Positions 1 to 64,000 of a stretch of 64,000 nucleotides of DNA are shown here, in pieces. Origin of the DNA: Enterococcus rotai (lineage in GTDB: Bacteria; Bacillota; Bacilli; Lactobacillales; Enterococcaceae). The notes below the pieces were generated by a model. It was not told the origin of the DNA, made no database searches, and saw nothing but the letters and a program-made list of their open reading frames with translations. The stretch is taken from NCBI RefSeq assembly GCF_001465345.1, contig NZ_CP013655.1, positions 372,001-436,000 of the forward strand. Direction: 5' to 3'. The position numbers were made by a program, and so were the translations under genes. Numbering within the stretch: position 1 is the stretch's first letter; each line of letters starts with the position of its first letter.

Positions 1-256
1 ATAAATGTTTGATTTACAGTTAAAAAACTGCATTTTATAAAAAAGAGTAAACAAATGACTCTATGCTTTAAAAAAAGAACAGTTGTGATAAAATAAACAA
101 GACTATATGTAAAAAGTGAGTATTGATTTTTTTGCATCAACACCTAACCCCGTGATAGACTAGATTCTTAGAGCATCACTCAAACCAAATTCATGTTATA
201 AATAACTCGTTAAAAAAGTATTGTTGCAGGTAGTTCGTTTGATTTTTCAAGATTGA

Positions 257-285
257 TTGGACCTTTATCCTAAAACAGTTATAAA
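257..285 (+). promoter_or_regulatory. Probable sigma-A promoter of the yfhO-like gene
   Basis: TTGGAC and TATAAA are separated by 17 bp, and the start codon follows 28 bp downstream with GAGGAG as ribosome binding site. The sequence from base 1 to this promoter is AT-rich and I see no gene in it. Confidence 0.5.
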
Positions 286-312
286 TCATTAGAATAGAGG
301 AGCAGTAAAAAT

Positions 313-2880
313 ATGTTAAAAGTTAAAAAAAATTTATTGATTAGCGGGAGTTTTCTTCTCCCCCTACTATTATTGATCATACTCTGGTCGATTTTAGGAT
401 TAGCACCATTTGGGAATAACAATCTCTTAGTTAGTGATTTGGGCACACAATATATGCCTTTTTTAAGTTTATTTAAGCAATTTTTCCAGGGTGATACCTA
501 TTCCCTTTATTCATTTTCCGATGCGCTTGGCGGAACGATTTTGCCCTTAAGTGCCTATTATTTATTAAGTCCGTTCAATAGTTTAGTGCTGCTTTTTTCT
601 TATGAACAATTGCCGATTGCGATCCTGCTGATCATTACCTTAAAAATTTCACTAATGGGCAGTTCGATGTTTTATTACCTTCACAAAACCTATAAGCAAT
701 CTACGATAGCCACATTGCTCTTTTCAACCTCGTATAGTTTATGCGGTTTTGTAACGGTTTATTGTTTGAATTTTATGTGGTTGGATGCCCTTATCTTACT
801 GCCTTTACTTATTTTAGGTATTCAGCGTTTGTGGGATCATAAAAAATATTGGCTTTATTCTGGCGCTTTATTTTTGTCTATTGTGACTAATTATTATATG
901 GGCTACATGCTTTGTATATTCGCTGTATGTTACAGTCTTTACTGGTATTATCAAAAAAATGATGTATCTAAAAGGAAATCGCTCTGGCAATTTATCAAGG
1001 AAGGTCGCTTGTTTTTTCTGACTTCCTTTCTTACCGGAATCAGTACCAGTTTTATTTTAATTCCAGCTATCGAAGGAATGTTAGCGACAAAGAAAACAAA
1101 TTTTGACTGGCAAACATTTTTACCTACACCTAATTTTGGGCTTAATTTTCTTTCACAATTTGGCCTTGGTAGTGTTAATTTTGAATGGCGATTGGAGCAT
1201 TTACCCACGATTTTTTCTGGGATCTTGATGGTTATCCTTTTTATCGCCTATTTCCAGCTATCTAGTATTCCTAAAAAGGCAAAATGGGGTGCCGCTTTTC
1301 TGCTTGGGTTTATTTTCTTAAGCTTCTGGTTGGAGCTAGTGAATACTGTTTGGCATATGTTTCAAAGCCCAGCAGGATTTCCGTATAGAAATACTTTTAT
1401 CTTTAGTTTTTTGATCATAAAATTTGCCTATGAAGCCTTTTTGAAATTAAAAGAGGGCGCAAAATTAACGATCATGATTCCAGCTATTTTCTCTGGGCTA
1501 TTGCTCATTGGCTATGTTGCCTTAAAATTTTCTGTAGAAAAGATTTTTCTTTTATCTGATCATTATTTTATCATCAGTCTTATTAGTATTTGGCTGACCT
1601 TTGGTATCATCGTGTTTGCTCAAAAAAAGAGTGGCGCAAAAAGAGTTAGCGTCTATGCATTATTATTTTTAGTTGTTTGCTCTGAATTGGTTTTTAATTT
1701 TTGGATCAGTTTTAAAGATATCCCATTTGGTAATCAAGAAAAATTTGCACAAACATTTCAAATTCAAGATCGCCTGATTTCAGATTTACAAAATAAGCAA
1801 ACGAATTTATTCCGCATCAAACAAACCATTGATTCTGACACTGCAGGTTACAGAGAGAAAAATAATGGCTATAATAATCCAATTTTATATGGATACGCTG
1901 GTGTCTCAAGCTACACCTCTACGTTAGATGCCAAAACGCAAGATACTCTTCACGCTCTAGGCTTGTATCAAAAAAATGATCGTAGAATCGCTTATGTGGA
2001 TGAATCAAAAGTAATCAACCTGCTCTTGAACGTCTCGTATCAACTAACACCTGAAGTCAAAACGTATCAGGAAAATCTTTCAACTGATTTATCTACAAAT
2101 GTTTATCAAAATCCTGAAGCAATTGGGATGGGCTTTTTAGTCCCTTCAGAGTTTCGTTCACTAAAACTAGTAGAAAATCAACCTTTAAAAAATCAGGAAA
2201 TGATTTTGCAGGAGATCCAAGCAAATCCGCAAACTTATTTTCAAGAAACACAAAAAGTCACTTGGGAAACACAAGCCGACAATCACTATACATTGACAAC
2301 CAAAACATCCGCTAACGGTGAGCTTTACCTTTATGTACCCGAAATCAATTGGAAAAAAATCACCTCATTTAAAGTAAATGGTGAAAAAATCCAACCAGCT
2401 GTTTACATTGCAACCAATCAATTGTTTAATTTGGGTTACTTTAAAAAAGATGCTGAGATTGAATTACAACTTGAATCAGAAATAGCACTAGAAGATCAAA
2501 TGATCGAATTAAAAACCCTACAACAAGATACTTTTGATTCATTTATTACCAAGCAAAAATCCCAAGCTATTCAACTTAAGCAACAGGCTTCTGGAACATT
2601 GTCAGGCAATATAACGGTTACTGACTCAGAAAATACTCTACTCTACTTAGCTATACCTTATGACAAAAATTGGCAAATCACAGTTGATGGAAAAAAAGTC
2701 AAAGCCATGTCGGTTTTAGGCAATTTTACTGGAATTGACTTATCTCCTGGAAAGCATCAAATCACGATGCAGTATCAACAAAGAAATTTCATTGTGGGCG
2801 TTATGATTAGCATTTCTGTTCTTTTGGGCGTATTATTTTATCAACTATTAAAGTATTACAAGAAACGAAAAACAACGTAA
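313..2880 (+). CDS. YfhO-family polytopic membrane protein
   Basis: An 855-residue membrane protein of the YfhO family. In Bacillus the family has been linked to glycosylation of cell-envelope polymers such as lipoteichoic acid, so a lipid-linked glycosyltransfer role is likely but not proven here. The N-terminal half (about residues 10-460) consists of many hydrophobic helices. The family-typical acidic segment SDLGTQYMPF sits in the first external loop near residue 42. Residues 480-830 form a soluble extracytoplasmic domain, and a last helix is followed by the basic tail KYYKKRKTT. The start is supported by GAGGAG 8 bp upstream. The TVP38-like gene follows after 21 bp, so the two are probably cotranscribed. 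Length is normal for the family. Confidence 0.85.
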   Translation: MLKVKKNLLISGSFLLPLLLLIILWSILGLAPFGNNNLLVSDLGTQYMPFLSLFKQFFQGDTYSLYSFSDALGGTILPLSAYYLLSPFNSLVLLFSYEQLPIAILLIITLKISLMGSSMFYYLHKTYKQSTIATLLFSTSYSLCGFVTVYCLNFMWLDALILLPLLILGIQRLWDHKKYWLYSGALFLSIVTNYYMGYMLCIFAVCYSLYWYYQKNDVSKRKSLWQFIKEGRLFFLTSFLTGISTSFILIPAIEGMLATKKTNFDWQTFLPTPNFGLNFLSQFGLGSVNFEWRLEHLPTIFSGILMVILFIAYFQLSSIPKKAKWGAAFLLGFIFLSFWLELVNTVWHMFQSPAGFPYRNTFIFSFLIIKFAYEAFLKLKEGAKLTIMIPAIFSGLLLIGYVALKFSVEKIFLLSDHYFIISLISIWLTFGIIVFAQKKSGAKRVSVYALLFLVVCSELVFNFWISFKDIPFGNQEKFAQTFQIQDRLISDLQNKQTNLFRIKQTIDSDTAGYREKNNGYNNPILYGYAGVSSYTSTLDAKTQDTLHALGLYQKNDRRIAYVDESKVINLLLNVSYQLTPEVKTYQENLSTDLSTNVYQNPEAIGMGFLVPSEFRSLKLVENQPLKNQEMILQEIQANPQTYFQETQKVTWETQADNHYTLTTKTSANGELYLYVPEINWKKITSFKVNGEKIQPAVYIATNQLFNLGYFKKDAEIELQLESEIALEDQMIELKTLQQDTFDSFITKQKSQAIQLKQQASGTLSGNITVTDSENTLLYLAIPYDKNWQITVDGKKVKAMSVLGNFTGIDLSPGKHQITMQYQQRNFIVGVMISISVLLGVLFYQLLKYYKKRKTT

Positions 2881-2901
2881 CAGCGAGAGGAAACTGCAAC
2901 C

Positions 2902-3495
2902 ATGGGACGTAATATTCTAAAACGAATCATCTATGTACTGCCGATTGTAGGTGTCATCAGTTTTACTGGTTTGGTGATTTATGGTTATTCTAAAGGGATT
3001 TTTCATTCTGTTCAATCGCTACAGGATTTTATTAAGCAATTTGGCGAATATGCGGTATTTATTTTTATCTTTTTACAGATATTACAGGTCATCGTGCCAA
3101 TCTTACCTGGCGGTATTTCCACGGTTGTCGGTATGTTGATGTTTGGCAATGTTCAAGGGCTACTTTATAGTTATGTCGGTTTGATCATCGGGGAAATCAT
3201 TGTTTACTGGTTAGCTCGCTATTACGGCAAGTCCTTTGCCCGATTGATTTTAACGAAGAAACGTTATTTAAAATTTGAAAAGATGCTGGATCGTCCCGAA
3301 AAAGGGATCAAGAGATTGATGATTATTACCTTGCTCGTTCCATTTGCACCAGATGATTTGGTGTGCTTGGTGGCTGGTCTGACTGATCTTCCTTTTAAGG
3401 AGTATATGAAAATTCTACTGATTTTTAAATTTTGGTCAGTTGCCACTTATGGCTATGCGGTCTTGTTCTTGTTCAATCGTTTTTTGATTGGTTGA
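2902..3495 (+). CDS. TVP38/TMEM64 (DedA-like, VTT domain) membrane protein
   Basis: A 197-residue integral membrane protein with a VTT/SNARE-associated domain. Relatives include B. subtilis YdjX/YdjZ-type and DedA proteins, implicated in lipid scrambling and envelope homeostasis. The conserved core is visible: a proline/glycine-rich re-entrant segment VPILPGGISTVVGMLMFG (about residues 71-88), then a helix with GEIIVYWLARYYGKSFAR, then the second half-hairpin LLVPFAPDDLVCLVAGLT. GAGAGGAAA precedes the ATG. It ends just before a bidirectional terminator and is probably the last gene of the yfhO operon. The substrate is unknown. Confidence 0.8.
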   Translation: MGRNILKRIIYVLPIVGVISFTGLVIYGYSKGIFHSVQSLQDFIKQFGEYAVFIFIFLQILQVIVPILPGGISTVVGMLMFGNVQGLLYSYVGLIIGEIIVYWLARYYGKSFARLILTKKRYLKFEKMLDRPEKGIKRLMIITLLVPFAPDDLVCLVAGLTDLPFKEYMKILLIFKFWSVATYGYAVLFLFNRFLIG

Positions 3496-3541
3496 ATACA
3501 TTATAGCAGCAAGTATGTAATACGATTATTTCAAGCAAAAA

Positions 3542-3590
3542 AAATAGACCAATAATCAGAAAAAGACATGATTATTGGTCTATTTTTTTA
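3542..3590. terminator. Bidirectional intrinsic terminator
   Basis: A 17-bp perfect stem (AAATAGACCAATAATCA and its complement at 3569-3585), with T-runs on both strands, lies between the convergent TVP38-like gene and valS. Confidence 0.85.
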
Positions 3591-3591
3591 C

Positions 3592-6237
3592 TTACTTCAC
3601 TGTACGCAATTGCGCAATTCGTTCTTTCACAACGATTTGTTTTTCTAAATAATCTTTCTCTTTGGCTTTTTCAGCTTCTACAACTTCATCCGGCGCATTA
3701 GAAACAAATCGTTCATTTGCTAATTTACCTTGAACACGTTTGACTTCTTGTGTCCATTTGTCTAATTCTTTTTCTAATCGAGCAATTTCTTCTTCCACAT
3801 TGATCAAACCAGCTAGTGGTAAATAGAGTTCAGCTCCTGTTAAAACAGCTGACATCGCCAATTCTGGCGCTATAATGTCACTTGCAATTGTTAACTCATC
3901 TGGATTACAGAAACGCTCAATATAATTGGTATTTTCAATCAAGAATTTATCTACCGCTTCATCACTTGTTTTGATCAATAAAGTGATTGGTTTAGATAAT
4001 GGCGTGTTCACTTCCGCGCGAATATTGCGCACTGCGCGAATCACTTCTTTTAAGACTTCCATCCCACGAGCAGCTGTTTCATCTGAAAATTCTTCATGAA
4101 CAACAGGATAATCAGCAATCACAAGAGATTCACCTTGATGCGGAATATTTTCCCAGATTTCTTCGGTCACAAACGGCATGATTGGGTGCAATAGACGTAA
4201 AATTTGGTCTAGTGTATAAACTAAAATGCTCCGTGTTGTTTGTTTTGCCCCTTCATTTTCGCCGTACAGAATTTCTTTACTCATTTCAATATACCAGTCA
4301 CAGAAATCATCCCAGATAAAGTTATATAACTGACGACCTGCTTCACCAAATTCAAAGCGATCGAATAAATCAGTAACACGAGCGACTGTTTCATTTAGAC
4401 GAGTTAAAATCCAGCGATCTGCTACCGTTTTCTCACCACTAAAGTCGATGTCTTCATAAGACATCCCTTCAACATTCATAATCACAAAACGGCTAGCATT
4501 CCAGATTTTATTGATAAAGTTCCAAGAAGCATCCATTTTTTCGTAACTGAAACGCATATCTTGACCAGGTGTTGAACCATTCGACATAAACCAACGCAAT
4601 GCATCGGCTCCGTATTTATCGATCACTTCCATCGGATCGATTCCGTTACCTAGAGATTTACTCATTTTACGTCCATCTTCTGCTCTGATCAAACCATGCA
4701 TCAAGACATTTTTAAACGGCGCTTTTCCAGTAAATTCTAAACTTTGGAACATCATGCGGCTAACCCAAAAGAAAATAATATCGTAGCCTGTTACCAAAGT
4801 GCTTGTTGGGAAATAACGCTTAAAGTCTGCCGCTTCCTCATCAGGCCAACCCATTGTTGAAAATGGCCATAAAGCAGAACTAAACCATGTATCTAATACA
4901 TCTGAATCTTGTGTCCAATTTTCTATGTCACTTGGTGCTTCCATGCCGACATACATTTCGCCTGTTTCTTTATGATACCAAGCAGGAATTTGATGCCCCC
5001 ACCATAATTGGCGTGAAATAACCCAATCATGTACATTTTCCATCCAACGTAAGAATGTTTGATTAAAACGTGGTGGATAAAACTCTACTGCATCATCTGT
5101 ATCTTGATTTTCGATGGCTTTTTCAGCAAGTGGTGCCATTTTAACGAACCATTGTGTGGATAAACGAGGTTCAACAACAACACCTGTACGCTCTGAATGA
5201 CCAACACTGTGATTCATCGTTTCAATTTTAATTAAACGACCCATTTCTTTTAAATCAGAAACAATCATTTTACGTGCTGCAAAACGATCCATCCCTACAT
5301 ATTTTCCGGCTAAATCGTTCATAGAACCATCTTCGTTCATGACATTTACACGTGGTAAATCGTGACGATTACCTACTTCAAAGTCGTTAGGATCGTGAGC
5401 TGGCGTGATTTTCACTACCCCTGTTCCAAATTCCATATCTACATATTCATCGGCAATGATCGGAATTTCTTTATCTACTAAAGGTAATGTCACAGTTTTA
5501 CCGATCAATGCTTGGTAACGCTCATCTTCAGGATGAACTGCAATCGCAGTATCGCCTAACATTGTTTCTGGACGAGTTGTTGCGATTTCCACAACACCTG
5601 TTCCATCAGTCAGTGGATAACTCATATGATAAAAGGCACCTTCGATATCTTTGTGGATAACTTCAATATCCGATAAGGCCGTTTTCGCTTTTGGATCCCA
5701 GTTGATAATATATTCACCACGATAGATCAAGTCTTTTTCATACAAAGAAACGAACACTTTGCGGACCGCTTGAGATAATCCATCATCTAAAGTAAAACGT
5801 TCACGGCTATAGTCTAAAGATAAGCCCATTTTTGCCCATTGTTCACGGATATGAGAAGCATATTCTTCTTTCCAATCCCAAACTTGCTCAACAAATTTTT
5901 CACGGCCTAAATCGTAACGAGAAATATCTTGTTCAGCTAATTTTTCTTCAACTTTTGCTTGTGTTGCAATACCAGCGTGATCCATTCCAGGTAACCATAA
6001 TGTGTCAAAGCCTTGCATTCTTTTTTGACGGATGATCATATCTTGTAACGTTGTATCCCACGCATGTCCTAAATGTAGCTTACCTGTAACATTTGGTGGT
6101 GGAATCACGATTGAATAAGGTTTTGCTTCTTTATTGCCGTTTGGTTTGAATAAATCTTGGTCTAGCCATTTTTGGTAGCGACCTTGTTCTACTTCTGTTG
6201 GTTGGTATTTAGTTGGCAGATTTTTTTCTTCTGTCAT
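3592..6237 (-). CDS. valS: Valyl-tRNA synthetase
   Basis: Cytoplasmic class I aminoacyl-tRNA synthetase that charges tRNA-Val. At 881 residues it has normal length. The HIGH-type motif is [14 protein letters not shown] (about residues 49-62) and the KMSKS motif is [13 protein letters not shown] (about residues 523-535). Between them lies the CP1 editing region that hydrolyses mischarged Thr-tRNA. The C-terminus is the charged coiled coil typical of ValRS ([24 protein letters not shown]). The T-box leader upstream confirms the identity and gives the regulation: transcription continues when uncharged tRNA-Val accumulates. Often folC follows valS in Lactobacillales, but here a terminator and a convergent gene follow. 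Confidence 0.98.
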
Positions 6238-6369
6238 GTATATTCCTTCTTTCTGATTTTAATCTAAATAAATGGTGAAGCGACACACTAAGGTAAGAAC
6301 ACTTCTTATCAGTCGCCTTGTATTGTTCAAGATCAGATTGCTTCACAAGCTGTGATGAACATATAAAAA

Positions 6370-6610
6370 GCCCTAAAATACTTTCGTATTTTAGGGCGTA
6401 TAAACAACTATACGTGGTACCACCTAAATTGTGTTTGAAAAATCCAAACACCGCTTCATTCGTGAGGTAACGATCACTACTCGAATCATTCTACTGAATT
6501 CAAATCATTGACTCCCAAGCTACCTTCTTACTGGTTATGTGAAAATCTTCCACCAAGTGATTTTCTCTCTATAACGATGCCAGTAGTACTCCTCTTGATC
6601 ATGGTCTTTG
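6370..6610 (-). promoter_or_regulatory. T-box riboswitch, tRNA-Val responsive
   Basis: On the minus strand the T-box sequence AGGTGGTACCACG (6413-6425) pairs with the tRNA acceptor end. It is followed by the terminator stem at 6370-6397 (GCCCTAAAATAC and complement, GAAA loop) and a T-rich stretch. Further upstream are the stem I elements, including AGTA-type sequence and AGAAGGTAGC. I read GTA at 6521-6523 as the valine specifier codon. The specifier choice is by eye. The T-box itself is unambiguous. Confidence 0.93.
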
Positions 6611-6614
6611 GTTT

Positions 6615-6644
6615 ATTTTAACATTGAAGTAAGCGATAAGTCAA
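6615..6644 (-). promoter_or_regulatory. Promoter of the valS T-box transcript
   Basis: TTGACT and TTAAAA on the minus strand are separated by 17 bp, just upstream of the first T-box helix. Confidence 0.6.
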
Positions 6645-6744
6645 TTTGAACTGATCTAGCTTTAAGCAAAAAATTTTCTCTCAAGTATTTCATTTCTATA
6701 TGCTGTGTGCTTTAGTAATAGATAGACTTGAAAGGGGAATTTAC

Positions 6745-7674
6745 ATGTTAGAGAAAATGAAATTAGAAGAGTATTTTGAATTTTGTCAATATCAAAAAAA
6801 GTTGGATAGTAAAACACTAAAAGCTTACAAAATAGACCTTCAACAATTTTTTGATTACGTTGAACAAACTGATATTGACCTTATTAACCGGTCAACGATT
6901 GAACAATATATACAATTTCTAGCTTGTACTTATAAAACGACTTCTATTAAAAGAAAATACGCTTCTTTAAAAACGTACTTTAGCTATTTGGTATATATGG
7001 ACTTTATTTCCCTAAACCCATTTACTAATATAAGACTCCAGCTGAAAGAAGAGACAATATTACCAAGAGTCTTTTCTTTAGATACATTGGAACAACTTTT
7101 GAAAACGGCTTATTCAGAACATTCCAATCCACTAAACAAACAATCTTCTTTCCAAAAGTTTTCCGCAGTTCGAAATATTGCTGTTTTAGAGCTTCTATTT
7201 TCAACTGGAATCAGAGTTTCTGAATTATGTAATTTGACCATGGAAAATACAGATTTGACGAATCAAAAAATTTTAATCAAAGGAAAAGGTTCCAAGGAGA
7301 GAGTTTTATATTTATCTAATAAAGAAGTTATCACTGCGATGAGAAAATATATTGTTCTTCGTGATCACTCTAAGTCTAATTGTCCCTATTTTTTCATTAA
7401 TCGCTTAGGAGATAGGCTCTCTGAACAGTCTGTTCGTACCATTATCCAAAATATTGGAAAAAAAGCCAACCTCTCGATTCATTTAACTCCTCATATGTTT
7501 AGACATACATTAGCTACTACTCTTTTAGATGAAGGAGTGGACTGTCGGTATATTCAAAGCATTTTAGGTCATAGCTCTATAAAAACGACGGAACGATATA
7601 TTCATGTGAGTTTAACAATGCAGAAAAATGTTCTTTTGAACAAACATCCTAGACATCATTTTTCATTTGGATGA
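6745..7674 (+). CDS. XerC/D-type tyrosine recombinase, probable DNA invertase of the adjacent segment
   Basis: A 309-residue site-specific recombinase with an N-terminal SAM-like (core-binding) domain (about residues 5-90) and a C-terminal catalytic domain. All catalytic residues are present: R157 (TGIRVSE), K182 (GKGSKER), H250 and R253 (LTPHMFRHT), H276 (LGHSS) and nucleophile Y285 (TTERYIHV). I chose the ATG at 6745 because AAAGGGG precedes it; the 15 extra upstream codons have no ribosome binding site. It is not a housekeeping XerC/D by context: it ends 34 bp before a perfect 59-bp inverted repeat whose second copy lies 4.3 kb away. The simplest reading is that it inverts that segment. 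It could instead be the integrase of the whole island. Confidence 0.9.
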   Translation: MLEKMKLEEYFEFCQYQKKLDSKTLKAYKIDLQQFFDYVEQTDIDLINRSTIEQYIQFLACTYKTTSIKRKYASLKTYFSYLVYMDFISLNPFTNIRLQLKEETILPRVFSLDTLEQLLKTAYSEHSNPLNKQSSFQKFSAVRNIAVLELLFSTGIRVSELCNLTMENTDLTNQKILIKGKGSKERVLYLSNKEVITAMRKYIVLRDHSKSNCPYFFINRLGDRLSEQSVRTIIQNIGKKANLSIHLTPHMFRHTLATTLLDEGVDCRYIQSILGHSSIKTTERYIHVSLTMQKNVLLNKHPRHHFSFG

Positions 7675-7703
7675 ATTTGAGAACGTGTCTACTCTGATAT
7701 ACT
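7675..7703 (+). promoter_or_regulatory. Extended -10 promoter just outside the left inverted repeat
   Basis: TGATATACT (7695-7703) is an extended -10 element. ATTTGA lies 17 bp upstream at the end of the recombinase gene. The predicted transcription start falls at about 7710, which is the first base or two of the inverted repeat. The promoter is therefore outside the segment that would invert. No comparably good promoter is visible outside the right repeat. Confidence 0.5.
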
Positions 7704-7708
7704 TCCTC

Positions 7709-7767
7709 ATGAACAAAGGATAATAAGCAATTATCTAATGTTTAAAAAAGGAGTATTTTATGGAAAA
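7709..7767 (+). repeat. Left copy of a perfect 59-bp inverted repeat (IRL)
   Basis: Identical, base for base, to the reverse complement of 12026-12084. It contains GATAAT-aagca-ATTATC (7719-7735), an inverted pair of arms around a short spacer like a tyrosine-recombinase core site, then the ribosome binding site AAAAAAGGAG, the ATG of the ATPase gene and its second codon. The repeat ends inside codon 3. Identity stops sharply at both ends. Confidence 0.95.
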
Positions 7768-10270
7768 TCCCAATCTTTTTGATTTCCCTTTTGTTGATAG
7801 AAAAAGCGAAAGAAAAGTTATTGCAAAATTTCTAGAGTATAATAAAAAAAAGCAAGTTTTATGGATAACTGGGAAACATGGTGTAGGAAAAACTTTTTTT
7901 ATAGAAAAGGTATTTGCTAGCAATATTCAAGCAGAGTGGACATTACTTCATCTTAATTTTTTAGATAATATGAATGATGATCTTTATCTTAATGAGTTTA
8001 TTAATCAACTTCAAGTAATATCAAAAAATAAATTCTTTGACTTTATAAAAAGTAATTATAAATCTGCTATAAGTTTAAGTAAAAATCTGATTAAAGTAGC
8101 TTTAGCTGTCAAAGATCTTACTGATTTTGGAATTACTAGTTTGTTAGCTTCTATAGCGGGAGGATTAATTGATAAAAAGGATAAACCACACTCCCTGCCT
8201 ACTGTTATTGCTGATTATATACAAGCAATTATTAAAAAAAATAAAAAAATTGTAATTGTATTTGATAATTTAACAAAATATCCTCCTACATTGTTAAACA
8301 TACTGGAAACTATAATTGATAAAAATATTGGTAATGAAAATATTAGATTTGTGGTTATAACAACAGAAGAGATGTTAACCAATAGCCCAGAACATATAAC
8401 ATTCATAGCCGAAAAAATTTCAAATATTAGGCTAGATATAAAAGAATTTGATGAAAATCATTTTTTTATAGAAATGCTTAGTAATGCTTATGAAATTGAT
8501 TGCAATATTAGACAAGATGTAGAGAAAATATTTGATTACTGTGGAGGACATCCAAACAAATTTAAAAGTATTCTCCATCGCTTATATTATGATCATGGAA
8601 TTGAACATATCGATCGAACAAAGGCAATATTTGTTACAGAGAAACTAGAAAACTTATTGTTAAAAGAAAGTATTGATTTTGATTATCAAAAACTTCCTTA
8701 CGAGCAGAAGTTAGTACTATCTATTATTTCTATTTGGAGTACCCCGATACCTTTTAAGTTATTAGACGATTTATTTAACTATATATTTTCGCATAATAAC
8801 TTTACAGATAGTTATTTGATAACTATTACAGAAATTAAACAAGCCATTAGGGAATTGCTAAATCTAGATATATTAACTCAAAAGCAATTTTGTCAACAAT
8901 CGTGTATAGGGTTTAAGCAAGATATGTCAAATGATAAAATATTTAAAATTATACATTACGAAGATAAAACAAAAGTATTCTTTTATTATTCAATCTGCTT
9001 CGATTTCTTAAATTCTCTCTCTGAAGGTAGTGAGGAAGAATACTGGAAAGCAAATAGAAGTTATTTAAATGCATTGTTCTCCTATGGCGCTAATAATGAG
9101 AGCTGGCCGGTTATTAATTATAATTATGCTTGTCAATTGGATGAAAGAGGGAACTATTATACTGCATTAACTATATTTGAACGTCTTCATGAAAGGATTG
9201 GTGAACTTCCCAAAGAATGGCTACTTGTATTAGCTGGAAATTTATTTTCTTGTGGTGCCTATGATAGATGTGAGACTTTGCTATTGTATGTAAATAGTAA
9301 CTTTATTGATTTATTAACAGATTATGACAAATCGCAGCTATATTCCATGCTTGCTCAAGTAAAAAGCCAAAAATTTGACCATGTATCATCACTAAATTAT
9401 ATTGATAAAGCTCTTGAGTCAACTCAAAAAGATTCGTCAGAACAAATTAGACTATTGGCGCAAAAGCAAACAATTTTATTTCTAGCACCAAATAAATTTC
9501 ATGAAGCAGAGGACCTTTTTGAGCTATTAATAAGTTCTGAATCTGATGATCCTGCCATGATTAATGTCTATCAAACTGCTATGGATTTTTGCGAAGGAAA
9601 CTATTCATTAACGTTATTAAGAAAAGGATTAAAACTAGCAAAACATTATATCCCTCATGATGTGAAAGTTTCAAAGATTATTCATAATAAGGGTTTTGAA
9701 TATATAAGATGTTCTGATTTTGAAAAAGCAAGAGAATTAACTGAAGAGGCAAGAAAACAATTTGAAGGAACATCTCTTCATTATCAAGCTTATTCTTATA
9801 ATAATTTAGCTACAATAGAAATGAAAAAAGAACATTGGGAGAACGCTGTAAACTATCTAATGAGCGCACTTATTTGGAATAAAAGTAATTATCTAAGACT
9901 GGTTATAGATGTAAATCTATTTATTTGTTTTTCTGCCCTTAATGATTCAAGGGCAGAAAAATATAAAGCAGATTTAATAAAAACTATAACAGAAGATAAT
10001 GATCTAGAGGATAGAATTTATAAAAAAATCTTAGTCAATCTTGCAATCGTTGAACAAAAAAATAATAATTTAGATTATGCGCAAGAATTTATAAAGTTAT
10101 ATAAACCTAGATATGAAAATGATGTTCCTTCAGGTAAATATCGATTTATTAATTTATATAATCAATTTTTTTCTGATAAATTACCCACAGTAAATTTACC
10201 TGAAGATACATTTGATTACTATTCGAACATGGCATTTGAACCGTGGATAGTTACCCTTACTTGTAGTTGA
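7760..10270 (+). CDS. STAND/AAA-like ATPase with C-terminal TPR-like repeats
   Basis: An 836-residue cytoplasmic protein that I cannot assign to a named family. The N-terminal P-loop domain has Walker A GKHGVGKT (residues 38-45), Walker B VIVFDN (165-170), a sensor-like strand FVVITTEE near 202, and CGGHPNKFKS near 260, a glycine/proline motif of the kind seen in Arch-ATPase/STAND proteins. A winged-helix-like region follows. From about residue 450 to the end are helical repeats of TPR character (for example ALTIFERLHERIGELP and FEKARELTEEARKQFE). There is no N-terminal effector domain and no transmembrane segment. Many STAND proteins are signal sensors, including antiphage ones, but that role is only inferred. 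The gene is visibly more AT-rich than its neighbours. Its stop overlaps the convergent ATP-grasp gene by 14 bp. Its start codon lies in the inverted repeat. Confidence 0.75.
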   Translation: MENPNLFDFPFVDRKSERKVIAKFLEYNKKKQVLWITGKHGVGKTFFIEKVFASNIQAEWTLLHLNFLDNMNDDLYLNEFINQLQVISKNKFFDFIKSNYKSAISLSKNLIKVALAVKDLTDFGITSLLASIAGGLIDKKDKPHSLPTVIADYIQAIIKKNKKIVIVFDNLTKYPPTLLNILETIIDKNIGNENIRFVVITTEEMLTNSPEHITFIAEKISNIRLDIKEFDENHFFIEMLSNAYEIDCNIRQDVEKIFDYCGGHPNKFKSILHRLYYDHGIEHIDRTKAIFVTEKLENLLLKESIDFDYQKLPYEQKLVLSIISIWSTPIPFKLLDDLFNYIFSHNNFTDSYLITITEIKQAIRELLNLDILTQKQFCQQSCIGFKQDMSNDKIFKIIHYEDKTKVFFYYSICFDFLNSLSEGSEEEYWKANRSYLNALFSYGANNESWPVINYNYACQLDERGNYYTALTIFERLHERIGELPKEWLLVLAGNLFSCGAYDRCETLLLYVNSNFIDLLTDYDKSQLYSMLAQVKSQKFDHVSSLNYIDKALESTQKDSSEQIRLLAQKQTILFLAPNKFHEAEDLFELLISSESDDPAMINVYQTAMDFCEGNYSLTLLRKGLKLAKHYIPHDVKVSKIIHNKGFEYIRCSDFEKARELTEEARKQFEGTSLHYQAYSYNNLATIEMKKEHWENAVNYLMSALIWNKSNYLRLVIDVNLFICFSALNDSRAEKYKADLIKTITEDNDLEDRIYKKILVNLAIVEQKNNNLDYAQEFIKLYKPRYENDVPSGKYRFINLYNQFFSDKLPTVNLPEDTFDYYSNMAFEPWIVTLTCS

Positions 10271-11288
10271 AATCGATGATTGGAAGAGAATATCTTTTAA
10301 GCGCAGTATTTAGTATTTTAATTAAATAAGTGTTTGTATTGATTGAATGACTAGCACTAATAAGTCCTAGTTCAGAAGTTTCACTTAGCACTGGATTAGG
10401 GCTTGCTTCTATAAAATATAAAGAGCGATCTGTCAGCCTGTAATCAAATCGAGCATAATCAAAGATATCTAATTCTTTAAAAATTATTTGAGAAGTTGAC
10501 TTTATTAAATCAATTTGTTCAGGAGTCAGTTTTTCATCAGCCAATTCTAGTTTTCTTTTTCTTGAAGATTTTTCTTGAATTCCCATAAGTTCTTGATCAA
10601 AATAATATTTCCCATTCAAACTAGTGATAATAACCTCAGATACATCGATTTCTTTTTTTTGTCCGATTAAAAAGTTACTTATCTCGTAACCTTTAATAAA
10701 TTCTTCTATGAGTATTTCTTTAAATTGTTCTAATAATTTGAAAAGTAGATTGTGTGCGTCTTGTTTGTTGTATACTATATTATCTTGACTAATTCCTATA
10801 GATGAACCCTCATTGTTTGGTTTTAAAATAATTGGATATTCAAGTTCATCTGGTTTAAATTCGTCTAAAGACCTAACTAAATAACCTTTTGAGCAAAGAA
10901 CATTATTTGAAAGTAAAAAACGTTTAGTATAAATCTTGTTTGCAGTTAATAAATAAGTAATTGCTTCTGAACCAACATAAGGAACATTCAAAAGTTCAAA
11001 TAAAAAAGCTGCTTGTCCTTTTCTACTTTTTTGAGTCAATCCATCAGATAAGTTAAAAAAAATTGTATTTGGAAATTCCTTTTTTGATTTATAGGCATCT
11101 ATTAGAGCATGAATACCACCAAAAAAATAACACTCTAGTCCAAGGGAAATTAATTTATTCTTCAAATAATGAACACTTGCTTTGCTTGTATGATCATTAT
11201 ATATATGATTTGTTCCAAAACCTTCATTTTTAAAGTCCTCTCGAACGTCTGCGACAATAGCAACTTTGATTTTATCCATATCATTCAC
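10257..11288 (-). CDS. ATP-grasp ligase related to D-Ala-D-Ala ligase
   Basis: A 343-residue ATP-grasp enzyme, expected to join a carboxylate to an amine through an acyl phosphate. Visible motifs are the ATP-binding strand YPIILKPNNEGSSIGIS (151-167), EFIKGYEIS (196-204) and the Mg-binding segment RFDYRL...FIEASPNPVLS (280-302, with E294 and N297). It resembles D-Ala-D-Ala ligase in overall plan. However, it sits in an accessory segment behind a methyltransferase, so a dedicated small-molecule or peptide ligation is more likely than cell-wall synthesis. The start overlaps the methyltransferase stop by 8 bp; a second ATG at 11279 is also possible. The substrate is unknown. Confidence 0.8.
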   Translation of the reverse strand: MNDMDKIKVAIVADVREDFKNEGFGTNHIYNDHTSKASVHYLKNKLISLGLECYFFGGIHALIDAYKSKKEFPNTIFFNLSDGLTQKSRKGQAAFLFELLNVPYVGSEAITYLLTANKIYTKRFLLSNNVLCSKGYLVRSLDEFKPDELEYPIILKPNNEGSSIGISQDNIVYNKQDAHNLLFKLLEQFKEILIEEFIKGYEISNFLIGQKKEIDVSEVIITSLNGKYYFDQELMGIQEKSSRKRKLELADEKLTPEQIDLIKSTSQIIFKELDIFDYARFDYRLTDRSLYFIEASPNPVLSETSELGLISASHSINTNTYLIKILNTALKRYSLPIIDFNYK

Positions 11289-12033
11289 ATCCCTTTTCTA
11301 ATTGAAGAATTGTATAGCCTTCATATTTACTAATGGGTTTACTTTTTGAAAAATCATTTATTAAATGTTGGTAGCCTAGTTCATATTCCTCAGAATCAAG
11401 AAGTACAAAAGCTGATATTGATTTGGTATTTACCTTGGCTAGAAAATCTTTTTTTATTGGTTCTATAACGTGCTGTTCAATTCTAGTCTCGGAAAGAAAA
11501 TTCCAGTTATTATTTTGAGCAACAGATAGTAATTTAGATATTGGATGGAATCTTTTCTTATCAATAGTTGCAATAGAAGGAAAGTATTTTATCCAATATT
11601 TTTCTTCTAATTGAGAGGGAGATTCAGTGCATATGACTAGTTTACAGCCTACTTTTGCTATTCGATCTAATTCGGTAAAAAAAAGAGGCAAATCTCTAAT
11701 ATGGTGAATAACATCAATGCAAAAAATACCATTAAAAAAAGAATCTTCAATAGTTAGTGGTAAAGAGTTAAAATGTTTAAAATGTATTTTTTTGGAACAA
11801 AAAGTAGCATTTTCAATCATTTTCTGTGAAGTATCTACACCCCAAAAATTAGCTTCATGATATTTTTCAAGCTCAATTAAATAGTTTCCAGTTCCGCATC
11901 CATATTCTAAAATACGATCATTTTTAGAAATGTGTAACTGACGACAGAGTAAGTCATATATCGTTTTATTTATCTGTCTATTTGCTAAATAATCATCTGC
12001 ATATTTATCATAATTAACATGATATTTTTCCAT
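11281..12033 (-). CDS. Class I SAM-dependent methyltransferase
   Basis: A 250-residue protein with a Rossmann-fold methyltransferase core (Methyltransf_11/25 type). Motif I is EYGCGTGN (43-50), the acidic residue after strand 2 is in GVDTSQ (65-70), and the post-motif CIDVIHHIRD lies near residue 105. GGAG for translation and the ATG lie inside the right 59-bp repeat. The ATP-grasp gene overlaps its end, so the pair is translationally coupled and probably acts on one substrate. No precursor peptide gene is seen beside it. There is no strong promoter directly upstream, so transcription may come from the AAA operon reading leftwards. Confidence 0.82.
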   Translation of the reverse strand: MEKYHVNYDKYADDYLANRQINKTIYDLLCRQLHISKNDRILEYGCGTGNYLIELEKYHEANFWGVDTSQKMIENATFCSKKIHFKHFNSLPLTIEDSFFNGIFCIDVIHHIRDLPLFFTELDRIAKVGCKLVICTESPSQLEEKYWIKYFPSIATIDKKRFHPISKLLSVAQNNNWNFLSETRIEQHVIEPIKKDFLAKVNTKSISAFVLLDSEEYELGYQHLINDFSKSKPISKYEGYTILQLEKGCE

Positions 12034-12084
12034 AAAATACTCCTTTTTTAAACATTAGATAATTGCTTATTATCCTTTGTTCAT
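12026..12084 (-). repeat. Right copy of the perfect 59-bp inverted repeat (IRR)
   Basis: Reverse complement identical to 7709-7767, with the candidate core site at 12058-12074. It supplies the ribosome binding site and first codons of the methyltransferase gene. The outer edge is 20 bp from the stop codon of the 160-residue protein gene. Confidence 0.95.
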
Positions 12085-12104
12085 TTTTATTTAAAAAAAA
12101 TCTT

Positions 12105-12587
12105 CTATCCTTTAACAACTGAAACTGATCCACTATCACTCACCGCTCTGCAACAATCGCTATAAACTTCAATAAATGCGTAAGCTGGGTTCATCGCTAT
12201 AGTTCTGGCTTTTTCCATGCCATTTGGTACAGTCTCACCTTTCTTGTAGTGCTCTATAATTCTGCCACTAATGTCAACAGTGTGAACCTCGTAAGAAGCA
12301 CCTAAATAACATTTTGAAACATACCCTAATAGCAGACCTGATAACTCTACCTCGGGAAATTCTTTAGCAATTGCTCCCAGAATATCCTCTACCTTACTTT
12401 TTGCAATGGTAGCATTTCCACTGTCTAGATGGCTAAAGTTATCCAGATATTCTTTACTACGCTTACGCCTTAACAATTTTTCGATTTGAGCATCTGTCCC
12501 GACTGGTTTCAAGTTACTTGTTGTATTAACACTAAAAATTGAATCAGTTTGTCTTTCAGTTGTTCTATTAATCAATGGTTTTGGCAC
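12105..12587 (-). CDS. Hypothetical protein, last gene of the AAA operon
   Basis: A 160-residue protein that I do not recognise. It starts at GTG with AGGAG 9 bp upstream. Residues 1-60 are polar and probably disordered, with a basic patch EKLLRRKRSKEYLDNF. Residues 65-160 look like a compact alpha/beta domain with three cysteines (one near 92 and a CC pair near 145). There is no signal peptide or membrane segment. It follows the Ycf46-like ATPase by 15 bp and is probably a partner of it. Confidence 0.7.
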   Translation of the reverse strand: MPKPLINRTTERQTDSIFSVNTTSNLKPVGTDAQIEKLLRRKRSKEYLDNFSHLDSGNATIAKSKVEDILGAIAKEFPEVELSGLLLGYVSKCYLGASYEVHTVDISGRIIEHYKKGETVPNGMEKARTIAMNPAYAFIEVYSDCCRAVSDSGSVSVVKG

Positions 12588-12602
12588 TCTATTTCACTCC
12601 TA

Positions 12603-14177
12603 TTAAACTAAGACTTTCCTTGTTTTTTGTGATTGTTGCTCCTTCATTGCGACTTCGCTTCCAATAGGTTTTCCAGATGCTGGAACTGCCCTTGATTTTC
12701 CCCATTCTCTGATCGATTCTATTTTTTCTGGACTTGTTTGAGATAGCGGGACAACATTTTGAAATATTTCTAGAATAATTGTTTCATCTAACCTAAAATT
12801 ATCTTGTGCCAGTTTATTGTAGGCCAGCTCTCTTACCGTAGATTCCAAATCAGCTCCAGTAAATCCATTCGTTAATTCGACGATTGAGTCTGCTAATTGA
12901 CCTTCAAAATCCAGTTCCAAATACTTACGCATGTATATAGAAAGAATATCTTTTCTTTCCTCTGCCGTTGGTAAATCAACAAAAAATAGCTCATCAAAAC
13001 GACCTCGACGTAATAATTCTGAAGGTAGCAAACTAACATCGTTTGCTGTTGCAACAACAAATACTTGTTTTTTACTTTCTTGAAGCCAGAATAGAAATTG
13101 CCCTACCATCCTTGTAGACACCCCTCCATCATTACCAGATGTAGCGCCAGAGAGTCCTTTTTCAATTTCATCTATCCATAATATACAAGGTGAAACATTT
13201 TCAGCTGTCGTTAAGGCATCTTTCAATTGTTGTTCAGATTGCCCTACATAACTTCCCTGAACGGTTGCGAAGTCTAATCTGTACAGTGGCAATTTCCAAT
13301 TTGCAGAAATCGACTTAGCTGAAAGTGATTTACCACATCCAGGTACTCCAACAAGCAAAATCCCTCTAGGCGATTGCAATCCTCTTAATTTCATTTCTGC
13401 TCTTTTCTCAGGGGTTAATAATGTTTTTTTTATATCCAACCATTTTTTTAGTCCTTCTAACCCACCAACATCTTTTACACTATCTTCAACTTCGATTTTC
13501 TCTAAACCTGAAATATCTGAAAATAAGCGGTCTTTCGCAAACCTTACTTCATCCATATCTGATTTTTTTATCGATTTATTAGCAATTAACGAAGAAATAA
13601 TATTTTCAGCTTCAATCCGAGTAACTCCTGATAATAAAGATGCGGCTTCACGAACATCCATATCATCCCATTCAATTAAAATCTCTGATCGATATTCATC
13701 AATGAACTCTTTTATAATCTTATACATGTCCTCTTCATCTGGTAAATCAACCTTAATCATCATGCCTAACCTTTTCAGCTGATTCCAAATAGGATTCGTT
13801 GAAAAGATAACGATTGAACCACCCGTTTCATTTGCTAAAGTTACTAAATCTAAAAGTTGTTTTGCTTCAGAATTATCATTGGATAAATCGGGTACTTCTG
13901 TTAGTATAAGTGTCAGATTCTGTTTCTTTTTCATTTGTTCACTCATAAAATCTATCGCTGCATAATAGGATTTATCTTCTGTTAAAAGTTGTTCACTTGT
14001 TAATTCATAAATTCCTTTTGATAATGTATGAACATAGAAAGGTAATGCCAACTCTTCGGAAACACCTTCTAAGATTTCCAACGTTCTTGCTCGTTCAATC
14101 GTATTAATTACCACTAACGGAATACGCGCAATTGAATACCTTCTCATCAAATCTTTGCATTCATTTATACTCCCCAT
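12603..14177 (-). CDS. Ycf46-like AAA+ ATPase
   Basis: A 524-residue cytoplasmic AAA ATPase resembling the Ycf46 family. It has an N-terminal RecA-like half without a Walker A motif (about 1-200), a small helical linker, then a classic AAA module with Walker A GVPGCGKS (277-284), Walker B CILWIDEIEK (331-340), sensor 1 ATAND and the arginine-finger segment LLRRGRFDELFFVDLP. Such ATPases remodel protein complexes, but the client is unknown for this family. AAAGGAG precedes the ATG. It lies third from last in a tight operon with two small proteins, a zinc-ribbon protein and a coiled-coil membrane protein, all likely to act together. Confidence 0.85.
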   Translation of the reverse strand: MGSINECKDLMRRYSIARIPLVVINTIERARTLEILEGVSEELALPFYVHTLSKGIYELTSEQLLTEDKSYYAAIDFMSEQMKKKQNLTLILTEVPDLSNDNSEAKQLLDLVTLANETGGSIVIFSTNPIWNQLKRLGMMIKVDLPDEEDMYKIIKEFIDEYRSEILIEWDDMDVREAASLLSGVTRIEAENIISSLIANKSIKKSDMDEVRFAKDRLFSDISGLEKIEVEDSVKDVGGLEGLKKWLDIKKTLLTPEKRAEMKLRGLQSPRGILLVGVPGCGKSLSAKSISANWKLPLYRLDFATVQGSYVGQSEQQLKDALTTAENVSPCILWIDEIEKGLSGATSGNDGGVSTRMVGQFLFWLQESKKQVFVVATANDVSLLPSELLRRGRFDELFFVDLPTAEERKDILSIYMRKYLELDFEGQLADSIVELTNGFTGADLESTVRELAYNKLAQDNFRLDETIILEIFQNVVPLSQTSPEKIESIREWGKSRAVPASGKPIGSEVAMKEQQSQKTRKVLV

Positions 14178-14190
14178 AACAGTTGCTCCT

Positions 14191-14631
14191 TTAATTTACT
14201 TTATGATTTTTAACTATACTTAACATCTTTCCAGAGTAATCGCTTTTAGCACTATCTTCTAATGACTTTTGCATATTATCAGCATGCTCTCTCACTAAGG
14301 CTTGAAAATGTTGTTGCTCATTTTGAGGAATCGCAGGAATTGTCACTACTTTTTCAATCTGTTGCAATTCTTTTCTAAGGCCTAAAAGCGCTTGAATGTA
14401 AGTAGCTTCGTTTCTCATACCACTTGCTTGGTTTTTATGAAACTTATCAGTAGCACAAACCAAGCGATAATTCACAACATCAAACAATTGCTTTGTAAAC
14501 CGTTCTGAAACTCCTGATTGCCATTCTATTGTCCCAAGTTTCATAGCTTCTAGCACTTCATTATCATTACATGCATCTTTTAATAGTTGAAAACATTCTA
14601 CCCATTCTTTATAAATTGCTGGACTTTTCAT
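14191..14631 (-). CDS. Hypothetical helical protein of the AAA operon
   Basis: A 146-residue, mostly helical soluble protein without recognisable motifs. Its ATG overlaps the stop of the zinc-ribbon gene in an ATGA arrangement, showing translational coupling. The region ATYIQALLGLRKELQQIEK near the middle is amphipathic. It is probably a component of the complex served by the AAA ATPase encoded next. Confidence 0.7.
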   Translation of the reverse strand: MKSPAIYKEWVECFQLLKDACNDNEVLEAMKLGTIEWQSGVSERFTKQLFDVVNYRLVCATDKFHKNQASGMRNEATYIQALLGLRKELQQIEKVVTIPAIPQNEQQHFQALVREHADNMQKSLEDSAKSDYSGKMLSIVKNHKVN

Positions 14632-14825
14632 CGCTTTCTTTTCCTTCTTACTACGACTGTCTCGGGTGGAACAACATCCCAGTCTGGTAACCCCATAGCA
14701 AATGGACTATTTTCAGGTTCATTTTTCAACTCGCTACTTGGAATTGTAGTGAGTTGTTTCTCACAGTTATTACAATAAGTTGAAGCCTCATTTATTATAT
14801 TTTCACACTTTAAACATCTCTTCAT
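14628..14825 (-). CDS. Small zinc-ribbon protein
   Basis: A 65-residue protein with an N-terminal CxxC...CxxC zinc ribbon (RCLKCENIINEASTYCNNCEK, here split as C4/C7 and C18/C21) and a basic C-terminus (VVVRRKRKR). AGGAG lies upstream of the ATG. It is translationally coupled to the next gene. Short zinc ribbons of this sort often act as adaptors or nucleic-acid binders; the role here is unknown. Confidence 0.75.
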   Translation of the reverse strand: MKRCLKCENIINEASTYCNNCEKQLTTIPSSELKNEPENSPFAMGLPDWDVVPPETVVVRRKRKR

Positions 14826-14836
14826 TTTTTATTCTC

Positions 14837-16567
14837 TCACTCCTCTATTTTTATTCGACGAATCGATCCTGATAATTTTTGCACATACTGATCTGGCGAA
14901 ATTTGTTCAAGATAATCGATTACTTCGTTTCCTCTACCGTCAGCCAATTCGAACTCCTGTCTAAAATCAACAATTTCAGCTAAAATAGCACGAATAACTT
15001 CTTTACCAGTTATAATCTGCTTTTCGTATTCACTTTTCACTTGTGCTCTCACTTGAGCCATTCTCTTTTTATCACTGGCAGAACTACTCGCTACCCAAAT
15101 ACCAGCAATCACTGCTAAAACTCCGAATAAGGGGTTACCTGCTATCATCATCATCAAGCCAATACCGCCGATCACAGCACCAATTTGCAACCCATATTCA
15201 CGAATAACTGGTAAGACTAAACCAGCAAGTTTCTCGTCTCTTTCAGATGCTACAAACTGCTCATAATCAGAAAGTATCTCTTCTTCACCACTGCCATCAG
15301 TTGATGTAAAGATAAATTTATTTACTTCACACTGAATTTCAATCGGAACCTTAGCTCTATTTTCTGCTGTCACATCATTATACGCATTGATGATCCATTC
15401 TTTTGATAATGCTATTGCAAATTTTTGAGTAGAAACACTTGCACCAGAATTTTCTGGCTTCATAGCAGCATCAGTCAATAATTGCGAGAAGTCTTTCTTA
15501 ACAGTAAAATTTGATTTTTCTACCTGAATTCCTCTTTTCGCCGCATCATCGTCTCCATTATGGTCAATAATTAGTTCATTTAATCTTTCCTGCTGCCTAA
15601 ATGGAAGTTCTTCCTCATCAAATTCACTGACCAACGTAAAAAGGATATCATCTAATCGCTCTACTAACTTTTTCTTTGAAGCTTCTTTATTGAAAATTCC
15701 TTGGAAGTAGTCCAAAATCACTTCATGTAAATTTGCCCCCTTTAATACAGTTTCTAATTCAAACCAAGTAGTACTATATTTCTCTAAATACGGGTAATTT
15801 GAAGTTAGTTCAACTGGAGTATGTAGTTTAATGGCTTCTGACCATTGGATAATCAACTGTTCTTCAAAACCAGCTTTAGCAGAAATATTTTCAAGCCAAT
15901 CCATTAATTGTCTGGATATCATCCCTTCTGAATCCATACCTAATAATCCACTTGCGAAGGCATCGATAATCACAATCGTTTCTCTGTTCAACTCTTCTTC
16001 ATTTTGATTCGCAAAATAACGTTGTGTCCATTTCAAGCTAGCAGCTTTTCTATCTGCTCTTCGACAGATCAAAGCAAATAACAAAGATGTCTTCTCATCA
16101 TCTCGGCGAATCGCTTCTCTGACTGCCCTTTCTGCTAATTCTTGTTTGTTACTTATCCATGCAGAAACAGCGACTAAACATGGAGCTAACCAATATCCTG
16201 GAGCCGCCAGCATTAATTCTTCCGTTGCTGTTTCTATAGTTTCTTTTCTTACAATCTCTAAATCATCTGCTTGTAAAACACCCGTTGCTGTTCTCCGTAT
16301 TTCTCCGTAATGGCCAAATTTCTTTTCAATTTCTTGTCTAATTTTTACTAATCTCGTTTCGGCCAACTCTATCTTATGTTGTTTGTTTGCCTGTTGTACG
16401 TAGTCATGAAATTCTTTAGCCAATTCAGCTAATTCTTGATAGACAACCTGCACGTTTCCATCTACCGTAGAAATCTTTCCATTCATTGCATCAATATTAT
16501 TATGAATAACAGATAAATTATTTTCTATTGCACTTAAATTTGCCGTACTTATAACTCTTTCAGCCAT
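14837..16567 (-). CDS. Coiled-coil protein with a C-terminal membrane hairpin
   Basis: A 576-residue protein that I do not recognise by name. Residues 1-60 are a coiled coil of heptad-like repeats (SAIENNLSVIHNNIDAMNG). A helical middle domain follows, with two hydrophobic segments near residues 480-520 (LQIGAVIGGIGLMMMIAG and FGVLAVIAGIWVA), then a charged helical tail. I moved the start to the ATG at 16567 because AGGAGG precedes it; the longer upstream reading has none. As the first gene of a five-gene operon it probably supplies the membrane platform or filament on which the AAA ATPase acts. Confidence 0.75.
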   Translation of the reverse strand: MAERVISTANLSAIENNLSVIHNNIDAMNGKISTVDGNVQVVYQELAELAKEFHDYVQQANKQHKIELAETRLVKIRQEIEKKFGHYGEIRRTATGVLQADDLEIVRKETIETATEELMLAAPGYWLAPCLVAVSAWISNKQELAERAVREAIRRDDEKTSLLFALICRRADRKAASLKWTQRYFANQNEEELNRETIVIIDAFASGLLGMDSEGMISRQLMDWLENISAKAGFEEQLIIQWSEAIKLHTPVELTSNYPYLEKYSTTWFELETVLKGANLHEVILDYFQGIFNKEASKKKLVERLDDILFTLVSEFDEEELPFRQQERLNELIIDHNGDDDAAKRGIQVEKSNFTVKKDFSQLLTDAAMKPENSGASVSTQKFAIALSKEWIINAYNDVTAENRAKVPIEIQCEVNKFIFTSTDGSGEEEILSDYEQFVASERDEKLAGLVLPVIREYGLQIGAVIGGIGLMMMIAGNPLFGVLAVIAGIWVASSSASDKKRMAQVRAQVKSEYEKQIITGKEVIRAILAEIVDFRQEFELADGRGNEVIDYLEQISPDQYVQKLSGSIRRIKIEE

Positions 16568-16757
16568 TTTCGTCCTCCTAATTCCATTTTTTCTCAATTC
16601 AATTTTAACACAAATAAACAACATTTTATAATTAATTTTCCCTATTTTATAAAACAAAGAAAACAAATAAATTAAAAACATTGACATATCAAGTGTTTAA
16701 TGTGAAGAAAATACATTTTTTGATTTACATTCTATTTAACAAAATTATCAGTATAGA

Positions 16758-16802
16758 TTAAAAAAAAAGTGAGTGAAAACCTCAATACAGGTCCCACTCA
16801 CT
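16758..16802 (-). terminator. Terminator of tpx
   Basis: Arms AGTGAGTG and CACTCACT (16768-16775 and 16795-16802) are followed on the minus strand by a run of T. It marks the right border of the first accessory island. Confidence 0.75.
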
Positions 16803-16848
16803 AACAAAAAACGATTATTTTAACATTTAACTACCAATATTTTATTAA

Positions 16849-17340
16849 CTACAGAATACTTGCCACTTTATCCAATGCAACTGCATAATCCGGCTCTTCC
16901 GCAATCTCAGTCGAAATTGCTTCATAAACCAGCTTACCTTCTTTATCGATCACAAAAATTCCACGTGCTAAACGTCCCATTGCAGGGATGAATAAACCAT
17001 ATGCTTCACCAAAGGTTCCTTCTGTGTCATGTAAGAGTTCCATGTCCACACCTTCAGCTGCACACCAATTTTCTTGTTCTTCTTTTGTATTGTTTGATAT
17101 CGTGATAAATTTAACGCCAGCAACATTCGCTGCTTCTTGATTGAAACGCTTTGTTTGTAATGAACAAATTCTAGTATCGATATCCGGTACTACACTGATC
17201 AAAACAGGTGTACCTGCAAAATCTGAAAGATTAACTACTTCATCTTTTAAATTTTTTAATGAGAAAGCCGGCGCTTGGCTGCCTACTTCTGGTTGTGCAC
17301 CAATAATTTCTACTACTTCACCTTTTTTTGTTACTTGCAT
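16849..17340 (-). CDS. tpx: Thiol peroxidase (atypical 2-Cys peroxiredoxin)
   Basis: A cytoplasmic enzyme of 163 residues that reduces hydrogen and alkyl peroxides with electrons from thioredoxin. The peroxidatic cysteine is in VVPDIDTRICSLQTKRFN (about residue 58) and the resolving cysteine in ENWCAAEG (about residue 93). The N-terminal QVTKKGEVVEIIGAQPEVG and the segment APAFSLKNLKDEVVNLSDF are typical. AAGGAGG precedes the ATG. The length is normal. It is monocistronic, with its own terminator. Confidence 0.95.
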   Translation of the reverse strand: MQVTKKGEVVEIIGAQPEVGSQAPAFSLKNLKDEVVNLSDFAGTPVLISVVPDIDTRICSLQTKRFNQEAANVAGVKFITISNNTKEEQENWCAAEGVDMELLHDTEGTFGEAYGLFIPAMGRLARGIFVIDKEGKLVYEAISTEIAEEPDYAVALDKVASIL

Positions 17341-17534
17341 TCTGTTCTTCCTCCTTATTTTAAAAGCGGAACAAATCGGTTAATCCTGTAGAAAATTAGC
17401 ATTGAAACGTTCTTTGTTTCACTGACAATTTATCTATTTTTCCAAGGATTGATTTGTGCAGCTAGATAACATAAAACCAATCATTCTCTCTTTAGTATAG
17501 AGGAACGAAGAACAGATGACAAAGTTCTTGCTTT

Positions 17535-18188
17535 CTATGCTTTTTTACTTGCGAACGTTTCATCAAAATAAATCAAGGTCTGCAACTCAGTTGTTAAATC
17601 GATATATTGTACACTCACATTGGCTGGAACAGTTACACGATCGGGAGCAAAATTCAAAATTGCCGTAATTCCTGCTGCAACAATTTTATCGATAGCTTCT
17701 TGAGCGTATTGACTGGGTACAGTTGAAATTGCAACGGTGACCCCTGTGCGCTTGACTTCTTCCGCTAGATTTTCCATTGGCTGGATCATGATATCATCAA
17801 CTGATAGTCCCACAAGCTCTGCTTCTGTATCAAATGCACACACAATATTCAAGTTTTCATTTCTACGGAAATTGTTTTTTACCAACGCTTTGCCTAAATT
17901 GCCACAACCGATCAAGGCAATCCGTTTTTCTTCTTGGGTATTTAAAATATGACTAAATACTTCGATTAAATAAGGTACATCATAACCATAACCGCTACGT
18001 CCTAATTCACCTAAATGGGAGAAATCGCGTCGGATCGTAGCCGACGGCACTTGGATCACGTCACTAAACTCTTTAGACTTGATCCGAGTTACGCCGGAAT
18101 CTCCTAACATTTTTAAATAACGTAAATATAACGGTAATCGTTTAGCCGTTGCTTTTGGCATTGTTTTTTCTTTATGTAATTCTTTCAT
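17535..18188 (-). CDS. rex: Redox-sensing transcriptional repressor Rex
   Basis: A 217-residue repressor that releases DNA when the NADH/NAD ratio rises and so controls fermentation genes. It has an N-terminal winged helix (about 10-80, with KEFSDVIQVPSATIRRDFSHLG as recognition region). The Rossmann NAD(H)-binding domain has GCGNLGKAL near residue 95, CAFDTE and the FAPDRVTVP segment. The ATG at 18188 is chosen because GGGGGC precedes it, and this matches normal Rex length; 46 further upstream codons would be atypical. Confidence 0.95.
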   Translation of the reverse strand: MKELHKEKTMPKATAKRLPLYLRYLKMLGDSGVTRIKSKEFSDVIQVPSATIRRDFSHLGELGRSGYGYDVPYLIEVFSHILNTQEEKRIALIGCGNLGKALVKNNFRRNENLNIVCAFDTEAELVGLSVDDIMIQPMENLAEEVKRTGVTVAISTVPSQYAQEAIDKIVAAGITAILNFAPDRVTVPANVSVQYIDLTTELQTLIYFDETFASKKA

Positions 18189-18290
18189 TTTTCTAGCCCC
18201 CTTGTTACTTATTTCACATATATATAGTTTAGCATGGTTGAGGTGTGTGAGCAACTTGTTTGTGAAAAAAATGCAGATATTAGAAAAACC

Positions 18291-18337
18291 TAATAGAAAA
18301 AAGAACAGATTCGATAGCGTTATCAAGTCTGTTCTTT
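18291..18337 (-). terminator. Terminator of thiI
   Basis: Arms AAAGAACAGA and TCTGTTCTTT (18300-18309 and 18328-18337) carry an inner GATA/TATC pair. A T-rich stretch follows on the minus strand. Confidence 0.8.
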
Positions 18338-18343
18338 CAACTT

Positions 18344-19549
18344 TTATAGGAAATCAGAAAATTCTTCGTTTTGTTCGCTTTGTTCTGTTATTTCACTAAC
18401 TTTCAAACCAGCCATTGAACGAGCCATTAATCCTTCGATATCTAAGCGAGCTTCATAAGCTTGGGCTTTATCTAACTTTGGTCGCGTTTTTGGTTGCGGT
18501 GGCGCAAAAATTGTACAGCAATCTTCAAATGGTTGGATCGCTAATTCAAAGGTATCGATTTTTTCAGCGATTTCTATGATTTCACCTTTGTCCATTGAGA
18601 CAACAGGTCGAATAATCGGTGTTGTGGTCACTTCATTGATCGCCACCATACTTTGCAAGGTTTGTGAAGCAACTTGTCCCAATGATTCGCCATTAATGAT
18701 CACTAAGCCTTTTCTCGCAGCACGTATGGCATCTGTCAAACGCAGCATCATTCGACGTGTCACAGTCATTAGATACCCTTCTGGGACCACTCGTTTGATT
18801 TCTTCTTGTATCTCAGTAAATGGTACTTCAATAAACTGAATACTACCGCCATATGGAGCGATTTTTGCTGCTAAATCTTTGGCTTTTTGTAAGGCTTGTT
18901 CACTGGTATAAGGCGGGCTGGCAAAATGAACGGCTTCAACTTCTACACCACGTTTCATTGCTAAGTAGCCTGCCACTGGTGAATCGATCCCTCCAGAAAG
19001 CATTAGCATACCACGTCCGCTAGTTCCCACTGGTAACCCGCCAGCACCACGAATCGTTTCATAAGAAAGATACGCACCTTCTTTACGGATTTCTACACGA
19101 ATTTCGATATTCGGTTTTTTCATTTGTACGGCTATTTCAGGAAAAACTTCAAAAACTGCTCCGCCAAGCTCTCGGTTTAATTCATTGGTATCTAATTCAA
19201 AGCTATGATCTGAACGTTTGGAAGTGATTTTAAATGTTTGTCCCGGCTGATAAGCGGATTTGATGATCGTTTGAACCATTTCACGAATTGCCGGCATTGT
19301 TTTTTCCACACGAACGCTAGGTGAAAAATTTTGAATACCAAAGACTTTTTCTAACTTAGGTAAGATTTGTACACTGTCTTCCCCATTTAATAATAAGTGC
19401 ATTCGATCTCGATCTGCATGGATCTTGACAGCAGGAAAATCGCCTAGTACTCTTTTAACGTTTTGTGCTAGTTGAGAGATAAATAATTTTCTATTTTTCC
19501 CTTTCGTTGAAAGTTCGCCATAGCGAACCATGATTTCAGTATATTTCAC
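18344..19549 (-). CDS. thiI: tRNA 4-thiouridine synthase / sulfurtransferase ThiI
   Basis: A 401-residue enzyme for 4-thiouridine at tRNA position 8; in some organisms it also serves thiamine thiazole synthesis. It has a ferredoxin-like plus THUMP domain (1-165) and an adenylating PP-loop [17 protein letters not shown] (about 186-202). There is no long C-terminal rhodanese domain, which is the usual Gram-positive form. The sulfur donor is the cysteine desulfurase encoded immediately upstream, and this pairing is conserved in Firmicutes. Confidence 0.95.
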
Positions 19550-19653
19550 AATTTTTCAATCCTTTTCTATAAGCTTGATTTTCTAGTATTATTTACTTTA
19601 GCTAGTATATCATAGCAATTAAGAGATTTTAGCTAATTTTTATTCGTTTTTTC

Positions 19654-20802
19654 TTATCCATTCAATACCAAGAATTTTTTATACAACTGATTAAAGATAA
19701 TCATAAACTGTTCAGCTTCAGCAATTGTATTACTTTCATCTAAGCTGATTCTAATAGCAGAAGTTGCTAAAGCATCCGGTACTTTCATGGCATGTAGGGT
19801 ACTACTAGCCATTTTTTTCCGGCTAGAGCAGGCACTTGTCGTTGATGTGTAAATTTGCTTTTCTTCTAAGGCATGTACCAGTACCTCGCCACGAATCCCT
19901 TTTAGCGCAAAGCATAAAATATGCGGAGCAAAATCGGACGTCTCTTTTGAAAAGACCGTAACGTTCGAATATTCTTGTAAAGCTTCAACCAAATAACGAC
20001 GAATAGTTGCCGTATGCATTGGTTTTTCTGCTCTTTTATCTGTATATAAACGCAATGCTTTCGCCATTGATACAATCCCAGCAACATTCTCTGTACCGCT
20101 TCTTTGATCATTTTCTTGACCGCCACCGTTTAATAAAGGGGTTAGCTTACGTCCGTGTTTCCAATAAATAAACCCAACACCTCTTGGTCCATGAAATTTA
20201 TGCGCAGAAAATGTAGCAAAATCTACACGTGGCGTTAGCCATTGTTCCTGAGCGACCTTGCCAATTGCTTGAACAGCATCCACATGAAAATGGATCGTTG
20301 GATGATTTTCTAAACAGTCGCTGATTGCTTGAATTGGCTGGATCGAGCCGATTTCATTATTGACTGCCATAACAGACACAAGAATGGTATCTTTACGAAT
20401 CAATTTCGCTAATTCATCTACTATTACAAATCCGCGTTCATCAACCGGAGCAATCGATAGTTCAAAGCCATTTTCGGCCAACTGTCTTGCTGTTTCAGAA
20501 ACAGCTGGATGCTCAATATTTGAAATAATAATATGGCGACCAAATGATTTTTTCTCCAAAGCCGTTCCTTTTAAGACCCAATTATCGCCTTCTGTGCCAC
20601 CGCTTGTAAAATAAATCTCGTTTGATTTTACTTGGATCAAATCAGCAATTTGTTTCCGTGCTTGCTCTAGCAAGCGATTTGCTTGATTACCTAGATCATG
20701 CAAACTAGACGGATTGCCAATGATTCGTTGATTAACTTTTACATATGTATCTAACGCTTGCGGATAAATTGGCGTTGTTGCGCTGTTATCAAAATATATC
20801 AT
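19654..20802 (-). CDS. Cysteine desulfurase (NifS/IscS-like), ThiI partner
   Basis: A 382-residue PLP enzyme that takes sulfur from cysteine and passes it as persulfide. The PLP lysine is in FSAHKFHGPRG (about residue 203), and the active-site cysteine loop is TSTTSACSSRK near 325. The ATG is followed by the family-typical IYFDNSATTP. Its position between ezrA and thiI is the known Firmicutes arrangement in which this enzyme serves tRNA thiolation (NifZ-type) rather than general Fe-S assembly. Confidence 0.94.
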   Translation of the reverse strand: MIYFDNSATTPIYPQALDTYVKVNQRIIGNPSSLHDLGNQANRLLEQARKQIADLIQVKSNEIYFTSGGTEGDNWVLKGTALEKKSFGRHIIISNIEHPAVSETARQLAENGFELSIAPVDERGFVIVDELAKLIRKDTILVSVMAVNNEIGSIQPIQAISDCLENHPTIHFHVDAVQAIGKVAQEQWLTPRVDFATFSAHKFHGPRGVGFIYWKHGRKLTPLLNGGGQENDQRSGTENVAGIVSMAKALRLYTDKRAEKPMHTATIRRYLVEALQEYSNVTVFSKETSDFAPHILCFALKGIRGEVLVHALEEKQIYTSTTSACSSRKKMASSTLHAMKVPDALATSAIRISLDESNTIAEAEQFMIIFNQLYKKFLVLNG

Positions 20803-20875
20803 CTAAAAACCTTCTTCTCTTGAAATTCTTTCCTATTATATACTTTCTGCTTTCGTAGTTCAACCGAATACAAAA

Positions 20876-20902
20876 TAAAAAGGTGAGACGCTTGTCTCAC
20901 CC
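20876..20902 (-). terminator. Terminator of ezrA
   Basis: GGTGAGAC and GTCTCACC with a 4-nt loop (20882-20901) begin 9 bp after the ezrA stop on the minus strand and are followed by TTTTTATTTT. Confidence 0.85.
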
Positions 20903-20910
20903 TTAACTAT

Positions 20911-22632
20911 TTACATTGCATCAAGATTGTTGAAATAGAAATCTTCGATTCGTCTAAACGCACCTGGTTCTACTCGTTCAAGTGCCGTTCCAATTTCATC
21001 TAATGCATCTTGATATCTATACTCTTTTGAAAATAGTTCTAAACTATTTTCCATCGCTACACGAATTGCTTCGTGTGTATGACGGTAACGATTTGCATAC
21101 TGCATCATTTGTTCTGTTAATGCTGCAGAGTTAACTAAATCATTGGTTTTCTTATCTAGTAATTCTAAATCTTCATTACAAAGATCAGAAAGTTTTTTGA
21201 TCTCTTCCATATTGATTCTAATACGGTTCAAGGCTTTACTTAGTTCTTCAATACGGTCTGTTGCAACAAAGAAGAATTCTAAGTAATCAGCTGGTAACCC
21301 TGGCAAACGTTGTTTTTCAACATAGCGTTTGATGTTACGTAAACGAAAATCATATTGATCAACTTTTTCTTGGGCAGCTTTTTCACCTTTGCGTAATTCT
21401 TTCAATGAATCATCGATTTCAACTTGTTGATTTTCGATGTCATCTAAAATCTTATAGCAATCTTTAAAGAATGCTTGAACTTCTGAATATGGAATGGTAT
21501 GTTCTTTCATTTTTGGTTCGAAATCTTCATAACGGCGAATCAGTTCTTCAATCTCAGTTTGGAAACCTCTTGAACGTCCAAGCTCATTGTGATTCAATGT
21601 GTAACTTTGTGACGTGTGATCCAGTTCGATCATTAATTGGCGATTGTTTTTCAATGCGTGGGCAATGTAATCACCAACGACTTTATGATTTGTGATCACA
21701 TATTTCTTAGCATTGATCTCACGTTCCATGATTTCATATAGTGCATCGATTGCATTAGCTGTATCACGATTTGCAACTTCAACTGCATCGACTTCTGTTT
21801 TCTCTAAATCAACCGTTGAATTTTTCACGCGTTTTTGAACGCGTCTCAATTCTTCTTCAAAATTCTTTTCAGGGAACACATAATGATCTGCAAGCAGACG
21901 TTTGTATCCCTCTTCAATCTCTTTTAGTTGATCTGGGAATGTTCGGTTCAATTCGTCATACAGTGGTGGGATACGCTTCATCACATCATCTAACTCATAG
22001 GTGTGACGTTCGGCATTTTCCAATACTTCACGTGCTTCGATCGGATCGCCAGAAGTATTCAATGTAACAAATTGAGTAAACTCGATCTCGATATTTTTGA
22101 TTTGTTTTTGTAATTCCGGATAAGCTGAACCAAATTCTGATTTTTCATCATGAAGTAATTTACTGATTTCTTCGTAAACATCTAAAGCTTTTTGAACTTC
22201 CAATGAATTGCGCTCTTCACTTTCACGTAGCTCTTTCAAACCATTACGAATGATCTCAACTTCTGATTCCATCTCAGTCATTGTCTCGTCAGCTTCGGCA
22301 ACTGCTTTTTTTGCTTTCATAAAACGGAAGGTTTCATTTAAATTTTCAACTTCAAAAATCTGACTTTCTAACTCTGCAAAAGAACGAGTAGAAATCTCGG
22401 TCCAACGTTGATTCCATTCTCTAAATGTGTTCTGACTTTGCCCGACCATGTGCATTTTTTTGACATCATCGACCTCTTCAATCACTGGTAAGTCGAACAG
22501 CGCTTCTTTCCTCTTTTCCAGATCATCGAGTTTCATTTGATTTTTCTTTCTCATAAAATAACCAACTAAATACAAAACTGCTGCGATGATTATTATAGCT
22601 AAAACTACGATAATGATCAGATTATTCTTCAT
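20911..22632 (-). CDS. ezrA: Septation ring formation regulator EzrA
   Basis: A 573-residue membrane-anchored division protein that restrains FtsZ ring assembly and links it to peptidoglycan synthesis. One N-terminal transmembrane segment (about residues 4-26, LIIIVVLAIIIIAAVLYLVG) is followed by long spectrin-like coiled coils to the C-terminus. The usual EzrA length is about 570. GGAGG precedes the ATG. Gene order with cysteine desulfurase and thiI is as in other enterococci. Confidence 0.95.
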   Translation of the reverse strand: MKNNLIIIVVLAIIIIAAVLYLVGYFMRKKNQMKLDDLEKRKEALFDLPVIEEVDDVKKMHMVGQSQNTFREWNQRWTEISTRSFAELESQIFEVENLNETFRFMKAKKAVAEADETMTEMESEVEIIRNGLKELRESEERNSLEVQKALDVYEEISKLLHDEKSEFGSAYPELQKQIKNIEIEFTQFVTLNTSGDPIEAREVLENAERHTYELDDVMKRIPPLYDELNRTFPDQLKEIEEGYKRLLADHYVFPEKNFEEELRRVQKRVKNSTVDLEKTEVDAVEVANRDTANAIDALYEIMEREINAKKYVITNHKVVGDYIAHALKNNRQLMIELDHTSQSYTLNHNELGRSRGFQTEIEELIRRYEDFEPKMKEHTIPYSEVQAFFKDCYKILDDIENQQVEIDDSLKELRKGEKAAQEKVDQYDFRLRNIKRYVEKQRLPGLPADYLEFFFVATDRIEELSKALNRIRINMEEIKKLSDLCNEDLELLDKKTNDLVNSAALTEQMMQYANRYRHTHEAIRVAMENSLELFSKEYRYQDALDEIGTALERVEPGAFRRIEDFYFNNLDAM

Positions 22633-22861
22633 TCATGGTTCCTCCGTTTATTAGTCCATATATGATATGCAACAGCCAATAGATAACAAAAACACCTCTA
22701 TCTACTATCACAATATTCTCTTATCTACTTAAAATTACTTAAAAACACCTACAGAAAATTATATCACAAACCACTCAATCAAGCACTAACAATTTGTAAA
22801 TTTTTAAGAAATGTTTTGACTTTGTATTATTGTCACGCATCTCTGCCGACTATTCGTTAGT

Positions 22862-23527
22862 TTAACCGATTTTCTCTGTCTTTTGCAACTTTTTACACAC
22901 ATCGCTCAATGTATCGATTTTTTGATCTGCCAATTGCTGGTCCATACCAAAGCGAGTATCTTTTATAGCCCAAACCGTTGTCCCTGCATCACGAGCGGAA
23001 CGAATGCCTTTTTCAGAATCTTCGATCGCCAAACAATTTTTAGGATCCAGTCCTAATTCTTCTGCGGTATATTCATAAATCTCTGGAGCTGGTTTGCTTT
23101 TTTTGAATTGTGTGCCGCTCACGACTACATCAAAATAACTCGTTAATTGTCCTTCTTTTAAAACTTCTTGGATCACATCTAACGTTGATGATGAGGCTAA
23201 ACCGATTCTATACCCTTTTCTTTTAAAAAACTGCAAGACTCGTTTGGCATCTGGATCGATCAACTGACTGTAATCAATCGGGTGTTCTGCTTTGTATTGA
23301 TGGTATTTTTCATTTAAGAAAGCTTCATCATAGATTGTATCATTAACTTCAAGAATCGTCTCCCATAAGCTTCGCATGTCCGCTCCGATAAATAATGGTA
23401 GCGGAATCTGTTCAATAGATAGATCATATTCCTTGAGAAAAGCTTTTCTACGTTGATAATAGAACTCCTCACTATCGACTAACACACCATCCATATCGAA
23501 AATAATTCCCTTGTATTCTTGCGTCAT
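22862..23527 (-). CDS. HAD-superfamily phosphatase, beta-phosphoglucomutase-like
   Basis: A 221-residue HAD hydrolase of subfamily IA. Motif I is DMDGVLVDSE (11-20), motif II is the threonine/serine in GLASSST (about 110-116), motif III is the lysine in KKSKPAPEIY near 145, and motif IV is AIEDSEKGIRSA. A helical cap lies between motif I and II. The DxDGVxxDS form fits beta-phosphoglucomutase or a sugar-phosphate phosphatase; the substrate cannot be told from sequence alone. It is transcribed divergently from the aspartokinase gene. Confidence 0.88.
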   Translation of the reverse strand: MTQEYKGIIFDMDGVLVDSEEFYYQRRKAFLKEYDLSIEQIPLPLFIGADMRSLWETILEVNDTIYDEAFLNEKYHQYKAEHPIDYSQLIDPDAKRVLQFFKRKGYRIGLASSSTLDVIQEVLKEGQLTSYFDVVVSGTQFKKSKPAPEIYEYTAEELGLDPKNCLAIEDSEKGIRSARDAGTTVWAIKDTRFGMDQQLADQKIDTLSDVCKKLQKTEKIG

Positions 23528-23722
23528 TTTGGCGCTCCTTTTTTTGACTATTCTTATTCAGCTCTATCAGTCTAACAAAAGTTTGAAAAAAAATGAAGAA
23601 ATTTGTTGGAAAATAACGGAAAAGAACGAATAATTGTCATTTTTACAGTTGCTTTTCAGTCCATCTTTCGGTATTCTTTTACTATTATAATGAAAAATCT
23701 ATTAAAATTAGGAGTGAAAAAA

Positions 23723-25078
23723 GTGAAAGTCACAAAATTTGGAGGTAGCTCATTAGCATCAGCTGCACAATTAGAAAAAGTTTTACAAATCGTAAAAGAA
23801 GACGCTTCACGAAAGTTTATCGTTGTTTCAGCTCCTGGTAAGCGTTCTTCTGAGGACATCAAAGTAACAGATTTACTTATTGCTTACTATAATACTTATT
23901 TAAATAATGAAAATACGACTGAAATCACTGGCAAAATCGTTGATCGTTACGAAGCGATTTTAGATGAGTTAGGGCTTGATAAAGAGATACTAAATGATAT
24001 TCAACAAGGAATCCAAAAATTGGCTACATTACCAAAACAGGATAACCCACATCTTTTTGATGCCTTTTTAGCCAGCGGTGAAAATAACAATGCAAAATTA
24101 GTTGCCTCTTTTTTCCAACAGCGCGGACTAAAGGCTCGTTATAAAAATCCGAGTGATCTTGGGATCATTGTCTCAGACGAACCTGGTAATGCCCGAATTT
24201 TGACATCTTCTTTAAGCAAAATCAACCAGTTTAAAACAACTGACGAAATTTTAGTGATTCCTGGCTTTTTTGGTTTTACAGAAGCGGGAGATATTTGTAC
24301 ATTTTCTAGAGGAGGCTCTGATATCACAGGCTCGATCGTTGCAGCTGGAGTCGAAGCTGATATTTACGAAAACTTTACGGATGTTAATGGGATTTTTGTG
24401 GCTCACCCTGGAATCATTCATGAACCTAAAACAATTAAAGAGCTAACCTATCGGGAAATGCGAGAATTAGCTTATGCAGGCTTTGCAGTATTACATGATG
24501 AAGCATTGATGCCTGCTTACCGTGCTAACATCCCTGTCGTTATCAAAAATACAAATAATCCTGAACATCCAGGAACCTTGATTACAACATCTAGAACAGT
24601 GAAACACGACCCTGTTGTCGGAATTGCCAGCGACCAAGGATTTGCCAGCATTTATATTAGTAAATATTTAATGAATAGAGAATTGGGCTTTGGACGTCGT
24701 TTATTGCAAATTCTAGAAGAGCTCGGTCTTAGTTACGAGCATATGCCTTCTGGGATCGATGATATTTCGATTATTTTGCGAGAAGAGCAATTAACAATTG
24801 AGATCGAAGAACAATTGATGGAGCGCTTGGAGCGTGAACTTGAGCCAGATGAATTACGGATTACACATGGTTTATCTATGTTGATGGTGGTTGGTGAAGG
24901 CATGCGTCAACGGATCGGGGTTATGGCAGACAGCACTGCCGCTTTAGCTTTTAATAAAATCAACTTGGAAATGATCAACCAAGGTTCTTCTGAGGTCAGT
25001 ATTATGTTTGGAATTCGTGAAGATCAAGAGAAAAAAGCGATCCAAGCCTTATATAAAACCTTTTTTGAAGTGGAATAA
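23723..25078 (+). CDS. Aspartokinase, monofunctional class with ACT domains
   Basis: A 451-residue cytoplasmic enzyme for the first step of the aspartate pathway (lysine/diaminopimelate, threonine, methionine). The N-terminal kinase motif KFGGSSLA is directly after the start, FSRGGSDITGSIVAAGV lies near residue 200, and two C-terminal ACT domains bind effector amino acids. I chose the GTG at 23723 because AGGAG precedes it and the protein then begins VKVTKFGGSS as usual; the 40-codon upstream extension has no ribosome binding site. It is monocistronic with a strong terminator. Confidence 0.93.
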   Translation: MKVTKFGGSSLASAAQLEKVLQIVKEDASRKFIVVSAPGKRSSEDIKVTDLLIAYYNTYLNNENTTEITGKIVDRYEAILDELGLDKEILNDIQQGIQKLATLPKQDNPHLFDAFLASGENNNAKLVASFFQQRGLKARYKNPSDLGIIVSDEPGNARILTSSLSKINQFKTTDEILVIPGFFGFTEAGDICTFSRGGSDITGSIVAAGVEADIYENFTDVNGIFVAHPGIIHEPKTIKELTYREMRELAYAGFAVLHDEALMPAYRANIPVVIKNTNNPEHPGTLITTSRTVKHDPVVGIASDQGFASIYISKYLMNRELGFGRRLLQILEELGLSYEHMPSGIDDISIILREEQLTIEIEEQLMERLERELEPDELRITHGLSMLMVVGEGMRQRIGVMADSTAALAFNKINLEMINQGSSEVSIMFGIREDQEKKAIQALYKTFFEVE

Positions 25079-25142
25079 ACTAAAAGCGTGACTGGAATAT
25101 GACGCGACGAGCTGTTTCTGCTCCTACCGTTTATTCGAATAG

Positions 25143-25190
25143 CAAGAGCCTGAAACATCACTTTCGAGTGACGTTTCGGGCTCTTGTTTT
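25143..25190 (+). terminator. Terminator of the aspartokinase gene
   Basis: A 14-bp stem CAAGAGCCTGAAAC / GTTTCGGGCTCTTG encloses a second small stem CACT-ttcg-AGTG and is followed by TTTTT. Confidence 0.9.
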
Positions 25191-25217
25191 TCGCTTTATT
25201 TGATGTTATGTTGTTAA

Positions 25218-25658
25218 TTAAAATTTTGTCTTTCTCACGAGATGAGTAATTGGATAAGGTTTTCCAAAGCCATCGACTGCATCCTCTGATTCAATTTCAA
25301 ATCCGTGATTTAAATAGAATTTTTTAGCCTGTTCATTTTGAGTATTCACGTCAATTCTGTTTATCCCCTCATTGTCAACTAGCCACGTCAATATTCTACT
25401 ACCATAGCGTTTTCCAATAAAATTAGGATCAAGGAATAACATGACTAACTCATGATGATCAAGACCACTAAAACCAACTAGTTCATCGTTTTCACTCCAG
25501 ATAGTTAAGTCAACACTATCTAAATTTTCAGGAATTATTTTTTTATAAAAATTGAAATCTTCCTCAGATAAAAAATCATGTGTATTTTTTACTGATCTTT
25601 CCCATATTTCGATAATTGAACGATAATCCTCTTTGTTTGCTTTTCTTTTAGTTAACAT
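25218..25658 (-). CDS. GNAT-family N-acetyltransferase
   Basis: A 146-residue acetyltransferase fold. The acetyl-CoA loop is read as DPNFIGKRYGSRILTWLV (R/Q-x-x-G-x-G/A type) near residue 80, followed by NEQAKKFYLNHGFEI, the typical beta4-alpha4 signature. The substrate is unknown. It is a single gene read towards the aspartokinase terminator. Confidence 0.85.
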   Translation of the reverse strand: MLTKRKANKEDYRSIIEIWERSVKNTHDFLSEEDFNFYKKIIPENLDSVDLTIWSENDELVGFSGLDHHELVMLFLDPNFIGKRYGSRILTWLVDNEGINRIDVNTQNEQAKKFYLNHGFEIESEDAVDGFGKPYPITHLVRKTKF

Positions 25659-25961
25659 ACTTGCGTCCTCCGTTCGTTGTTTGTTTTGCTACCACTCCTT
25701 CCCATTTATCCTTTAATTGTTTTTTGAGTATAACTCCAGCTAAAATATGTATTCATTTTATATTTACCTCAACTTTTTGATAGCATTTATCTTAAAGAGG
25801 TTTTGTAATGATGTCAACAGATTATCGACCTTTACTACGCGATCCTTCTTTTTTCCACTATAATAGTTGATTTTGGTGATCTATTTTCAAAGAAAGCATT
25901 CTCATCGTGACATGACTAGAGTACAATAAAACTAAGCTATTTATGAAAAGGTGGGGTAAGT
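25659..25961. other. Intergenic region between GNAT gene and ABC operon
   Basis: About 300 AT-rich bases. A weak promoter for the ABC operon may be TTCTCA (25899-25904) and TACAAT (25922-25927). A 20-codon open frame at 25808-25870 with AGAGG in front is possible but unsupported. Confidence 0.35.
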
Positions 25962-26726
25962 ATGATCGAGTTGTTTAATGTCAGTAAAAATTATGGGACA
26001 AAACAAGCGTTGAAGGAATTGAGCTTAACGATTAAGTCGGGAGAAATCTTTGGTTTTCTTGGGCATAACGGGGCAGGTAAATCGACAACCATCAAAAGTC
26101 TAGTAAGTATCATTCAGCCTTCTAGTGGTTCAATCAAAGTTGACAGTTTGGAATTATCAGAAAATCGGCAAGCCATCAAGCAAAAAATTGCCTACGTGCC
26201 GGACACTCCTGATATCTTTTTACAGTTAACAGCAGGAGAATACTGGGATTTGATCAGTGCCGCTTATGGACTTGAGGCGGCACAAAAACAAACGCGCTTA
26301 AGTGAATTGGCTTCTTTGTTTGACATGTTGAGTCATCAAGATGAAACGTTAGCAAGTTTTTCTCATGGTATGCGCCAAAAAACGATCATTATTGGGGCCT
26401 TATTGCCTGATCCTGATATTTGGATTTTAGATGAGCCTTTACAAGGGTTGGATCCCCAAGCTGCATTTGATTTGAAAGAAATGATGAAGGCTCATGCTGC
26501 CAAAGGGAAAACGGTCATTTTCTCAACCCATGCGTTAGATACCGCTGAACAACTGTGTGATCAATTAGCGATTCTAAAGAAAGGTGAACTCATCTACAAC
26601 GGCTCTGTTGCTGACTTATTAGCGCAATCGCCAAATGAATCTTTAGAATCCATCTACTTGAAGATGGCTGGTCGGCAATCGGATGCGCAATTATTAGAAC
26701 GTATTGAAGGTGATTTGGATGAATAA
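25962..26726 (+). CDS. ABC transporter ATP-binding protein, EcsA-like
   Basis: A 254-residue ATPase subunit. Walker A is GHNGAGKST (35-43), the Q-loop lies in AYVPDTPD, the signature is read as LASFSHGMRQK (about 130-140, a variant of LSGGQ common in this subgroup), Walker B is DIWILDEPLQGLD (153-165) and the switch histidine is in STHALDTAE. AAGGTGGGG precedes the ATG. The permease gene overlaps by 8 bp, so the two form one exporter. EcsAB-type transporters influence peptide secretion and protease regulation; the substrate here is unknown. Confidence 0.88.
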   Translation: MIELFNVSKNYGTKQALKELSLTIKSGEIFGFLGHNGAGKSTTIKSLVSIIQPSSGSIKVDSLELSENRQAIKQKIAYVPDTPDIFLQLTAGEYWDLISAAYGLEAAQKQTRLSELASLFDMLSHQDETLASFSHGMRQKTIIIGALLPDPDIWILDEPLQGLDPQAAFDLKEMMKAHAAKGKTVIFSTHALDTAEQLCDQLAILKKGELIYNGSVADLLAQSPNESLESIYLKMAGRQSDAQLLERIEGDLDE

Positions 26727-28302
26727 AACACAGCTGCTTGAATTGACTCGAGTGAATTTACGTTATGCCAACCCGCAAGTGACCGATCGCGCTCGAAGAA
26801 AAGGCAAAAGCGGAAAAGCATTGACGCGAGCTTTGATCAATCAGTATTTGCTTTCTGGTGTTCTATTTTTATTCATCTATGGCGCCACAATGTTTCTTAT
26901 TGATTTTAGTCAAATGCCAGGTTTCTTTACTTATTATGTTGCTTTATTTAGCATTTTAGCTTTTTCGCAAGGAATCTCGGTCATTTATAATGTGTTCTTT
27001 GAAAGTCAGGACTTACCAGCCTATCTCCCTTTGCCTTTCAAACAAAGTACGATTTTTGCGGCAAAAATTTTGGTCGTTGCTTTAACAGTTACGCCATTTG
27101 TTTTTCCAATGTTTGTCGTATTCTTGCTGACTGGCTGGCGAGCAGGGATTTTTCTGCCAGTAACGATCATTCTAGCGGTTTTGCTTTTCTTATTGGTTTT
27201 AGCTACGGTATTTGCAGTTTGTTGCTTGATCGTCTTTGGCTTGACTCGAACTAAATTTTTCAAAGAGCATAAAAAAGTCGTAACTAGTTTATTGTTAGGT
27301 ATTTCAATGACGATTGCAATCGTTGGGATCATTTTTATGAATGGTCAAAGTTCTTACTCCGAAGTAGGTCAAATGGATCGAAATCCGATCACTATTTTAT
27401 TGCCGTTGTTTCAAATTGTTGCTAATCCATTTTCTACATCAGGATTGCTTAGTCTTGCAGGTTTACTTGGTATTTTTTTAGTCTTGATGATTGCTGTTAA
27501 GTTGTTGATTCTGCCAAAACTTTACGAGCAGTTGACGGATGCAACTACCGCCAAAGGTGCCCAACGTCGTAAATATAAAGCGAACCAAAATTTAGGTCAG
27601 CTACTAATAAATTATAATAAACAATTATTGAAAGAACCCAACTTAATTATGCAAGTATTGTCTACTTCTTTACTAATGCCAGTTATTTTTATCGTTACAT
27701 TTGCAATTGGCGGCTCATTGAATTTAAGTCATTTAGATTTCCGTTTTATCGGGGTTGTCTTTTTAGGTGGCATTGCATTAGCTTGGATGACAATCAATCA
27801 GACTTCATTTATCAGTAATTTGATATCTCTTGATCAAGAAAATTTTCATTTTGTACGGTCTTTGCCAATCTCAATGTCCAAGTATATGCAGAAAAAATTT
27901 TTGGTGGGGTTGGTTATTCAATTTATCTTAACTGGCGGAATCGCATTGATCGGCAGTTTCCTCTTCCGATTACCACTAATTTTTGTCATTAGTTTCGTTG
28001 CAGGTGCCTTATTAGGGAGTTATCTGCTTTGTCTACGATTTTTTGCAAGAGACTATCGCTTTATTTTACTGGAATGGACCAGTATCAGCCAATTATTTAA
28101 TCGTGGTGCAGGAAATACAGGGTTAGTTTTGACGATGTTTGGGTCTATTTTTGGTAGTTTGATTATTTTAGTGATGTATGGTTTTGCCGCTATGTATCTA
28201 CCATTTTGGCCGCTCACATTAGGGGTTTTAACACTAATTGTGCTTGTAACTATTTTCTGGGGCCGTTACTATCAGAAAAATTTTTGGACAAATTTTGATT
28301 AA
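26719..28302 (+). CDS. ABC transporter permease (ABC-2/EcsB-like)
   Basis: A 527-residue membrane protein with about 12 hydrophobic helices arranged in two similar halves, and a long basic N-terminus (RVNLRYANPQVTDRARRKGKSGK). I use the ATG at 26719, which overlaps the upstream ATPase stop and has GAAGGTG in front. The coupling to the ATPase and the lack of a solute-binding protein indicate an exporter. The substrate is unknown. Confidence 0.82.
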   Translation: MNKTQLLELTRVNLRYANPQVTDRARRKGKSGKALTRALINQYLLSGVLFLFIYGATMFLIDFSQMPGFFTYYVALFSILAFSQGISVIYNVFFESQDLPAYLPLPFKQSTIFAAKILVVALTVTPFVFPMFVVFLLTGWRAGIFLPVTIILAVLLFLLVLATVFAVCCLIVFGLTRTKFFKEHKKVVTSLLLGISMTIAIVGIIFMNGQSSYSEVGQMDRNPITILLPLFQIVANPFSTSGLLSLAGLLGIFLVLMIAVKLLILPKLYEQLTDATTAKGAQRRKYKANQNLGQLLINYNKQLLKEPNLIMQVLSTSLLMPVIFIVTFAIGGSLNLSHLDFRFIGVVFLGGIALAWMTINQTSFISNLISLDQENFHFVRSLPISMSKYMQKKFLVGLVIQFILTGGIALIGSFLFRLPLIFVISFVAGALLGSYLLCLRFFARDYRFILLEWTSISQLFNRGAGNTGLVLTMFGSIFGSLIILVMYGFAAMYLPFWPLTLGVLTLIVLVTIFWGRYYQKNFWTNFD

Positions 28303-28319
28303 TTTATAGATAAAAAATA

Positions 28320-28360
28320 ACGAGCAAAAGAGAATGACCTTTCTCTTTCTGCTCGTTTTC
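28320..28360. terminator. Bidirectional terminator after the ABC operon
   Basis: ACGAGCA / TGCTCGT with inner AAAGAGA / TCTCTTT arms and T-runs on both sides, between convergent genes. Confidence 0.85.
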
Positions 28361-28373
28361 TGCTCTCAAGTAA

Positions 28374-28895
28374 TCAGTTCATTTCAGCAGCATTTTTCTG
28401 ACGTTCTAATTCAGCTTTGATCTTTGGCTCGGGTGCAAAATCTGCCTCCCAGTTATCTGGCTTCATCACTTTATGTGTGACGGGATGATAATGTGGTTTA
28501 CCATCTGGGAAAATTTTTCCCATGTTGGCTTCATGAACAATCGAAAAAACTTCAGTTGGATCGACGCCCAGCAATGAAAACGAACCGTATGTAAAATACA
28601 ATAGATCGATCAATGCGTCAACTTGTTCTACTAAAGGATCAGTTACTTGCTTTTGTTTGCTCAGAACTTTTTCCTCAGCCTGATCGACTGATACTTTTAG
28701 CTGCTCTACTAATTCTTTAAATACTGCTGGATCATTGTTCGCCGATCCATACAAAAACTCAACCAACTCTTCCGTTTTAAAGCCCGCTCTATCCGATGCT
28801 TGCTTAGCAGAAAACGGCGTTGGAATTTTCGGTTTTCGATTATCAAATTTTTCGTGAAATGCTTCTGCTTTTTCAAATGGATTATCGATTTTCAT
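28374..28895 (-). CDS. MazG-like / Cof-annotated nucleotide phosphohydrolase family protein
   Basis: A 173-residue soluble helical protein. The pattern RAGFKTEELVEFLYGS (about 40-55) followed by DPLVEQVDALIDLLYFTYGSFSLLGVDPTEVFSIVHEANMGK (EExxE...DxxxD arrangement) is that of MazG/PRA-PH-type all-alpha nucleotide pyrophosphohydrolases, in a group often annotated as predicted phosphohydrolase. AGGAGG precedes the ATG at 28895; the 12 upstream codons are not used. The substrate is not known. Confidence 0.75.
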   Translation of the reverse strand: MKIDNPFEKAEAFHEKFDNRKPKIPTPFSAKQASDRAGFKTEELVEFLYGSANNDPAVFKELVEQLKVSVDQAEEKVLSKQKQVTDPLVEQVDALIDLLYFTYGSFSLLGVDPTEVFSIVHEANMGKIFPDGKPHYHPVTHKVMKPDNWEADFAPEPKIKAELERQKNAAEMN

Positions 28896-28935
28896 AAAGT
28901 TCCTCCTCGTATAACGATCATAAACTAACATGAGC

Positions 28936-29775
28936 CTAATGGATCACATCATAATGACTCAACGCTTGGTAAATACCATCTTCTTCATTACTTTTCGTTA
29001 CATACTTAGCGACCTTTTTGATCTCTTCCTCAGCATTTCCCATCGCTACTCCATAGCCGACATGACTCAACATTTCCAGATCATTCCAGCTATCACCAAA
29101 TGCCATCACTTCATCTAGTGAGAGGTTAAAATGTTCAGCACAGCGCTTTATCCCAACTAATTTTGAACCCCCTGCTGGAATAATATCTACAGTATACGGG
29201 TTAGAACGAGTCAAATGGCAACCTTCCAGTTGCTTTTTTAAGAAGCTTTCCTCTGATTTGGCACTCAAAAGAACGCATTGATAGATCGGTTCTTTTAATA
29301 TGTCCAAATCAAAATAACGTTGATCTTTTCTGTGAATAGAAAAACGACTGACTAAATTTTTGGCGATTGTCACAGGAAAACGTTTTGGTAAAAAGCGGGA
29401 TAGCTTTTTGGCCCATTTTTTTTGCCCAAAGCGCATCAGAGAACTGCCTTCCAAACTCTTTCTTGAACCAAACATGATTTGGCGATGATAGTCATCTGAA
29501 AAGGTTACGATCCTTCTTAATGTCTCCTCAGGAAAATGATCTGCTCGAATCGTTTCGTCTTTTGTATAAACCAACTGACCATTATACGTAACAAAAACAT
29601 CCAGATTCAATTCATCTATCTGCTGGCTTAAATGAACGGGTCCTCGACCTGTTGCAACACCGCAGATGATTCCTTGTTCTTGCGCTAATGCAATTGCCTG
29701 TTTTGTTGACTCCAAAGCTTTGGCATTTTTATTCACTAGCGTGCCATCGATATCAAAGAAAATAGCTTTTATCAT
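28936..29775 (-). CDS. Cof-type HAD phosphatase
   Basis: A 279-residue HAD hydrolase of the Cof/IIB subfamily. Motif I is FFDIDGTLVNK (6-16), motif II is GVATGRGP (about 40-47), motif III is the lysine in GGSKLVGIKR and motif IV is MAFGDSWNDLEML, followed by GVAMGNAEEEIKKVAKYVT, which is very typical of the family. Such enzymes dephosphorylate sugar phosphates or flavin precursors. It lies in a leftward run of small metabolic genes. Confidence 0.9.
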   Translation of the reverse strand: MIKAIFFDIDGTLVNKNAKALESTKQAIALAQEQGIICGVATGRGPVHLSQQIDELNLDVFVTYNGQLVYTKDETIRADHFPEETLRRIVTFSDDYHRQIMFGSRKSLEGSSLMRFGQKKWAKKLSRFLPKRFPVTIAKNLVSRFSIHRKDQRYFDLDILKEPIYQCVLLSAKSEESFLKKQLEGCHLTRSNPYTVDIIPAGGSKLVGIKRCAEHFNLSLDEVMAFGDSWNDLEMLSHVGYGVAMGNAEEEIKKVAKYVTKSNEEDGIYQALSHYDVIH

Positions 29776-29812
29776 ATTTTCCCTTTCTTTGTTTCATTTT
29801 ATATTTGGTTGA

Positions 29813-30646
29813 TCAAAATAGGCCCATTTGTTTGGGATTTAAATTGTCATACTCTAGCTTAAGTGCGGCTTTCATTTCAAGTAAATTACCTGCCGCATCC
29901 CCACCAGAATTGTTATTGAAGATCACAGCAACTTCTTTGGCTTCGCCCGCTACTTTTTCGACAGCTTCACTTAATTCCGCGATTTCTTCTGCCTTATAAC
30001 GGTACAACGTGCGTTTCTTGCGCCAATCTTTGTCGTTTGCCATCCACCCAGCAGCATTACGACCATGGAATCGAAACAAAACAAATTGATCATTTGTGAC
30101 GTAAGGAAAAAAGGGAACAGGATTTGTCGGAATCTGTGGTTCATCGACTGCAACTAATGAAAATTGATTATTTTTCATAAAGGCTAGCGTTTGTTTGATG
30201 TATTTTGCCGTATACCATGAACCATTTCGCAATTCTATAGCAATTGGAAATCCAGCAAACCACTGACGAATTTTTTCAAGGTATTGAACATTTTCCTTTG
30301 TGCAGCTAAATGTTCCAGAAAATTGAATCAGAAAAGCAAACAGCTTTCCGCTTTCAATCATTGGTGCCATACTCGTTAGAAATGCTTCAACCATTTCTGC
30401 TTCATCTTGGTAATACTGTGCCCATTCACCTTGACAACTGATACCGCTATATACTTTCATGACAAATCGAAAATTCTCAGGTACTGATTTTGTCCACTCT
30501 CTAACCGAATCCTGCTTAGGAATACCATAATAAGCTGTATCCATCTCAACTAATGGTAAATAGCCCGCATATTCATATAAAGTGGAACGCTTTTTTCCGG
30601 TTAATTTATCATGTTCATTAAAAGAAGTCAAACCTAATCGTATCAT
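29813..30646 (-). CDS. DUF72 (YecE-like) protein
   Basis: A 277-residue TIM-barrel protein of the DUF72/YecE family. Seen are the N-terminal GLTSF..., YAGYLPLVEMDTAYYGIP (about 26-43), FRFVMKVYSGISCQG, IAIELRNGSWY and FRFHGRNAAGW near 195-205, followed by VIFNNNSGGDAAGNLLEM. The function of the family is not established. The ORF ends close to the window of a cotranscribed HAD gene. Confidence 0.85.
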   Translation of the reverse strand: MIRLGLTSFNEHDKLTGKKRSTLYEYAGYLPLVEMDTAYYGIPKQDSVREWTKSVPENFRFVMKVYSGISCQGEWAQYYQDEAEMVEAFLTSMAPMIESGKLFAFLIQFSGTFSCTKENVQYLEKIRQWFAGFPIAIELRNGSWYTAKYIKQTLAFMKNNQFSLVAVDEPQIPTNPVPFFPYVTNDQFVLFRFHGRNAAGWMANDKDWRKKRTLYRYKAEEIAELSEAVEKVAGEAKEVAVIFNNNSGGDAAGNLLEMKAALKLEYDNLNPKQMGLF

Positions 30647-30722
30647 AGCATTATTTCCTTTCTTTACGTGCTAACATTATTATGTATAAATGTTAAAATG
30701 GTTACTCTATCTGTTTATTTTA

Positions 30723-30763
30723 TACTAAAAAAGACTAAGACAAAACAAAAAGTTGTCTCAGTC
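30723..30763 (-). terminator. Terminator of the thioesterase gene
   Basis: GACTaAGACAA / TTGTCTcAGTC stem (30733-30743 and 30753-30763), followed on the minus strand by TTTTTTAG. Confidence 0.75.
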
Positions 30764-30787
30764 AGAAAATGACTTGGTTTTATAATG

Positions 30788-31528
30788 TTATTCGTTTTCT
30801 TTCCATTTCATATTCGCTTCACAATAGATTTGACCCTCAATTCGAATCTCATGCTTCGTTGTTTTACCTTCGTCTGTATCAAGGACTTCATAATGACTTT
30901 CGACAACTTGACCATACTCGACTTCTTTATCAAATTTCACATTGATATAGGTCGGCTCATGAGTACTCAGAAAATCATAGCCTAATACATCTAGCATCCA
31001 ATTGAAGTAAATTGCATTGTTTACATGCTGATTCCCATCAATATCAAAATACCGGACGCGATAAGGAGAAAACTCGCCATTTTCTACTTTTTCGATTTTC
31101 TCGCTGCGGTAAATTTTCTTGATTTTTTCACTTTCGTACGGTTCAATAATTTCAGGTAAGACGCTACTCATTTTGCGATTTATTTTGTCCATCAACACAA
31201 ATGTCGACTTGATCAAGACACATTCCTGACCTTGTTCATCATGAATCCAAAAGTTACGATAACAAAAATATTTATTATAGGCGATTGCTTGTGTTGTCAC
31301 CGCAATTTTCTCCCCAACTTTAGGCAAACGTGTAATCTGGATTTCATAATTGGTAATGACCCAGCCTAGACCAAATGACGAAACAAAGTCACTTCCTCGA
31401 TCTAAGGCATCGCTTTGTTCTTCGGATGTTTTGATCACAACGGCTAGCATTGACGGAATCGTCATTTTTCTCGTAATATCGCCATCGTAATAAGCTACTT
31501 CATATGGGGTCGTAAATTTTTTTGCCAC
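30788..31528 (-). CDS. Acyl-ACP thioesterase
   Basis: A 246-residue double hot-dog fold enzyme that releases fatty acids from acyl-carrier protein. The first half has the substrate tunnel motif SEEQSDALDRG, and the second half has the catalytic segment VRYFDIDGNQHVNNAIYFNWMLD (D, N and H of the active site). I start at the GTG at 31528 (VAKKFTTPYEV) because AGGAGGAG lies in front; the longer ATG-started reading has no such site. Length agrees with bacterial FatA-like enzymes. Confidence 0.88.
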   Translation of the reverse strand: MAKKFTTPYEVAYYDGDITRKMTIPSMLAVVIKTSEEQSDALDRGSDFVSSFGLGWVITNYEIQITRLPKVGEKIAVTTQAIAYNKYFCYRNFWIHDEQGQECVLIKSTFVLMDKINRKMSSVLPEIIEPYESEKIKKIYRSEKIEKVENGEFSPYRVRYFDIDGNQHVNNAIYFNWMLDVLGYDFLSTHEPTYINVKFDKEVEYGQVVESHYEVLDTDEGKTTKHEIRIEGQIYCEANMKWKENE

Positions 31529-31648
31529 TGGATCTCCTCCTTTTTCACTTATAAAACTAGTTAAATTATAACACAAGATCACTAGATGAAAACAAGTAAC
31601 GAATAATCAGTCGAACCATTTAAAGTATAAATTATAGAATATTCAGTC

Positions 31649-31753
31649 CTATTTAAATATTGTATTCATTTTAAATAGCATACTAAGTAATAGTGGAATC
31701 GTAGCCCCTAAAATCGTGATTAGGAAGATTAAAATGTAAGCAAGTTTTATACT
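31649..31753 (-). pseudogene. Remnant of a membrane protein C-terminus
   Basis: An open stretch of 34 codons encodes one strongly hydrophobic segment (IFLITILGATIPLLLSML) followed by the basic tail FKMNTIFK and a stop. No ATG, GTG or TTG is in frame between the upstream TGA and this segment, so it cannot be an intact gene as read. It looks like the end of a decayed membrane protein. A frameshifted small hydrophobic peptide starting at the nearby ATG is a weaker alternative. Confidence 0.3.
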
Positions 31754-31926
31754 TCATATAGAAAGTTGAGCTTTTTACAATTTTTGAAAATAACTTTTTT
31801 AAAAATTTCCATGAGATAAATAAAATTTTTATATAAAATAAAAAAACTTTTTAAAACAGAATGAAGAATTCACCCTTTTTAAAAAGCTTTTAAGTTCTAA
31901 CTAATTGTTTCAAAAAAAAATCTAAT

Positions 31927-32030
31927 AACTAATTTTTTCACACTACACGTGACCTGTGTTACCGTAACCAAGTACTTCACACAATAGATCTACAAGTGTT
32001 TCCATCCTTATCCCTCCAAAAAAATTAGTT
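31927..32030. repeat. Inverted arms around the small-peptide gene
   Basis: AACTAATTTTTT (31927-31938) and AAAAAATTAGTT (32019-32030) are perfect complements. The right arm ends inside the -35 element of the regulator promoter and next to the ribosome binding site of the peptide gene, so it could be an operator as well as an RNA stem. Confidence 0.6.
31943..32005 (-). CDS. 20-residue peptide, candidate signal peptide of the adjacent Rgg/PlcR-like regulator
   Basis: METLVDLLCEVLGYGNTGHV, with GGAGGG 8 bp before the ATG, a strong ribosome binding site for so short a frame. It is transcribed divergently from the HTH/TPR regulator 98 bp away. It is flanked by 12-bp inverted arms (31927-31938 and 32019-32030). 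An amphipathic N-terminal half and a small polar C-terminal end (GYGNTGHV) are the layout of exported and processed signal peptides, but there is no secretion signal. I do not recognise the sequence. Function is inferred from position only. Confidence 0.5.
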   Translation of the reverse strand: METLVDLLCEVLGYGNTGHV

Positions 32031-32057
32031 GATTCTAAGGGGATAATACCATACTAT
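32029..32057 (+). promoter_or_regulatory. Promoter of the Rgg/PlcR-like regulator gene
   Basis: TTGATT and TACTAT with a 17-bp spacer. The -35 element overlaps the right inverted arm, which suggests autoregulation. Confidence 0.55.
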
Positions 32058-32102
32058 TATATAAAACTAGAACTATAACGCTTAAACATAGAGGGGAAAA
32101 AT

Positions 32103-32948
32103 ATGAGAATCAAAGGAGCCATAATCCGCACAACAAGAAAACAAAAAAGGTTGTCTCAGGTCACATTAGCCGCTGGAATTTGTACTCAAGGGACTGTGAG
32201 TAATATCGAAAATAAAAATGTCTGCGACAGTCTTGAGATCCTTGATGCCATCTGCAAAAGATTAAACCTCAGTCTCGAAAGTGTGCTGGATGATAATGAT
32301 GAAAAGAAACTAACGTCTTTATTAAATCATGTAGAAGAATTGTGTAATACCTTCAGACACAAAGAAGCTCATTCACTTTTAAAAGAAACGTCGATCAATG
32401 TTGCTGATTTCCAAAATAAAGAATTAGAAGTTCGCTGGTTTTATTTTATGGGGATCACGAATTTATTAGGCTATAATAATACAACTGACAGCTTATTCTA
32501 TTTTTATAGATCCGATGAGCTCGGTGATTCAAACTCTGTTTACGCGATTCTTTCTGTTAATAGCTTAGGCATCGTTTATGAAATGGCTAATGAATTAGAT
32601 AAAGCTCAGGTTTATTATAAGAAATCCATTGATATGCTGCAAAAGATGACCATCAAAATGCCAATTGAAGCGACTAAGATATTTTTCAATACGGCCAAGT
32701 TTTACTCGTTGATCAAAGAATACGACACAGCGTTTGACTTAGCTACACAAGGCATGACTTTAAACCGATCCTATCAATCTTTATATATGCTGGATTTGTT
32801 AGCATACGAAGCGGCATTCAACGATTATATGCGCTCTACACACTTAGCAGCACCTGATTTTAGTAGTGCTAAAGCTTTTGCCTCATTTAATCACAATCAA
32901 AGTTTATTGGATGTAATCGAAAGTGATGAAAAAAACCTGTCTCGTTAA
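32103..32948 (+). CDS. Rgg/PlcR-type (HTH plus TPR) regulator
   Basis: A 281-residue regulator of the RNPP kind. An N-terminal XRE helix-turn-helix (about 5-62; LSQVTLAAGICTQGTVSNIENK) is followed by helical repeats that in this superfamily bind a short peptide. AGAGGGG precedes the ATG. A divergent 20-codon peptide gene supplies a plausible ligand. The chitin oxidase and chitinase genes follow on the same strand after a terminator, so they may be the regulated genes. Neither link is proven by sequence. Confidence 0.82.
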   Translation: MRIKGAIIRTTRKQKRLSQVTLAAGICTQGTVSNIENKNVCDSLEILDAICKRLNLSLESVLDDNDEKKLTSLLNHVEELCNTFRHKEAHSLLKETSINVADFQNKELEVRWFYFMGITNLLGYNNTTDSLFYFYRSDELGDSNSVYAILSVNSLGIVYEMANELDKAQVYYKKSIDMLQKMTIKMPIEATKIFFNTAKFYSLIKEYDTAFDLATQGMTLNRSYQSLYMLDLLAYEAAFNDYMRSTHLAAPDFSSAKAFASFNHNQSLLDVIESDEKNLSR

Positions 32949-32954
32949 ACAAAA

Positions 32955-33003
32955 TGGCCAGTTGGCGGAGGATTCTATCTCCTCTCAACTGACCGTTTTT
33001 TTA
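32955..33003 (+). terminator. Terminator of the regulator gene
   Basis: GGCCAGTTG / CAACTGACC with an inner GGAG / CTCC pair, followed by TTTTTTTATTTTT. Confidence 0.85.
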
Positions 33004-33096
33004 TTTTTATCTAAAAAAATCAGAAAAACTTTTTTAGATAAAAAACAAATAAAACTTCTCATTATTTTATCATTTAAAAAAATAATTGCATATTAT

Positions 33097-33145
33097 TTGA
33101 ATAATATAAAACAACATGTTAAATTTAAAAATGTAAGCGCTATAA
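33097..33145 (+). promoter_or_regulatory. Promoter and cre-like site of the chitin operon
   Basis: TTGAAT (33097-33102) and TAAATT (33120-33125) with a 17-bp spacer. TGTAAGCGCTATAA (33132-33145) matches the CcpA cre consensus TGNAANCGNTNWCA at all but one informative position and overlaps the expected transcription start. Glucose repression is the likely consequence. Confidence 0.55.
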
Positions 33146-33168
33146 AAATATTTTTAGGAGGAATCACA

Positions 33169-33753
33169 ATGAAGAAAACAATGCTCAAAGCAGTCCTTAC
33201 CCTTAGTTTATTAGCAGGAGGTTTATCCGTTTCAGCTACTGTTACACACGCTCACGGATACGTTTCATCCCCTGGAAGTCGTGCCTATTTTGGTAGCACT
33301 CAAGGTGGCAAAATAAATAAAAATGTTGGACGTGCTGAGTGGGAACCTCAAAGTATTGAGGCAACAAAAAATACATTCACTCCAGGAAAATTAGCTAGTG
33401 CAGGTGTTAGTGGATTTGAACCATTAGATGTTCAGACAACAGATCGTTGGCACAAATCAGACATCACAACAGGACCACTTGCCATCAATTGGACCTTGAC
33501 AGCTCGTCACAGAACTTCTACATGGGACTACTATATGACCAAACAAGGTTGGAATCAAAATCAACCATTGGATATTAAAAACTTTGATTTGATCGGTCGT
33601 GTTGATGATAAAGCAACAGTTCCTGAAGCTTCTGTTAATCACACAATTACCGTTCCTAGCGACCGTAAAGGCTATCATGTCATTTACGCTGTTTGGAATG
33701 TTTACGACACAACAAATGCCTTCTATCAAGCAATTGATGTCAATGTAAAATAA
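33169..33753 (+). CDS. AA10 lytic polysaccharide monooxygenase (chitin-active)
   Basis: A 194-residue secreted copper enzyme that oxidatively cleaves crystalline chitin. The signal peptide is residues 1-28, ending ATVTHA. Cleavage leaves His29 (HGYVSSPGSR) as the first residue, the N-terminal half of the copper histidine brace. The second histidine is in LTARHRTSTWDYY near residue 125. It is a single catalytic domain without a chitin-binding module. AGGAGG precedes the ATG at 33169; the longer upstream reading has no signal peptide at its start. It is followed by a GH18 chitinase, the same pairing as in E. faecalis. Confidence 0.95.
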   Translation: MKKTMLKAVLTLSLLAGGLSVSATVTHAHGYVSSPGSRAYFGSTQGGKINKNVGRAEWEPQSIEATKNTFTPGKLASAGVSGFEPLDVQTTDRWHKSDITTGPLAINWTLTARHRTSTWDYYMTKQGWNQNQPLDIKNFDLIGRVDDKATVPEASVNHTITVPSDRKGYHVIYAVWNVYDTTNAFYQAIDVNVK

Positions 33754-33783
33754 TCAATAAAACAATCTAAAGGAGTCGTGTCC

Positions 33784-34833
33784 ATGAAAATCAAACAATT
33801 TATTCCGGCGTTTTTACTCATTTCAGGTATTGCCTTCGGTAGTTTACTCACTGCGGCGCCCGTAGAAGCAGCTGATTCGGCCAGTGAGATGGTCAGTGTG
33901 GCCAATAAAAAGGTTCTTGTCGGTTATTGGCATAACTGGGCTTCTAAAGGTAGAGATGGGTACAAACAAGGAACATCCGCCAATATTTCATTAGCAGACG
34001 TAAATAAAGCGTACAATGTGGTTCCAGTATCATTTATGAAAAGTGACGGTGTCAGCCGTATTCCAACATTTGCTCCATATAACAAAACAGATGCTGCCTT
34101 TCGTCAGGACGTTGCCTTGCTTAATAGTCAAGGACGTGCCGTTTTACTTGCCTTAGGTGGAGCAGATGCTCATATTCAATTAAAAACGGGTGATGAACAA
34201 GCTTTTGCAGACGAAATTATTCGTCAAGTTGAAACTTATGGCTTCGATGGGCTTGACATTGATTTAGAACAATCCGCAATTACTGCTGGTGATAATCAAA
34301 CAGTCATCCCTACAGCATTGAAGAAAGTCAAAGAGTACTATAGAACACAAGGCAAGAATTTCATCATTACGATGGCACCAGAATTTCCTTACTTAAAACC
34401 AGGTGGGGCCTATGAAAAATATATTACTTCTTTAGATGGTTATTATGACTACATTGCACCTCAGTTATATAATCAAGGCGGCGATGGTGTTTGGGTAGAC
34501 GAAATCATGAAATGGATCCCACAAAGTAATGATGCGTTGAAATATGAGTTCCTCTATTATATGTCTGATTCAATGATCCATGGGACACGAACATTCTTGA
34601 AAATTCCTAATGACAAACTTGTGTTGGGACTTCCTGCAAATGTTGATGGTGCTGGAAGTGGCTATGTAATCGATCCAAATGCGGTCTACAGAGCTCTTGA
34701 TCAATTAGCTAAAGATGGCAATCCAATCAAAGGCTTAATGACTTGGTCTGCAAACTGGGACACTGGGACAAATGTAAATGGAGTACCTTATAATAATGAA
34801 TTTGCTACAAGATATGCTCGAATTTTACAATAA
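33784..34833 (+). CDS. Secreted GH18 chitinase
   Basis: A 349-residue glycosyl hydrolase. The signal peptide is about residues 1-28 (FIPAFLLISGIAFGSLLTAAPVEA). The TIM-barrel has the catalytic DGLDIDLE motif (DxxDxDxE, about 163-170, with the last E as acid) and YDYIAPQLYNQGG for substrate binding. I use the ATG at 33784 with AGGAG at 33771-33775; the GTG at 33778 is too close to that site. It lies 30 bp after the monooxygenase gene and acts with it on chitin or related glycans. Confidence 0.94.
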   Translation: MKIKQFIPAFLLISGIAFGSLLTAAPVEAADSASEMVSVANKKVLVGYWHNWASKGRDGYKQGTSANISLADVNKAYNVVPVSFMKSDGVSRIPTFAPYNKTDAAFRQDVALLNSQGRAVLLALGGADAHIQLKTGDEQAFADEIIRQVETYGFDGLDIDLEQSAITAGDNQTVIPTALKKVKEYYRTQGKNFIITMAPEFPYLKPGGAYEKYITSLDGYYDYIAPQLYNQGGDGVWVDEIMKWIPQSNDALKYEFLYYMSDSMIHGTRTFLKIPNDKLVLGLPANVDGAGSGYVIDPNAVYRALDQLAKDGNPIKGLMTWSANWDTGTNVNGVPYNNEFATRYARILQ

Positions 34834-34839
34834 ATAACC

Positions 34840-34890
34840 AAAGAGTCGTAGACAAAACTAGAAACTAGTTTTGTCTACGACTCTTTATCA
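34840..34890 (+). terminator. Long terminator hairpin of the chitin operon
   Basis: A perfect 22-bp stem with a 3-nt loop (arms 34840-34861 and 34865-34886), ending in TTTATC. It also marks the left border of the block bounded by the serine recombinases. Confidence 0.85.
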
Positions 34891-34943
34891 AAATAAACAA
34901 CAAGAAAAGAAGCTGCTTACAATCAAGTTAGTAGGCTTGTCTA

Positions 34944-35570
34944 TCATTCATTTTTTTCGCCACTACTAACTAATATCTTTTCAACGTTTGACAAATTCGT
35001 TTTCTTTTTCGTCCGATAAATACCTTCTTTTCTTAGATGATGGTATATCGTAGACGTTGAAATGCCACAGCGCTTTGAAATTTCTTCTATTGAAATCGTT
35101 GTATTATGATAAAGTTCAAGAGCTTGATTCACTTGATCAACAAGAGGAGGGCGACCTAAAATAACCCCGTTTTTTTTAGCAGCACTTAAACCAGCTAATA
35201 CACGCTCACGAATCAATTCAGCTTCCATTTCAGCAAAAGCGCCCATAATCGTAAAAAAGAAACGCCCCATTGGAGTGGAGGTATCGATATTATTTTCGAT
35301 ACTGACAAAATGAATATTTCTTCGATCAAATTCTTCTAGCAAGCCTAACAACTGCTTTGTTCCTCGAGCTAAGCGGTCTAATTTAAAAATAACAAACGTA
35401 TCACCAGGCTTCAAAATAATCAAAGCCTTGTTCAATTCATTCCGAAAACTTTTTCGGCCACTTTCATATTCTTTGAAAATTTTATCGACACCATACTCTT
35501 CAAGCGCTTGTTGTTGAGAATCAAATTTTTGATAATGTGTACTGACACGCATATAGCCAATAACTGCCAT
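34944..35570 (-). CDS. Serine recombinase (resolvase/invertase), left copy
   Basis: A 208-residue site-specific recombinase. Catalytic Ser10 is in GYMRVSTHYQ, with the resolvase signature FKLDRLARGTKQLL (about 61-74), the long E-helix MGAFAEMEAELIRERVLAGL, and a C-terminal helix-turn-helix ISIEEISKRCGISTSTIYHHLRK. It is clearly paralogous to the recombinase at 52746-53315; the N-terminal 130 residues are nearly the same in both. It follows lanT by 45 bp on the same strand with GGGGGG as ribosome binding site. The C-terminal tail is about 15 residues longer than in the right copy. Confidence 0.9.
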   Translation of the reverse strand: MAVIGYMRVSTHYQKFDSQQQALEEYGVDKIFKEYESGRKSFRNELNKALIILKPGDTFVIFKLDRLARGTKQLLGLLEEFDRRNIHFVSIENNIDTSTPMGRFFFTIMGAFAEMEAELIRERVLAGLSAAKKNGVILGRPPLVDQVNQALELYHNTTISIEEISKRCGISTSTIYHHLRKEGIYRTKKKTNLSNVEKILVSSGEKNE

Positions 35571-35615
35571 TTTATTTTCCCCCCTTATTCTACTTGTATC
35601 TCAAGCAATGCTCAC

Positions 35616-37757
35616 TTATGTGACATTCATCGGATCAAAATAGATCGAATGATAATACCCTTCTAACGCCAGTAACTCTTGATGCGTTCCTTCTTCCACG
35701 ATTTCCCCTTGATCCATCACTAAAATCCGGTCAAAATGTTTGATTGTATTTAAACGATGCGCCACAATGATACAAGTAAAATCATACGTCTTCAATCGAT
35801 TCATAATAAAGTTTTCAGAAATATTATCTAGTGAACTTGTTGGCTCATCCATTAATAATAGACTGGTTTCTTTTACCAGCGCCCGTGCAATTGAAATTCG
35901 CTGCATCTGTCCACCAGATAAATTCATCCCGCCTTCAGAGATTTGTGTTTCTAAGCCTAATGGCAAATTCATAATGATTTCGTCTACTCTAGAATCAAAA
36001 ATCGCTTGTTCCACTCGTTCATCCGTTGCCTCGTCCTGATTCAAAACGATATTATCATATAAGGATGCATTAAAAATCGTTGGTTTTTGATTAACGATAC
36101 TAACACAATTTTTTAATGAACGATCATCAATTTGTTTTAGATCAATGTCGTTGAATTTGATCTGACCTGACGTGGTATCATACAAACCAGCCAACAATTT
36201 TAATAATGTACTTTTACCTGAACCACTTTTCCCAACAATAGCCACTTTATCGCCAGGTTCAATGTTAAAAGAAACGGAATGCAAAATATCTTCCTCAAAA
36301 TAACTGTACTTAAATGATACATCTTCAACTGTCACAGAATCAATCGCAGTTACTTTCTCGCCTTCGATTGCTAGACGAGGATTTTCCTTAGCTTCTAAAA
36401 TTTCGTTTAACTTACCAAAATAAGAACGTAGTAGTAAAAACTCTGTATAAGAATCAAAAACAGTCACGATCGGTGCAATAAACGCTCCTGATAATGCGTT
36501 GAAGCTAATTAGTTCCCCTAATGTTACTTGTCCTTTGGTTACTTGAAATAGCCCCACATAAATCAATATGATCGGCAAAATAAATTGAATCGATGTTTGG
36601 ATTGTTCTGACCCAAGTCGAAAAGCGATTTTTCTCTGCTCGCAGCATGATTTGATTTTTGAATTCCTTACGCCATTTTGAATAAAATTGATTTTCGGATC
36701 CTGATGATTTAACGGTTTCCATTCCTTCAAATAATTCTACTAAGATCCGTTGAACTTTAGATTGAGCAATCAATTCTTTATTGGTGATGCTTTGAACTCG
36801 TTTAGAATTGACAACAGAAATTGCTCCCATCAAAAATGCACCGAAAATAGCAATCAGGGTTAAACTAGCGGACAAATTGACCATTAAAATCAAATAGATG
36901 AAAACAAATAAGAAATCTACTGAGATCGTTAACATCCGCTGGCTCATGATTTGCTGAATGATCACGCTGAGGTTAGCACGGAAAATCAAGTCCCCTGTTG
37001 AACGGTTAACAAAAAAACGTAGTGGTAAATGAATGATTTTCTTCATAAAGGCTTTCATCAGCGTCAAATCAAATAGATTTTCCAGAACAATTAAAACTAA
37101 CCCTCTGGCAACTTGTAATAAGTAATACGCAATAAAAAGAATCGCGATCGTTGAACCTATTTGAAAGATGTTAGAGACAGCTGCTGTTGAATTATCAATA
37201 ATCGTTTGGGTTAATCTCGGAATCGCAATGGTTACCATTTGAATCAATAGTGTCAAAACAATAAAGAGAGCAACTTTGGCTTTTTGATCACTTAAAATAT
37301 CTTTTAAAATCGTCCATGTTGCATTTTTTTGTTTTTTTCGTTGTGTGATCGTCACATCAACATCCGTTATAATCAAGGCAATATTCGAGAAGCTTTCTTG
37401 AAATTCAGCTCGTTTGATTTTTTTCCGTCCACTTGCTGGATCCAGTATCGTGGCTTCTTTAGCTGTTAATTTCTCCAACACAACATAATGACGTTCTTCC
37501 CAAAAACAAATGGTTGGTGTTGTTTGTTCCTCTAAAATCTCTAAATCCAACACACGAATAGCCTTTGTTTCAATTCCTCGATCCAGTAAAATTTGATTCA
37601 GATTTGTTAGGGTGTTCCCCCCCTTTGGTACGCCATAGACATCTCGAAGATGACTTAGCGTTACATTGTCATCATAATAATTCAAAACCATCGCTGTACA
37701 AGCTAATCCACATTCACTATGCTCGCTTTGTTCAGTAAATGGTATCTTTTTCGTCAA
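35616..37757 (-). CDS. Peptidase-containing ABC transporter of the lanthipeptide (LanT)
   Basis: A 713-residue AMS-type exporter that cleaves the leader and secretes the peptide. The N-terminal C39 peptidase has Cys16 in SEHSECGLACTAM, the histidine in ERHYVVLEK near 92 and the aspartate in TILDPASG. Six transmembrane helices follow (about 155-430). The ATPase has Walker A GKSGSGKST, signature NLSGGQMQRISIARA and Walker B LLLMDEPTSSLD. It starts 15 bp after lanM. It is matched to a leader ending in a small-residue pair in the precursor peptide. Confidence 0.93.
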   Translation of the reverse strand: MTKKIPFTEQSEHSECGLACTAMVLNYYDDNVTLSHLRDVYGVPKGGNTLTNLNQILLDRGIETKAIRVLDLEILEEQTTPTICFWEERHYVVLEKLTAKEATILDPASGRKKIKRAEFQESFSNIALIITDVDVTITQRKKQKNATWTILKDILSDQKAKVALFIVLTLLIQMVTIAIPRLTQTIIDNSTAAVSNIFQIGSTIAILFIAYYLLQVARGLVLIVLENLFDLTLMKAFMKKIIHLPLRFFVNRSTGDLIFRANLSVIIQQIMSQRMLTISVDFLFVFIYLILMVNLSASLTLIAIFGAFLMGAISVVNSKRVQSITNKELIAQSKVQRILVELFEGMETVKSSGSENQFYSKWRKEFKNQIMLRAEKNRFSTWVRTIQTSIQFILPIILIYVGLFQVTKGQVTLGELISFNALSGAFIAPIVTVFDSYTEFLLLRSYFGKLNEILEAKENPRLAIEGEKVTAIDSVTVEDVSFKYSYFEEDILHSVSFNIEPGDKVAIVGKSGSGKSTLLKLLAGLYDTTSGQIKFNDIDLKQIDDRSLKNCVSIVNQKPTIFNASLYDNIVLNQDEATDERVEQAIFDSRVDEIIMNLPLGLETQISEGGMNLSGGQMQRISIARALVKETSLLLMDEPTSSLDNISENFIMNRLKTYDFTCIIVAHRLNTIKHFDRILVMDQGEIVEEGTHQELLALEGYYHSIYFDPMNVT

Positions 37758-37772
37758 TATGCTTCCCTCCTT

Positions 37773-40700
37773 TTACATCGGTAGTTCTAACGTTAGTATA
37801 TCTGCGACTTGATCAGCAGTATGAATACGTAAAAGTTCATGGCCAATACCAGCTAGACCTGTGAACAGTCCATATTTAGGTATCGTCGGCAAGCCTTCAA
37901 AGGTATACTGTTCATCCTGAATTTTTTGATGTGCTTGTTGTATTTTCACTCTAATTTGTTCTTTTTGTTGTTTTGTCGCCAAGTCTGTTTTGCTATATTC
38001 AATCAAAAACTCTAGATCTCCAAAATTCCCATGGCATAAACAATCATCTCTTTTTTGCTGGTTGATCAGTCGCTCTGCCGCAATTTGAATTTCTTCCGCT
38101 AATCGAGCATCTTCAAATCCGCTATTCCATAAATCTAAATAGGCTAAACCAATCCCTGTTGAACCATAACACCATAAATCATTGATCATAGGCGGTGTAG
38201 GACGAAGATCTAACCAGCCTTTTTTGACAGGATCAAACGTCGTTCTTTCTTTGACTAAACACGTTTTAATAATCAACATGATTTCAGGATCGTTCTCGAT
38301 TTTTAATAGACTATTTGCTGCATGAATTACACCTGAATAACCATGCGCAAAACCACCTTGAGTTATTTGAGCAAGTTCTAGATCTAAAAGTAATTGTTTA
38401 GCGAATAAGAAATAAGCTTTTTTATTGGTTTGTTGATATAAATGCACAAAAACTTTAATGATTGAAGCTGTCCCACCATTCCAATCGTAACTCTCAACGT
38501 TTTCATTTTCGTATCTTTCCATATACTTATTGGCAATCGATTCGGCCGTTTCTAATAATTTCGGTTCGTGATTGTATTGATAGGTATAAAGTAATGGATA
38601 AACTGCGGCAAAAGAACCATAAAATGCTGAAATACTATCGACATAATCCTCTTCCAATTTTAAGACTAAGGCTTCTGCCAACTCGTATGGTTTTTGGAAT
38701 TTTTGATTTTTAGTAATATGATACAGTTCGCTAAAATACAGATACATCCCAGTAATGCCATCATAAAAATTTTCGTTCATAACATTGACCACATAATTAT
38801 CTGGAGTTGTTTCTTCAATGTCTTTCCAAGCAATCGATTCTTCTCCTAAAAAAGCTGCTTCAAGTACAGCCTCACCTACAGCTGTTGCGCCATCTAAAAA
38901 GTTTACTTGATGGGTTTGCTCATTTAATGGAATTGTTTTTTCTTGTAAGTCCGTCGAATGATATAACCCAAAGGATGTTTTTAGATAATCTAATTGTTCT
39001 TTTTCTTCCAACTCTGAGAAGTTTCTTAAACGTTGTACTTCGAGATCAATCGCTTTTTCTTGATACATATCTTTGATAATTTCACCTTGACTAGCCATTA
39101 AATCTTTTGTGCTAGTTGGATTAAAGAAAATTGGTACATCATGTTGTAGCATATCTCTGACTTCGTAAGGTACTGGATTTGAGTTAGAATAGCCATGCAT
39201 CCACAGATTCTCAAAGAGTTTTTCCCGCTCGATATAGTCGACCATACACGTAGGATGGGTAGAGTAATCCAACAAATCACCATAGCTTTGAGTGGTTTTG
39301 ATTACGTTACGAACAAGACAGTCGGAAAAAGTCTTTTCCGCTAAAAAGGCTAAGGTTTCTTTATTTTTCATAACAAATGCTGAGAATTCTTTAAAGCCAG
39401 CAATGATGGTTTCGATATAAGGAACAAAATCAACTTTCTCCCCCTTATATAAAGGGATATTTTCAGCTGCATCCGTAATATGTTCTTGATACTTAAACTG
39501 CATATTGACCGAATCAAAATTAACCAATTTTAGGACTTTATAGGGTAATTTTTGCTCCCCACCGCTTAAAGCACTTAATTGAATCCCTTTGGTCGCCCCC
39601 TCAACATCTGCTTCCGCCCGTTCTTCAAATAAATAAATAGGTACCAGGCCACTCATGACTACTGATTCACCATTTTCCTGCATTACTTTCACGATTGCAT
39701 TTTCACTATCTGGCATCGGAAAATGGTTTTGAATAATTGTTTCAAGATCGATCAAAACAGGATATTGTCCAAAAGCAAGTACATTTTCTAAGTGAAAATC
39801 ATTTCCGTTCAATAAATAAACTAAAGCAACCGTTTGACCAAACTGGCGATAGTAATGATTGACTTCGTCTTGCGTCAAACATTCAGAATAGATCAGGCAT
39901 TCTTCAAAGGTATAATTTTCTTTGACTATTTTTGTGGTTAAATAAAAATCAAATGCCGGCTCCATTTTATTCACTTCTTGAACAAAATGATCAAAACGCT
40001 CACCAATCATCAAATTTTTAGGTTTGAAAACAACATTAATTTCATTACTGAACGTTAGAATCGCTACTGATTTCCCTTGATCATGTGAATCGCCTGCCCC
40101 CATTTTTAACCCTGTGAGAGAAATAGGTTGTTCTACTTGGAATACTCGATTCAATTCTGATCCACTCTCAAAGAGAGCTTGCATCAATTCTCGAAAATTA
40201 ATCAATTGAAAATCAATCGTTTCTGCATAAAGCCTGGTCAAGACTGGATAGTGGTCAAAAAATTCGACCAGCTTTTCTTGTGTATCAAAACGAGCCATTA
40301 AATAGTGCTGAAATCCTTCCTTGTCATCTAATGCTTCTGAAAATGACAACTGCTCTTTTTCCACATGTAAATCATAGACAAACGTTCGTAAGCCGATGTC
40401 CATAAAGCGATTGATTACTTCACCAATATAGTCTGTCAAGGCACTTTCCTGAACTTGAACTTCTGGAAAGTCTGCTACGATTTGCTCTAGTTGTTTTTCA
40501 AAATAATCAATGTGCAGACGTAAGGCATACGTGAAATTTGCTTTGTTTTCGTCCAAAACATCCCCAACTAAACGATCCTCTTGCGCTAAAATCAGTCTAG
40601 TTGTTTTTACCCAGCTTTCGTTATAAATAGCCGCTGAAATATAGGCTTTTTCATCTACAGTCAGTTCCTTTATCGCTAAGTCAAAACCTTCTTCAGTCAA

Positions 40701-40883
40701 TTCTAATGAAGCTAAAATCTCCTGAAAACGTTCGTCTGTCACCGTTGTAGGTCGCTTACGCCAGTTGTGATAATTTTCTAGATTTCCTTCAGAATAAGAC
40801 GTATGGTTTTCTAAATAATATTCTGTTAACACATCATATCGTTGTCGGATCGATGTTGCTTTCGCCAAATTTTTAAGACTCAT
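37773..40883 (-). CDS. Class II lanthipeptide synthetase (LanM)
   Basis: A 1036-residue bifunctional enzyme that dehydrates Ser/Thr through phosphorylation and elimination (N-terminal DUF4135 domain, about 1-620). It then closes thioether rings with Cys in the LanC-like C-terminal domain (about 690-1030). The zinc ligands of the cyclase are visible: NDLWCYGSTGIG and DDCLCHGNFGD. In the dehydratase half, KMGAGDSHDQGKSVAIL, NDFHLENVLA (catalytic loop) and IDLETI are kinase-like motifs. AAAGGAG precedes the ATG. The substrate is the Ser/Cys-rich peptide encoded upstream. Confidence 0.95.
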   Translation of the reverse strand: MSLKNLAKATSIRQRYDVLTEYYLENHTSYSEGNLENYHNWRKRPTTVTDERFQEILASLELTEEGFDLAIKELTVDEKAYISAAIYNESWVKTTRLILAQEDRLVGDVLDENKANFTYALRLHIDYFEKQLEQIVADFPEVQVQESALTDYIGEVINRFMDIGLRTFVYDLHVEKEQLSFSEALDDKEGFQHYLMARFDTQEKLVEFFDHYPVLTRLYAETIDFQLINFRELMQALFESGSELNRVFQVEQPISLTGLKMGAGDSHDQGKSVAILTFSNEINVVFKPKNLMIGERFDHFVQEVNKMEPAFDFYLTTKIVKENYTFEECLIYSECLTQDEVNHYYRQFGQTVALVYLLNGNDFHLENVLAFGQYPVLIDLETIIQNHFPMPDSENAIVKVMQENGESVVMSGLVPIYLFEERAEADVEGATKGIQLSALSGGEQKLPYKVLKLVNFDSVNMQFKYQEHITDAAENIPLYKGEKVDFVPYIETIIAGFKEFSAFVMKNKETLAFLAEKTFSDCLVRNVIKTTQSYGDLLDYSTHPTCMVDYIEREKLFENLWMHGYSNSNPVPYEVRDMLQHDVPIFFNPTSTKDLMASQGEIIKDMYQEKAIDLEVQRLRNFSELEEKEQLDYLKTSFGLYHSTDLQEKTIPLNEQTHQVNFLDGATAVGEAVLEAAFLGEESIAWKDIEETTPDNYVVNVMNENFYDGITGMYLYFSELYHITKNQKFQKPYELAEALVLKLEEDYVDSISAFYGSFAAVYPLLYTYQYNHEPKLLETAESIANKYMERYENENVESYDWNGGTASIIKVFVHLYQQTNKKAYFLFAKQLLLDLELAQITQGGFAHGYSGVIHAANSLLKIENDPEIMLIIKTCLVKERTTFDPVKKGWLDLRPTPPMINDLWCYGSTGIGLAYLDLWNSGFEDARLAEEIQIAAERLINQQKRDDCLCHGNFGDLEFLIEYSKTDLATKQQKEQIRVKIQQAHQKIQDEQYTFEGLPTIPKYGLFTGLAGIGHELLRIHTADQVADILTLELPM

Positions 40884-40933
40884 GCCAAACTCCTTTTATC
40901 CCTTTATTTATGTAAAATTTCTTTAGTTAAAAA

Positions 40934-40981
40934 CAAGTGCTAGACAAGGCACCTGTCAAGAGGAACTCGTCTAGCAACTCG
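40934..40981 (-). terminator. Attenuating terminator between lanA and lanM
   Basis: GCTAGAC / GTCTAGC with extended arms (40934-40948 and 40966-40981), followed on the minus strand by TTTTTAAC. Placed between precursor and synthetase genes, it would keep lanA mRNA in excess while allowing read-through. Confidence 0.7.
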
Positions 40982-40992
40982 CTTATTTTAAA

Positions 40993-41178
40993 TTACCATC
41001 CGCAACATCTTGAAGAGCAGCAGCTATAGCTACATCTTGTAGAGTAACAGCTACTTGATGATGATGAAGAAGATGATGAAGACCAGCTCCAACCGAAGCT
41101 TCCTTGAACTTTATTCATTTCTTCTGGTGTTAATTCTTCAAAAGATTTTCCAACTTTTTTCTCAGCTTGTTTGTTCAT
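40993..41178 (-). CDS. Lanthipeptide precursor with poly-serine core (LanA)
   Basis: A 61-residue precursor. The leader MNKQAEKKVGKSFEELTPEEMNKVQGS has the ELTPEEMNKVQ pattern of class II leaders and a GS end suited to C39 cleavage. The core of 34 residues begins FGWSW, continues with 11 serines in a row and ends CYSTRCSYSCCSSRCCGW, with six cysteines. The serine codons are mixed (TCT, TCA, AGT, AGC), so the run is held at protein level. GGGAGG precedes the ATG at 41178; the 15 upstream codons have no site. I know no described lanthipeptide with this core. Ring pattern and activity are unknown. Confidence 0.88.
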   Translation of the reverse strand: MNKQAEKKVGKSFEELTPEEMNKVQGSFGWSWSSSSSSSSSSSCYSTRCSYSCCSSRCCGW

Positions 41179-41206
41179 AATGTGTATTCCTCCCAAATAG
41201 TTTTTG

Positions 41207-41234
41207 GATAATAAAATGTGCACTTTTTATTATC
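41207..41234. promoter_or_regulatory. 28-bp palindrome upstream of lanA, candidate operator
   Basis: GATAATAAAA-t-GTGCAC-t-TTTTATTATC. Thirteen of 14 symmetric pairs match. It ends 29 bp before the lanA start, in the likely promoter region. No T-run follows, so it is not a terminator. The MutR/Rgg-like regulator encoded at 44033 is one candidate ligand. Confidence 0.6.
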
Positions 41235-41245
41235 ATTTATTTAAA

Positions 41246-41270
41246 ATAGATCGTTGTGTAAACAATCTAT
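41246..41270 (-). terminator. Probable terminator of the Cna-B protein gene
   Basis: ATAGATTGTT / AACGATCTAT arms with one G-U pair, followed by TTTTAAAT on the minus strand. The T-run is short, so termination may be partial. Confidence 0.45.
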
Positions 41271-41301
41271 CTTAAAACAATTGTGTGTGTTTGGATCTTG
41301 T

Positions 41302-43776
41302 TTAAATCGTTAATCTAATAATAGTGAATTTATTCGCTTCAATTTTAAAGCTAGTTGCTTTAGAAGCGGTCGAATACCCTTTTACAACAGGTTCTATTTC
41401 ATATTCACCTGGTGGCAAGTAAGTGCTGATTTGGCCAAATTTATTGGTGACAACTGTTGTTTCAAATGCTGCACCTTTCGTACAGGTGATGCTATATTCC
41501 AGGCCATGTAGTGCTTGTTTCGCATCGTTACTTGAAAGGTAAACTAAGGCGCGGCCTAATTCCTCTTTAGGTTGATTATAAAACGTTACTTCTGTGATTG
41601 TTTCTGCAACAATTTTTGTATTTTGAGTGGCTGCATCGATTTCATAGCCATCTGGTGCTTTTGTTTCAGTGACTGTTACTTCTCCAACCGGTAAGTCTGG
41701 GAAGAAAAGTTCCCCTTGAGTATCAGTCGTTCCTTTATGAATTGTTCCAGCTGAATCTTTTACTTCAAACTCAGCATTTGGTAAGACTATATCTGTTTCA
41801 AAACCGAATTCATCTTTGGCATATTTGGTAATTTTCAATCCGCCCAAGTTTTCTTTTTTGATATTTGCATGTCTTACTTCAGCTATTTTTCCAGATTCAA
41901 CCGTCACTTCGTAGAAAGTCGAGTCTTGTTCATAACCTGGTGGGGCTTCAACTTCGATTACATAATACTTACCTGGTTCTAAATCATTTAAAAGGATTTC
42001 TCCATTGACATCTGTCGTGTGTGTCCCGATAAGTTGGTTGTTATTGTCATAGATTTCAAAAACTGCACCTTCTAAATAAACAGTTGGATCTGAATCTTTG
42101 ACATATTTCGTGATTTTTAAAGAACCTGTAACAGGTAATTCGATTTTTTTATTGATTACATCAACTGAAACTTTACCGTTTGGATCATCTTTAGAAATAG
42201 TAACCGTTTTTGGTGTTGCGTCTAATTCAAATCCTTCTGGTGCTTTTGTTTCGATTAATTTATAAGTACCGTACGGTAGGTCATTTAATTGGCCCACACC
42301 ATTGGCATCCGTTGTGATTTTACCAACTAGCTCATCTTTTTCGTTATACACATCAAATTCAGCGCCAGCTAAAAGTGTGCCAGCTTCATCTTTTTTGATT
42401 ACTTCAAGATTTCCAGTTGTTTTAGCCTTTTTATTTTCAATAGTGATACTGATGACTCCATTTGGATCACCTTTGGAAATTGTAATTGTTTTTGGTGTTG
42501 CGTCTAACTCATAACCCTCTGGTGCTTTTGTTTCAATTATTTTATATGTGCCAAATGGTAAATCTTTCAATGTCGCAATGCCATTGGCATCTGTCGTGAT
42601 CGTTCCAACAACTTTGTCATTGGCATCACGAACTTCAAACTCTGCTCCAGCTAGCAACTTGCCGGCTTCATCTTTTTTGACTACTTCAAGTGCGCCAGTC
42701 GTGATTTTTTTCTTATTCACAACAGTAATACTTGCTTTACCGTTCGGACTATTCTCAGACAACGTAACATATTTTAAGGTTTGATCTAATTCATAGCCTT
42801 CTGGTGCTTCATATTCCAGTAATACGTATGTGTCAAAAGGTAGGTTTGTCAAGGTTGCAACACCATTGGCATCTGTTGTGATTTGTCCTACATAGACATT
42901 CTTACTGTTTAGAACATAGAATTTTGCTCCAGCTAATAACTTGCCAGACTCATCTTTTTTAATTACTTCAATCGTTCCAGTTTTTACTACTTTTTTATTT
43001 GAAATCGTAATACTCGCTACTCCTCCTGGTGAGGAAGCAGAAATCGTAACATACTTCGGTGTTGCATCTAATTCATACCCGTTTGGTGCTTGAACTTCGA
43101 TTAATTTGTACGTACCATATGGCAGATTCCCTAATGTAGCTACTCCGTTAGCATTTGTCGTGATTCTTCCTACGTATTGATTATTCGCATTGTACACATC
43201 GAAAACGGCTCCAGCCAAGGCTTGATTATTTTCACCAACTTTATTGACTTTAAGACTGCCAGTTTGAGTTGGTAACGGTTTATTACATTTAGTGATACAG
43301 ATAAATTGTCCTGCTCTAAGAATACTGAAACTCAAAGCACTTGTTTCTAGTTGATAACCAGTCGGTGCTTTCGTTTCCTTAATAGAATAGTATCCAAGTG
43401 GTAAGGATCTTGTTTCTGCAATTCCGTTGTAATTTGTCTGAATCACTTGAACTGCTCGACCCCAACGATCATAAATGGTAAACTGTGCTCCTGACAATCG
43501 TGCATTTGTGCGTTCATCATATTTAATTACTTGAATGCCGCCACATGATACTGGAGCAAAAAAGCGTGATGTTGCACTTGATGGTGTCAAAAGATTATTT
43601 TGAACATTTGACATGTAATCATTTGTAAAAGCCGTTCCCATTTGGCTATTCACACTTGATCCTGCTGACCATGATGCATTACCTTGAACAGCTTCAGCTT
43701 GCTTCACACCTAAAGCCCCCAAAGTCAATAAGACGAAAACGAATGAAAAAAATAAATAGCTAATCTTCTGTTTCAT
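41302..43776 (-). CDS. Secreted protein with about eight Cna-B/SpaA-like domains
   Basis: An 824-residue surface stalk or fibre-associated protein. The signal peptide (about 1-28) ends KQAEA. A short region of about 60 residues is followed by about eight repeated Cna-B (prealbumin-like) domains, each with a lysine near the start (LKVNKVG, IEVIKKDE, LEVVKKDE), an acidic residue in LIETKAPEGYELD and an Asn in ITIENKK, the residues that form stabilising isopeptide bonds in such domains. There is no LPXTG motif and no C-terminal membrane segment, so it must be held by partner proteins or released. AGGAG precedes the ATG at 43776. It lies between the fibre genes and lanA. Confidence 0.88.
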   Translation of the reverse strand: MKQKISYLFFSFVFVLLTLGALGVKQAEAVQGNASWSAGSSVNSQMGTAFTNDYMSNVQNNLLTPSSATSRFFAPVSCGGIQVIKYDERTNARLSGAQFTIYDRWGRAVQVIQTNYNGIAETRSLPLGYYSIKETKAPTGYQLETSALSFSILRAGQFICITKCNKPLPTQTGSLKVNKVGENNQALAGAVFDVYNANNQYVGRITTNANGVATLGNLPYGTYKLIEVQAPNGYELDATPKYVTISASSPGGVASITISNKKVVKTGTIEVIKKDESGKLLAGAKFYVLNSKNVYVGQITTDANGVATLTNLPFDTYVLLEYEAPEGYELDQTLKYVTLSENSPNGKASITVVNKKKITTGALEVVKKDEAGKLLAGAEFEVRDANDKVVGTITTDANGIATLKDLPFGTYKIIETKAPEGYELDATPKTITISKGDPNGVISITIENKKAKTTGNLEVIKKDEAGTLLAGAEFDVYNEKDELVGKITTDANGVGQLNDLPYGTYKLIETKAPEGFELDATPKTVTISKDDPNGKVSVDVINKKIELPVTGSLKITKYVKDSDPTVYLEGAVFEIYDNNNQLIGTHTTDVNGEILLNDLEPGKYYVIEVEAPPGYEQDSTFYEVTVESGKIAEVRHANIKKENLGGLKITKYAKDEFGFETDIVLPNAEFEVKDSAGTIHKGTTDTQGELFFPDLPVGEVTVTETKAPDGYEIDAATQNTKIVAETITEVTFYNQPKEELGRALVYLSSNDAKQALHGLEYSITCTKGAAFETTVVTNKFGQISTYLPPGEYEIEPVVKGYSTASKATSFKIEANKFTIIRLTI

Positions 43777-43958
43777 ATAAAAAAGCTCTCCTAACAATTT
43801 TGATTTTTCTAACCCTTGTGCAATCTTTCTTTAGTATGTAATGAACCAAATAAACAATTGAATCATCTTACTCAACTCCTCTCCAAACTTGAAAGATATT
43901 TTAAAAAATATAAAATATAAAAAAAATGTTTGATTTTTCATTGGTTATTTAATGTTTT

Positions 43959-43967
43959 TGCTATAAT
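43959..43967 (+). promoter_or_regulatory. Extended -10 promoter of the second Rgg gene
   Basis: TGCTATAAT, a full extended -10 element, 66 bp before the TTG start codon. No good -35 element is needed for this class. Confidence 0.5.
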
Positions 43968-44032
43968 AACATAAGCATTGTAACTTTTTTCATTAGGTAA
44001 ATTATTCTTTACGGTTAGAGAGGAGCACTATT

Positions 44033-44908
44033 TTGAAACATTATGGAACGTTATTAAAAAATATTAGACAGGAAAAAGGGCTCAGCCAAAAAGATATTTA
44101 TGATGGCATCATTACTCGGCAAGCCTATTATTTGATTGAAACAAATACCAGCATGCCATCTTTTGATAAATTTTTACTGATACTGGAGAGGCTTTTCATC
44201 TCGGTTGACGAATTCCTGTATGCCCTAGATCCTGAAGTATTTCCAACCGAAAATCACTTATATCACCAATTGAGTCAAGCTGTTTTTAAAAAAGATAAGC
44301 AACAACTAACGTCACTTATTGCGCAATCACAAACGCTATATAGTACAACAAAAAATAAAAAATATTACCACCTGAATTTAATTACACAGTCAATGGCGCT
44401 CTTAAACCTAGAGCAGTCAGAGTCTGACACTATCGACTGTTTGAAAGAGCTAATGGACCCAATCAAACAATATTTAATTGGTATCGATAAATGGTACCTC
44501 TATGAATTAAAATTACTCAATAATTCTTTATATTGTTTTGAACTTTCTGAAGCAATTGCCTTAGGAACCTTGGTTGGAAAAAAAATCGACACACTCAGCA
44601 CTTTGGAACAGTATCAAGATATCAAATTACGAATTTACCTAAATCTTTCTGGCTTATGCTTAAATTGCCAAGATTATGAAAATACACTCATTTTTTCAAC
44701 CTTAGCCAAAGAAAATGCGCAAACGGATTACCGACTATTTGAAAAGATCATCGCCAGCCTAAACTATGAAATCGCTAAGACCGCTAGTCAAAAACTCGCT
44801 GTCAACACGCACATCACTAACTATTTATCTATTTTAGAAACGTTGGACTATCAGGCAACCGTCAAAGAATACAGAAAATTATTGAAAAACAATAAGATTA
44901 CTTGCTGA
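44033..44908 (+). CDS. Rgg/GadR/MutR-family regulator
   Basis: A 291-residue regulator with an N-terminal HTH (about 5-65; KGLSQKDIYDGIITRQAYYLIE) and a C-terminal helical repeat domain of the Rgg type. It starts at TTG with GAGAGGAG 8 bp upstream. It is the only rightward gene among the leftward fibre and lanthipeptide genes. It lies between the VWA gene and the Cna-B gene. MutR-like members activate bacteriocin genes, so it is the best candidate for control of lanA and perhaps of the Cna-B gene. No small peptide gene with a good ribosome binding site is seen beside it. Confidence 0.82.
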   Translation: MKHYGTLLKNIRQEKGLSQKDIYDGIITRQAYYLIETNTSMPSFDKFLLILERLFISVDEFLYALDPEVFPTENHLYHQLSQAVFKKDKQQLTSLIAQSQTLYSTTKNKKYYHLNLITQSMALLNLEQSESDTIDCLKELMDPIKQYLIGIDKWYLYELKLLNNSLYCFELSEAIALGTLVGKKIDTLSTLEQYQDIKLRIYLNLSGLCLNCQDYENTLIFSTLAKENAQTDYRLFEKIIASLNYEIAKTASQKLAVNTHITNYLSILETLDYQATVKEYRKLLKNNKITC

Positions 44909-44928
44909 TTATTTGTTTTTTATAACAC

Positions 44929-47166
44929 TTAGGATCCAAATTTGTTGACCTTGTAATCCCAGCTGTAGGGCCTTGGTGAAATAACGAGTTCTCCATTACT
45001 ATCTTCCCCCAACTTAGGTGTGATGAACAGCGTTAGCCAATACTCATTTTCTTTTTGATAATCTAAAATAGCTTCATTATTCTTGATCAAAGCAGCTGTA
45101 TTACTGGAAATATGTGTTTTATTTAAATCTACATTCGTCGTTGTGGCGATATAGCCATAAAACGTATAATATTCTGGAATCAAGTCTACAATTTTAAGTT
45201 GCTTTTGTTGTTTTGCTAAGGTAATTTCATATTTTGTAAAGAGATTTTGTGCTACTTCAGCAGCAGAATCTTTGGTTGTACTTCCAGAAATCAAGTTCAA
45301 GTTTTGCTGTGTCTCATCGATCACAGAGCGATAAAATCCTTTTGATGGTACAACTAACTCTGAATTTGGTTTAAGCACGGCTTGGCGAATATTTAAGCTG
45401 ACTGTTTTCCTGTCTGGATTTTTTTTATTCGTCACAACAATTTGTTGATGTGCATAAGCATCCACTGTTGTTGCAAATTTAAAGCTACTCTTTAAACCAG
45501 TCTTGGTTAAACCATTGATATCAATCGTTGTTTCGTAGTCTTGGTTCGCTTTTAGTATTTCTTCTAAAACATAGTCTTGATTGGCTTTCCACGGATGAAC
45601 AATTTTTTTGACCTCATTTGAATAGAGGGAAAAACGATCATTTATTGTGTATTGATCTTCGCCATATTTAAAATCAAATACTTCTGTACGGTCGTCTATT
45701 TCTGCGCCTGTTTCATTGAGCAATTTCTTTTGTAAACTAACAATAATTGGCTTAACCTTGGGTACACTAAAATCGGCTTGTTTCATAACATCATTGTAGT
45801 CTTTGTACACAATGGTTGTTCGTCCATTCGTTTGTGCTAATCCATTTGCATCAATGACAGTTGGTTTCAATACTTCATCGTCTGCGTTGACACGGTACTT
45901 TATTTCGGCAAACATAACATCTTCATCAGGGTCAAGCGAAACTGGCGTTTTTAGTGTCCCGACATTCCAATTGATGGTCGGTCGGCCATTTACATCCTTG
46001 GTTTCAGTCGTTCCTTGTGTTGCTTGGACTGCTCCAGTCATTTCGAATCCTGTTCCCATCGGATCAACAACAAAGCCAGATTTGATTGCTCCTACGATTT
46101 CTCCAGCAATGCCACTCAGGATATCTTCTAAATTGTCCGCTGTTGCAGCAAAACTTTTATCTTCGGAAGACGCAATTTCTTTCAAGGTCTTATTTCCGGT
46201 AACAATACCATCATCTGAGGAAGTCGAATCCATATCCACACCGATCGTATAAAAATCCGTGACTAAATTCTCTCCATTTGCTATTTTCTCGTTTTTTGCA
46301 ATCGATGCTTCTGCTATTGCACTATGGGCATGATTTGCCATTAAGCGATTTGTTGAGTTTGGCGGCATTTGTTCATAATCTGGTGCAAATGCACCATAAC
46401 GATATCGTCCTTCTGCACCGTTTCCATATATTTTGTTATAATTGAACTTTCCTTTTGGAATAGTTTTAACACTTTCATAGTAGGTATAGCCAGATTGAAC
46501 GTTGTATTCTTCCATACCGATTAGTTGGTTATATGGCTCAGTTGGTGGATAACTGAATGTTGGCACACCATCTGAAATCAAAACGATATTTCTTTTACTT
46601 CCGGATGCTTTAGCAATTACTTCCGTAGCAGACTTTATTGCAGATTGAGTGAAGGTTCCACCTTCTGGCTTTAATTCCTTGATTTTATCAATCAATAATC
46701 CTTTATGGGTTGGATCGACAAATTGGTCACTCCAACCACTTTCATTAAATGTATAATTTGTTACTTCTGAACTATAAGTGATCAGAGCAATTCTATTATC
46801 ATAATCTTTCCGTAAAACCATATTTACAAACTTTTCAGCTGCCATTTTAGCTTTGACCATTCGATCGTTATCTTTCATACTTCCCGATGTATCAATGATC
46901 AGTACAACATCTGTCGGAGGTGGTGGGAATTGGTTACGGCCTTCGATTCGAAGTGTGATATCCCATTGATTAACCATACCTACTACAGGTTCAGCTGTTT
47001 TACTTAATTTTATTTGTCCGGGCTGCAGGTCAGTTTTTTGAGCTGCCTTAACTGGAGCATTGGTGTACGAAAGTGAGGATTGCGCTGCATAAGTAGAGCC
47101 AATCACGCAAAAAATAAGTATCAACCATTTAAAAAACGTTAAGTGTCTGTTTTCTTTTTTTTTCAA
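44929..47166 (-). CDS. Secreted VWA-domain protein, probable fibre tip adhesin
   Basis: A 745-residue extracellular protein with a signal peptide (about 1-28, LILIFCVIGSTYAAQSS) and a von Willebrand A domain (about 80-360) with the metal-binding MIDAS motif DTSGSMKD. Further domains include Cna-B-like strands (about 480-600) and a C-terminal beta-rich region. No LPXTG motif or C-terminal membrane helix is present. It starts at TTG with GAGGTG in front. It is encoded after the TasA-like subunits, and VWA proteins often form the tip of Gram-positive surface fibres. Binding partners are not known. Confidence 0.85.
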   Translation of the reverse strand: MKKKENRHLTFFKWLILIFCVIGSTYAAQSSLSYTNAPVKAAQKTDLQPGQIKLSKTAEPVVGMVNQWDITLRIEGRNQFPPPPTDVVLIIDTSGSMKDNDRMVKAKMAAEKFVNMVLRKDYDNRIALITYSSEVTNYTFNESGWSDQFVDPTHKGLLIDKIKELKPEGGTFTQSAIKSATEVIAKASGSKRNIVLISDGVPTFSYPPTEPYNQLIGMEEYNVQSGYTYYESVKTIPKGKFNYNKIYGNGAEGRYRYGAFAPDYEQMPPNSTNRLMANHAHSAIAEASIAKNEKIANGENLVTDFYTIGVDMDSTSSDDGIVTGNKTLKEIASSEDKSFAATADNLEDILSGIAGEIVGAIKSGFVVDPMGTGFEMTGAVQATQGTTETKDVNGRPTINWNVGTLKTPVSLDPDEDVMFAEIKYRVNADDEVLKPTVIDANGLAQTNGRTTIVYKDYNDVMKQADFSVPKVKPIIVSLQKKLLNETGAEIDDRTEVFDFKYGEDQYTINDRFSLYSNEVKKIVHPWKANQDYVLEEILKANQDYETTIDINGLTKTGLKSSFKFATTVDAYAHQQIVVTNKKNPDRKTVSLNIRQAVLKPNSELVVPSKGFYRSVIDETQQNLNLISGSTTKDSAAEVAQNLFTKYEITLAKQQKQLKIVDLIPEYYTFYGYIATTTNVDLNKTHISSNTAALIKNNEAILDYQKENEYWLTLFITPKLGEDSNGELVISPRPYSWDYKVNKFGS

Positions 47167-47202
47167 AATAGCACCTCTTCTCTACCTCTTAGAATTTTCT
47201 TG

Positions 47203-47862
47203 CTATTCACTAATTGTTTGATTTTTCAATAAATTATCCACCTCTAAAAGTGGCTTGCTTGTAGGTATTTGACCACTCCACCAAGCATCTCTATAAGCAT
47301 ATTTTGTCGTACTGATTCCTTCGACCTTGACTTCAAAGGATAACAAGACACCTTCATATTCTTCAGTGATATTCGCTTGATTCATTTTCACTTTAGTGAA
47401 TAAATTTGTTGTCTGCTCCCCTTTTAACAGCTTCTTCTTATAATAAAAATAACCATCATTTCCATTGGTCCAATCGGTCAAATTATAATCGATACTCAAA
47501 ATTGGCGTTGGTCCGTCAACCGTTGCAGGTAGCAGCGTGAGAGAACCATTTGCTTGTGCTTTAGTCAGTACGGGTAATGCCAAAACTCGAATAAAAATGT
47601 CCTGTTCTCCAGTATTTTTTATCGTGACTTTTTTTAAATATTCTTTGTCTGGTTCAAAAATCGTTGGTGGATCAAATTCTTCTTCTATCGAAGTTTGAAG
47701 GTTCCCAACTCTAAATTCATTCTGCTTTTGATCACTATCTGTCAAGGCTGCATAGGTTTGATATAAACCAAAGGAAAGACAAATAATCATTACCAAAAAT
47801 CCTGTAAATAAGCAAAATTGTTTGATACTTACATACTTCTTGGTTTTCTGCTTTTTCTTCAC
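47203..47862 (-). CDS. TasA/camelysin-like minor fibre subunit
   Basis: A 219-residue exported protein with a basic N-terminus (VKKKQKTKKYV), a hydrophobic segment and the alternative signal end LYQTYAALTDSDQKQNEFRVGNL, which is the pattern of SipW-processed TasA/camelysin proteins. The mature part is a single beta-rich domain with VTIKNTGEQDIFIRVLA. I prefer the GTG at 47862 (AAAGGAG 11 bp upstream); the GTG at 47874 overlaps the ribosome binding site. It belongs to the sipW-tasA-like operon. Confidence 0.78.
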   Translation of the reverse strand: MKKKQKTKKYVSIKQFCLFTGFLVMIICLSFGLYQTYAALTDSDQKQNEFRVGNLQTSIEEEFDPPTIFEPDKEYLKKVTIKNTGEQDIFIRVLALPVLTKAQANGSLTLLPATVDGPTPILSIDYNLTDWTNGNDGYFYYKKKLLKGEQTTNLFTKVKMNQANITEEYEGVLLSFEVKVEGISTTKYAYRDAWWSGQIPTSKPLLEVDNLLKNQTISE

Positions 47863-47970
47863 GTGCCCACCCACTCCTTTTGGTTACTTAATCGCTATTT
47901 ACCAGACATTTAAAGGTTTCAACCCAGTAAGTTATCACTCTTGATATCTATACAGCTGACGTTTTGTTAC

Positions 47971-48636
47971 TTACTTGATAGATTCATCCGGCAGATTTAG
48001 TCTGTAGCCTTTTGATCGAACGGTTTTAATGACATCAGCATATTTGATATCGATCGTCTTTATTTTTTGTCGTATGTGAAAAATTAAATTCGCTACACGA
48101 TATTTCGGTGGTACTTCTTCTTTTTCCCATAGATAATGAGCAATTTCCTCATAGGTCCGAACTTTATTTCCAGAGGTATATAAATAATCCAATAACATAT
48201 ATTCTAGTTTTGTTAGAACGAGCTTTGTATCAGAAATCAACACAGTAAAGCTCGACGGATCTAAATAAAAGCCGCGCTCTTTTTCTACAGTCATACAATG
48301 TAAACCATTTTTAATCGTCCAAGCAATTTCATCAAACGTGTCTGATTCTACTAAAAAGCCAGTGACTCCTAATTTCAAATAGATGATTTTTTCTTCGCCT
48401 AATGGTTCATTAGACAAAATCCAGATTGGTTTTAACGGACTTTCTCGAACTTTGATTAGCCATTGAAATAATTTTTCGATTTGAATCTGTTCATTTTTTT
48501 GAAGAATGATTCCTTGAAGAGAATCTATGTCCACATTTTCTAAATCATAGATTGAAATATCAAAATCAGTAAAAAGCCTTTCTTTTTCGCTTTCTTGTAT
48601 CGTTTTGTTCGCCGAAAGTACTCCTAGTGCGTACAT
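47971..48636 (-). CDS. OmpR-like winged-helix regulator with a degenerate receiver
   Basis: A 221-residue protein. The C-terminal half (about 125-215) is an OmpR/PhoB-type winged helix (LTKLEYMLLDYLYTSGNKVRTYEEIAHYLW...VIKTVRSKGYRL). The N-terminal half has receiver-like strands and helices, but the aspartate expected after strand 3 is absent (LQGIILQKNEQ), so it is probably not phosphorylated. No sensor kinase gene is near. It is embedded among fibre genes, between two TasA-like subunits, and is a probable regulator of that operon. Confidence 0.8.
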   Translation of the reverse strand: MYALGVLSANKTIQESEKERLFTDFDISIYDLENVDIDSLQGIILQKNEQIQIEKLFQWLIKVRESPLKPIWILSNEPLGEEKIIYLKLGVTGFLVESDTFDEIAWTIKNGLHCMTVEKERGFYLDPSSFTVLISDTKLVLTKLEYMLLDYLYTSGNKVRTYEEIAHYLWEKEEVPPKYRVANLIFHIRQKIKTIDIKYADVIKTVRSKGYRLNLPDESIK

Positions 48637-48681
48637 ACCTTTTCACATCCTTTTGATTTTTCCACATTGATGACTCTTCGT

Positions 48682-49554
48682 TTAATCATTTAAGCGCCCA
48701 TTGTACATGTTATATAGATCGCCAGAATTGCCAATATTCCAGGAACTTAACAGCCCTTTCGTGGTGTCATGAGCATCCATCATCGGATTTAGTTGATATA
48801 AAGAACCTTTAAATCGATTTGGCGCACTCGGACTCAAGCGTACGCTGTTAATTACCGGCGCACTTATTTCATTTGGTTCCAGTAATTCAGAATAATAAAA
48901 GTATCCGTCTTGATAGAACCAATAATTTTTTGTTCCTTTTGCGGGTGCAACATCGTAGACGTTATCTGGAAAGTTTAACTGAAACCAACGCAGATCTGTC
49001 TTTTCTCTAGCACTTTCTTTAAATTTATACATTTCGGTTCCTGTAAGTAGATTAGGAACGATTGCTTTTTCCGTAATCAACTGTTGGCCTCCATATAAAT
49101 ACGTTCCGCCAACGTTAGCTGCTGGTTGCCATGATGCTGTATTTTTTTGATCAACCGTTGGCAGCACCTCTTGTGAAGCGACGGCTATATTACCATTGCC
49201 CGTTTGATCGGTAATATCTATTTTGAAGGTCAATAAGTATTCATATAAACTGATTCGTACAAATGCTGGAATATTTCCAGTATTTCTAACTTGAATCACT
49301 TTCTTTGTTGCTAGTCCTGGTTGCCATTCAAAATTGGGTTCAAATTCTTCTACGATTTCAGCAGATAATCTTGAACCAACAAAATGATTGAGCTCACTAT
49401 CTTCAGAGACAAACCAAGCATATGTACTTCCTAGAACCATCAAACCAGAAAAGAGAAATGTACTTACAGCGATGATCCATTTTATATTTACTCTTGCTTT
49501 TTGCTTTTTGCTTGGTTTCATTCTTTTGCCAAGATTATGCTTATTTTTTTTCAT
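48682..49554 (-). CDS. TasA/camelysin-like fibre subunit
   Basis: A 290-residue exported protein with a strongly basic N-terminus, a hydrophobic helix and the alternative signal end LGSTYAWFVSEDSELNHFVG, nearly the same motif as in the major subunit (ATFAWFTSEDEKTNHFEG). The mature domain carries EFEPNFEWQPGLATKKVIQVRNTGNIPAFVRIS, shared by these subunits. I start at the ATG at 49554 with GGGAGG upstream, not at 49596. It is followed by the winged-helix regulator gene. Confidence 0.82.
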   Translation of the reverse strand: MKKNKHNLGKRMKPSKKQKARVNIKWIIAVSTFLFSGLMVLGSTYAWFVSEDSELNHFVGSRLSAEIVEEFEPNFEWQPGLATKKVIQVRNTGNIPAFVRISLYEYLLTFKIDITDQTGNGNIAVASQEVLPTVDQKNTASWQPAANVGGTYLYGGQQLITEKAIVPNLLTGTEMYKFKESAREKTDLRWFQLNFPDNVYDVAPAKGTKNYWFYQDGYFYYSELLEPNEISAPVINSVRLSPSAPNRFKGSLYQLNPMMDAHDTTKGLLSSWNIGNSGDLYNMYNGRLND

Positions 49555-49596
49555 GCTGTACCGCCTCCCATCATTTGATCGTTCTAAAAAATCCAA

Positions 49597-50358
49597 TTAC
49601 AATTTTTTATTCTGTTTATATGGTTTTTTTTCCTGTTTTTTATGTTTGATGATCAATAATGAAACCAATACTAAAAATAAGCCTATACATGAAAAAAGTA
49701 GAGTATTACGCCATTCTTCCCCTGTATTTGGTAGCCTTAACTTACTTACTAGTTTGTCAAGAAAAGGCTTGTCTGGTTGCTCTGGCTCTTTAGTATCTGG
49801 TAATGTTGTTTTGACTGCTTTAAACTGCCAACTATTTTCCACTATATTCTTTTTAAAAAAATCTCTATTGGTATACGACTTGCCATCTAGCTCAAATTGG
49901 GCTTCCAACATCTTGGTGTCGCCCCCTTTGAATGTCCCTAGATTTAGTGGGGCTGATTTATCTTGTAGATTTAGCGTTTTGCTTACACCTGATAACGGTC
50001 CAGTGTAAATTGTTTTCCCATCGTAAATCAAGGTCATCTGAATCGCTTCAGATAAATCTAATGAGCCTTCAATAAGCGTCGGTTTACTGACATTCATGGT
50101 TAAGTGATAAGGAATATCTTCTTCTATATTGATGATCGTGATTTTGGTAGACCATTTTTTCCCTGGTGCTACATCTCGAATATCAACAAGATATTGTCCA
50201 TCATTTTTTATTTTAATGCCTTGATCATCACCAGCCACTATTCCTGGGGGAAGGTTGGATTCAGAGTTTACTTCAACAGGTTTTAAGGTAAGTGATAAAC
50301 TAATTAGTAGGAGGAATCCCACCCATAACCACTTGTTCTCCCTGTATTTTCTTTTCAT
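49597..50358 (-). CDS. LPXTG cell-wall-anchored protein of the fibre locus
   Basis: A 253-residue surface protein with a signal peptide (about 1-32). It has one beta-sandwich domain (about 40-190), a short proline-rich linker (TKEPEQPDKP), then LPNTG (about 214-218), a hydrophobic helix and a basic tail (KHKKQEKKPYKQNKKL). Sortase would link it to peptidoglycan. It is the only anchored protein in the operon, so it is the likely wall attachment point of the TasA-like fibre. It lies 35 bp after the major subunit gene. Confidence 0.88.
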   Translation of the reverse strand: MKRKYRENKWLWVGFLLLISLSLTLKPVEVNSESNLPPGIVAGDDQGIKIKNDGQYLVDIRDVAPGKKWSTKITIINIEEDIPYHLTMNVSKPTLIEGSLDLSEAIQMTLIYDGKTIYTGPLSGVSKTLNLQDKSAPLNLGTFKGGDTKMLEAQFELDGKSYTNRDFFKKNIVENSWQFKAVKTTLPDTKEPEQPDKPFLDKLVSKLRLPNTGEEWRNTLLFSCIGLFLVLVSLLIIKHKKQEKKPYKQNKKL

Positions 50359-50393
50359 CCTTTTTCCCCCTCAAAATAGATAGCTATTTTTAA

Positions 50394-51440
50394 TTATTTA
50401 GCTGGTACTAGATCTTTTAAAGCTGTCGCTAAAGGATCATTGATACCTGCTGGCAACCAATCATCAACAGCGTCTTTGTATGCTGCGATTCCTTGGCCTT
50501 TTACAGTTAAGTCATAAATCAATTTACTATATTCATTACCAGCTGTTCCTAGTAATTTAACTGCATCCATTAATTGTGTTGTATTTACTCCCGGGTTTAC
50601 AACACTTGTGTAGTAGAAGTAACCATCAGCAGCGTTGAAATACCATTTGTCAGCGACAGTTGGATCAGTTGTAATGTTATTAAATGAAATTTGGATATTG
50701 TTTGATCCTGTTGCTGCAGGTGCATTCCAAATCAACGTACCATCTTGTGTGAATGTTGGTGCATAAATTGGTGCTTGTGTCCATGCTTTTTCCTCAGCAG
50801 CATTGTATTCTAACGATACATAGCTAAGAGCTGGAGTACCTGATTTTACCTTAATTTTATTTGCAGCATCACGTACGAATCCATCAATACCACTTGCATG
50901 ATATAAGACACCGCCTTTTTCAAAAGCATAGCGGTAAGTATACGTTGTTTTTGTTCCAACTGTTTCAGCTTTTTCTTTCACTTTTAATGTATAATCTCCA
51001 GCGAATTCTCCTGCTGTTACACTTATTTTTGGTGCAGCACCATCAAAGGTAGAATCTGTGAAACCAGCTGGGGCATCTGCGCCAGGTAATACATAGATGT
51101 CTTTGCTTGTTTTGCCTTCAAGTTCAGCACCAGTTGTTGGTTTTGCTTGATGGTCTTTTAAAAGTTGCAATGATTCTGTTAAAGAGACACGGATCAATGT
51201 TTTGTATTTACCGATATTGGCAATTGCCACATCTTTATTTACTTCTGAACCTGGATCCCATTCGGTCGGTGGCTCAAATGTTTCCACCACTTCAATATCT
51301 TTTCCAGTTGCAATTTGACCTTCAAAGTGGTTGGTTTTTTCGTCTTCACTGGTAAACCAAGCAAACGTTGCTGCAGCTATTGCTGCAAGTGCAAAGGCAC
51401 TTGCTAACGCAAGAACTTTTTTCTTTCTGTTTTTATTCAT
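50394..51440 (-). CDS. TasA/camelysin-like protein, probable major fibre subunit
   Basis: A 348-residue exported protein. The N-terminus MNKNRKKKVLALASAFALAA is followed by the SipW-type processing region AATFAWFTSEDEKTNHFEG (about 25-42). The large beta-rich mature domain has ETFEPPTEWDPGSEVNKDVAIANIGKYKTLIRVSL and a C-terminal DGYFYYTSVVNPG motif shared with the minor subunits. It is first behind sipW and is preceded by an inter-gene RNA hairpin that would favour its expression. By analogy with Bacillus TasA and CalY, it should polymerise into biofilm fibres. Confidence 0.85.
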   Translation of the reverse strand: MNKNRKKKVLALASAFALAAIAAATFAWFTSEDEKTNHFEGQIATGKDIEVVETFEPPTEWDPGSEVNKDVAIANIGKYKTLIRVSLTESLQLLKDHQAKPTTGAELEGKTSKDIYVLPGADAPAGFTDSTFDGAAPKISVTAGEFAGDYTLKVKEKAETVGTKTTYTYRYAFEKGGVLYHASGIDGFVRDAANKIKVKSGTPALSYVSLEYNAAEEKAWTQAPIYAPTFTQDGTLIWNAPAATGSNNIQISFNNITTDPTVADKWYFNAADGYFYYTSVVNPGVNTTQLMDAVKLLGTAGNEYSKLIYDLTVKGQGIAAYKDAVDDWLPAGINDPLATALKDLVPAK

Positions 51441-51473
51441 TTCTTAATTTCCTCCCAAATTTTTTTATTATTA

Positions 51474-51521
51474 ACTTTTTAATTGGCAACGAAAATAGGA
51501 TTTCATCCCCAATTGAAAAGT
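51474..51521 (-). other. Inter-gene RNA hairpin between sipW and the major subunit gene
   Basis: ACTTTTTAATTGG and CCAATTGAAAAGT form a 12-bp stem with one mismatch. It is not followed by a T-run on the minus strand. It may therefore be a processing or stabilising element rather than a full terminator. Confidence 0.5.
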
Positions 51522-51529
51522 AAATATCT

Positions 51530-52273
51530 TTATTTATTTAAAATGTAGTACCTGATGATCGTGATAAAACCGAAAACTGAGATTAGGAAAACAATAGAGA
51601 CAAGCGGATTTTCACGTACAAAATTTAGAAATGCACCTATTTTAGGAACAACTATAATTTTTTTACCCACCACTTGTTTTGCACTAACTGGCACATCTTC
51701 TGCTAAATTGGCATCTCCTTGGGTAATATAGTAGGTTCCCTTAGTATCGCCTAAATGATCCATCTTTTCTTTCACTCTATGAGTCAAAAATGCCTGACTC
51801 TTGATACTAGGACGAAATGTGATGATATCTCCTACTTCAGCCGAATCTCCAGCAATGTTTTTTACGATGATCACATCACCAGAATGAAAGCCTCCTTTTT
51901 GTTTTTCAGGATCTCTCGGTACCATTGAATCTGTTAAAACACCGAAAAAACGATAACCCATAACACTTTTGTCAGCATTTTTAGTCGTTGCAAAAATAAT
52001 CGATCCAATAATCATAAATAAAATGAAACCGTAAAAAATAATGTTAAATAATAAAGTATAGACAGGATTTTTGGGTTTACGTTGTTGCGTCTTGTTTTTT
52101 GTTTTTTTAGAAGCAAGCTCTTGTTTTCTTTTGCTATTTTTAGCTTGCGGCTTCCTACTTTTAGGTTTTGAATGTTTAGAGACCTGTTTCTTATTTACAG
52201 ATTGTTTTGCTGCTGATTTTGTGGTTCGCTTTTTTTTGTTTGGCTGTTGCTTCTTATTTCGCTCTTCCGCCAT
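51530..52273 (-). CDS. SipW-type signal peptidase I
   Basis: A 247-residue signal peptidase of the ER/archaeal type. A long basic cytoplasmic extension (about 1-70, rich in Lys, Gln and Asn) is followed by a membrane helix (about 73-95). The catalytic serine is in GVLTDSMVP. A histidine in FLTHRVKEK stands where the usual bacterial type has lysine, the hallmark of SipW. A second membrane helix is at the C-terminus. SipW enzymes process TasA and TapA in Bacillus; here the substrates should be the three TasA-like proteins encoded next. The cytoplasmic extension is unusually long. Confidence 0.9.
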   Translation of the reverse strand: MAEERNKKQQPNKKKRTTKSAAKQSVNKKQVSKHSKPKSRKPQAKNSKRKQELASKKTKNKTQQRKPKNPVYTLLFNIIFYGFILFMIIGSIIFATTKNADKSVMGYRFFGVLTDSMVPRDPEKQKGGFHSGDVIIVKNIAGDSAEVGDIITFRPSIKSQAFLTHRVKEKMDHLGDTKGTYYITQGDANLAEDVPVSAKQVVGKKIIVVPKIGAFLNFVRENPLVSIVFLISVFGFITIIRYYILNK

Positions 52274-52446
52274 TTCCCTAAACCCTCACTTTGCCTTGTA
52301 CTTACCAAAAACAATGATCCTTTACTTTTAACTATCAAGAAAAACAACTAACTCTATAAGCTTCAGAAATAAGCTTTCTGCTAATCGTTTTAAGTCATTT
52401 GAAGAGTCCAAAAAACTAATGATATTGAGAAAATCAACTAAAACGC

Positions 52447-52493
52447 AAAAAAGAAATACGTTTGAAAGGATAAACCCCTTCACAACGTATTTC
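52447..52493 (-). terminator. Terminator-like hairpin in the sipW leader region
   Basis: GAAATACGTT / AACGTATTTC with an inner GAAGGGG/CCTTTC pair, followed by TTTTTT on the minus strand, 175 bp upstream of sipW. TATAAT-like sequence lies further upstream near 52550. No gene ends here, so it is either an attenuator of the fibre operon or the end of a small RNA. The rest of 52274-52745 is AT-rich with no gene. Confidence 0.5.
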
Positions 52494-52649
52494 TAGACTG
52501 TTTCCTCTAAAAAAAATAGCAAGCGTTTCGGCTCTATAAAAATCATTAGTTTATTATAGAGAAAACTGAAAGTCAATAGTATTTAAAAATATTTTTTACT
52601 CTTTGTTTTCAGAGTATCAATGGGGGTGATCCAAATGCTTGCGCTAACT

Positions 52650-52677
52650 TTATTCAGCTCTTTAAATTGCTGAATAA
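52650..52677. repeat. Palindromic site upstream of the right serine recombinase
   Basis: TTATTCAGC and GCTGAATAA are perfect 9-bp arms around a 10-bp spacer, 68 bp before the recombinase start. It could be a recombination or autoregulatory site. I found no second copy near the left recombinase. Confidence 0.45.
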
Positions 52678-52745
52678 GTGATCAATTTTATCATTCATTA
52701 TTATGAACAGAAAAGTAACTATTAATACAGTAGAGGTGTTTATAC

Positions 52746-53315
52746 ATGGCAGTGATTGGTTATATGCGTGTCAGCACGCATCAGCAAAAATTTGATTCTC
52801 AACAAAAGGCTCTTGAACGATATGGTGTAGATTTTATTTACAAAGAACGAGAAAGTGGCAGAAAAACATCTAGAAGCGAACTAAATAAGGTTTTGGCCTG
52901 TTTAAAATCAGGAGATACATTGGTTATTTTTAAGCTTGATCGATTATCTAGAGGCACCAAACAACTGTTAAGTTTGTTAGAGGAATTTGATCGAAGAAAT
53001 ATTCATTTTGTCAGTATTCAAAATAATATTGATACTACAACTGCAATGGGACGATTCTTTTTCACCGTAATGGGGGCTTTCGCTGAAATGGAAGCAGAAT
53101 TGATTCGTGAAAGAGTGATGGCAGGCCTTGATGCTGCTAGAGAAAATGGTAAGCAGCTAGGACGTCCACCACGCACAAAAGAAGTTAATGAAGCAATGGC
53201 GCTTTATACTAATTCAGACTTATCTGTTCCGGAAATTGCCAAAAGATGTAATGTCTCGGTCCCGACAGTCTACAATCATATTAGAAAACAAAACTTACTC
53301 AGGAAGGTCAACTAA
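52746..53315 (+). CDS. Serine recombinase (resolvase/invertase), right copy
   Basis: A 189-residue recombinase with Ser10 in GYMRVSTHQQ, the signature FKLDRLSRGTKQLL, the E-helix MGAFAEMEAELIRERVMAGL and the terminal helix-turn-helix LSVPEIAKRCNVSVPTVYNHIRK. It is a close paralogue of 34944-35570, and the two genes lie at opposite ends of the lanthipeptide/fibre block, pointing outwards. GAGGTG precedes the ATG. The length is typical of small Tn3-type resolvases and Hin-like invertases. Confidence 0.9.
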   Translation: MAVIGYMRVSTHQQKFDSQQKALERYGVDFIYKERESGRKTSRSELNKVLACLKSGDTLVIFKLDRLSRGTKQLLSLLEEFDRRNIHFVSIQNNIDTTTAMGRFFFTVMGAFAEMEAELIRERVMAGLDAARENGKQLGRPPRTKEVNEAMALYTNSDLSVPEIAKRCNVSVPTVYNHIRKQNLLRKVN

Positions 53316-53474
53316 CACACAACTAGCACATAAAAATGCAATGAAAAACTAAGAACAACGATTTACCTTATTACTGACAGTACATAAAAAATAGACCTTT
53401 GGGAGAAATATAACAGAATTAAGACATTTATTTGATAGAAAGGTAACAGATTACTCCTTCTTTTTTTTGCTAAT

Positions 53475-53500
53475 CTATTAATAGAATTAACAGCGCTGTT
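53475..53500. promoter_or_regulatory. Two adjacent palindromes upstream of the amidase gene
   Basis: CTATTAATAG (53475-53484) and AACAGCGCTGTT (53489-53500) are each perfect palindromes. They lie 33-58 bp before the start codon, where a repressor could act. Confidence 0.4.
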
Positions 53501-53532
53501 GATTTATTAACAAAATAAAGGAGAGATGTTTT

Positions 53533-54849
53533 ATGGCAAGTATTGAAGCAATGATTAAATGGATGAAAGATAGAGAAGGAAAAGTAACTTATAGTATGAC
53601 TAATAGACTTGGTCCAAATAGTTATGACTGTAGTTCGTCGGTCTATTTTTCATTGATCGCAGGTGGCTTTTTGCCAAGTGGAAGTATGGGAAATACAGAT
53701 ACTTTATTTGGAGATCTAGAAAGAAATAATTGGCGGCAAGTGGCTCCTGTAAACGGAAATTATAGGGTTCAAAGAGGAGACGTCTTTATCTGGGGAGCTC
53801 GCGGAGCTTCTGGAGGAGCTTCTGGACATACTGGTATTTTTGTTGACAGTGTAGATAATATCATTCATTGTAATTATGGCTATAATGGTATCACAACAAA
53901 TAATCATGATGTCATTTGGGGCTATAATGGAAGACCACCAATTACAGTGTACAGAAGTGCAGCTGCAAAGCCAGAACCACCAAAATTACCAACTAAAAAT
54001 CCTGAACAGCCAATTAAAAAAGGGATTAATTACGAGACTCATGTAAGTAAAGTAGGCTGGATGAACAATGTAGCCAATGGCGCTTTATCAGGATCAACTG
54101 GTTACAATTTACCAGTAGAAGCGGTAAAAATACTTTTCAAAAACAATCAGATTCAAGCTTCTGTTTCATATCGTGCCCATGTATCCAGTATTGGGTGGAT
54201 GCCTTGGGTAAAAGACGGACAGCTTGGTGGAACAACTGGACAATCAAAAGCGGTTGAGGCAATCCAAGCCAAATTAACTGGAGAAGCAGCAAACTACTAC
54301 AATTTAGAATATCAAGCTCATGTTGCTGATAAAGGGTGGATGAGCTGGGTGAAAGATGGTGCAACAGCCGGAACAACTGGGCAAAAGAAAAGCCTTCAAG
54401 CATTGAAAATGAAACTCGTTCGTAAACCAATTGATCAGGGAACTAGTCAACCTACAACAAAAGGTGTGTCATATCGAATGCATTTAGCCAATGAAGGCTG
54501 GCTTGGTTATGTTACTAATAACCAAATGGCTGGAACAACTGGTCTAGGAATTGAAAGCCAATGCTTAGAAGTTTATGTAGACGGTAAGAAAGAAAATGTA
54601 CAAATTGATGCTCACGTGGCAGAAAAGGGTTGGTTGACAAATACAGGTGGCACAACAGGACAAAAATTATCCTTGCAAGCCGTTAAACTCAAACTAAAAA
54701 ATGGCTTAGAAAAACAATACGATATTTCTTACCAAGTACACGTGTCAGAAAAAGGTTGGATGAGCTGGGTTAAAAATGGTGCCGTAGCCGGAACAACTGG
54801 TCAGAAATTAGCAATCCAAGCGATTCGAATTAAACTTACAAATAAATAA
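53533..54849 (+). CDS. Amidase_5-type peptidoglycan hydrolase with six ChW repeats
   Basis: A 438-residue protein. Residues 1-140 match the phage lysin amidase domain (Amidase_5, as in pneumococcal phage Pal): GKVTYSMTNRLGPNSYDCSSSVYF with the catalytic cysteine, RGDVFIWGARGASGGASGHTGIF with the histidine, and IIHCNYGYNGI. A proline-rich linker leads to six ChW repeats (about 170-438), each with HVxxxGW and GTTGQ motifs, typical wall- or surface-binding modules. There is no signal peptide or membrane segment, so export is unexplained. No holin or other phage gene is near. AAAGGAGAG precedes the ATG. Confidence 0.88.
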   Translation: MASIEAMIKWMKDREGKVTYSMTNRLGPNSYDCSSSVYFSLIAGGFLPSGSMGNTDTLFGDLERNNWRQVAPVNGNYRVQRGDVFIWGARGASGGASGHTGIFVDSVDNIIHCNYGYNGITTNNHDVIWGYNGRPPITVYRSAAAKPEPPKLPTKNPEQPIKKGINYETHVSKVGWMNNVANGALSGSTGYNLPVEAVKILFKNNQIQASVSYRAHVSSIGWMPWVKDGQLGGTTGQSKAVEAIQAKLTGEAANYYNLEYQAHVADKGWMSWVKDGATAGTTGQKKSLQALKMKLVRKPIDQGTSQPTTKGVSYRMHLANEGWLGYVTNNQMAGTTGLGIESQCLEVYVDGKKENVQIDAHVAEKGWLTNTGGTTGQKLSLQAVKLKLKNGLEKQYDISYQVHVSEKGWMSWVKNGAVAGTTGQKLAIQAIRIKLTNK

Positions 54850-54931
54850 ACATTCTGGAAAATAAAAAAAAGCATGCCACATTATTATTAAAAATTAATA
54901 CCTTCACACACCAAATATAACAAAACACACG

Positions 54932-54985
54932 GATGAGACAAATGTTATGATGGCAATAAGCCACATAACATTTGTCTCATCCTCT
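54932..54985. terminator. Long hairpin between amidase and SMR genes
   Basis: An 18-bp perfect stem GATGAGACAAATGTTATG (54932-54949) with its complement at 54964-54981. It serves the convergent genes on both sides, although T-runs are weak. Confidence 0.7.
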
Positions 54986-54998
54986 TAGTTTTAAAGCA

Positions 54999-55313
54999 TC
55001 AGCCAATCAGTTTCAATCCAATAACGGATACTAAAATAATCCCAATAAAAACAATTCTACGCCAGTCTTTCGATTCACCATAAAAAATCATCCCTAAAAT
55101 AGCACCCCCAGCGGCCCCGATACCTGTCCAAATAGCATAAGAAACGCCCATTGGCAAAGTTTTCATCGCTAAATAAAGAAAAATGAAGCTACTGCCAAAG
55201 GTCAGGAATAATAAGCATAACGACATTTTATCTTTATTTTGATTAAAGCGATTGATCGATCCAACCCCTAGCATCTCAAAAATGCCTGCAATAATTAAAA
55301 ATAACCAACTCAT
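54999..55313 (-). CDS. SMR-family small multidrug/metabolite exporter, second subunit
   Basis: A 104-residue, four-helix membrane protein. Seen are the conserved E14-containing helix (LIIAGIFEMLGVGSINRF), the GVSYAIWTGIGAAGGAILGMIFYGES segment and a last helix VFIGIILVSVIGLKLIG. It overlaps the preceding SMR gene by 4 bp, so the two probably form a hetero-oligomer as in other paired SMR systems (YkkCD, YvdRS). Guanidinium or quaternary amines are typical substrates; not determined here. Confidence 0.88.
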   Translation of the reverse strand: MSWLFLIIAGIFEMLGVGSINRFNQNKDKMSLCLLFLTFGSSFIFLYLAMKTLPMGVSYAIWTGIGAAGGAILGMIFYGESKDWRRIVFIGIILVSVIGLKLIG

Positions 55314-55645
55314 TTTTGATTTGCTCCTTTCTCACCCGTTACAAATTTCAAGCCCATTACACCAATCAGTAATACTACGATCAAGAGAATTTTCGACACT
55401 TTAAATTCTTCACCAAAGAAGAGAATCCCTGTGATCACCGTCCCCGCCGTACCTAAACCAACAAAAACTGCATAAGCCGTTCCAACAGGCAACGTTTCAC
55501 CTGCTTTGATCAAGGCGTAAAAGCTGATAAGAATACAGACTGCTGTCAATAAAATTTCCCACCACGTACTACTATGTTTCATTCCAATGACCCATAAAAC
55601 TTCAAAAAATGCGCCAATCATTAATTTAATCCAATCCTTGTTCAT
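55310..55645 (-). CDS. SMR-family exporter, first subunit
   Basis: A 111-residue four-helix membrane protein with MIGAFFEVLWVIGMKHSSTWWEI (conserved glutamate in helix 1) and LPVGTAYAVFVGLGTAGTVITGILFFGE. It starts at the ATG at 55645, where AGGAGG lies in front; 35 more codons upstream are in the leader. It is translationally coupled to its partner gene. A terminator-like hairpin stands in its leader, so premature termination may regulate it. Confidence 0.88.
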   Translation of the reverse strand: MNKDWIKLMIGAFFEVLWVIGMKHSSTWWEILLTAVCILISFYALIKAGETLPVGTAYAVFVGLGTAGTVITGILFFGEEFKVSKILLIVVLLIGVMGLKFVTGEKGANQK

Positions 55646-55720
55646 GAAAAAACCTCCTAATTTTAAAAACGGTAACAACGTTCCGTTCCGCTTCACCTTA
55701 TACTTTTCAACATCCAACCA

Positions 55721-55780
55721 AAGAAAAAAAGTGCCAATCAACAATTCCATCTATGGCCTAAGAATTGTCGATTCACACTT
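55721..55780 (-). terminator. Leader hairpin of the SMR operon, candidate attenuator
   Basis: Arms 55762-55780 and 55729-55747 pair over about 17 of 19 positions counting G-U pairs, followed on the minus strand by TTTTTTTCTT. It lies about 80 bp before the SMR start and downstream of the promoter. I could not match the leader to a guanidine riboswitch. Confidence 0.5.
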
Positions 55781-55860
55781 TTACTGATAAATAGCCGGCG
55801 CAGTTTATCAAAAGTTGTTTGATTTAATTTTATTCTATTGATTCGTTGAAACTGTTTCTC

Positions 55861-55889
55861 ATTCTACTCCACAATCTAGAATTTGGCAA
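55861..55889 (-). promoter_or_regulatory. Promoter of the SMR operon
   Basis: TTGCCA (55884-55889) and TAGAAT (55861-55866) on the minus strand with a 17-bp spacer, about 215 bp before the start codon, giving a long leader. Confidence 0.5.
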
Positions 55890-56156
55890 TAGAATTTTTC
55901 TCTATTATTAATTAAAAAATTCTTAATATTCTTCTTCATTTCCCTACAAGACAAGCTTAAACCCCATTTTTATACCGAAATAAATACATAAATGTCTAAA
56001 AATTCAATCATTTTACTCGATTTTTTTCCATCTATCTTTCTGAAAATCTTTTTTGTTTATATAAAAAGCTGATTGAATCAACTTTTTATGAACATTTATA
56101 TCTCATGATTTTGTAAATCTAAGCAACATATGATACACTTACTTTATCAAAAAAAG

Positions 56157-56242
56157 ATTCCTAGTGAATCAGTCAACGTTGATATTACTTACTTTAGGCG
56201 GTAGTAATGTCAACGTCTTTCTTTTGTCTATACAAATTATAC
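56157..56242 (-). ncRNA. Candidate small RNA with opposed promoters
   Basis: On the minus strand TGGTATAAT (56237-56245, an extended -10) is followed by about 70 bases containing the stem ACGTTGACATTACT / AGTAATATCAACGT and then GATTC-actag-GAATC plus seven T, a terminator. On the plus strand TTGTAA (56115-56120) and TACACT with a 17-bp spacer drive a transcript through the same stem and into TCTTTCTTTT. No start codon with a ribosome binding site is inside. The stretch 55890-56110 is AT-rich and shows nothing else. Confidence 0.4.
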
Positions 56243-56284
56243 CACACTAAAATCTTTTTGAAAATATCCATAGACTTAGCGTAA

Positions 56285-56314
56285 TAAAAAGAACCCACCT
56301 CATTTGAGGTGGGT
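56285..56314 (-). terminator. Terminator of pepC
   Basis: ACCCACCTCA / TGAGGTGGGT, 2-nt loop, followed on the minus strand by TCTTTTTATT. Confidence 0.85.
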
Positions 56315-56327
56315 ATAATTTTTATCT

Positions 56328-57656
56328 TTATGCTAAAGCGCCCATTGGATCCCAAGGTGCTAGAACGGTTGGTTCTTGTTTCCAAACTTCTTGTAATTCT
56401 TTCGATAATAACTCTTTACGAATAACGATTTGATACGTATATTCATCCATCCAAGCATCACTCATCACAAAAAATCCTTTATCGCCGACTTTTTCTCCCC
56501 AGCTATTTTCTACTTTCCATTTAGTTGAAGTCCCATCGATTACATCGACTCCTGTTAAAACCATCGCATGGGTCATTAGACTTTCACCGAAATCCAAACG
56601 TTGTGCTTTCGTCATCGTGAAATCGATATCAAATAAATCATTCATATCATAAGCGTCTAGAGACATAATTCCACTATCTCTAGTTGAAGATTGACCAACA
56701 TCACAGCCAAACCAAACAGATTCACCTTGTTCTAATTGAGCTACAGCAAGTTTCTTAAAGGTGCTCATATCCACATTGATATACTTCACTTCTTTACCGC
56801 CTACGACATTGCCTAGCATTTCTACTGTGTAGGTTTGATTGTAAGGTTTATCCGCTGTGGGTGCATTGATCACACTTACATAGTCATCCAGGTTAACACC
56901 TACATATTTTTCATAGAATGATTGAGGCGTCAATTTTTGATCTAAATGATAGCTTTTCTCTTCATCACGGTATTCAAAATCAAACGTCTCTGGAGGTGTC
57001 CCTAATGAAGTTGCTAGAAAATTATATACTTCCTCTAACATTGTTTCTTTAACCGATTGAACTTCAGCTGCTGATTTTCCAGCCGTTATCAACTCACGCA
57101 AAATCGTTGCGTCTTTTCTTAGTTTTTTGTTTAGGTAATTGTTTAAGTCTCTAGAATTTGAGCTATTGCTACTTTCTGGCATAGCTGTTTTTGGCACTAC
57201 ACCATATTTTTGGAAAAGAGATACGATCATATCCCATTGTCCACCATCTTGCTGTGGTGTTGCTAATAAGAATGCAACCTTTCGGCTATCTAATTCTTGA
57301 TCTGCTGTCGCGATGATATTCTCATAGAAATAATTTGATTTTTCGTACTTATCCCAGAAAAATGTATAGTTTTGAGAAAGTTCAAAATCTTTTAAGTTGA
57401 AGCTATTGATCATTTTGTGTCTAAAAGTGTTTAAGGCTGCAAACATCCAGCAACGTCCGCTTTGTTTTTGGTTGGCTACTTTTCCTGTGGCAATATCGAC
57501 AGAAAATACTGGCACATTATTTACTTCAGACTGTTGATTTTGAGCAGAAGCTGTGATGCCATTTTTGACAACGCCACGTTGTAAGGCGTTTAGTTTATTA
57601 TTTTCTATGAAACTATCATGAAATTTTTGTGTTACAGTTGGTTCGATCACTGACAT
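56328..57656 (-). CDS. pepC: Aminopeptidase C (bleomycin hydrolase family)
   Basis: A 442-residue cytoplasmic thiol aminopeptidase of papain fold, normally a hexamer. The catalytic cysteine is in QKQSGRCWMFAALNTFRHK (about 66-84), the histidine in LMTHAMVLTGVD near 365 and the asparagine in WKVENSWGEK near 386. The C-terminal tail that enters the active site is present (DPMGALA). Length equals the family norm. It is monocistronic and divergent from the gntR operon. Confidence 0.96.
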   Translation of the reverse strand: MSVIEPTVTQKFHDSFIENNKLNALQRGVVKNGITASAQNQQSEVNNVPVFSVDIATGKVANQKQSGRCWMFAALNTFRHKMINSFNLKDFELSQNYTFFWDKYEKSNYFYENIIATADQELDSRKVAFLLATPQQDGGQWDMIVSLFQKYGVVPKTAMPESSNSSNSRDLNNYLNKKLRKDATILRELITAGKSAAEVQSVKETMLEEVYNFLATSLGTPPETFDFEYRDEEKSYHLDQKLTPQSFYEKYVGVNLDDYVSVINAPTADKPYNQTYTVEMLGNVVGGKEVKYINVDMSTFKKLAVAQLEQGESVWFGCDVGQSSTRDSGIMSLDAYDMNDLFDIDFTMTKAQRLDFGESLMTHAMVLTGVDVIDGTSTKWKVENSWGEKVGDKGFFVMSDAWMDEYTYQIVIRKELLSKELQEVWKQEPTVLAPWDPMGALA

Positions 57657-57744
57657 ATTGATTCATCCTTTCGATTATAAGGTTAGTTCCCATTGTCATT
57701 ATATGCCTGAATCTTCAATCACTCAAGTTTTTGATAAGATAAAT

Positions 57745-57782
57745 TTGCATTTTTGCATTACGTGTATTATTATATGTAATAC
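57745..57782 (+). promoter_or_regulatory. Promoter and candidate operator of the GntR operon
   Basis: TTGCAT and TATTAT with a 17-bp spacer. GTATTA-ttatatg-TAATAC (57764-57782) is a perfect inverted repeat over the -10 element, well placed for autorepression by the GntR protein. Confidence 0.6.
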
Positions 57783-57807
57783 AAAGGAACGAAAAAGAGG
57801 TGATAAT

Positions 57808-58182
57808 ATGTTATTGGAGATAGATACTCAAAATCAAATGCCGATTTATCAACAGATTTGTAATCAATTGATCCTTGGGATTGCTACAAATAAGTTGAAG
57901 CCAGGTGAAATTTTACCTTCTGTTCGACAAATGGCTGATGAAATCGGAGTCAATATGATGACTGTTTCAAAAGCTTATACTTTATTGAAAAATGATGGGT
58001 ATATTTTAACTGATCGTCGAAATGGAACGAAAGTAGCCGAAAAACAACCGCTGGATCCACCTTTTTATACACGTTTTTTAAAGGAACTGGAATTATTGCT
58101 AGCCGAGGCTTCTATTCATCAATTATCTGAAAAAACAATCCAAGCAGAAATCAAACAGATTTATCAAAAATTTGAACAGTAA
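57808..58182 (+). CDS. GntR-family (YtrA-like) repressor
   Basis: A 124-residue regulator. The GntR winged helix occupies about residues 8-75 (QICNQLILGIATNKLKPGEILPSVRQMADEIGVNMMTVSKAYTLLKNDGYI). Only a short helical tail for dimerisation follows, as in the YtrA subfamily that controls ABC or membrane-protein operons after cell-wall stress. AGAGGTG precedes the ATG at 57808; the upstream 50 codons of the same frame are not translated. The next gene starts 14 bp after its stop. Confidence 0.9.
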   Translation: MLLEIDTQNQMPIYQQICNQLILGIATNKLKPGEILPSVRQMADEIGVNMMTVSKAYTLLKNDGYILTDRRNGTKVAEKQPLDPPFYTRFLKELELLLAEASIHQLSEKTIQAEIKQIYQKFEQ

Positions 58183-58196
58183 AAGGTGTGTTGAAA

Positions 58197-59579
58197 ATGA
58201 ATTTCTTTCTATATTTACTACTTGTTGGGGTCAACTTTTTAATGGCATTAGCGGGTAGAATCCCTGCTAATCCACATAAAAATATTATTTTAGAAACAAC
58301 TTTACCTAAAGAAAAACTTCAAGATGAACAAGTTCTAACGATTAGTAGAACTTACAAGAAACGGCTATTACAGTGGGCCTTTATTTTCTCTGTCGCTGCG
58401 CTTCCGATCCTTACCATATCGTATGATTCATTGACATTGATTTATTTTTTAGTAATGATCTTTGGCTTTATTGGCACCTCATTTTATTTACAGGTCATCT
58501 ATATTCGTAAAATGACGACTGTTAAAGTCCAAAATAATTGGGTTTTACCTACAAGCCCACTCTTAGTTGATACCGCATTAGTGGCTAATAAAAATCGTAA
58601 ATTAATTTCGATTTGGTGGTTTTTACCTAGTATTTTGATCACTCTTTTGGGTTGCATTTATTCTTTTACAACTCTTGGTTTGTCTAATGGGAACTGGATC
58701 ATTGGTCTGATTTCACTGCTAATGTCAGCCATGTTTTTACTTTTTTATTATTTTATTGCACGGTTTCCTGTTAAGCCTTTAACATGTGATGAAACAATTA
58801 ATCAACAAGTCAATGATCAAATGCGACATCATTGGTCTGTTTTAATGGCTGTTTCAGCACTAGTTTTGAGCCCGCTAGCGTTTATTTCTGTTAGCTCAGT
58901 TTCAATTCCTTATGAAAAAATGATGTTGTTTTCAGTGGGTTACGCTATATTTATTCTTGGCTTTGTCCTTTTCACTTTTTACTATTTATTTTCATCAAGA
59001 AAAAAACAGGATCAATTGATTGCACAAGCAAAGGAATATCGTTATAGTGATGAAGATCAATATTGGAAGTATGGCATTTATATTAATCCAAATGATAAAA
59101 GAATCATGATCCCGGACCGTGTAGGGATGAATATCTCTGTAAATTTAGGCCGACCAGCCGGGAAACTGGCTTTAGGGATAATCGGTGTTTTGGTTTTATT
59201 TTCTTTAATTGGAGCTAGTGTTCCAATGGTGATCAGTGATTTTTCTGCCAATCCATTTGAATTGAGCACATCACATAACGGGATCTCTCTATCTGCTCCT
59301 TTAAGTCAAAGTAGAAAAATCACTTGGGATGAGATTGAATCTGTAGAATTGATCAATACGCTTCCTAAAGATCGACTTAAACTATACGGGACAGCAACAG
59401 AAAATTATTTAACTGGGGAATTTCAACTCAATAATGAACCTGCCTATTTACTTGTTTTAGCAAATAAGAAACCGATTTTAGAAATAAAGACGAATGATAA
59501 GCTGTATTACTATACAAATAAAGACACAAAATTGACTGAAAAATACTATAAGGATATTCAAACGATTCGTGGGAAATAA
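58197..59579 (+). CDS. DUF1648/DUF5808-type membrane protein
   Basis: A 460-residue polytopic membrane protein with about eight hydrophobic helices. The N-terminal GVNFLMALAGRIPANPHKNI and the later DEDQYWKYGIYINPNDKRIMIPDRVGMNISVNLGRPAGK segment are typical of proteins with DUF1648 and DUF5808 regions that occur behind YtrA-type regulators. The C-terminal 110 residues are extracytoplasmic and PH-like. I use the ATG at 58197 with AAAGG upstream. Function is unknown; association with envelope stress or peptide antibiotic immunity is inferred from the regulator type. Confidence 0.8.
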   Translation: MNFFLYLLLVGVNFLMALAGRIPANPHKNIILETTLPKEKLQDEQVLTISRTYKKRLLQWAFIFSVAALPILTISYDSLTLIYFLVMIFGFIGTSFYLQVIYIRKMTTVKVQNNWVLPTSPLLVDTALVANKNRKLISIWWFLPSILITLLGCIYSFTTLGLSNGNWIIGLISLLMSAMFLLFYYFIARFPVKPLTCDETINQQVNDQMRHHWSVLMAVSALVLSPLAFISVSSVSIPYEKMMLFSVGYAIFILGFVLFTFYYLFSSRKKQDQLIAQAKEYRYSDEDQYWKYGIYINPNDKRIMIPDRVGMNISVNLGRPAGKLALGIIGVLVLFSLIGASVPMVISDFSANPFELSTSHNGISLSAPLSQSRKITWDEIESVELINTLPKDRLKLYGTATENYLTGEFQLNNEPAYLLVLANKKPILEIKTNDKLYYYTNKDTKLTEKYYKDIQTIRGK

Positions 59580-59581
59580 AA

Positions 59582-59625
59582 AAAAGGTTGAGCTCTCTCT
59601 TAAGGGTCCAACCTTTTCTTTACTG
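59582..59625 (+). terminator. Terminator of the GntR operon
   Basis: AAAAGGTTG (59582-59590) and CAACCTTTT (59609-59617), followed by CTTTACTG. Confidence 0.7.
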
Positions 59626-59654
59626 TTATCTAGCTTCACGAGCTCGTTACGCTT

Positions 59655-59999
59655 TTATTTTTCCAATGTATTCTTGATCATACCCAATAATGTTTTCACA
59701 TCATCGATCTTGTATCTACTATTTCTAGATTGATGATTGAACACTGTTACCTGTTCATCAAATACACAACTATACTGTTTTTCTAATTCTTGTCTGCTGA
59801 AAAATAAAACGGGTCGACTTTTAACTCGGATCGCTTCTTGATTAGTCAATAATTTATTCAAATCTTCACTAACGGTGTTTCTTGCTAAAGATAACACCTC
59901 ACTGATTTTTTGAGCTGTATTCCCTTTCAATTGTTCCACTGTTTTTTGCTTTTTCGTTTGTTCAGCGAGAATATTGCCTACTTTTTCTAACCTGTGCAT
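59655..59999 (-). pseudogene. N-terminal fragment of a LevR-like sigma-54 activator
   Basis: A 114-residue frame. Residues 1-75 resemble the N-terminal winged helix of LevR/MtlR-type PTS regulators (KISEVLSLARNTVSEDLNKLLTNQEAIRVKSRPVLFFSRQELEKQY). The AAA+ sigma-54-interacting domain and the PRD/EIIA domains that make up the other 700 or more residues are missing. It has an ATG and a fair upstream GAGGTGAG, so a short DNA-binding protein could still be made. Decay of a longer gene is the simpler explanation. Confidence 0.55.
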
Positions 60000-60162
60000 A
60001 TCAGCTCACCTCATTTGTTTATTAAGAATTATTATACTTAATTGCTTGATAAGTTAATAAAGAAGATTATTTTGCTAAAAAATGCTCGATTCTGCAAATT
60101 ATACTTTGACATATTTCTTTAATGTGATTAAACTAAGCTTAATGAATAGGAGTGAACAACTA

Positions 60163-60642
60163 ATGACTGTATTCAGTTTAAGAAAATATCAAAAATCTGA
60201 TTTAGAAAACATAATTGCTATATTTAACGGAACTGTTCAAGCAATCAATAAAAAAGATTATACACAACAACAGATCGAACAATGGGTACAGCTATCACCT
60301 GATTACGATAAATGGGATGCTGAACTATCGTCTAGTTATACAATGGTTGCATTAAACAGAATGGAAATCATCGGTTTCGGTAATATATCTGACACGGGTG
60401 AGCTTGGTTACTTGTATGTCGATAAAAAGTGGATTGGCTATGGCATAGGAAAAATGTTAGTCCAAGACTTAATGGATCATGCACTTAAAGCAGGAGCAAA
60501 AGAACTGATCGTTTATTCATCGATCACAGCGAAGCCTTTCTTTGAATCGTTTGGATTTGAGGTAGTGGAACAAAAAATCAATTACCGTAATGGTGTTTTG
60601 CTTATGAACTATTTGATGGTTTATCGTAAAGAGGCCAAGTAA
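60163..60642 (+). CDS. GNAT-family N-acetyltransferase
   Basis: A 159-residue acetyltransferase. The acetyl-CoA-binding loop is VDKKWIGYGIGKMLVQDLMDHA (about 85-106), followed by ELIVYSSITAKPFFESFGFEVVEQK, and the N-terminal FSLRKYQKSDLENIIAIFN is typical. AGGAG precedes the ATG at 60163; the longer frame upstream has none. Substrate unknown. Confidence 0.87.
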   Translation: MTVFSLRKYQKSDLENIIAIFNGTVQAINKKDYTQQQIEQWVQLSPDYDKWDAELSSSYTMVALNRMEIIGFGNISDTGELGYLYVDKKWIGYGIGKMLVQDLMDHALKAGAKELIVYSSITAKPFFESFGFEVVEQKINYRNGVLLMNYLMVYRKEAK

Positions 60643-60672
60643 GGATTTAACTTACTGAATTGTTTAGCAATA

Positions 60673-60725
60673 CAAAATAGAGACATTCACTGGAAATTTC
60701 AGAGATGCCTCTATTTTGTCGTTTT
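60673..60725. terminator. Bidirectional terminator
   Basis: CAAAATAGAG (60673-60682) and CTCTATTTTG (60709-60718), with TCGTTTTTATTT on the plus side, between convergent genes. Confidence 0.75.
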
Positions 60726-60735
60726 TATTTATTTT

Positions 60736-61353
60736 TCAGTTATTATTTTCGATCTTGTTTTTCAAGTATTCAATCAGAGAACGATAATCAACCTTCAGAT
60801 AATCTGTAACATCAAATTCGTGAAGTTCTCCTAACTGAAATTGATTATAACCTCTTGTGTTAATAATTTGTTTGAATCCTGCTTTTGTAATATGATTGTC
60901 TGCTTCGTTGCGATTTTCTAATTGATCCTGAAAATGGTAATGCGTCATCAAATGACTCAGATGTCGCTCAGGCTCTAAATCCCGTTTCTTTCTGCGTTCC
61001 CACAAGACTTCAAAATCAGCAACCAAACGGATCGTGATCACTTCATATCCATAAGTATCAGCAAATTGAGCGAGTTTATCTTTTTGTTTGTCACTAAATG
61101 GATACTCTGAAACGATCACCTGTTTTCCTGCATCCATATATAATTCTAAAACCCCATAATAAAAGTGCCAAACTCTTTGTTCCAACCGCTGCTTTTCATC
61201 AAGCGTATCAAATCCAACTGAATCAGCAAACAATTCCTTCCCTTCATCTGGTGTGATCAAAAATATGTCTGGAATCTGTTCTTGGATTTTTTGGATCAAA
61301 TAGGTTTTCCCTGTTGCGGGACTACCTGCAAGTAAGATTAAAAATTTTTGCAT
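60736..61353 (-). CDS. P-loop ATPase/kinase, AAA_33 type
   Basis: A 205-residue small kinase-like protein with Walker A GSPATGKT (10-17), an acidic strand VIVSEYPFS and a lid-like region RRKKRDLEPERHLS (about 115-130). It is built like zeta-toxin/polynucleotide-kinase-type or small-molecule kinases. It follows a class II aldolase gene in a PTS operon, so a sugar or sugar-phosphate may be the substrate. I cannot name it further. Confidence 0.72.
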   Translation of the reverse strand: MQKFLILLAGSPATGKTYLIQKIQEQIPDIFLITPDEGKELFADSVGFDTLDEKQRLEQRVWHFYYGVLELYMDAGKQVIVSEYPFSDKQKDKLAQFADTYGYEVITIRLVADFEVLWERRKKRDLEPERHLSHLMTHYHFQDQLENRNEADNHITKAGFKQIINTRGYNQFQLGELHEFDVTDYLKVDYRSLIEYLKNKIENNN

Positions 61354-61359
61354 CCAATC

Positions 61360-62223
61360 CTACCTCATACCAAGTGGGCTGTCCACATTCATAAATAACC
61401 CTATTTTATGTTTGACGATTTCATGACATACTTCATTGGCAGGAATTACATTGTATCGTAACGACTTATTAATGGCTGTCGCTTCAAATGATTCTTTCGC
61501 CGTTTTAGTCCAATTAACCAAAAGTTCTGTCCCCACATTGAATTTTCGGATACCGTTATTGATCAGCTCTGGGTAGTCTTCTTCTTTTACACCAGTTCCT
61601 CCGTGGATTACAAGGGGAATATCAACCGTGGCATGAATCTCTTTTAACAACGGTAAGTTGACTTCTGTTTTAGACTTAAATTGACCGTGATTGGTTCCAA
61701 TCGCAATTGCTAAAGCATCAATTCCTGTAGCTTCTACAAAAATACGGGCATCTGCTGGTTTTGTGTAGACTTTGTCATTTTCCTCTACATGAATTCCTTC
61801 CTCTGTGCCTCCGATCGTTCCTAATTCCCCCTCAACAGAGACTCCTCGTGGATGGGCATATTCTACCACAGCTTTCGTTTTCAAAATATTTTCTTTAAAC
61901 GGTAAATGAGATCCATCATACATTACAGATGTATACCCTTGATCGATTGCCTCTTTGATATCATCAAAATTTCTTGCATGGTCTAAGTGAAGAACTGCAT
62001 CTACCATTTCTCTGTCAGCCATCGTTTTCACTACAGAAACTAACACATCATAACCAATATATTTCGCTGTATCCACACTGGTTTGAATAATAATCGGAGC
62101 ACCCATTTCTTTCGCTGCCCGAATCATTTCCGGCAACATTTCTAAATTATGAGCGTTAAAAGCACCTACGGTAAAATTTAATTCTTCTGCTATTTTTGTG
62201 ACTTCTTTTAAGGTTGTATACAT
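61360..62223 (-). CDS. Class II (zinc) ketose-bisphosphate aldolase
   Basis: A 287-residue TIM-barrel aldolase of the fructose/tagatose-bisphosphate family. The zinc and catalytic residues are in VLHLDHARNFDDI (about 79-91, H and D), VEGELGTIGG (about 131-140), NHGQFK near 180 and VIHGGTGVKEED near 208. I use the ATG at 62223 with GGGGAG upstream (protein starts MYTTLKEV). It lies in an operon with an ascorbate-type PTS permease and a small kinase, so the natural substrate may be another ketose phosphate than FBP. Confidence 0.9.
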   Translation of the reverse strand: MYTTLKEVTKIAEELNFTVGAFNAHNLEMLPEMIRAAKEMGAPIIIQTSVDTAKYIGYDVLVSVVKTMADREMVDAVLHLDHARNFDDIKEAIDQGYTSVMYDGSHLPFKENILKTKAVVEYAHPRGVSVEGELGTIGGTEEGIHVEENDKVYTKPADARIFVEATGIDALAIAIGTNHGQFKSKTEVNLPLLKEIHATVDIPLVIHGGTGVKEEDYPELINNGIRKFNVGTELLVNWTKTAKESFEATAINKSLRYNVIPANEVCHEIVKHKIGLFMNVDSPLGMR

Positions 62224-62248
62224 GTGTTTCTCCCCAATCTTTTCAATT

Positions 62249-62650
62249 TTACTGACCGCTGATCGTAACTTGTTTAGCGATTTTTCGCATGTCATCCATT
62301 TTATTCATCCATTTATCAATGCCGGCATCATCCCCATTTTTTGCTGCTTCTGCACGTTTTTGATTGTACAAACTCATTAATTTTTTATAACCTGCGCCAA
62401 TACTATTTTTATAGGACTGACTTTTCTCTAACGCTACGATTGCTTCGTCTATTTCACTAAGTTGTGCCAATAACAAGCCGACTTCTTCATATTTTTCAGC
62501 GAACACACTATCTATTGGTTCTGATGATGCAATTTCTACAGTAAGTTGTTCTATTTCTTGGCGTAATTCTTCTTTTTGTTCTTCTGTTAAAGTCTCGTCT
62601 ACTTCTAGTTTGACAGGCTTTGTTTTTTTCTTTTTTAGAAAATCAAACAT
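62249..62650 (-). CDS. Small helical protein of the PTS operon
   Basis: A 133-residue charged helical protein with a basic start (MFDFLKKKKTKPVK), then TPR-like helices with EKYEEVGLLLAQLSEIDEAIVALEKSQSYKNSIGAGYKKLMSLYNQKRAEAAKNGD. It has no membrane segment or PTS phosphorylation motif. AAAGGAG precedes the ATG. It sits between the EIIC gene and the aldolase gene. It may be a scaffold or regulator of these; I do not know a characterised relative. Confidence 0.7.
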   Translation of the reverse strand: MFDFLKKKKTKPVKLEVDETLTEEQKEELRQEIEQLTVEIASSEPIDSVFAEKYEEVGLLLAQLSEIDEAIVALEKSQSYKNSIGAGYKKLMSLYNQKRAEAAKNGDDAGIDKWMNKMDDMRKIAKQVTISGQ

Positions 62651-62665
62651 CGTTTCACTCCTTTC

Positions 62666-63955
62666 CTAAAAGGCCTTCATGATCGGGCTAATGATCCAAG
62701 CATATAAAAGTGCTGCCGTAACTGTATCCACATCTGTTGCTGTAGCATTGACAAAGCCCATGCTATTGAAAATCGTCACTAATAATGCAGGCAATAATGT
62801 GATAAAGAATCCATGTGCGATTCCGCCGATGATCGCACCACGTCTACCACCCACTGCATTCCCGAAAATCCCTGCAGTGCCGCCTGCAAAAAAGTTCGTT
62901 AGCATTCCAGGTAAAATCATCGCTAAGCCAAATGTTGGTAAAATAAACATCGCAAAAACGGCACCGATTGTTGTCGTAATAAATCCTAAAATCACAGCAT
63001 TTGGGCTATATGGAAAAAACACTGGACAATCTAAAGCTGGAATAGCGTTTGGCACTAGTTTCATTGCAATCCCTCTAAAGGCTGGAACGATTTCTCCAAG
63101 TAGTAAACGAACACCTGCTAACAAAACATATACGCCGACGACAAATTGAATCGCTTGTAAGAAAGCAAACATGATATAGTTTTGATTGCCAGACAAGGTT
63201 GCTGCAAATGTTTCACCTGCAAATAATACGGTCACGATATATAATGGCACCATCACAACCATCACAGATAAATACGTATCTTGAAGAAACTCAAAGGATT
63301 TCGGCAACTTAAGATCTTCCACAGACTTCTTATTTTCACCACGTTCGCCAAAAATCCAGGCAACGCCTGCTTCAAATAGATACCCAATCGTACAAAAATG
63401 ACCTAGTGCAATATCATCTGATCCTGTTATTTTCCGGATGAACGGCTGTGCGATTGCTGGCATTGCCACCGCAAAAACACCACCAATAAATCCACCAACC
63501 ACAATCAACGCAATCCCGCGAAGTCCAGCAAAGTAACCAAATACTGTTGTCATCGTTGCCATCCACAAAATAGCTTGCCCTGTTAAAAAGATATATTTCC
63601 ATTTTGTAAAGCGGGCAATTAAAATGTTGAATACAAAAATTGCTAAAAATGTTAATGCGATATCCCGACCGAGTCCAAGTTCATTCATTGCTTGTCCATT
63701 AATCGCTTCAATGGAAGGAATGATTCCTTGCATATGAAATCCTTTAGTAAAAATCTCACCAAAATAAGTCAAACTTCCTACAATAATACTAGAACCTGCA
63801 CTTAACACTTGAAACCCTAACAACGTTTTTAATGAACCAGATAACACTTGACCAATCGATTTCTTTTGTAAAATCAAGCCCAACATAGCAATCAAGCTGA
63901 TCGTAATCGATGCCTGCGTCAAGATATTCTCGATGATAAAATTAACTACCCCCAT
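62666..63955 (-). CDS. PTS EIIC permease, ascorbate (SgaT/UlaA) family
   Basis: A 429-residue integral membrane permease with about 11 helices. It resembles UlaA/SgaT in SLKTLLGFQVLSAGSSIIVGSL (about 40-61), IPSIEAINGQAMNELGLGRDIALTF (79-103), DIALGHFCTIGYLFEAGVAWIFGE and LDCPVFFPYSPNAVILGF. GGAGGG precedes the ATG. The phosphorylating EIIA and EIIB domains are not on this protein and should be encoded just outside the right edge of the window. The aldolase and kinase genes downstream suggest a substrate that enters a ketose-phosphate route. Confidence 0.9.
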   Translation of the reverse strand: MGVVNFIIENILTQASITISLIAMLGLILQKKSIGQVLSGSLKTLLGFQVLSAGSSIIVGSLTYFGEIFTKGFHMQGIIPSIEAINGQAMNELGLGRDIALTFLAIFVFNILIARFTKWKYIFLTGQAILWMATMTTVFGYFAGLRGIALIVVGGFIGGVFAVAMPAIAQPFIRKITGSDDIALGHFCTIGYLFEAGVAWIFGERGENKKSVEDLKLPKSFEFLQDTYLSVMVVMVPLYIVTVLFAGETFAATLSGNQNYIMFAFLQAIQFVVGVYVLLAGVRLLLGEIVPAFRGIAMKLVPNAIPALDCPVFFPYSPNAVILGFITTTIGAVFAMFILPTFGLAMILPGMLTNFFAGGTAGIFGNAVGGRRGAIIGGIAHGFFITLLPALLVTIFNSMGFVNATATDVDTVTAALLYAWIISPIMKAF

Positions 63956-64000
63956 GATATAAGTCCCTCCATTTATATTTTAGTCGCTAAATAGCGCCTT

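Follow-up and report, generated by a model that had tools for sequence, protein, structure and literature searches.

The kinds of described system nearest to the locus reported here are integrons, dif modules and invertible switches. Integrons are tyrosine-recombinase platforms that capture cassettes at sites, and the dif (pdif) modules of Acinetobacter use the host XerC/XerD recombinases and asymmetric dif-like sites. Invertible switches, such as Ureaplasma UU172/UU171, C. difficile RecV and hsdS, act through site-specific inversion at inverted repeats and, in the portions of the sources available, flip surface antigens, promoters or specificity genes. In the Ureaplasma case, two genes alternate through inversion at inverted repeats, according to the accessible part of the report (PMC3047005).

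The locus analyzed here lies in a 64,000-nucleotide stretch of the Enterococcus rotai contig NZ_CP013655.1 (positions 372,001 to 436,000; hereafter the window), and is probably an invertible, exchangeable two-part cassette in a recombinase-run socket, with a likely role in defence. As in pdif modules, inverted sites bound an exchangeable module, but here a dedicated recombinase adjoins the socket, the two arms of the site are alike, and the sockets of several phyla hold mostly convergent two-sided cassettes, many of them immune-type. Unlike the invertible switches, as far as those partial sources describe them, the socket holds complete enzyme/sensor pairs that can be exchanged, and many loci have promoter-like elements on either side. 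A tyrosine recombinase and cassettes captured at sites are shared with integrons, whereas the window has two inverted near-palindromic sites around a single segment and no cassette array; with two core copies in the whole genome and one segment, an integron was rejected. This combination was not found among the matches listed in open-access literature, covered as titles and abstract openings. The features of the locus, numbered from the first nucleotide of the window, are as follows:

6745..7674, + strand: tyrosine recombinase gene, Xer-like, about 309 aa (Pfam Phage_integrase PF00589, 6.1e-42)
7695..7703, + strand: TGATATACT, inward-reading extended -10-like element with a score of 8.0, located outside the site on the recombinase side, at 15 bp from the core
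7709..7767, + strand: left inverted repeat, with the core at 7719-7735 (GATAAT-AAGCA-ATTATC) and the ribosome binding site (RBS) and start codon of the STAND gene
7760..10270, + strand: STAND-type P-loop NTPase of 836 aa with TPR repeats, on the sensor/effector side
10257..11288, - strand: ATP-grasp ligase, 343 aa, enzyme side (Pfam Dala_Dala_lig_C, 2.7e-17)
11281..12033, - strand: SAM-dependent methyltransferase, 250 aa, enzyme side, first gene past the right site (Pfam Methyltransf_31, 5.9e-15)
12026..12084, - strand: right inverted repeat, with the core at 12058-12074 (reversed) and the RBS and start codon of the methyltransferase
12105..16687, - strand: four-gene set (616, 146, 524 (AAA ATPase) and 160 aa) outside the cassette, reading into the right site

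A sequence-only reading of this stretch had described two identical 59-bp repeats sharing an RBS, ATG and second codon, a GATAAT-AAGCA-ATTATC element inside them, converging gene sets overlapping by 14 bp and a recombinase gene ending 34 bp from the left repeat, and all of these observations were reproduced. The arms are 59 nt long, 100% complementary, inverted and 4258 nt apart; both contain AAAAAAGGAGTATTTTATGGAA (RBS, ATG and second codon), which starts the open reading frames at 7760-10270 (+) and 11281-12033 (-), and the gene sets end at 10270 and 10257, with the recombinase frame ending at 7674. The runner-up inverted pair in the same 12 kb measures just 36 nt at 72%, which rules out a chance origin for the perfect arms. 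The two core arms, GATAAT and ATTATC, are short near-palindromes in near-symmetric arrangement, and the 18-bp core occurs in the 3,746,111-bp genome as one forward and one reverse copy (up to one mismatch). Inverted sites with an identical spacer beside a recombinase are the composition of an invertible segment. The adjoining Xer-like recombinase would run a socket whose cassette, the segment 7719-12074, consists of two opposed gene sets; the enzyme would act at the 17-bp core GATAAT-N5-ATTATC, found at each end, the two copies inverted relative to each other. As both copies share one 5-bp spacer, recombination would invert the segment and, since the RBS and start of each gene set lie right inside the site, both proteins would remain intact either way round.

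The top NCBIfam model for the recombinase is XerC (230.7 bits), under the equivalog cut-off of 335.15, and the XerD-type equivalog is also missed (219.2 against 329.6 bits). The R/K/H/R/H/Y positions, which we take to be its catalytic residues, are invariant in nine of nine aligned relatives. A tree of 57 recombinases (23 from survey loci among the best 80 of 569, 11 others and 23 controls, arbitrarily rooted) splits the 34 socket sequences from the 23 controls by a branch with 100/98 support, and shows a second socket branch (Paenibacillus, G021, G005 and G013) separate from the main one. Among 22 genomes of the genus, the recombinase is present in four, and the same four have one inverted pair of GGATAATAAGCAATTATC each.

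To place the locus in a broader context, the survey took the best 80 of 569 related recombinases, mostly from Clostridia. A GATAAT-N5-RTTATC-type site was located within 600 bp of 49 of these 80 recombinases, against 0.5 expected from shuffles; under a strict cut-off, a site lay near 48 of the 80 and near 0 of 26 control loci, which, together with the NCBIfam scores, excludes a housekeeping XerC or XerD. A loose cut-off returned sites near three of the 26 controls (L005, L006, L007), and since two loose-cut-off control loci (now L234 and L235) are further systems, the first control set was not clean. For the remaining 31 of the 80 recombinases, the 600 bp searched contained no such site. Many of these loci are cut short, but 12 extend for 5 kb or more in both directions, and of these 12 only L106 and L130 have sites, which the test had missed. 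The strict far sites carried the spacer of the near site in 18 of 18 testable cases (best 80 of 569), 16 of them inverted and two direct. Spacers are private to their loci, with 22 different ones across 31 tabulated pairs, but these pairs were picked via repeats already found, and the spacer rule is therefore based on the far sites instead. Both end genes face inward in 28 of the 30 segments with open reading frames, one end gene reads outward in L054 and L057, and the L106 segment contains no frame of 80 aa. Judged from sequence, the socket architecture is widespread, occurring in several phyla and on both chromosomes and plasmids (five of the 25 plasmid records listed were the first to be examined).

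Repeat identity runs past the core to an extent that varies from genome to genome, a pattern expected of gene conversion, and the repeats could in principle be a passive duplication maintained in this way, with orientation changing via rare homologous recombination. We consider this highly improbable, as sites with private spacers recur beside unrelated flanks and track the recombinase, and several repeats are just 18-30 bp long.

The orientation of the cassette is not fixed among related genomes, a comparison that the sequence-only reading had called for. In the window the STAND gene adjoins the recombinase, whereas in G012, G015 and G016 the enzyme side does, and the G016 cassette is homologous to that of the window and in the opposite orientation (43/55/59% amino acid identity; STAND 43%, methyltransferase 59%). 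In two metagenome assemblies (G402 and G400), the contig with the recombinase flank and another contig have exactly 141 bp in common and then diverge, the common stretch consisting of the core and 124 bp from the end of the segment, in which an open reading frame starts. The joining of one segment end to two flanks implies, on the assembled sequence, that both orientations are represented in these assemblies; the common stretch may alternatively be a perfect inverted repeat of at least 141 bp reaching into both genes. Of the 80 loci (best 80 of 569), 22 have a contig end within 250 bp after the recombinase, including two whose end falls inside the gene; the following 27 bins of 250 bp together contain 20 ends. 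Co-occurrence, the orientation in G016, the two-flank joins and the private spacer make the predicted site-specific invertible segment, served by the adjoining recombinase, a well-supported part of the phase-variable inversion proposed earlier. The G000 assembly shows one orientation only, which would suit a locus that is locked in the window strain, for instance through a silent recombinase, and functional in relatives. Such a lock appears quite improbable, given a full-length recombinase with conserved presumed catalytic positions and repeats identical over 59 bp, past the core; inversion in the window strain itself would be expected.

Different gene pairs occupy the same socket in the genus of the window, in Streptococcus and in Aliarcobacter, with homology ending within 20 bp of the core. 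For the window, blastn homology to the flanks of G012 and G015 stops at 7735 and restarts at 12058, with swap breakpoints at the core edges; breakpoints lie 1-20 bp from the core in Streptococcus salivarius plasmids (three cassettes) and Aliarcobacter, and 17-19 bp from it between G013 and G002. The same sites would allow one cassette to take the place of another where two sockets share a spacer. Swaps at the sites in these four comparisons, together with two genomes of the genus (G011 and G019) in which a single site lies beside the recombinase with no cassette, and with the convergent, orientation-tolerant design, also fit a device for mobility only, in which the sites would be there for exchanging cassettes, like those of dif modules, and inversion would be a side effect, neutral and without regulatory function. 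We regard this as possible but doubtful, since it leaves the lasting place of the recombinase beside the socket unexplained, and since the contig break at the site is also present in a Lacrimispora record titled as an isolate, which suggests frequent inversion.

The preferred reading of an invertible, exchangeable cassette extends to its cargo. The STAND protein combines a P-loop NTPase domain with a repeat region, which places it among the STAND NTPases (Pfam ATPase_2 1.9e-11, KAP_NTPase 1.3e-8, TPR_12 8e-8; Walker A GKHGVGKT); its AlphaFold model is poor (pLDDT 52.3), and no solved structure matched it up to E 0.1. The Walker A pattern searched for was absent from the ATPase-like proteins of L031, L032, L046 and L079. 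For the ATP-grasp protein, the nearest solved structure is Ddl 3r23 (6.3e-14), but a D-alanine--D-alanine ligase was rejected on a best NCBIfam score of 93.6 against a cut-off of 245.65 bits and a Pfam match to the C-terminal domain only. The methyltransferase matches PADLOC mad2 (1.5e-16) over 10-145, the methyltransferase part of that model, and PADLOC gave no match for the STAND or ATP-grasp protein. An enzyme acting on the STAND C-terminus was considered, an idea with no further support that we do not claim. In Pfam and PADLOC the window cassette has no TIR, SIR2 or STALD match, and it is not Thoeris.

Many of the pairs found in sockets oppose an enzyme (ATP-grasp, SHMT or glycosyltransferase) to a STAND-TPR or TIR protein, and two are Thoeris-like (ThsA/ThsB): L235, from the genus of the window (ThsA 3.7e-100, TIR/ThsB 1.6e-9), and L067 (ThsA 1.3e-100, ThsB weak at 0.0085). 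Among the matches listed in the open literature, the portions of text available do not describe Thoeris as invertible. Because Thoeris-like ThsB/ThsA pairs occupy the same kind of socket, the window cassette would by analogy most likely be a two-part defence or conflict system, composed of an enzyme and a sensor/effector. Sockets of this kind in several phyla, with different and often immune-like gene pairs, suggest that bacteria flip and trade defence genes as ready-made two-gene cassettes.

Inversion would exchange the outside transcription units, the recombinase gene and the four-gene AAA set, that drive the STAND-TPR gene versus the methyltransferase/ATP-grasp pair. The AAA set is also present in G012 and G015, and its AAA protein matches PADLOC IetA (6.5e-32), with an NCBIfam anti-phage ATPase score of 81.4, far under the cut-off of 510 bits. 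Sigma-70-type matches across 6600-12700 are not in excess (32 found, 34.1 in shuffles), so that TGATATACT is weak evidence of a promoter; the distal flank of the window holds no extended -10-like element (best score 5.5), and no terminator-like site was found in 6600-12700. Across 31 loci, inward extended -10-like elements occur in 15 distal flanks (3.1 in shuffles) and nine recombinase-side flanks (2.1 in shuffles), against outward controls of 6/31 (shuffles 2.7) and 1/31 (shuffles 1.5), with the reservation that one outward control is also raised and that some rows depend on each other, since three flanks from S. salivarius and two from Aliarcobacter are near-copies. The promoter-like elements outside both sites in many loci, the exchangeability of the segment and the apparently wide distribution of the architecture had escaped the sequence-only reading.

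These features bear on the phase variation which that reading had proposed, and make its either/or form only one possible outcome. If a single flank were transcribed, the cell would make the STAND protein in one orientation and the methyltransferase/ATP-grasp pair in the other, consistent with the inversion machinery, the start codons at the sites, the promoter-like -10 element on the recombinase side only in the window and, in the accessible part of its report, the alternation of Ureaplasma UU172/UU171 by inversion (PMC3047005). We consider such alternation unlikely, however, given the inward elements on both outer flanks in many loci and, in the window, an AAA set oriented into the distal site, where no terminator-like sequence was found. 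Thoeris, moreover, requires both partners, and alternation would therefore disable the Thoeris-like pairs that sit in such sockets.

We tentatively extend the exchangeable-cassette reading, at rather less than even confidence, to a general platform in which Xer-like recombinases run two-promoter sockets. The convergent two-part immune cassettes in these sockets would each pair a small-molecule or modifying enzyme with an opposed sensor/effector of the STAND-TPR, TIR or SIR2 type, and would be flipped in cells and traded between genomes. If true, the ATP-grasp, SHMT, glycosyltransferase, GHMP kinase and prenyl synthase genes would mark defence systems that are as yet uncharacterised and that may use new signal molecules or modifications, which the opposing sensor would read. 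A recombinase with paired GATAAT-N5-RTTATC-type sites of private spacer would provide a sequence handle for new two-part defence systems, any gene pair in a socket being a candidate. The platform would also connect the spread of bacterial immune genes with reversible DNA inversion, topics usually treated separately, and why immune-system partners should exchange promoters would become a testable question.

A viral origin was considered and rejected. Related recombinases do occur on viral contigs, three of them at 44-47% identity (L131-L133) within the best 80 of 569 and others lower, and L131 carries an inverted pair of sites. Three phage records with recombinase matches of 42-47% are unannotated fecal scaffolds.

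The locus is a real variant, a two-part cassette that is probably invertible and can be exchanged, served by a recombinase of its own, and as far as our searches show such a variant is without description in the open-access literature. The closest known kinds in way of working are dif modules and two-gene invertible switches. A housekeeping XerC/XerD identity of the recombinase was ruled out by score, and identification of the cassette as Thoeris or of the locus as an integron array was rejected. Hereafter, G-numbers denote genomes (the window's being G000), L-numbers individual surveyed loci, and a socket is a recombinase gene with its adjacent paired inverted sites. The window features are:

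6389-6611 (-), T-box leader 5' of valS (Rfam RF00230, 119.3 bits)
6745-7674 (+), recombinase (Pfam Phage_integrase), directed into the left repeat
7709-7767, left repeat
7760-10270 (+), STAND-TPR gene, a P-loop NTPase with TPRs (Pfam)
10257-11288 (-), D-Ala-D-Ala-ligase-type ATP-grasp domain (Pfam)
11281-12033 (-), methyltransferase (Pfam)
12026-12084, right repeat
12105-16687 (-), four genes (616, 146, 524 and 160 aa) transcribed toward the right repeat

Checking of the window sequence bore out the anatomy claimed by the sequence-only reading: perfect 59-bp repeats with a common ribosome binding site, ATG and second codon, a 34-bp gap between recombinase and left repeat, convergent gene ends overlapping by 14 bp, and a GATAAT-AAGCA-ATTATC core within the repeats. 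This core has two copies in the whole genome, one per strand. The 12105-16687 set includes an AAA ATPase with an IetA-model match and three proteins without Pfam families; it also occurs in G012 and G015, and is replaced by other genes in G016.

Close recombinases (63-100% identity; next matches at most 37%) were found in 4 of 22 genomes of the genus, G000, G012, G015 and G016, and the 18-bp core (at most one mismatch) in the same four, always as a single inverted pair. G012 and G015 each have perfect 48-bp repeats; those of G016 span 52 bp at 96% identity. The sequence from core to start codon varies among genomes (G012 resembling G015) but matches between both ends within one genome over 21-32 bp. 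The gene beside the recombinase is the STAND gene in the window and the enzyme side in the other three. Since the G016 cassette is of the window type (STAND 43%, ATP-grasp 55%, methyltransferase 59% identity), homologous cassettes differ in orientation; the earlier suggestion of inversion holds to this extent, that orientation, compared in related genomes, is opposite in G016 and hence not fixed. The G012/G015 cassette is another pair, an ATP-grasp protein and a different TPR protein, with 22-23% identity over partial length. Flanks of the window and G012/G015 are 81-89% identical, and blastn homology ends at 7735 and returns at 12058, the inner edges of both cores, with no blastn match at 1e-10 in between. 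This break at the core edges indicates that cassette exchange took place at the recombination site.

A second branch of sockets in the genus has the site CCAAATAATTTRTAGTTATTTGG, which was detected (at most two mismatches) in 9 of the 22 genomes and in none of G000, G012, G015 and G016; the reversed control pattern gave 3 matches, and lone matches were therefore judged by context. These sites enclose a Thoeris-like ThsA/ThsB cassette with 29-bp perfect repeats in G005 (L235), SHMT/STAND-TPR cassettes in G021 and G002 (the G002 SHMT being short, 296 aa), and, in both G013 and G009, an ATP-grasp protein paired with a STAND-type protein; in G009 this partner has no Pfam match and was assigned by 24% identity to a Paenibacillus protein. 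In G003 they enclose a polyprenyl synthetase and a 330-aa protein, resembling a Streptococcus plasmid pair at 32% and 25% identity (the latter over 102 residues). G013 and G002 have a flank gene in common (92% over 149 aa), and their recombinases are related (82% identical), so that one place holds different cassettes; their DNA homology stops 17-19 bp inside the sites. G011 and G019 carry a lone site beside the recombinase, followed by the flank gene, and no cassette; in G019 (L281) the recombinase is decayed, and the place is the one occupied by cassettes in G002 and G013. G007 has two site-bearing contigs (C3, with the recombinase, and C5), each ending 77 bp beyond the site.

We surveyed the best 80 of 569 confirmed relatives, 41-49% identical to the window recombinase. 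A GATAAT-N5-RTTATC-type site lies within 600 bp of the recombinase in 49 of these 80 loci (0.5 expected from shuffles), and at a strict cut-off in 48/80 versus 0/26 control loci. Of the 31 without a site among the best 80, 12 have at least 5 kb on each side, including L106 and L130, which do have sites missed by the test. At the 16 loci with strict near and far sites, all 18 far sites carry the near-site spacer, 16 inverted and 2 direct (both L102), and the 31 tabulated site pairs comprise 22 different spacers. End genes both face inward in 28 of 30 tabulated segments with ORFs (exceptions L054 and L057; the L106 segment has no ORF of 80 aa), and their 3' ends often overlap. In a tree of 57 recombinases, 34/34 socket recombinases split from 23 control Xer proteins (support 100/98). 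Recurrent pairs are ATP-grasp/STAND, GT2/large STAND, GT2/TIR-like, ATP-grasp-radical SAM/pentapeptide, GNAT/methyltransferase, SHMT/STAND and TIR/SIR2-STALD, members other than those scanned being assigned by BLAST. Orientation varies over twelve ATP-grasp/STAND sockets: the recombinase lies next to the enzyme side in eight (L031, L032, L033, L047, L057, L079, L278, G009) and next to the STAND side in four (window, L046, L050, L116).

Two inverted sites just 140 bp apart follow the L119 recombinase (2139-2295), either a socket without a cassette or a small element able to invert. The direct sites of L102 (8943-10181) lie at a distance of ~1.2 kb, and a second site stands in tandem with each of them; segment ends in L069, L091, L096 and L130 carry two or three tandem sites with differing spacers. 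An IS200-like transposase gene lies within the L083 segment (11049-11654), and L131, a 126-kb IMG/VR contig, has an inverted site pair 3.4 kb apart (9308-12677) beside a 47% recombinase, with an apparently less regular gene layout. STAND C-terminal ends are alike in L069, L084, L114 and L127 (LTPYLW, LDSRFW, LDPRIW, LDPRMW), as are those of the window, L033 and L116 (FEPW, FEPW, FVPW, close to the terminus).

The same layout was found by tblastn against plasmids in the five records examined: three Aliarcobacter plasmids, one Paenibacillus plasmid and one Streptococcus salivarius megaplasmid. A single S. salivarius plasmid backbone carries three different cassettes, membrane protein/polyprenyl synthetase in NU10 (99.8% identical in S. 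equinus), methyltransferase/hypothetical in LAB813 and SALI-10 (identical here) and TPR-STAND/SHMT in ICDC2, with homology ending within ~10 bp of the core. Aliarcobacter M830MA matches A. faecis in recombinase (98% DNA identity) and flanks (90-91%), but their cassettes differ (ATP-grasp/ATPase versus GNAT/methyltransferase), and homology runs out no more than 1 and 20 bp from the core. The M830MA ATPase is split over two overlapping reading frames (L047:1937-4407), possibly by a frameshift, and pezAT toxin-antitoxin genes adjoin the S. salivarius socket (L049, L211, L213).

Assemblies carry signs of inversion in nature. Contigs end within 250 bp 3' of the recombinase in 22 of the best 80 of 569 loci (two inside the gene), against 20 over the next 27 bins. 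Two goat-gut Lachnospiraceae MAGs, G402 and G400, each have a recombinase contig and a second contig that start with an identical 141 bp, made up of 124 bp of segment and the core, before continuing into different flanks. A very long perfect repeat is a formally possible explanation; of the 31 tabulated repeats, that of L083 has the longest perfect inner match, 108 bp, which stops before the gene starts, and the next is 39 bp. Because the shared stretch contains an ORF start, which in G400 resembles by eye the GT2 start of L068, we read these contigs as one segment end linked to both flanks. In Lacrimispora amygdalina src4 (a record titled isolate), a single 3528-bp contig spans the entire segment and carries the private site at each end; two flank contigs stop 5 and 100 bp beyond that site, even though the perfect repeat is only ~24 bp. 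Within the window's genus, the G009 segment likewise makes up a single contig, of 3987 bp and with a site at either end, and its flank contigs stop 74 bp beyond the sites.

In Thoeris, the SIR2 effector responds to a signal produced by a TIR enzyme. By analogy, we propose that the window cassette is a two-part conflict system, of which the methyltransferase/ATP-grasp enzymes would form one part and the STAND-TPR protein the other. PADLOC gave no match for the window STAND and ATP-grasp proteins; the methyltransferase matched mad2 (1.5e-16), covering just the methyltransferase part of the 492-position model.

Between 6600 and 12700 of the window, no terminator-like sites and no excess of consensus promoters were found. 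Inward extended -10-like elements were counted in the 60 bp outside each site over 31 partly non-independent rows: the distal site has one in 15 rows (shuffles 3.1; outward control 6/31) and the recombinase-side site in 9 (shuffles 2.1; outward control 1/31); the window has such an element on the recombinase side only. Because these inward elements lie outside both site types, and because Thoeris requires both partners and Thoeris-like cargo thus needs both, we favour a socket that would drive both gene sets, with inversion exchanging their drivers, over a simple on/off switch.
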